Below the pieces are notes generated by a model. That model was not told the origin of the DNA. It ran no database searches and saw only the letters and a list, made by a program, of their open reading frames with translations. DNA of 10,718 nucleotides from Comamonadaceae bacterium. Lineage in GTDB: Bacteria > Pseudomonadota > Gammaproteobacteria > Burkholderiales > Burkholderiaceae_C. The translations under genes were made by a program, and so were the position numbers. The stretch spans positions 1-10,718 of the forward strand of contig CANGYC010000059.1 of assembly GCA_947457975.1 (NCBI GenBank), in the 5' to 3' direction. Of the stretch, positions 1 to 10,718 are shown piece after piece (positions within the stretch are counted from its first letter, which is position 1; the number at the start of each line of letters is the position of its first letter).

Positions 1-32
1 ACCATCGCCAAATACCGACGGTTGCAATGCAT
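1..32 (-). CDS. 5' end of an unidentified leftward ORF, cut by the window edge
   Basis: Reading leftward, an ATG at 32-30 opens a frame with no stop up to the window edge; it reads M-H-C-N-R-R-Y-L-A-M and continues. It is preceded by a perfect AAGGAG (44-39) at a 6-base spacing, which is the main reason to take so short a piece seriously. The start lies 57 bases after the hpaI stop, so it could be a third gene of the hpaHI unit. It could also be the first gene of a mobile element, because two TGGGACAG repeats lie in the gap. Eleven codons are too few to name a family, and no function is proposed. Confidence 0.35.
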   Translation of the reverse strand, partial: MHCNRRYLAM

Positions 33-42
33 AAAGATCTCC

Positions 43-82
43 TTGGGACAGTCTGCGGCCTTCTGGGCCAAAAATGGGACAG
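43..82. repeat. Direct repeat of TGGGACAG, 31 bp apart
   Basis: The octamer TGGGACAG occurs at 44-51 and again at 75-82. The spacing is 31 bp, close to three helical turns. Both copies lie between the hpaI stop and the strong ribosome binding site of the leftward ORF at the edge. Read leftward they are CTGTCCCA, followed by T-rich and A-rich bases. Repeated short end-motifs in front of a transposase gene are known from IS21-type elements, and phased direct repeats are also typical of regulator sites. The sequence does not decide between these. Confidence 0.4.
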
Positions 83-89
83 CGTGGGC

Positions 90-884
90 TCAGCCGGCCT
101 TGGCCGGCGCGGGCGCTGGCGGGGTGCCGAACTCCCGGACCAAGTCGTCGGCGCCACGGGCCAGCAGGCTGGCGTCCACGCCGACTGCCGTGAACGTGGT
201 GCCGCGGTCAATGAAGCGCCTGGCCAGCTGACGGTCGGCTGTGAGGATGCCCGCCGCCTTGCCGCAGGCAACGATGCGCCCGATGGCGTCGTCGATGGCT
301 TCAAGCAGCCGGGGATGTTTGAGTTGGCCGGCGATGCCCATGCTGGCAGCCAAGTCGCCCGGGCCGATAAAAATGCCGTCAACCCCATCTACTGCAGCAA
401 TGGCCTCAATCTGTGTGAGCGCCTCCACCGTCTCGACCTGGACCAGCAGGCACAGCTCGTCATTGCAGCGCTGGACGTAGTCGGGGATGCGCCCGAAGCC
501 GGTCGCCCGTGTGGCCGCGCTCATGCCGCGGATGCCGAGCGGCGGGTAGCGCATGGCGCGCACGGCCGCGAGGGCTTCCTCCGCGTTCTGTACATAAGGC
601 ACGAGCAGGGTTTGCGCGCCGGTGTCCAGCAAGCGTTTGAAGGCCAAGACGTCATTCCAGGCCGGGCGGACCACCGCGTGGCTGGGGTAGCCCGCGACCA
701 CCTGCATCTGCCGCAGGATGTCGTCGTAGTCGTTGGGAGAGTGCTCCATGTCCAGCAGCAGCCAGTCGAAACCAGCGCCCGCGACCGATTCCGTGGCGTA
801 GTGGCTCGCCAGGGTCATCCACAGGCCCGTTTGATGCCTGCCCTCGCGCAAGGCCCGCTTGAATGTATTGATAGGCAGATTCAT
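90..884 (-). CDS. hpaI: 4-hydroxy-2-oxoheptanedioate aldolase (HpcH/HpaI family)
   Basis: This is a 264-residue class II pyruvate aldolase of the HpcH/HpaI family. HpaI cleaves 4-hydroxy-2-oxoheptanedioate to pyruvate and succinate semialdehyde, the last step of the homoprotocatechuate meta-cleavage pathway in the cytoplasm. The residues known from E. coli HpaI are recognisable: the catalytic His in MEHSPND (H48), the Arg in VVRPAWND (R73), the metal-binding Glu in QVETVEA (E151) and the Asp in GPGDLAA (D177). The RYPPLGIRG segment (112-120) is also typical. The ATG at 884 is chosen because it gives the family's usual N-terminus and length; the open frame extends further upstream, but there it would overlap hpaH. 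It starts 10 bases after the hpaH stop, so the two are cotranscribed. Related aldolases accept other 2-oxo-4-hydroxy acids, so the exact substrate is inferred mainly from the hpaH neighbour. Confidence 0.93.
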   Translation of the reverse strand: MNLPINTFKRALREGRHQTGLWMTLASHYATESVAGAGFDWLLLDMEHSPNDYDDILRQMQVVAGYPSHAVVRPAWNDVLAFKRLLDTGAQTLLVPYVQNAEEALAAVRAMRYPPLGIRGMSAATRATGFGRIPDYVQRCNDELCLLVQVETVEALTQIEAIAAVDGVDGIFIGPGDLAASMGIAGQLKHPRLLEAIDDAIGRIVACGKAAGILTADRQLARRFIDRGTTFTAVGVDASLLARGADDLVREFGTPPAPAPAKAG

Positions 885-894
885 GGCTGCCCGA

Positions 895-1677
895 TCAGAC
901 GAATTGCACGCAAACGCTGCCCAGGGTCCCGAAGTCACCGAAGAGCGTGTCACCCTTCTTGGCATAGACCACGCGGGTGAACGAGCCGGCCAGCACGATG
1001 TGCCCAGCCTCCAGTCCCACACCGTGTTGCCCCAGCTTGTTGGCCAGCCAGGCCACACCCAGCGCCGGATGGCCGAGTACGCCTGCGGCCACGCCGGTTT
1101 CCTCGATTTCGGAGTTGCGGTACATCAGGCCGCCCACCCAGCGCAGGTCGACGTCCATGGGCCTGACGGGCCGACCACCCAGGACAAGACCGGCGGCTGC
1201 ACCGTTGTCGGCGATCGTGTCCTGGATCTTGCGGGGATCGACCAGACGGGCATCGACGATTTCCAGGGCCGGCACCACGTAGTCGGTGGCGCGCAGCACA
1301 TCGACCAGGGTCACACCGGGGCCTTTGAGAGGCTGGCCCAGCACGAAGGCCAGCTCCACCTCAACCCGGGGCAGGCAGAAGCTGGCATGAGGCACCTTGG
1401 CCCCTTCGGCAATCAGCATGTTGTCCAGCAGATAACCGTAATCGGGCTCGTTGATCTTTGACGACGCCTGCATGGCCTTGGACGTCAGCCCCACCTTGTG
1501 GCCGATGAGCTTGGCGCCGGCGGCGATCTTGCGCTGCGTCACGGCCGTCGAAATCGCGTACGAATCCTCGATTTCGATGTGCGGGAAGGAATCGGTCAGC
1601 AGCTTGGCCTGGCGGCAATCGCGCTGGGCTTGCAGCAGGGTTTCGACTGCTTGCAGGCGTTCGGCTTCGGTGAGCAT
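895..1677 (-). CDS. hpaH: 2-oxo-hept-3-ene-1,7-dioate hydratase
   Basis: This is a 260-residue hydratase of the fumarylacetoacetate-hydrolase fold (MhpD/DmpE/HpaH group). It adds water to 2-oxohept-3-ene-1,7-dioate to make the substrate of HpaI. The resemblance to E. coli HpaH is strong throughout: [15 protein letters not shown] (59-73), EPDYG (77-81), VEVELAFVL (105-113) with metal ligands E106 and E108, ALEI with E139, and [11 protein letters not shown] near 191-201. I prefer the ATG at 1677, because AAAGGA lies just upstream at a suitable distance. A TTG at 1698 would add seven residues (MTLKDTA) and has no comparable ribosome site. It is the first gene of a leftward hpaH-hpaI pair and faces the rightward operon across 139 bp. 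The hpa genes for ring cleavage, dehydrogenation, isomerisation and decarboxylation are not in the window. Confidence 0.94.
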
Positions 1678-1816
1678 GGCGGTGTCCTTTAAGGTCAAAA
1701 AAACGACAAAATAATCTTAGTGGATGGACCTCACCTGGCTTTTCAGGGGAAACACCGAGAAAAATACAGGTACCCCAAACCTAAACTTTCTAAGAATTTC
1801 GACAAAAAGGACATCC
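1678..1816. promoter_or_regulatory. Divergent control region between hpaH and the six-gene operon
   Basis: This 139-bp gap lies between head-to-head genes, so it must hold or overlap promoters for both directions. It contains runs of A and T (1697-1713 and 1781-1809) that stand out from the GC-rich genes. Symmetric elements seen are GGTACC at 1769-1774 within CAGGTACCCC, and TTCT-A-AGAA at 1788-1796. Ribosome sites at its ends are AAAGGA for hpaH and AAAAAGG (1804-1810) for the rightward gene. I could not find a convincing -35/-10 pair of the sigma-70 type on either strand; TAATCT at 1712 and TAAACT at 1782 are weak -10 candidates. Weak boxes would suit an activated or repressed promoter. The GntR/FCD protein encoded in the operon is the obvious candidate regulator. 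Confidence 0.6.
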
Positions 1817-2266
1817 ATGAGTTCTGGAAAAGTGAACCTGGCCGAAGCCCTGCGCAGCGCCGGCCTGGATCCTTCAGCCTCCGCCGATCTGGTGGCACGC
1901 CACAAACCCACCTACACCGGGCTGCTGGGTTTTTTGCCGCCCCGGGTGGAAGCGCGCATGACGTTCACGGGCGCATTGGACCCGCAGATCGTTGAGATGC
2001 AGGAGGCCCTGCGCTCGCATGCCATGGACACGCCGCACCTGGACCCCAAGGTCACGCAGCTGATGCTCTTTGGCATGCTGCTGATGGACGGAAACGACGC
2101 GGCCGAAACGCACGCCATCGCCGCGCGCCACGAAGGCGCGAGCTGGCAGGAACTGCAGGCGGCTGTGAGTCTGTGCTTTTTGTTCCGTGGCCTGCCAGCG
2201 GCCAACCGAGGCGCCGATATGCTGGCGCGCGTGGCCTTGCGCGAATCCCAGGCCACGGCGGCCTGA
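1817..2266 (+). CDS. Carboxymuconolactone decarboxylase (CMD/AhpD-like) family protein
   Basis: This 149-residue protein has the small all-helical CMD fold. The core is at about 75-140: LFGMLLMDGNDAAETHAIAA followed by EGASWQELQAAV, with the conserved His (H99) that is seen in gamma-carboxymuconolactone decarboxylases. It has no CxxC pair (the only Cys is C120), so it is not a peroxidatic AhpD. It may be a decarboxylase or isomerase, or an accessory protein; the substrate is unknown. The ATG at 1817 is chosen because AAAAAGG lies six bases upstream. An upstream ATG at 1724 would add 31 atypical residues that run through the AT-rich control region. It is the first gene of the rightward operon and is 13 bp from the next gene, a LigI-type hydrolase. 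Both families act on muconolactone-like intermediates in other aromatic pathways. Confidence 0.85.
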   Translation: MSSGKVNLAEALRSAGLDPSASADLVARHKPTYTGLLGFLPPRVEARMTFTGALDPQIVEMQEALRSHAMDTPHLDPKVTQLMLFGMLLMDGNDAAETHAIAARHEGASWQELQAAVSLCFLFRGLPAANRGADMLARVALRESQATAA

Positions 2267-2279
2267 AGACCGACCCTCC

Positions 2280-3173
2280 ATGCCAGACCCAGCGAACGCC
2301 ATCACTTCGGCCCCGCCCTGCCAAGGACCGGATCGCCAGACGCGCAAGCCGCGGTTCAAGATGCCTTCGCTGGCCTGCGACACGCACGCCCATGTGTTCG
2401 GTCCGCAAGACCGATTTCCCTTTTCCCCAGAGCGCAGCTACACACCCGAGGACTGCACGGTCGAGCAATACGCCGCGCTGCTGCAGACCCTGGGCGTAGA
2501 ACGCAAGGTGGTGGTGCACGGCGGGGCGCATGGCACCGACAACCGCGTCAGCCTGGATGCGATAGCGCGCCTGGGGCCGTCGGCACGCGGCGTGGCCGTG
2601 ATCCGGCCTGGCCTGGGCCAGGATCAGCTGCAGCGCCTGCATCAGGGCGGCATGCGCGGCTGCCGCCTGTCCACGGTGGTGCGCGGCGGCGCCAGCTTCG
2701 AGCACCTCGAAGCCCTGGCAGCCGAGACCCTGGAGCTGGGCTGGCACCTGGTGCTGCATCTCAAGCATTCAGAGGAGCTGGTCGCCCTGGCGCCGCGCTT
2801 GCGCTCGCTGCCCAATCCCTTTGTGCTGGATCACCTGGGCCATGTGCGGGGTAGCGAGGGCGTGGATTCGCCGGGCATGCGCGCGGTGATGGACCTGCTG
2901 GAGACCGACCGCTGCTGGGTCAAGCTGGCCAGCCTGTACCGCTCGTCGTCGCAGCCTTATCCACACACCGACATGCTGCCCATGATTCACCGCGTGGCCG
3001 CAGCGCGGCCCGACCGGCTGCTGTGGGGCAGCAACTGGCCACACCCGATTTACGCCGGAGCCATGCCCAACGATGGCGACCTGGTTGACCTGATCCCCCT
3101 GTGGACGCCCGAGCCCGCCGTGCAGCAGCAGATGCTGGTCGACAACCCAGCACGCCTGTATGGCTTCGAATAA
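2280..3173 (+). CDS. Amidohydrolase-2 family protein, LigI-like (2-pyrone-4,6-dicarboxylate lactonase relative)
   Basis: This 297-residue TIM-barrel protein belongs to the PF04909 amidohydrolase family, in the branch that holds 2-pyrone-4,6-dicarboxylate lactonase (LigI), sulfomuconolactone hydrolase and sugar-lactone isomerases. Diagnostic segments are CDTHAHVFGP (33-42, HxH at H36/H38), RSYTPED (52-58), LVLH (H160), LDHLGH (H185/H188) and WGSNWPHP (249-256). The last is usually GSDWPHP; here the Asp is Asn (N252), which may change the chemistry. A cytoplasmic lactone hydrolase or isomerase is the best guess. The ATG at 2280, 13 bp after the previous stop, lacks a strong ribosome site. An internal ATG at 2361 (six residues before the HxH Asp) is a real alternative, because the first 27 residues look unstructured. 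The function is inferred from family and neighbours only. Confidence 0.87.
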   Translation: MPDPANAITSAPPCQGPDRQTRKPRFKMPSLACDTHAHVFGPQDRFPFSPERSYTPEDCTVEQYAALLQTLGVERKVVVHGGAHGTDNRVSLDAIARLGPSARGVAVIRPGLGQDQLQRLHQGGMRGCRLSTVVRGGASFEHLEALAAETLELGWHLVLHLKHSEELVALAPRLRSLPNPFVLDHLGHVRGSEGVDSPGMRAVMDLLETDRCWVKLASLYRSSSQPYPHTDMLPMIHRVAAARPDRLLWGSNWPHPIYAGAMPNDGDLVDLIPLWTPEPAVQQQMLVDNPARLYGFE

Positions 3174-3197
3174 AAACCTTCCGAGAAAGACTCGCCC

Positions 3198-4169
3198 ATG
3201 AACCCCTCGTCCCTCACCCGCCGCCTGGCCTGCCTGGGCCTGCTCACCGCCTGTATGGGCCTGCACGCGCAGACCTTTCCCGAGCGCGCGATCACCATGG
3301 TCGTGCCCTTCCCGCCCGGCGGCACCACCGACATCCTGGCTCGCGCGATTGCAGACCGCATGTCACGCGAACTCAAGCAGACCGTGGTGGTGGAAAACCG
3401 CGCCGGTGCCGGCGGCAACACCGGCGCTGAGTTGGTGGCCAAGGCCAAGCCCGACGGCCACACCTTGATGCTGTCGGCCGCCGGCCCGCTGAGCATCAAC
3501 CAGCATCTGTACGCCAAGCAAGGCTACGACCCCCTTCGCGATTTCGCTCCGGTGAGCCTGGTGGCCTCGGTACCCATCATGCTGGTGGCCCACCCGCAGC
3601 GGCCCTTTCAGAACCTCAATGAGTTCATTGCGTATGCCAAGGCCAACCCAGGCAAGCTCTCCTACGGCTCGCAAGGCAACGGCACCACCAGCCACCTGAC
3701 CATGGAGCTGCTCAAGCGCCGGGCTGGGCTGCAGATCACGCACATTCCCTACCGCGGCAGCGCGCCCGCCTCCACCGACCTGATGGGCGGGCAAATCGAC
3801 GTGATGTTCGACAACTCACCCTCGACCTTGCCACATGTGCAGTCGCAAAAAATGCGCGGCCTGGCCGTGGCCTCGAGCGTCCGCGTGCAAAGCATGGGCA
3901 GCCTGCCCACGGTGGCCGAAGCGCTCAGCGGCTTCGAGTCCACCGCCTGGTTTGGCATCGTGGCGCCAGCGCGCACCCCCGACGCAGTGATTGCCGTGCT
4001 CAACCGCAGCATCGACAGTGCACTGCGCCAAAACGAGGTGAAGGAAAAAATGGCTGCCTCCGGCGTCGACCTGATCGGCGGGCCCGCGGCCGACCTGGGC
4101 AAACACATGCGCGAGGAAAGCGGCAAGTGGGCCGAGATCATCAAGTCGCTGTCGCTCAAGCTCGACTGA
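3198..4169 (+). CDS. Bug/TctC-family periplasmic solute receptor (first copy)
   Basis: This 323-residue substrate-binding protein belongs to the tripartite tricarboxylate transporter receptor family (Bug, PF03401). Such receptors bind carboxylates in the periplasm, usually for TctA/TctB permeases. The N-terminus is a Sec signal peptide (TRR then a hydrophobic stretch), with probable cleavage after LHA at residue 24. Family signatures are VPFPPGGTTDILAR (36-49), VVENRAGAGGNTGAE (64-78), KPDGHTLM (84-91) and the later HIPYRGSAPA. An LTAC sequence at 16-19 resembles a lipobox, but soluble Bug export is the usual state. The ATG at 3198 has GAGAAAG upstream at a suitable distance and is 24 bp after the amidohydrolase stop. 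No tctA or tctB is present, so it is an orphan receptor, as is common in this family. The ligand cannot be read from the sequence. Confidence 0.93.
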   Translation: MNPSSLTRRLACLGLLTACMGLHAQTFPERAITMVVPFPPGGTTDILARAIADRMSRELKQTVVVENRAGAGGNTGAELVAKAKPDGHTLMLSAAGPLSINQHLYAKQGYDPLRDFAPVSLVASVPIMLVAHPQRPFQNLNEFIAYAKANPGKLSYGSQGNGTTSHLTMELLKRRAGLQITHIPYRGSAPASTDLMGGQIDVMFDNSPSTLPHVQSQKMRGLAVASSVRVQSMGSLPTVAEALSGFESTAWFGIVAPARTPDAVIAVLNRSIDSALRQNEVKEKMAASGVDLIGGPAADLGKHMREESGKWAEIIKSLSLKLD

Positions 4170-4180
4170 GGCCCCCAGCC

Positions 4181-4879
4181 ATGGCCCGCGCCGCCGCCCT
4201 GGCCCCGTCCGCTGACGGTGAAGAAGGCGCGCGCACGCTGTCCACTGAGCTGACCGCGCGCCTGCGCGAGGCCATCTTGTCGGGCGAGCTGGCGCCGGGC
4301 AGCAAGCTCAAGCTGGACATGCTGCGCGAGCGCCTGGGCCTGACGCTCAGCCGCAGCCCGCTGCGCGAGGCGCTCTCGCGTCTGAGCGCCGAGGGCCTGG
4401 TGCGTATTGAGGATCAGCGCGGCTACTGGGTGGCGCCCGTCTCCGAAGCCAACCTGAAAGAGATTGCACGCCTGCGCATCCACCTGGAGACCCTGGCCTT
4501 GCGCGAATCGATCGCCCTGGGTGATGCGCAATGGGAGCAAGCCATCGCCCAAGCGCTGCACCAGCTGGCGCAGGCCCCGCGCAACGAATCGAGCCGGCAG
4601 GCCCCAGGCGCCTGGGAAGCCGCGCACCGACAATTCCACTTTGCCCTGCTGGGCGCCTGCGGCATGCCGATGCTGCTGCAGTACTGCGCCAGGGTGCACG
4701 ACCAGAACGACCGATACCGTCGCCTGTTTTTGCAACGCAACCCCTTTGACCGCAACGTTCACCTCGAGCACCAGACCATCGTCGAGGCCACGCTAGAGCG
4801 CAACGCCGACCTGGCCTGCGCACTGTTGGCCCAGCACATCGACCGAACCACGCGCAACATCTGCGCGGCGCTCGGCTAA
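4181..4879 (+). CDS. GntR-family transcriptional regulator, FCD (FadR-type) subgroup
   Basis: This 232-residue repressor or activator has an N-terminal winged helix (about 17-85) with the GntR pattern: LREAILSGELAPGSKLKL, then SRSPLREALSRLSAEGLV and the wing at RGYWVAPVS. A helical FCD ligand-binding domain follows (about 93-225). The FCD metal-site histidines are visible at H153 (QFHFALL), H197 (LEHQTIVEA) and H219 (AQHID). The position that usually holds an Asp, four residues before the first His, is H149 here. FCD regulators sense small organic acids, often the pathway substrate. The ATG at 4181 is 11 bp after the Bug stop, so it is translated from the same transcript. Lying between two receptor genes, it very likely controls this operon, and perhaps hpaHI through the shared 1678-1816 region. 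The operator is not established. Confidence 0.92.
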   Translation: MARAAALAPSADGEEGARTLSTELTARLREAILSGELAPGSKLKLDMLRERLGLTLSRSPLREALSRLSAEGLVRIEDQRGYWVAPVSEANLKEIARLRIHLETLALRESIALGDAQWEQAIAQALHQLAQAPRNESSRQAPGAWEAAHRQFHFALLGACGMPMLLQYCARVHDQNDRYRRLFLQRNPFDRNVHLEHQTIVEATLERNADLACALLAQHIDRTTRNICAALG

Positions 4880-4917
4880 ACGGCTTCAGAAGACCCGCCC
4901 CCACCAAGGAGATATCG

Positions 4918-5898
4918 ATGACAAGACAAGGAATCCGCCGCAGCCTTCTCGCCCTGCCGCTGCTCGCCCTGGCCGTACCCGCCTGGGCCCAAGGCAACTA
5001 CCCCAACAAGCCCATTCGCATCGTCGCGCCCTTTGCCGCTGGCGGCGCGGCCGACACCGTGGCCCGCATCATCGGGCCCAAGCTCTCAACCGCCCTGGGC
5101 CAACCGGTGGTCATTGAGAACCGCGCCGGCGCCGGCGGCTCCATCGGCTCAGCCCAGGTGGCCGCTTCGCCGGCCGACGGTTACACCTTGCTGATGAACC
5201 TGGGCCCGCCCCACCAGACCGTGCAGCTGTTCACCAAGGGCGTGAACTACGATCCGGTCAAGGACTTCAGCGCCATTGCCAAGGTCGCTGTCGCCCCGCA
5301 GGCCATTGCCGTGCCTGCGAATTCGCCGATCAAGACCATGGCCGATCTGGTGGCGCTGTCACAGGCCAACCCCAAGGGCCTGTCCTTTGGCACCTCGGGC
5401 GTCGGCACCTCGCAGCAGCTGGCGGGCCTGCTGCTCACCACCACGCAAAAAGCCAAATTGACGCATGTGCCTTACCGGGGCGGCTCGGCCGCGCTGACCG
5501 ACGTGATCTCGGGCCAGGTGGACCTGGGCATTTTGGTGCTGTCCAACCTGCTGCCGCATGTGCAGACCGGCAAGCTGCGCATCCTGGCGGTGGTCGAGGC
5601 CGGCCGCTCGGCCAGCGCGCCGACCATTCCCACCGCCGCAGAAAGCGGCATCACCGGCTTTTCCGTGCCCGACACCTGGGTCGGCCTGTTGGGTCCGGCC
5701 GGCATGCCCGCGCCCGTGGTGCAGCGCCTGGGCGCCGAGATGGACAAAATCATGCGCGACCCCGAGGTGGTCGCCCGCATGAACCAGGCCGGCTACGACA
5801 TCAAGTTCGCCGGGCCGGTCGATTTCTCACGCCAACTGGCCGACAGCGCCCAGCTCTACAAGACCCTCACGCAACAAGCGGGCATCACGCCCGAATGA
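4918..5898 (+). CDS. Bug/TctC-family periplasmic solute receptor (second copy)
   Basis: This is a second, clearly diverged Bug receptor of 326 residues. It has a classical signal peptide (RR, a Leu/Ala-rich core, cleavage after AWA at residue 24). Family segments are VAPFAAGGAADTVAR (36-50), VIENRAGAGGSIGS (65-78), PADGYTLLMN and THVPYRGGSAAL. The pocket loop is AAGGAADT, where the first copy has PPGGTTDI, so the two probably bind different ligands or bind them differently. It has the strongest ribosome site of the operon, AAGGAG at 4906-4911, six bases before the ATG, which suggests high expression as expected for a receptor. It is 38 bp after the GntR gene and 22 bp before the deacetylase-like gene. 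Without TctA/TctB in the window it must use a distant permease or act in sensing. Confidence 0.94.
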   Translation: MTRQGIRRSLLALPLLALAVPAWAQGNYPNKPIRIVAPFAAGGAADTVARIIGPKLSTALGQPVVIENRAGAGGSIGSAQVAASPADGYTLLMNLGPPHQTVQLFTKGVNYDPVKDFSAIAKVAVAPQAIAVPANSPIKTMADLVALSQANPKGLSFGTSGVGTSQQLAGLLLTTTQKAKLTHVPYRGGSAALTDVISGQVDLGILVLSNLLPHVQTGKLRILAVVEAGRSASAPTIPTAAESGITGFSVPDTWVGLLGPAGMPAPVVQRLGAEMDKIMRDPEVVARMNQAGYDIKFAGPVDFSRQLADSAQLYKTLTQQAGITPE

Positions 5899-5920
5899 CA
5901 CCTCACCCAGGAGCCCCATC

Positions 5921-6772
5921 TTGCCTTTGCTTTCCCAACGCCCCAGCCAGCCCCGAATCACCGTCATCCTGACCTTTCTGATGGAGAACTGGTCGCCGGG
6001 CAAGGCGCCGCCCTACTCGCCCATGACCAGCCCACCCAAGGCGGGCACCGAGGACCGCGCCGGAATCTTGTGGTCCAACTACGGCGGGCGCTTTGGCATG
6101 GCGCGCCTGGTGCGCACCGCGCGCCGCCACGGCGTCTTCGGCACGGCCTGCATCAATGCCCGCTCGGCCGAGCTGTTCCCGGACACGGTGCGCCAGATCG
6201 CCGCTGCCGGCTTCGAGATTGCCGGGCACAACTACGCACAGGACCAGGTGCTCTCAGGCCTGAGCGACAGCGAGGAAGTCGCGCTGGTCCGGCGCAGCCT
6301 TGACATCCTCACCGAAGTCGGCGGCCAGCGCCCGGTGGGCTGGCTCAGCTCGACGATTGCCACCAACGAGCGCACCGCCGAAGTGCTCAAGCGCGAAGGC
6401 ATGCTCTGGCACGGCGATTACAACGACATGGACCTGCCCGGCATGATCGAGACGCCAGCCGGCCCCATCGTCGGACTGCCGCACAGCGACTTTGCCGACA
6501 ACCGCGTGCTGCGCGGCGCGCCCATCGACTGGTTCACCACGTACAAGGACCTGTTCGACTTCCAGTACCAGCAGGAGCCGGACTCGATGATCAACATCAC
6601 CATGCACGGCAACTTTGGCGGCCGGCCACTGATGACCGCGCAGCTCGACAAGTTTCTGAGCTACATGGGACAGTTCGAGGGCGTGTGGATGCCCCGGCAC
6701 GACGAACTGGCCGAATGGACCCAGGCGCAGGGCACGCCAGAGGTCAAGCTCAGCCACTGGTACGCGCCTTGA
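5921..6772 (+). CDS. Polysaccharide-deacetylase-fold protein (PuuE-like C-N hydrolase)
   Basis: This 283-residue NodB-type (carbohydrate esterase 4) barrel protein is nearest in pattern to the PuuE allantoinase and peptidoglycan-deacetylase-like group rather than to classical chitin or xylan deacetylases. Visible are WSNYGGRFGMARLV (51-64), HGVFGTACINA (70-80), FEIAGHNYAQDQ (98-109, H103), VGWLSSTIATNERT (139-152) and MHGNFGGRP (228-236, H229). The usual metal Asp-Asp motif is absent; the first strand instead ends in LMENWSPG with E22. There is no signal peptide, so it is cytoplasmic and probably acts on a small amide or ring C-N bond instead of a wall polymer. The start is a TTG at 5921, with AGGAG seven bases upstream; the next Met (residue 21) would remove the first strand. 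It is the last gene of the operon and ends 4 bp from the oppositely oriented dioxygenase gene. Confidence 0.85.
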   Translation: MPLLSQRPSQPRITVILTFLMENWSPGKAPPYSPMTSPPKAGTEDRAGILWSNYGGRFGMARLVRTARRHGVFGTACINARSAELFPDTVRQIAAAGFEIAGHNYAQDQVLSGLSDSEEVALVRRSLDILTEVGGQRPVGWLSSTIATNERTAEVLKREGMLWHGDYNDMDLPGMIETPAGPIVGLPHSDFADNRVLRGAPIDWFTTYKDLFDFQYQQEPDSMINITMHGNFGGRPLMTAQLDKFLSYMGQFEGVWMPRHDELAEWTQAQGTPEVKLSHWYAP

Positions 6773-6776
6773 GCGC

Positions 6777-7718
6777 TTAGCGCCGCTGCAGCACCTCAAG
6801 GCTGGGGCGGGGCCCGCTGGCCTTGCCGGTGATCGGCGGGCGCGGCAGGCGCGACTGCCCTTCTTGCAGCGTGAAGCGGTGCTCCAGGCTGAACCAGGGT
6901 CCGCTCACGTCGGGCGCGGGGCAGCCACCTTCGTGCCGGACATACTGGCCAATGAGCGCACGCGTGACCCCGAACTGCACATCGGTCTGCAGGTTCGGGT
7001 CGTCCGAGGAATACACCTGCGAGAACTGTGTCTTGTAGCCGGGCTTGCTCATCAAAAAATGAATGTGCGCCGGCCGCATGTTGTGCCGGCCCTGCGCCCG
7101 GATCAAATCGCCCACCGGGCCGTTGACCGGGATGGGGTAGCCGACAGGCTTGATGCTGCGAAAGCGCACACAGCCTTGGGCATCGGTCGTGAAGGTGGCG
7201 CGCAGGTTCATGTCGGCCTGCGCGGGGTCCTGGTTCTCGTAAAAGCCCTCGGACGAGGCATGCCAGATATCGACCCGCACATCGGCAAGGCCTTGACCAG
7301 CCTGGTCCTGCACGAAGGCGGTGACGAAGATGGGATCGCCCGGCGTGGGCGAGCGCACGATGGACGCGCCCTGCGCCATGGGCGGCGAGCCATCGCGCCA
7401 AAAAGGCCCCAACAGATTGGCCGTGGTCAGTTCGGCGCCACCGGCCACACCGTTGTTGAGCAGGCACACCAGCGAGGACACACCGAGTGAGCCCGCTGCA
7501 AGCACCACTTCATTGTGAGACTCATGGCTAGCCTGTCCAACCCGGGCAATGCAAGCACACACCTGCTGAAATTCAGCTTCGGTCAGTTTGACCTCGCGCA
7601 CGAACTCGTGGAGATGGCGCACCGCGCTCTGAAGGATCTGCTGTAAGCGGGGGTCCGTGGTGCGTTCAAGTTCCGCGAGGACGGCCTGGGTCACATCGCT
7701 TTCTCGACTAATGATCAT
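6777..7718 (-). CDS. Intradiol ring-cleavage dioxygenase, probable hydroxyquinol 1,2-dioxygenase
   Basis: This is a 313-residue non-haem Fe(III) dioxygenase. It has an N-terminal helical dimerisation domain (about 20-100, ending in TTANLLGPFW) and a C-terminal catalytic beta-sandwich. The four iron ligands are present: Y160 in GFYENQ, Y194 in GYPIPVNGPVG, and H218 and H220 in RPAHIHF. The YPIPxxGPVG and EGFY forms fit hydroxyquinol 1,2-dioxygenases better than catechol 1,2-dioxygenases. The former convert benzene-1,2,4-triol to maleylacetate in the cytoplasm; the ring specificity is still an inference. The ATG at 7718 has AGGAG seven bases upstream. It is the last gene of a leftward unit, 48 bp after an ACMSD-type decarboxylase-like gene, which could supply its ring substrate. 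No maleylacetate reductase gene is in the window. A run of basic and Pro residues after about 285 is a short C-terminal extension. Confidence 0.92.
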   Translation of the reverse strand: MIISRESDVTQAVLAELERTTDPRLQQILQSAVRHLHEFVREVKLTEAEFQQVCACIARVGQASHESHNEVVLAAGSLGVSSLVCLLNNGVAGGAELTTANLLGPFWRDGSPPMAQGASIVRSPTPGDPIFVTAFVQDQAGQGLADVRVDIWHASSEGFYENQDPAQADMNLRATFTTDAQGCVRFRSIKPVGYPIPVNGPVGDLIRAQGRHNMRPAHIHFLMSKPGYKTQFSQVYSSDDPNLQTDVQFGVTRALIGQYVRHEGGCPAPDVSGPWFSLEHRFTLQEGQSRLPRPPITGKASGPRPSLEVLQRR

Positions 7719-7766
7719 CGACTCGCTCCTGAAGAGGTCTTGTCCACGAGCTGTGTCGTGGCCGCC

Positions 7767-8831
7767 TCAAGTTGGCGCGTTGGCAGGAGGCAGTCGCAAC
7801 AGTCGACGCGCGTTTGTCTCGAGGACAGCAGCCTGATCATCGGCGGACATCGTCGCCATGGCGGTCACGATCTCGACCGGCTTTTCATAGGCGATGGGGA
7901 AACAGTAGTCACTGCCCATCAGGATGCGGTCGCTGCCGACCTGGCGGACCAGGAAGTCCAGCACCGGGGCGCTGTAGCCAATGGTGTCGTAATAAAAGCG
8001 ACGAAGGTAGGACTCGGGCGAGGCCGAAAGCCGACCGAGGTCTGCACGCTTTTCCCAACCGCGCTGGAGTCGGCCGACCAGGTATGGGAAGGCACCTCCG
8101 GCGTGAGGCAGCACGAATTGCAATTTCGGAAAGCGGTCGAGCACCTGGCCGAAGATCAGGTGGGCGGCGGCCACGGCGGTTTCAAACGGGTTGCCCAGCA
8201 AATTGGTCAAGTAGTGGGCTTCGAGCCGATCCGGGGCCAACACGAAGGTGGGATGCAGGAACACCGGCAGTCCCAGATCTTCAAGCCGTTCATAGACGGG
8301 GAAGAACGAGGGATCGGACAGGTCTTTCCCGAGCACATGCGTGGCAATACAAACGCCCCGCATGGCCTGGAAACCGGCGATCCGGTCAATCTCGCGCAAG
8401 GACAGGTCGATCGCCTGCAGCGGCAAGGTGGCCAATCCAAAAAAGCGCTCAGGATGGGACTCATGCGCCTCGACCAGGCAGTCGTTGTAGAGGCTCGCCA
8501 GGGCATGGCCATCCTCACGGCCAGCCCAGTACACCATGGGTTGCGAGAGGGACAGCGCCTGGGCCTGTACGCCTTGCTGCTGCATGACTTGCAAGCGATC
8601 TTGCAGATCCACAAAGCGGGGGCCGACCGGTCCGGTCGAAAGATGCCCGTGCCAGAAGCGCGGCCCAGTAGAGGTGTCTTCCCACTGTAGCCCGTGGGCC
8701 AGGCCTCGGCGCTGAAGCTCCTTGAGCCAAGAATTGGGGAACCAGTGGGCATGAATATCCACTGGGCAGCAGGCGCAAGCCGGCGCCAAGCGCCGGTAAT
8801 CCTGCGAGGGATCAGATGCGCCCTGATTCAT
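7767..8831 (-). CDS. ACMSD-type amidohydrolase (probable aromatic-acid decarboxylase)
   Basis: This 354-residue metal-dependent TIM-barrel protein belongs to the 2-amino-3-carboxymuconate-6-semialdehyde decarboxylase group. That group also holds gamma-resorcylate, 5-carboxyvanillate and related non-oxidative decarboxylases. The full zinc set is visible: DIHAHWFP (H27, H29), VFLHPTF (H193), LPHAGGAFP (H243) and MGSDYCFP (D308). FFGLATLPLQ (130-139) and YYDTIGYS (280-287) are also typical. Beside a hydroxyquinol-type dioxygenase, decarboxylation of a di- or trihydroxybenzoate is a reasonable role, but hydrolases occur in the same family. The ATG at 8831 overlaps the dctM stop as ATGA, and no ribosome site is obvious, so translation is probably coupled to the transporter gene. 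Three Cys (19, 21, 22) just before the HxH motif are unusual. The substrate is not determined by sequence. Confidence 0.88.
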   Translation of the reverse strand: MNQGASDPSQDYRRLAPACACCPVDIHAHWFPNSWLKELQRRGLAHGLQWEDTSTGPRFWHGHLSTGPVGPRFVDLQDRLQVMQQQGVQAQALSLSQPMVYWAGREDGHALASLYNDCLVEAHESHPERFFGLATLPLQAIDLSLREIDRIAGFQAMRGVCIATHVLGKDLSDPSFFPVYERLEDLGLPVFLHPTFVLAPDRLEAHYLTNLLGNPFETAVAAAHLIFGQVLDRFPKLQFVLPHAGGAFPYLVGRLQRGWEKRADLGRLSASPESYLRRFYYDTIGYSAPVLDFLVRQVGSDRILMGSDYCFPIAYEKPVEIVTAMATMSADDQAAVLETNARRLLRLPPANAPT

Positions 8832-10099
8832 AGAAATTTCAGAATGTAGAGAGACAAGGCTGGCACGTAGGTCACCAAGGCCAATGCACCAAGGCTCGCC
8901 ACAAAGAAAGGCAGGATGCCGCTATACAGCACGGACAGGGGCAGCTTGAAGACGGCCTGCCCCACAAACAGATTGATGCCAAACGGCGGCGTAAAGGTAC
9001 CCAGGCTCAGGTTCATGACCACGATGACACCAAAATGCACCGGATCGACGCCGAGCGCCTTGGCCACCGGGGCCAGCAGAGGCGTGAGCACCAGGATGGA
9101 CGATGCCGTGTCCAAAAACATGCCGACCAAGAGCAGCAGCAGGTTGATGGCCAGCAACAGCATCCAGGGCTCGACCTTGAGGTCCACGACCCAGCGCACC
9201 AGCGCCTGCGGTATGCCATTGATGGTCAACAACCAGGAAAAGACGCCTGCTGCGGCAATGATGATGAAGACCTGCGAGGTCAGAATCAGCGAGCGCCCCG
9301 CCGATTCAAGGATGTCCATCCAGCCCATCTCACGATAGACCAGGGCCACCACCACAATGGCGTACACACAGGCAATTCCAGCCGCCTCGGTCGGCGAGAA
9401 AATTCCCGCATAGATACCACCGAGCACGGCGACAGGCGCACCGATGGACCAGATACCGTCGCGGGTAGCGGCCCAGAATTCAGCACGAGAAAACGGGGCC
9501 CCGCGTCCTTCGATGCCCCGCCGCACGTACCACCAAATCGTCAGGGACAGAAAGGCGGCCATGACCAGGCCGGGGACGAGGCCCGCCGCGAACAGCTTGA
9601 CGATGGACGTCTCTGAGGAGATTCCATAGAGGATGAAGCCGATCGAGGGGGGAATGAGGTTATCGATGGCAGCGCTGGAGACCAGCAGACCCGACGCAAA
9701 GCGGGGCGAGTAGCCGGCCTGCCGCATACGGTCGTAGGTCAGGCTGCCCACGGCCGCAACCGTGGCTGCCGTCGAGCCCGAGACGGCGCTGAACACGGCC
9801 GTGGTACCCAGGGCCGTCATGGGCAGACCACCTCGCATACCCCCCAACATGGACATGACCCAACGCACGAGGCGCCGCGATACGCCACCGCGCCCCATCA
9901 GATCGCCCGCAAAGATAAAGAAGGGGACCGCCAGCAGCGCGAACTTGTCGATGCTGCTGAACATCACCTGGTGCAAGGCGGTCGGCGGCACAGTCCCCGA
10001 AACAATCAAGAAGGTCGTCGCCGAAGCCAGCAGAACGAGGAAAAACGGCAGACCCAACGCCAGCAGGGCCAGCGGAAGGACAGAAAGTAGAAGAATCAC
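8828..10099 (-). CDS. dctM: TRAP transporter large permease subunit
   Basis: This 423-residue integral membrane protein, with about a dozen hydrophobic helices, is the ion-coupled permease of a TRAP (tripartite ATP-independent periplasmic) transporter. Family motifs in order are LLAVPFFIFAGDLM (55-68), SAVSGSTAATVAAVGSL (104-120), IPPSIGFILYG (149-159), GIYAGIFSPTEAA (228-240), FLDTASSILVLTPLLA (328-343) and TPPFGINLFVG (370-380). Its length is normal for the family. The start is a GTG at 10099 that overlaps the dctQ stop as GTGA, and its own stop overlaps the next gene as ATGA, so this part of the operon has no gaps. TRAP systems import organic acids, including some aromatic acids, using the sodium gradient. 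Its fusion-like packing with the decarboxylase gene suggests that the imported solute is that enzyme's substrate. Confidence 0.96.
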   Translation of the reverse strand: MILLLSVLPLALLALGLPFFLVLLASATTFLIVSGTVPPTALHQVMFSSIDKFALLAVPFFIFAGDLMGRGGVSRRLVRWVMSMLGGMRGGLPMTALGTTAVFSAVSGSTAATVAAVGSLTYDRMRQAGYSPRFASGLLVSSAAIDNLIPPSIGFILYGISSETSIVKLFAAGLVPGLVMAAFLSLTIWWYVRRGIEGRGAPFSRAEFWAATRDGIWSIGAPVAVLGGIYAGIFSPTEAAGIACVYAIVVVALVYREMGWMDILESAGRSLILTSQVFIIIAAAGVFSWLLTINGIPQALVRWVVDLKVEPWMLLLAINLLLLLVGMFLDTASSILVLTPLLAPVAKALGVDPVHFGVIVVMNLSLGTFTPPFGINLFVGQAVFKLPLSVLYSGILPFFVASLGALALVTYVPALSLYILKFL

Positions 10100-10635
10100 C
10101 CGTTGCCCCCGTGTTGCTCCAACAACCAGCGGCGCCAGCGCACGATCACAGCCAGCGCCGACAGCAGGAAGCCGATCATCAGCGCCGAGTGCGGGATGAT
10201 CTTAGGGATCTCGGCGCCCGCACTGACCGCGCCGGTCTGGTAGAACATTTGAAGAATGGTCCAGGACTGCCAGGCGATGAAGAGGCAGATGCCCAGCATC
10301 ACCGATGCAATGAAGACATTGACGACGAATCGGCTGCGCCTACCCAGGCGGGCGTAGAAGAGGTCCATGTTGAGATGGTCACCCCGCCAAGTCACCACGG
10401 CAGTGCCAAAGAACACGCCCCAGATGACCATGCCCACCAGCACTTCCTCGGCCCAGAAAATCGGCTTGCCCACGGCATAACGCCCGATCACATTGGCCAA
10501 GTTGAGTGCGACGCCGCCCAGCATGACCACACCCAGGACGATGTAGAGCCAGCGCAAGCCATCCTTGCGGCGGGGAGCCTCAACCCCGTCATGATCCTGC
10601 GCTTGAGGCGGCGTCGCCTTGTTTTCCGAGTTCAT
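10096..10635 (-). CDS. dctQ: TRAP transporter small permease subunit
   Basis: This 179-residue membrane protein has four predicted helices (about 28-50, 62-82, 103-125 and 148-168), as in DctQ, which forms a complex with DctM in the inner membrane. Characteristic pieces are NVIGRYAVGKPIFWAEE (48-64) and the TWRGDHLNMD loop (82-91). The cytoplasmic N-terminal tail of about 25 residues is polar and charged. An ATG at 10635 is preceded directly by a GTG at 10638; either can be the start, differing by one residue. The ribosome site (AGG in CCAGGCTCC) is weak. It begins 22 bp after the end of the dctP gene and overlaps dctM by four bases. Confidence 0.95.
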   Translation of the reverse strand: MNSENKATPPQAQDHDGVEAPRRKDGLRWLYIVLGVVMLGGVALNLANVIGRYAVGKPIFWAEEVLVGMVIWGVFFGTAVVTWRGDHLNMDLFYARLGRRSRFVVNVFIASVMLGICLFIAWQSWTILQMFYQTGAVSAGAEIPKIIPHSALMIGFLLSALAVIVRWRRWLLEQHGGNG

Positions 10636-10657
10636 CACGGAGCCTGGACCACGCGCC

Positions 10658-10718
10658 TCAATACTTCTGGCTGGTGGTCAGCATGCGCTTGTAGAAGGCG
10701 TTGGTCTGAGGGTTGTCT
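10658..10718 (-). CDS. dctP: 3' end of a TRAP transporter receptor (DctP-type), cut by the window edge
   Basis: Leftward, the last 19 codons before a TGA at 10660-10658 read DNPQTNAFYKRMLTTSQKY. A short, polar, Tyr/Phe-rich tail of this kind is typical of the C-terminus of DctP/YiaO-type periplasmic receptors, and this is the expected gene before dctQ. The start, the signal peptide and the ligand-binding domain lie beyond the window, as does the promoter of this leftward operon. Naming rests on position plus the tail; a gene for a different protein is possible but unlikely. Confidence 0.7.
   Translation of the reverse strand, partial: DNPQTNAFYKRMLTTSQKY

Follow-up and report, generated by a model that had tools for sequence, protein, structure and literature searches.

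A predicted intradiol dioxygenase, hydratase and aldolase unit for trihydroxylated aromatics surrounds a six-gene block in a Comamonadaceae bacterium

Results

The gene cluster described here may break down a trihydroxylated plant aromatic (gallate or pyrogallol), its intradiol dioxygenase (IDO) cutting a 3-hydroxycatechol to a 2-hydroxymuconate-type acid for a hydratase and an aldolase, a reading drawn from sequence and gene order to which we give a probability of about 0.5. A trihydroxylated substrate is suggested because the hydratase and aldolase come after IDO. The window analysed is a whole contig of 10 718 nucleotides (G000:C59) from a genome of 2.31 Mb that is 77.8 % complete. The best explanation of its layout is that genes for three accessory enzymes, one regulator and a pair of receptors separate the two parts of a conserved catabolic unit, with IDO (6777..7718) on one side and an HpaH-like 2-oxo-hept-4-ene-1,7-dioate hydratase family protein (895..1677) and an HpaI-like 4-hydroxy-2-oxo-acid aldolase (90..884), the third member of the unit, on the other, all three on the minus strand. 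HpaH narrowly passed the NCBIfam equivalog cut-off of TIGR02312 (354.5 versus 351.5 bits), whilst HpaI scored under that of TIGR02311 (356.4 versus 368.8 bits), which was still its best model.

The best solved relatives of IDO are hydroxyquinol 1,2-dioxygenases (188 bits). It shares with this enzyme (1TMX, PnpC) the family, the iron ligands Tyr164, Tyr197, His221 and His223, and Arg218, all kept in 41/41 aligned rows (hydroxyquinol-dioxygenase numbering). The pocket differs in that Asp83 and Val251, which we take to be pocket positions of hydroxyquinol 1,2-dioxygenase, are replaced by Gly and Gln. This GQ signature was present in 30/30 rows of the tree clade and in all 39 GQ rows aligned; rows outside the clade had D83 with V/T251 (11/11), and all five solved relatives shown had Asp83. 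By its sequence, IDO is a member of a separate intradiol subfamily with an altered pocket. The signature also fitted its context in 13 further loci, GQ enzymes standing beside HpaH in 9/9 and D-type enzymes beside a beta-keto-acid cleavage gene in 4/4. When labels were shuffled on the IDO tree, 5/500 shuffles were as low for AroQ, and FAH was not clearly clustered (62/500 as low).

We counted 37 GQ loci outside the window's own lineage and 11 D-type loci; because many rhizobial loci are closely related, counts across loci are not independent. A same-strand gene for an FAH-family hydratase/decarboxylase was found no more than 300 bp away in 18/37 GQ loci versus 0/11 D-type loci, and a relative stood directly 3′ of IDO in 18/37 GQ loci (16 HpaH-type, two MhpD-type). 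IDO, HpaH and HpaI were contiguous in 13/37, in Bosea (2), Microvirga, Sinorhizobium (2), Rhizobium (2), Shinella, Agrobacterium (2), Sagittula and two further genomes. The window HpaI matched the HpaI that follows HpaH at 58–63 % in 12 of these 13 loci and at 49 % in the remaining one; a related GntR gene (46–50 % to the window GntR) was present within 5 kb in 13/13. AroQ occurred within 10 kb of the contiguous unit in 9/13, those nine lying in quinate/shikimate clusters, and across all GQ loci AroQ was found within 10 kb in 14/37, AroE in 11/37 (families checked) and a homologue of an annotated CHM delta-isomerase in 8/37. Aminomethyltransferase, MetF and PurU genes were near the unit in Bosea vaviloviae, which adds FolD, and in one of the two Agrobacterium loci. 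No FAH gene within 300 bp was present in 19/37 GQ loci, and 16/37, including the nearest sister (L045), were without both the FAH gene and AroQ; in L050 and L051, IDO comes after nadA instead. A maleylacetate reductase gene was not found among the genes of the window and was present within 10 kb (or to the stretch end) in 1/37 GQ loci, a neighbourhood that is a weak test because the D-type loci also gave 1/11. The sole GQ locus with the reductase also has a D/V-type paralogous dioxygenase beside the reductase gene.

In the window, some 5 kb separates HpaH and HpaI from IDO, and the interval holds an opposite-strand block. Its six plus-strand genes, recognized by the first-pass annotation and backed by Pfam for all six families, encode a CMD-family protein (1817..2266; PF02627, a weak 26.4 bits against a cut-off of 23), AmH1, a COG3618 amidohydrolase related to LigI (2280..3173), Bug1, a TctC-type solute receptor (3198..4169; PF03401, 260.4 bits), a GntR/FCD regulator (4181..4879; PF00392, PF07729), a second TctC-type receptor, Bug2 (4918..5898; PF03401, 210.6 bits), and PDA, a PuuE-like polysaccharide-deacetylase-fold hydrolase with a TTG start (5921..6772; PF01522, 31.3 bits). 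The gaps, put at 11–38 bp by that annotation, measured 13, 24, 11, 38 and 22 bp in gene order, and no terminator-like site lies in any of them. Some such sites fall inside block genes, and the window total of 11 is approximately at chance level (8.1 ± 3.1 in shuffles). The six-gene order was kept in two of the ten PDA-bearing loci read outside the window, closer PDA relatives (up to 87 %, encoded on a contig of 126 kb) existing beyond those ten. These two loci belong to close relatives, with proteins 98–99 % (L004) and 94–98 % (L005) identical to those of the window, and among the loci read the order is nearly, yet not strictly, unique to this strain. That distribution, together with the widely conserved IDO–HpaH–HpaI unit outside the block, argues against the earlier proposal that the six genes are one pathway; from their arrangement they look like a lineage-specific insert in a wider gene set.

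Neither lactone-directed assignment within the block was upheld. CMD, proposed to act on muconolactone, missed the PcaC model (17.6 bits versus an equivalog cut-off of 155.7), so identity with PcaC was rejected, and the surroundings of its relatives differ. Two of the four surroundings read (L056, L066) are catechol meta-cleavage clusters, another relative (L057) adjoins Rieske oxygenase, glutamine-synthetase-like and RidA genes, and the fourth (L065) is beside an alpha/beta hydrolase only. AmH1, described as a LigI-type lactonase, has Asn252 at the catalytic Asp248 of LigI; Asn was found in 120/120 of its best 120 of 2831 relatives, and Asp in 8/8 distinct, more distant genes. Among solved chains this position is Asp in 4d8l, Asn in 4dia, Ala in 4di8 and Asn in 4mup. 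Residues H36, H38, H185, R129, R135 and R221 of AmH1 align with H31, H33, H180, R124, R130 and R217 of LigI, of which the His residues presumably form the active site and the arginines presumably contact substrate. Within the same best 120 of 2831 relatives, R135 (LigI Arg130) is Arg in only 58 and the LigI Tyr156 position is His in all 120.

The closest match of PDA is the allantoinase PuuE (84–86 bits), though identity with PuuE was rejected (TIGR03212, 84.5 versus an equivalog cut-off of 424.6). PDA is without the canonical metal ligands; H103, Q107 at a distance of four residues, and E22 do not vary across the 13 sequences aligned. A metal-dependent NodB deacetylase was rejected since the HxxxH and Asp ligands, which we take to be the NodB-type metal-ligand motif, are missing. 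PDA is accompanied by a Bug receptor of its own in neighbourhoods that otherwise differ, and PDA and Bug2 are probably a separate hydrolase module.

Beyond IDO, the minus strand encodes AmH2, an ACMSD-like decarboxylase-family amidohydrolase (7767..8831; PF04909), and the TRAP transporter permeases DctM (large; 8828..10099; PF06808, 389 bits) and DctQ (small; 10096..10638; PF04290, 96.3 bits). The best solved relatives of AmH2 are ACMSD (~183 bits), and it also matches gamma-resorcylate decarboxylase (83 bits). In L004, DctP (PF03480) comes after DctQ, and the locus continues with a cupin resembling ChrR and a dehydrogenase that passes the 2-hydroxymuconic semialdehyde dehydrogenase model (912 bits against a cut-off of 693.25) and has AMSDH as its best solved relatives.

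Discussion

The affinities of AmH2 and of the L004 dehydrogenase and cupin, together with the two CMD relatives in catechol meta clusters, would suit a 2-hydroxymuconate(-semialdehyde)/aminomuconate route of the ACMSD/AMSDH kind, whereby the ring of a carboxylated catechol or aminophenol is opened by the cupin or some other extradiol enzyme, the open semialdehyde is decarboxylated by AmH2 and then oxidised by the dehydrogenase, CMD, HpaH and HpaI complete the route, and IDO is a second entry. We consider this unlikely, as AmH2 has Gly at the position of human ACMSD Arg47 (counted by eye in the alignment), presumably the substrate arginine, scans of genes from the window and L004 turned up no extradiol dioxygenase family, the cupin being ChrR-like, and the IDO–HpaH–HpaI unit elsewhere is left unexplained. 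IDO could instead be an ordinary hydroxyquinol 1,2-dioxygenase in a resorcylate/hydroxyquinol pathway with AmH2 as resorcylate decarboxylase, as the closest solved relatives of IDO and the 83-bit match of AmH2 would allow. Replacement of D83/V251 by G/Q in 39/39 GQ rows and the near absence of maleylacetate reductase around GQ loci, where the neighbours are often HpaH and HpaI, make that very unlikely, and such a pathway has no place for these two proteins.

Other accounts concern the block itself. Chance assembly by recombination of CMD–AmH1–Bug1, GntR and Bug2–PDA modules with no common substrate would explain why their distributions differ (PDA in 4/394 genomes of the order; AmH1 in 7/299 and CMD in 3/299 genomes of the family, only the own genome having both) and why Bug2–PDA is found without the rest, but the order and tight gaps are retained in L004 and in the more divergent L005, and the block GntR is similar to the regulators found with the IDO unit; we regard it as rather improbable. 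The original suggestion, in which PDA would open a C–N bond and the whole block would serve a single pathway for an N-acyl, amide or N-heterocyclic aromatic acid, appears more doubtful still, and indeed highly improbable. The tight gaps suggest that the block could be one transcript, and PDA, lacking the usual metal ligands, resembles a non-metal C–N hydrolase; its PuuE-like fold is, however, the sole hint of a nitrogenous substrate, it falls far below the PuuE model, its pairing with Bug is separable and found among unrelated neighbours, the six-gene order is confined to the window, L004 and L005, and profile scans recognized no other nitrogen-handling enzyme in the window. What stands of the first-pass annotation is a cluster for catabolism, comprising importers, a regulator and hydrolases, to which no characterised pathway was matched; the single pathway, muconolactone, the LigI-type lactonase and the N-substrate do not.

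Under the gallate/pyrogallol reading, substrate would be imported by the TRAP transporter, Bug1 and Bug2 and sensed by GntR, and AmH2-type decarboxylation would yield pyrogallol if that is the substrate. IDO would cut the 1,2,3-trihydroxylated ring between two hydroxyls, giving 4-oxalomesaconate from gallate or 2-hydroxymuconate from pyrogallol, and the 2-hydroxymuconate-type acid could close to a 2-pyrone carboxylate. HpaH would hydrate the IDO product and HpaI split it into pyruvate and oxaloacetate or malonate semialdehyde, with CMD and AmH1 probably tending the same acyclic or pyrone intermediates. In L046 and L069, IDO is paired with MhpD-type and DmpH-like proteins, which pyrogallol fits better than gallate. 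L069 also has a QuiC relative, below the QuiC cut-off, and other shikimate clusters carry a xylose-isomerase-like TIM barrel; these could point to protocatechuate rather than gallate as product.

Several known systems resemble parts of this scheme. The homoprotocatechuate (Hpa) pathway, a meta-cleavage route, has HpaH and HpaI homologues in common with it, as well as a homologue of CHM isomerase at some loci, but HpaD, HpaE and HpaG were not in the annotated tables read for the unit, which has an intradiol enzyme instead. In the known gallate route, the ring-cleavage enzyme, the hydratase and the aldolase belong to other families. With gallate as substrate, the scheme proposed here would have 4-oxalomesaconate, PDC (a pyrone) and the products pyruvate plus oxaloacetate in common with protocatechuate 4,5-cleavage, whose LigI has the catalytic Asp that AmH1 lacks, and with the GalB/GalC gallate route as excerpted (PMC10512348). 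The lower riboflavin (lumichrome) pathway LumE–LumW–LumY–LumX likewise runs, in the portion of the source considered, from ring cleavage to a pyrone carboxylate and by hydrolysis, hydration and retro-aldol cleavage to pyruvate, a precedent for these steps, although it reportedly uses the extradiol LumE, the cobalt-dependent hydrolase LumW and the cupin hydratase LumY in place of an intradiol enzyme, COG3618 and HpaH/HpaI (PMC12746152). Intradiol conversion of pyrogallol to 2-hydroxymuconic acid has a precedent in the yeast gallate–pyrogallol route of Blastobotrys, where Acdo1p is a fungal catechol 1,2-dioxygenase favouring catechol and the next enzyme is stated, in the section consulted, to be unidentified (PMC9204233). 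Part of a paper on syringol conversion calls the fate of 2-pyrone-6-carboxylate unclear and suggests that future work could seek a dioxygenase cleaving pyrogallol to a metabolisable product, e.g. 2-hydroxymuconate (PMC6628648).

More tentatively, the GQ subfamily may consist of bacterial enzymes for intradiol cleavage of gallate or pyrogallol that, with HpaH and HpaI, would form a short ring-to-pyruvate route with no extradiol enzyme, connecting the breakdown of quinate/shikimate and methoxyaromatics with central metabolism and extended in the window by a private block (importers, COG3618, CMD). We take EC 1.13.11.35 to be pyrogallol 1,2-oxygenase, for which a gene may have been assigned since 2007. 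This EC number is listed in an excerpt of a survey of orphan activities from 2007 (PMC1940265). If the proposal is true, the subfamily would supply either a gene for this orphan activity or the intradiol equivalent of gallate dioxygenase. It is a directly testable candidate: two residues mark it, a hydratase–aldolase neighbourhood recurs around it in soil and root bacteria, and G83/Q251 would allow present ‘hydroxyquinol’ or ‘catechol 1,2-dioxygenase’ annotations to be sorted.

Gene layout and conservation of the six-gene block

The source genome comprises 2.31 Mb and is 77.8 % complete; the window spans one entire contig of it (C59) and carries twelve genes. An HpaI-like aldolase and an HpaH-like hydratase are encoded on the minus strand in the left part. 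CMD, a COG3618 amidohydrolase (AmH1), a TctC-type solute receptor (Bug1), a GntR/FCD regulator, a second receptor (Bug2) and a protein with a PuuE-like deacetylase fold (PDA) occupy the middle on the plus strand, and the minus strand of the right part encodes an intradiol dioxygenase (IDO), an amidohydrolase resembling ACMSD (AmH2) and two TRAP permeases, DctM and DctQ. The first-pass annotation had tentatively read the six plus-strand genes as one operon for catabolism of an N-acyl, amide or N-heterocyclic aromatic acid. All six genes are present, with gaps of 13, 24, 11, 38 and 22 bp, and terminator-like sites, which occurred at about chance level across the window, were not found in those gaps. 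The block is real but lineage-bound as far as seen, and its interpretation was supported in part.

PDA was uncommon at every level, being found in 1/299 family genomes (E ≤ 1e-40; its own genome alone), 4/394 order genomes (E ≤ 1e-50; its own counted), six loci of the genome collection and 129 proteins of the large protein set (E ≤ 1e-30). Its neighbourhood was compared at ten loci outside the window. Two of these, L004 and L005, reproduced the full twelve-gene arrangement of the window, with block proteins 98–99 % and 94–98 % identical, respectively, to their window counterparts; conservation of gene order across genomes, anticipated for a single pathway, did not extend beyond this pair among the loci compared. 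Judged from these ten loci, the six-gene order appears to be a trait of one small lineage; closer PDA relatives (83–87 % identity) exist in the large protein set, beyond the loci compared. Loci L006–L008 kept only Bug2–PDA from the block (73–74 % identity), and L009 carried PDA at 63 % and a Bug receptor at 46 %. With L004 and L005 excluded, seven of eight loci had a Bug gene no more than about 200 bp from PDA; they amount to fewer independent cases because L006–L008 are mutually close and L109 and L112 derive from the same genome. This recurrent neighbour, together with the retention of Bug2–PDA alone in L006–L008, indicates that Bug2–PDA is a module of its own. In L007 and L008 the pair was found beside 2-hydroxyacid dehydrogenase, class II aldolase, MmgE/PrpD, FAD protein and isochorismatase-family genes, with mandelate-racemase-like genes additionally present in L007. 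The neighbourhood of the best plasmid-borne PDA relative (34 %, Streptomyces) was uninformative. PDA lacks the canonical metal ligands, H103 and Q107 being invariant in the alignment, and identity as a PuuE allantoinase was ruled out by a score far under the PuuE cut-off.

AmH1, CMD, AmH2 and the wider cluster

The nearest solved structure to AmH1 (2280–3173) was LigI (207 bits, 41 % identity over 272 aligned residues). Asn252 of AmH1 aligns with LigI Asp248, and Asn occupied this position in all of the best 120 of 2831 relatives (62–94 % identity); Asp was found in 8/8 distinct, more distant genes (nine rows, one a duplicate). Among solved chains the residue was Asp in 4d8l, Asn in 4dia and 4mup and Ala in 4di8, those of 4dia and 4di8 presumably being engineered. 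Within the same best 120 of 2831, the Arg130 position of LigI held Arg in 58 and the Tyr156 position held His in all 120. A plain LigI lactonase was rejected on the replacement of Asp with Asn, and since the Arg130 position also varies and His stands for Tyr156, the alignment places AmH1 in a conserved yet altered subfamily. Source annotation names some of these proteins (P0121–P0240) '2-pyrone-4,6-dicarboxylate lactonase' despite the absence of the LigI Asp from 120/120 of the best relatives, and P0135 (76 % identity to AmH1) is named 'GntR family transcriptional regulator', probably a misannotation. Of the genes known from the window and L004, the loci of AmH1 relatives L058–L064 contained nothing beyond Bug-type receptors, one additional AmH1-like gene (in L062) and weak matches resembling AmH2 and the dehydrogenase.

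To the right of the shared genes, locus L004, probably from the same species as the window, encodes DctP, a cupin, another GntR regulator, a dehydrogenase and an alpha/beta hydrolase. The dehydrogenase scored 912 bits against a cut-off of 693.25 for the 2-hydroxymuconic semialdehyde dehydrogenase model. Its gene is preceded by that of the second GntR/FCD regulator (13219–13896), 47 % identical to the window GntR. The two-part cupin (12134–12814), upstream of the TRAP–AmH2–IDO genes, matched ChrR and one small cupin and no others. It might be an enzyme here, by analogy, because the dienedioate hydratase LumY of riboflavin catabolism is reported to be a cupin (PMC12746152).

CMD relatives, examined in both non-own family matches and in two of nine plasmid records, point partly in the same direction as the semialdehyde dehydrogenase. 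One (L056) lies inside a phenol-hydroxylase cluster in which catechol 2,3-dioxygenase and DmpE exceed their cut-offs, and on a Thermus plasmid (L066) CMD sits immediately ahead of catechol 2,3-dioxygenase. The neighbours in L057 were a Rieske oxygenase, a glutamine-synthetase-like gene and RidA, and on a Hydrogenophaga plasmid (L065) only an alpha/beta hydrolase adjoined the relative. CMD was excluded as PcaC by its score against that model, and AmH2 as a true ACMSD by a Gly at the position of human ACMSD Arg47; AmH2 relatives on Burkholderia and Paraburkholderia plasmids (about 45 %) occur in different clusters.

The IDO–HpaH–HpaI unit in other genomes

IDO relatives were present in 24/299 family genomes (E ≤ 1e-70) and 11/398 phylum genomes (E ≤ 1e-80), own genome included in both. 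Neighbourhoods were examined for 21 of the 23 non-own family genomes (G177 and G080 left out), all ten non-own phylum matches and 17 of the 97 plasmid records that reached E ≤ 1e-60; the plasmid set is not a random sample, because several loci were picked for informative-looking annotation or identity, and hpaH was already visible in the annotation of record H99 before its selection.

In a tree of 39 IDO rows, the window fell in a 30-row clade (support 98/95) that holds every tree locus with an AroQ neighbour or one from the FAH family, to which the hydratases HpaH and MhpD belong. At the hydroxyquinol-dioxygenase positions Asp83 and Val251, which line the pocket according to the hydroxyquinol-dioxygenase literature and are numbered by the solved-chain sequence, all 30 clade rows carry Gly and Gln (GQ type). 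Asp83 with Val or Thr251 (D type) was found in all 11 other rows (seven relatives, two paralogues and two solved enzymes); the iron ligands and Arg218 were kept in every aligned row. Thirteen plasmid loci, several related to tree rows, were added after the tree was built: HpaH adjoined IDO in 9/9 Gly/Gln loci, and a beta-keto-acid cleavage gene took its place in 4/4 Asp loci. Across both sets, an FAH gene lay within 300 bp in 18/37 GQ versus 0/11 D-type loci (Fisher p 0.003, descriptive only because the loci are related), and a beta-keto-acid cleavage gene was at most 3 kb away in 0/37 versus 11/11. The FAH label required eight changes on the tree, a number as low in 62 of 500 shuffles.

The full IDO–HpaH–HpaI trio, in that gene order on a Bosea plasmid, was present in 13/37 GQ loci, namely plasmids of two Bosea, Microvirga, Sinorhizobium (including NGR234), Rhizobium (including CIAT 899), Shinella, Agrobacterium and Sagittula, and two further genomes. 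Each trio locus had a GntR gene within 5 kb, its product 46–50 % identical to the window GntR. The trio is not contiguous in the window: between the IDO end (6777) and the HpaH start (1677) lies the six-gene block, on the opposite strand. Rhizorhabdus wittichii RW1, L048 and L095 showed the order IDO–HpaH, and in L046 and L069 IDO was followed by MhpD-type and DmpH-like genes, the MhpD model being reached in L046 and narrowly missed in L069 and the DmpH model missed in both. In L100, a looser form of the cluster, genes for an HpaH-like protein (51 %) and for a dehydrogenase sharing 40 % identity with that of L004 lie 1–5 kb from a GQ-type IDO. A search by title and abstract start, with narrow terms and with most subscription journals outside coverage, found no literature on the unit.

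Functional context and proposed chemistry

Within 10 kb of GQ-type IDO, often meaning up to the end of a 7–9.5 kb flank and less at contig ends, AroQ occurred in 14/37 loci, AroE in 11/37 and a relative of annotated 5-carboxymethyl-2-hydroxymuconate delta-isomerase in 8/37; 16/37 had neither an FAH neighbour nor AroQ. NCBIfam models confirmed AroQ (L069, L090) and AroE (L090, L095); a QuiC relative in L069 fell under its cut-off. The unit of Bosea vaviloviae and that of one Agrobacterium locus have aminomethyltransferase, MetF and PurU genes nearby, joined in Bosea by FolD; such genes usually accompany tetrahydrofolate O-demethylation. In two family genomes (L050 and L051), nadA, for quinolinate synthase, immediately precedes IDO.

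A hydroxyquinol enzyme was rejected for the window IDO on the basis of pocket residues 83 and 251 and locus context. Maleylacetate reductase was near 1/37 GQ loci, there adjoining a second, D/V-type dioxygenase, and near 1/11 D-type loci. The D-type unit, with its beta-keto-acid cleavage gene (L091, L093, L094, L101–L104, L117, L122, L123 and L125), may itself represent a hydroxyquinol route that bypasses thiolase; in annotated L117 and L122 an SDR gene lies between the two.

For the GQ type, intradiol cleavage would yield a 2-hydroxymuconate-type acid, the kind handled by FAH hydratases, tautomerase and HpaI-like aldolases, only if a ring hydroxyl adjoins the cleaved diol. By chemical reasoning, pyrogallol would give 2-hydroxymuconate and gallate 4-oxalomesaconate. 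A carboxylated ring would be consistent with the loss of an acidic side chain at position 83, and gallate would be reachable from both the shikimate and the methoxyaromatic context; the MhpD/DmpH pairing of L046 and L069 suits pyrogallol. There are two precedents: Blastobotrys Acdo1p converts pyrogallol to 2-hydroxymuconic acid, the following enzyme being reported as unidentified (PMC9204233), and riboflavin catabolism proceeds through pyrone hydrolysis, then hydration, then retro-aldol cleavage (PMC12746152). Aspergillus is reported to break down gallate by a different, hydroxylating route (PMC12388069). The wider interest would lie in the GQ intradiol subfamily and its hydratase–aldolase unit, for which the candidate substrate is directly testable.
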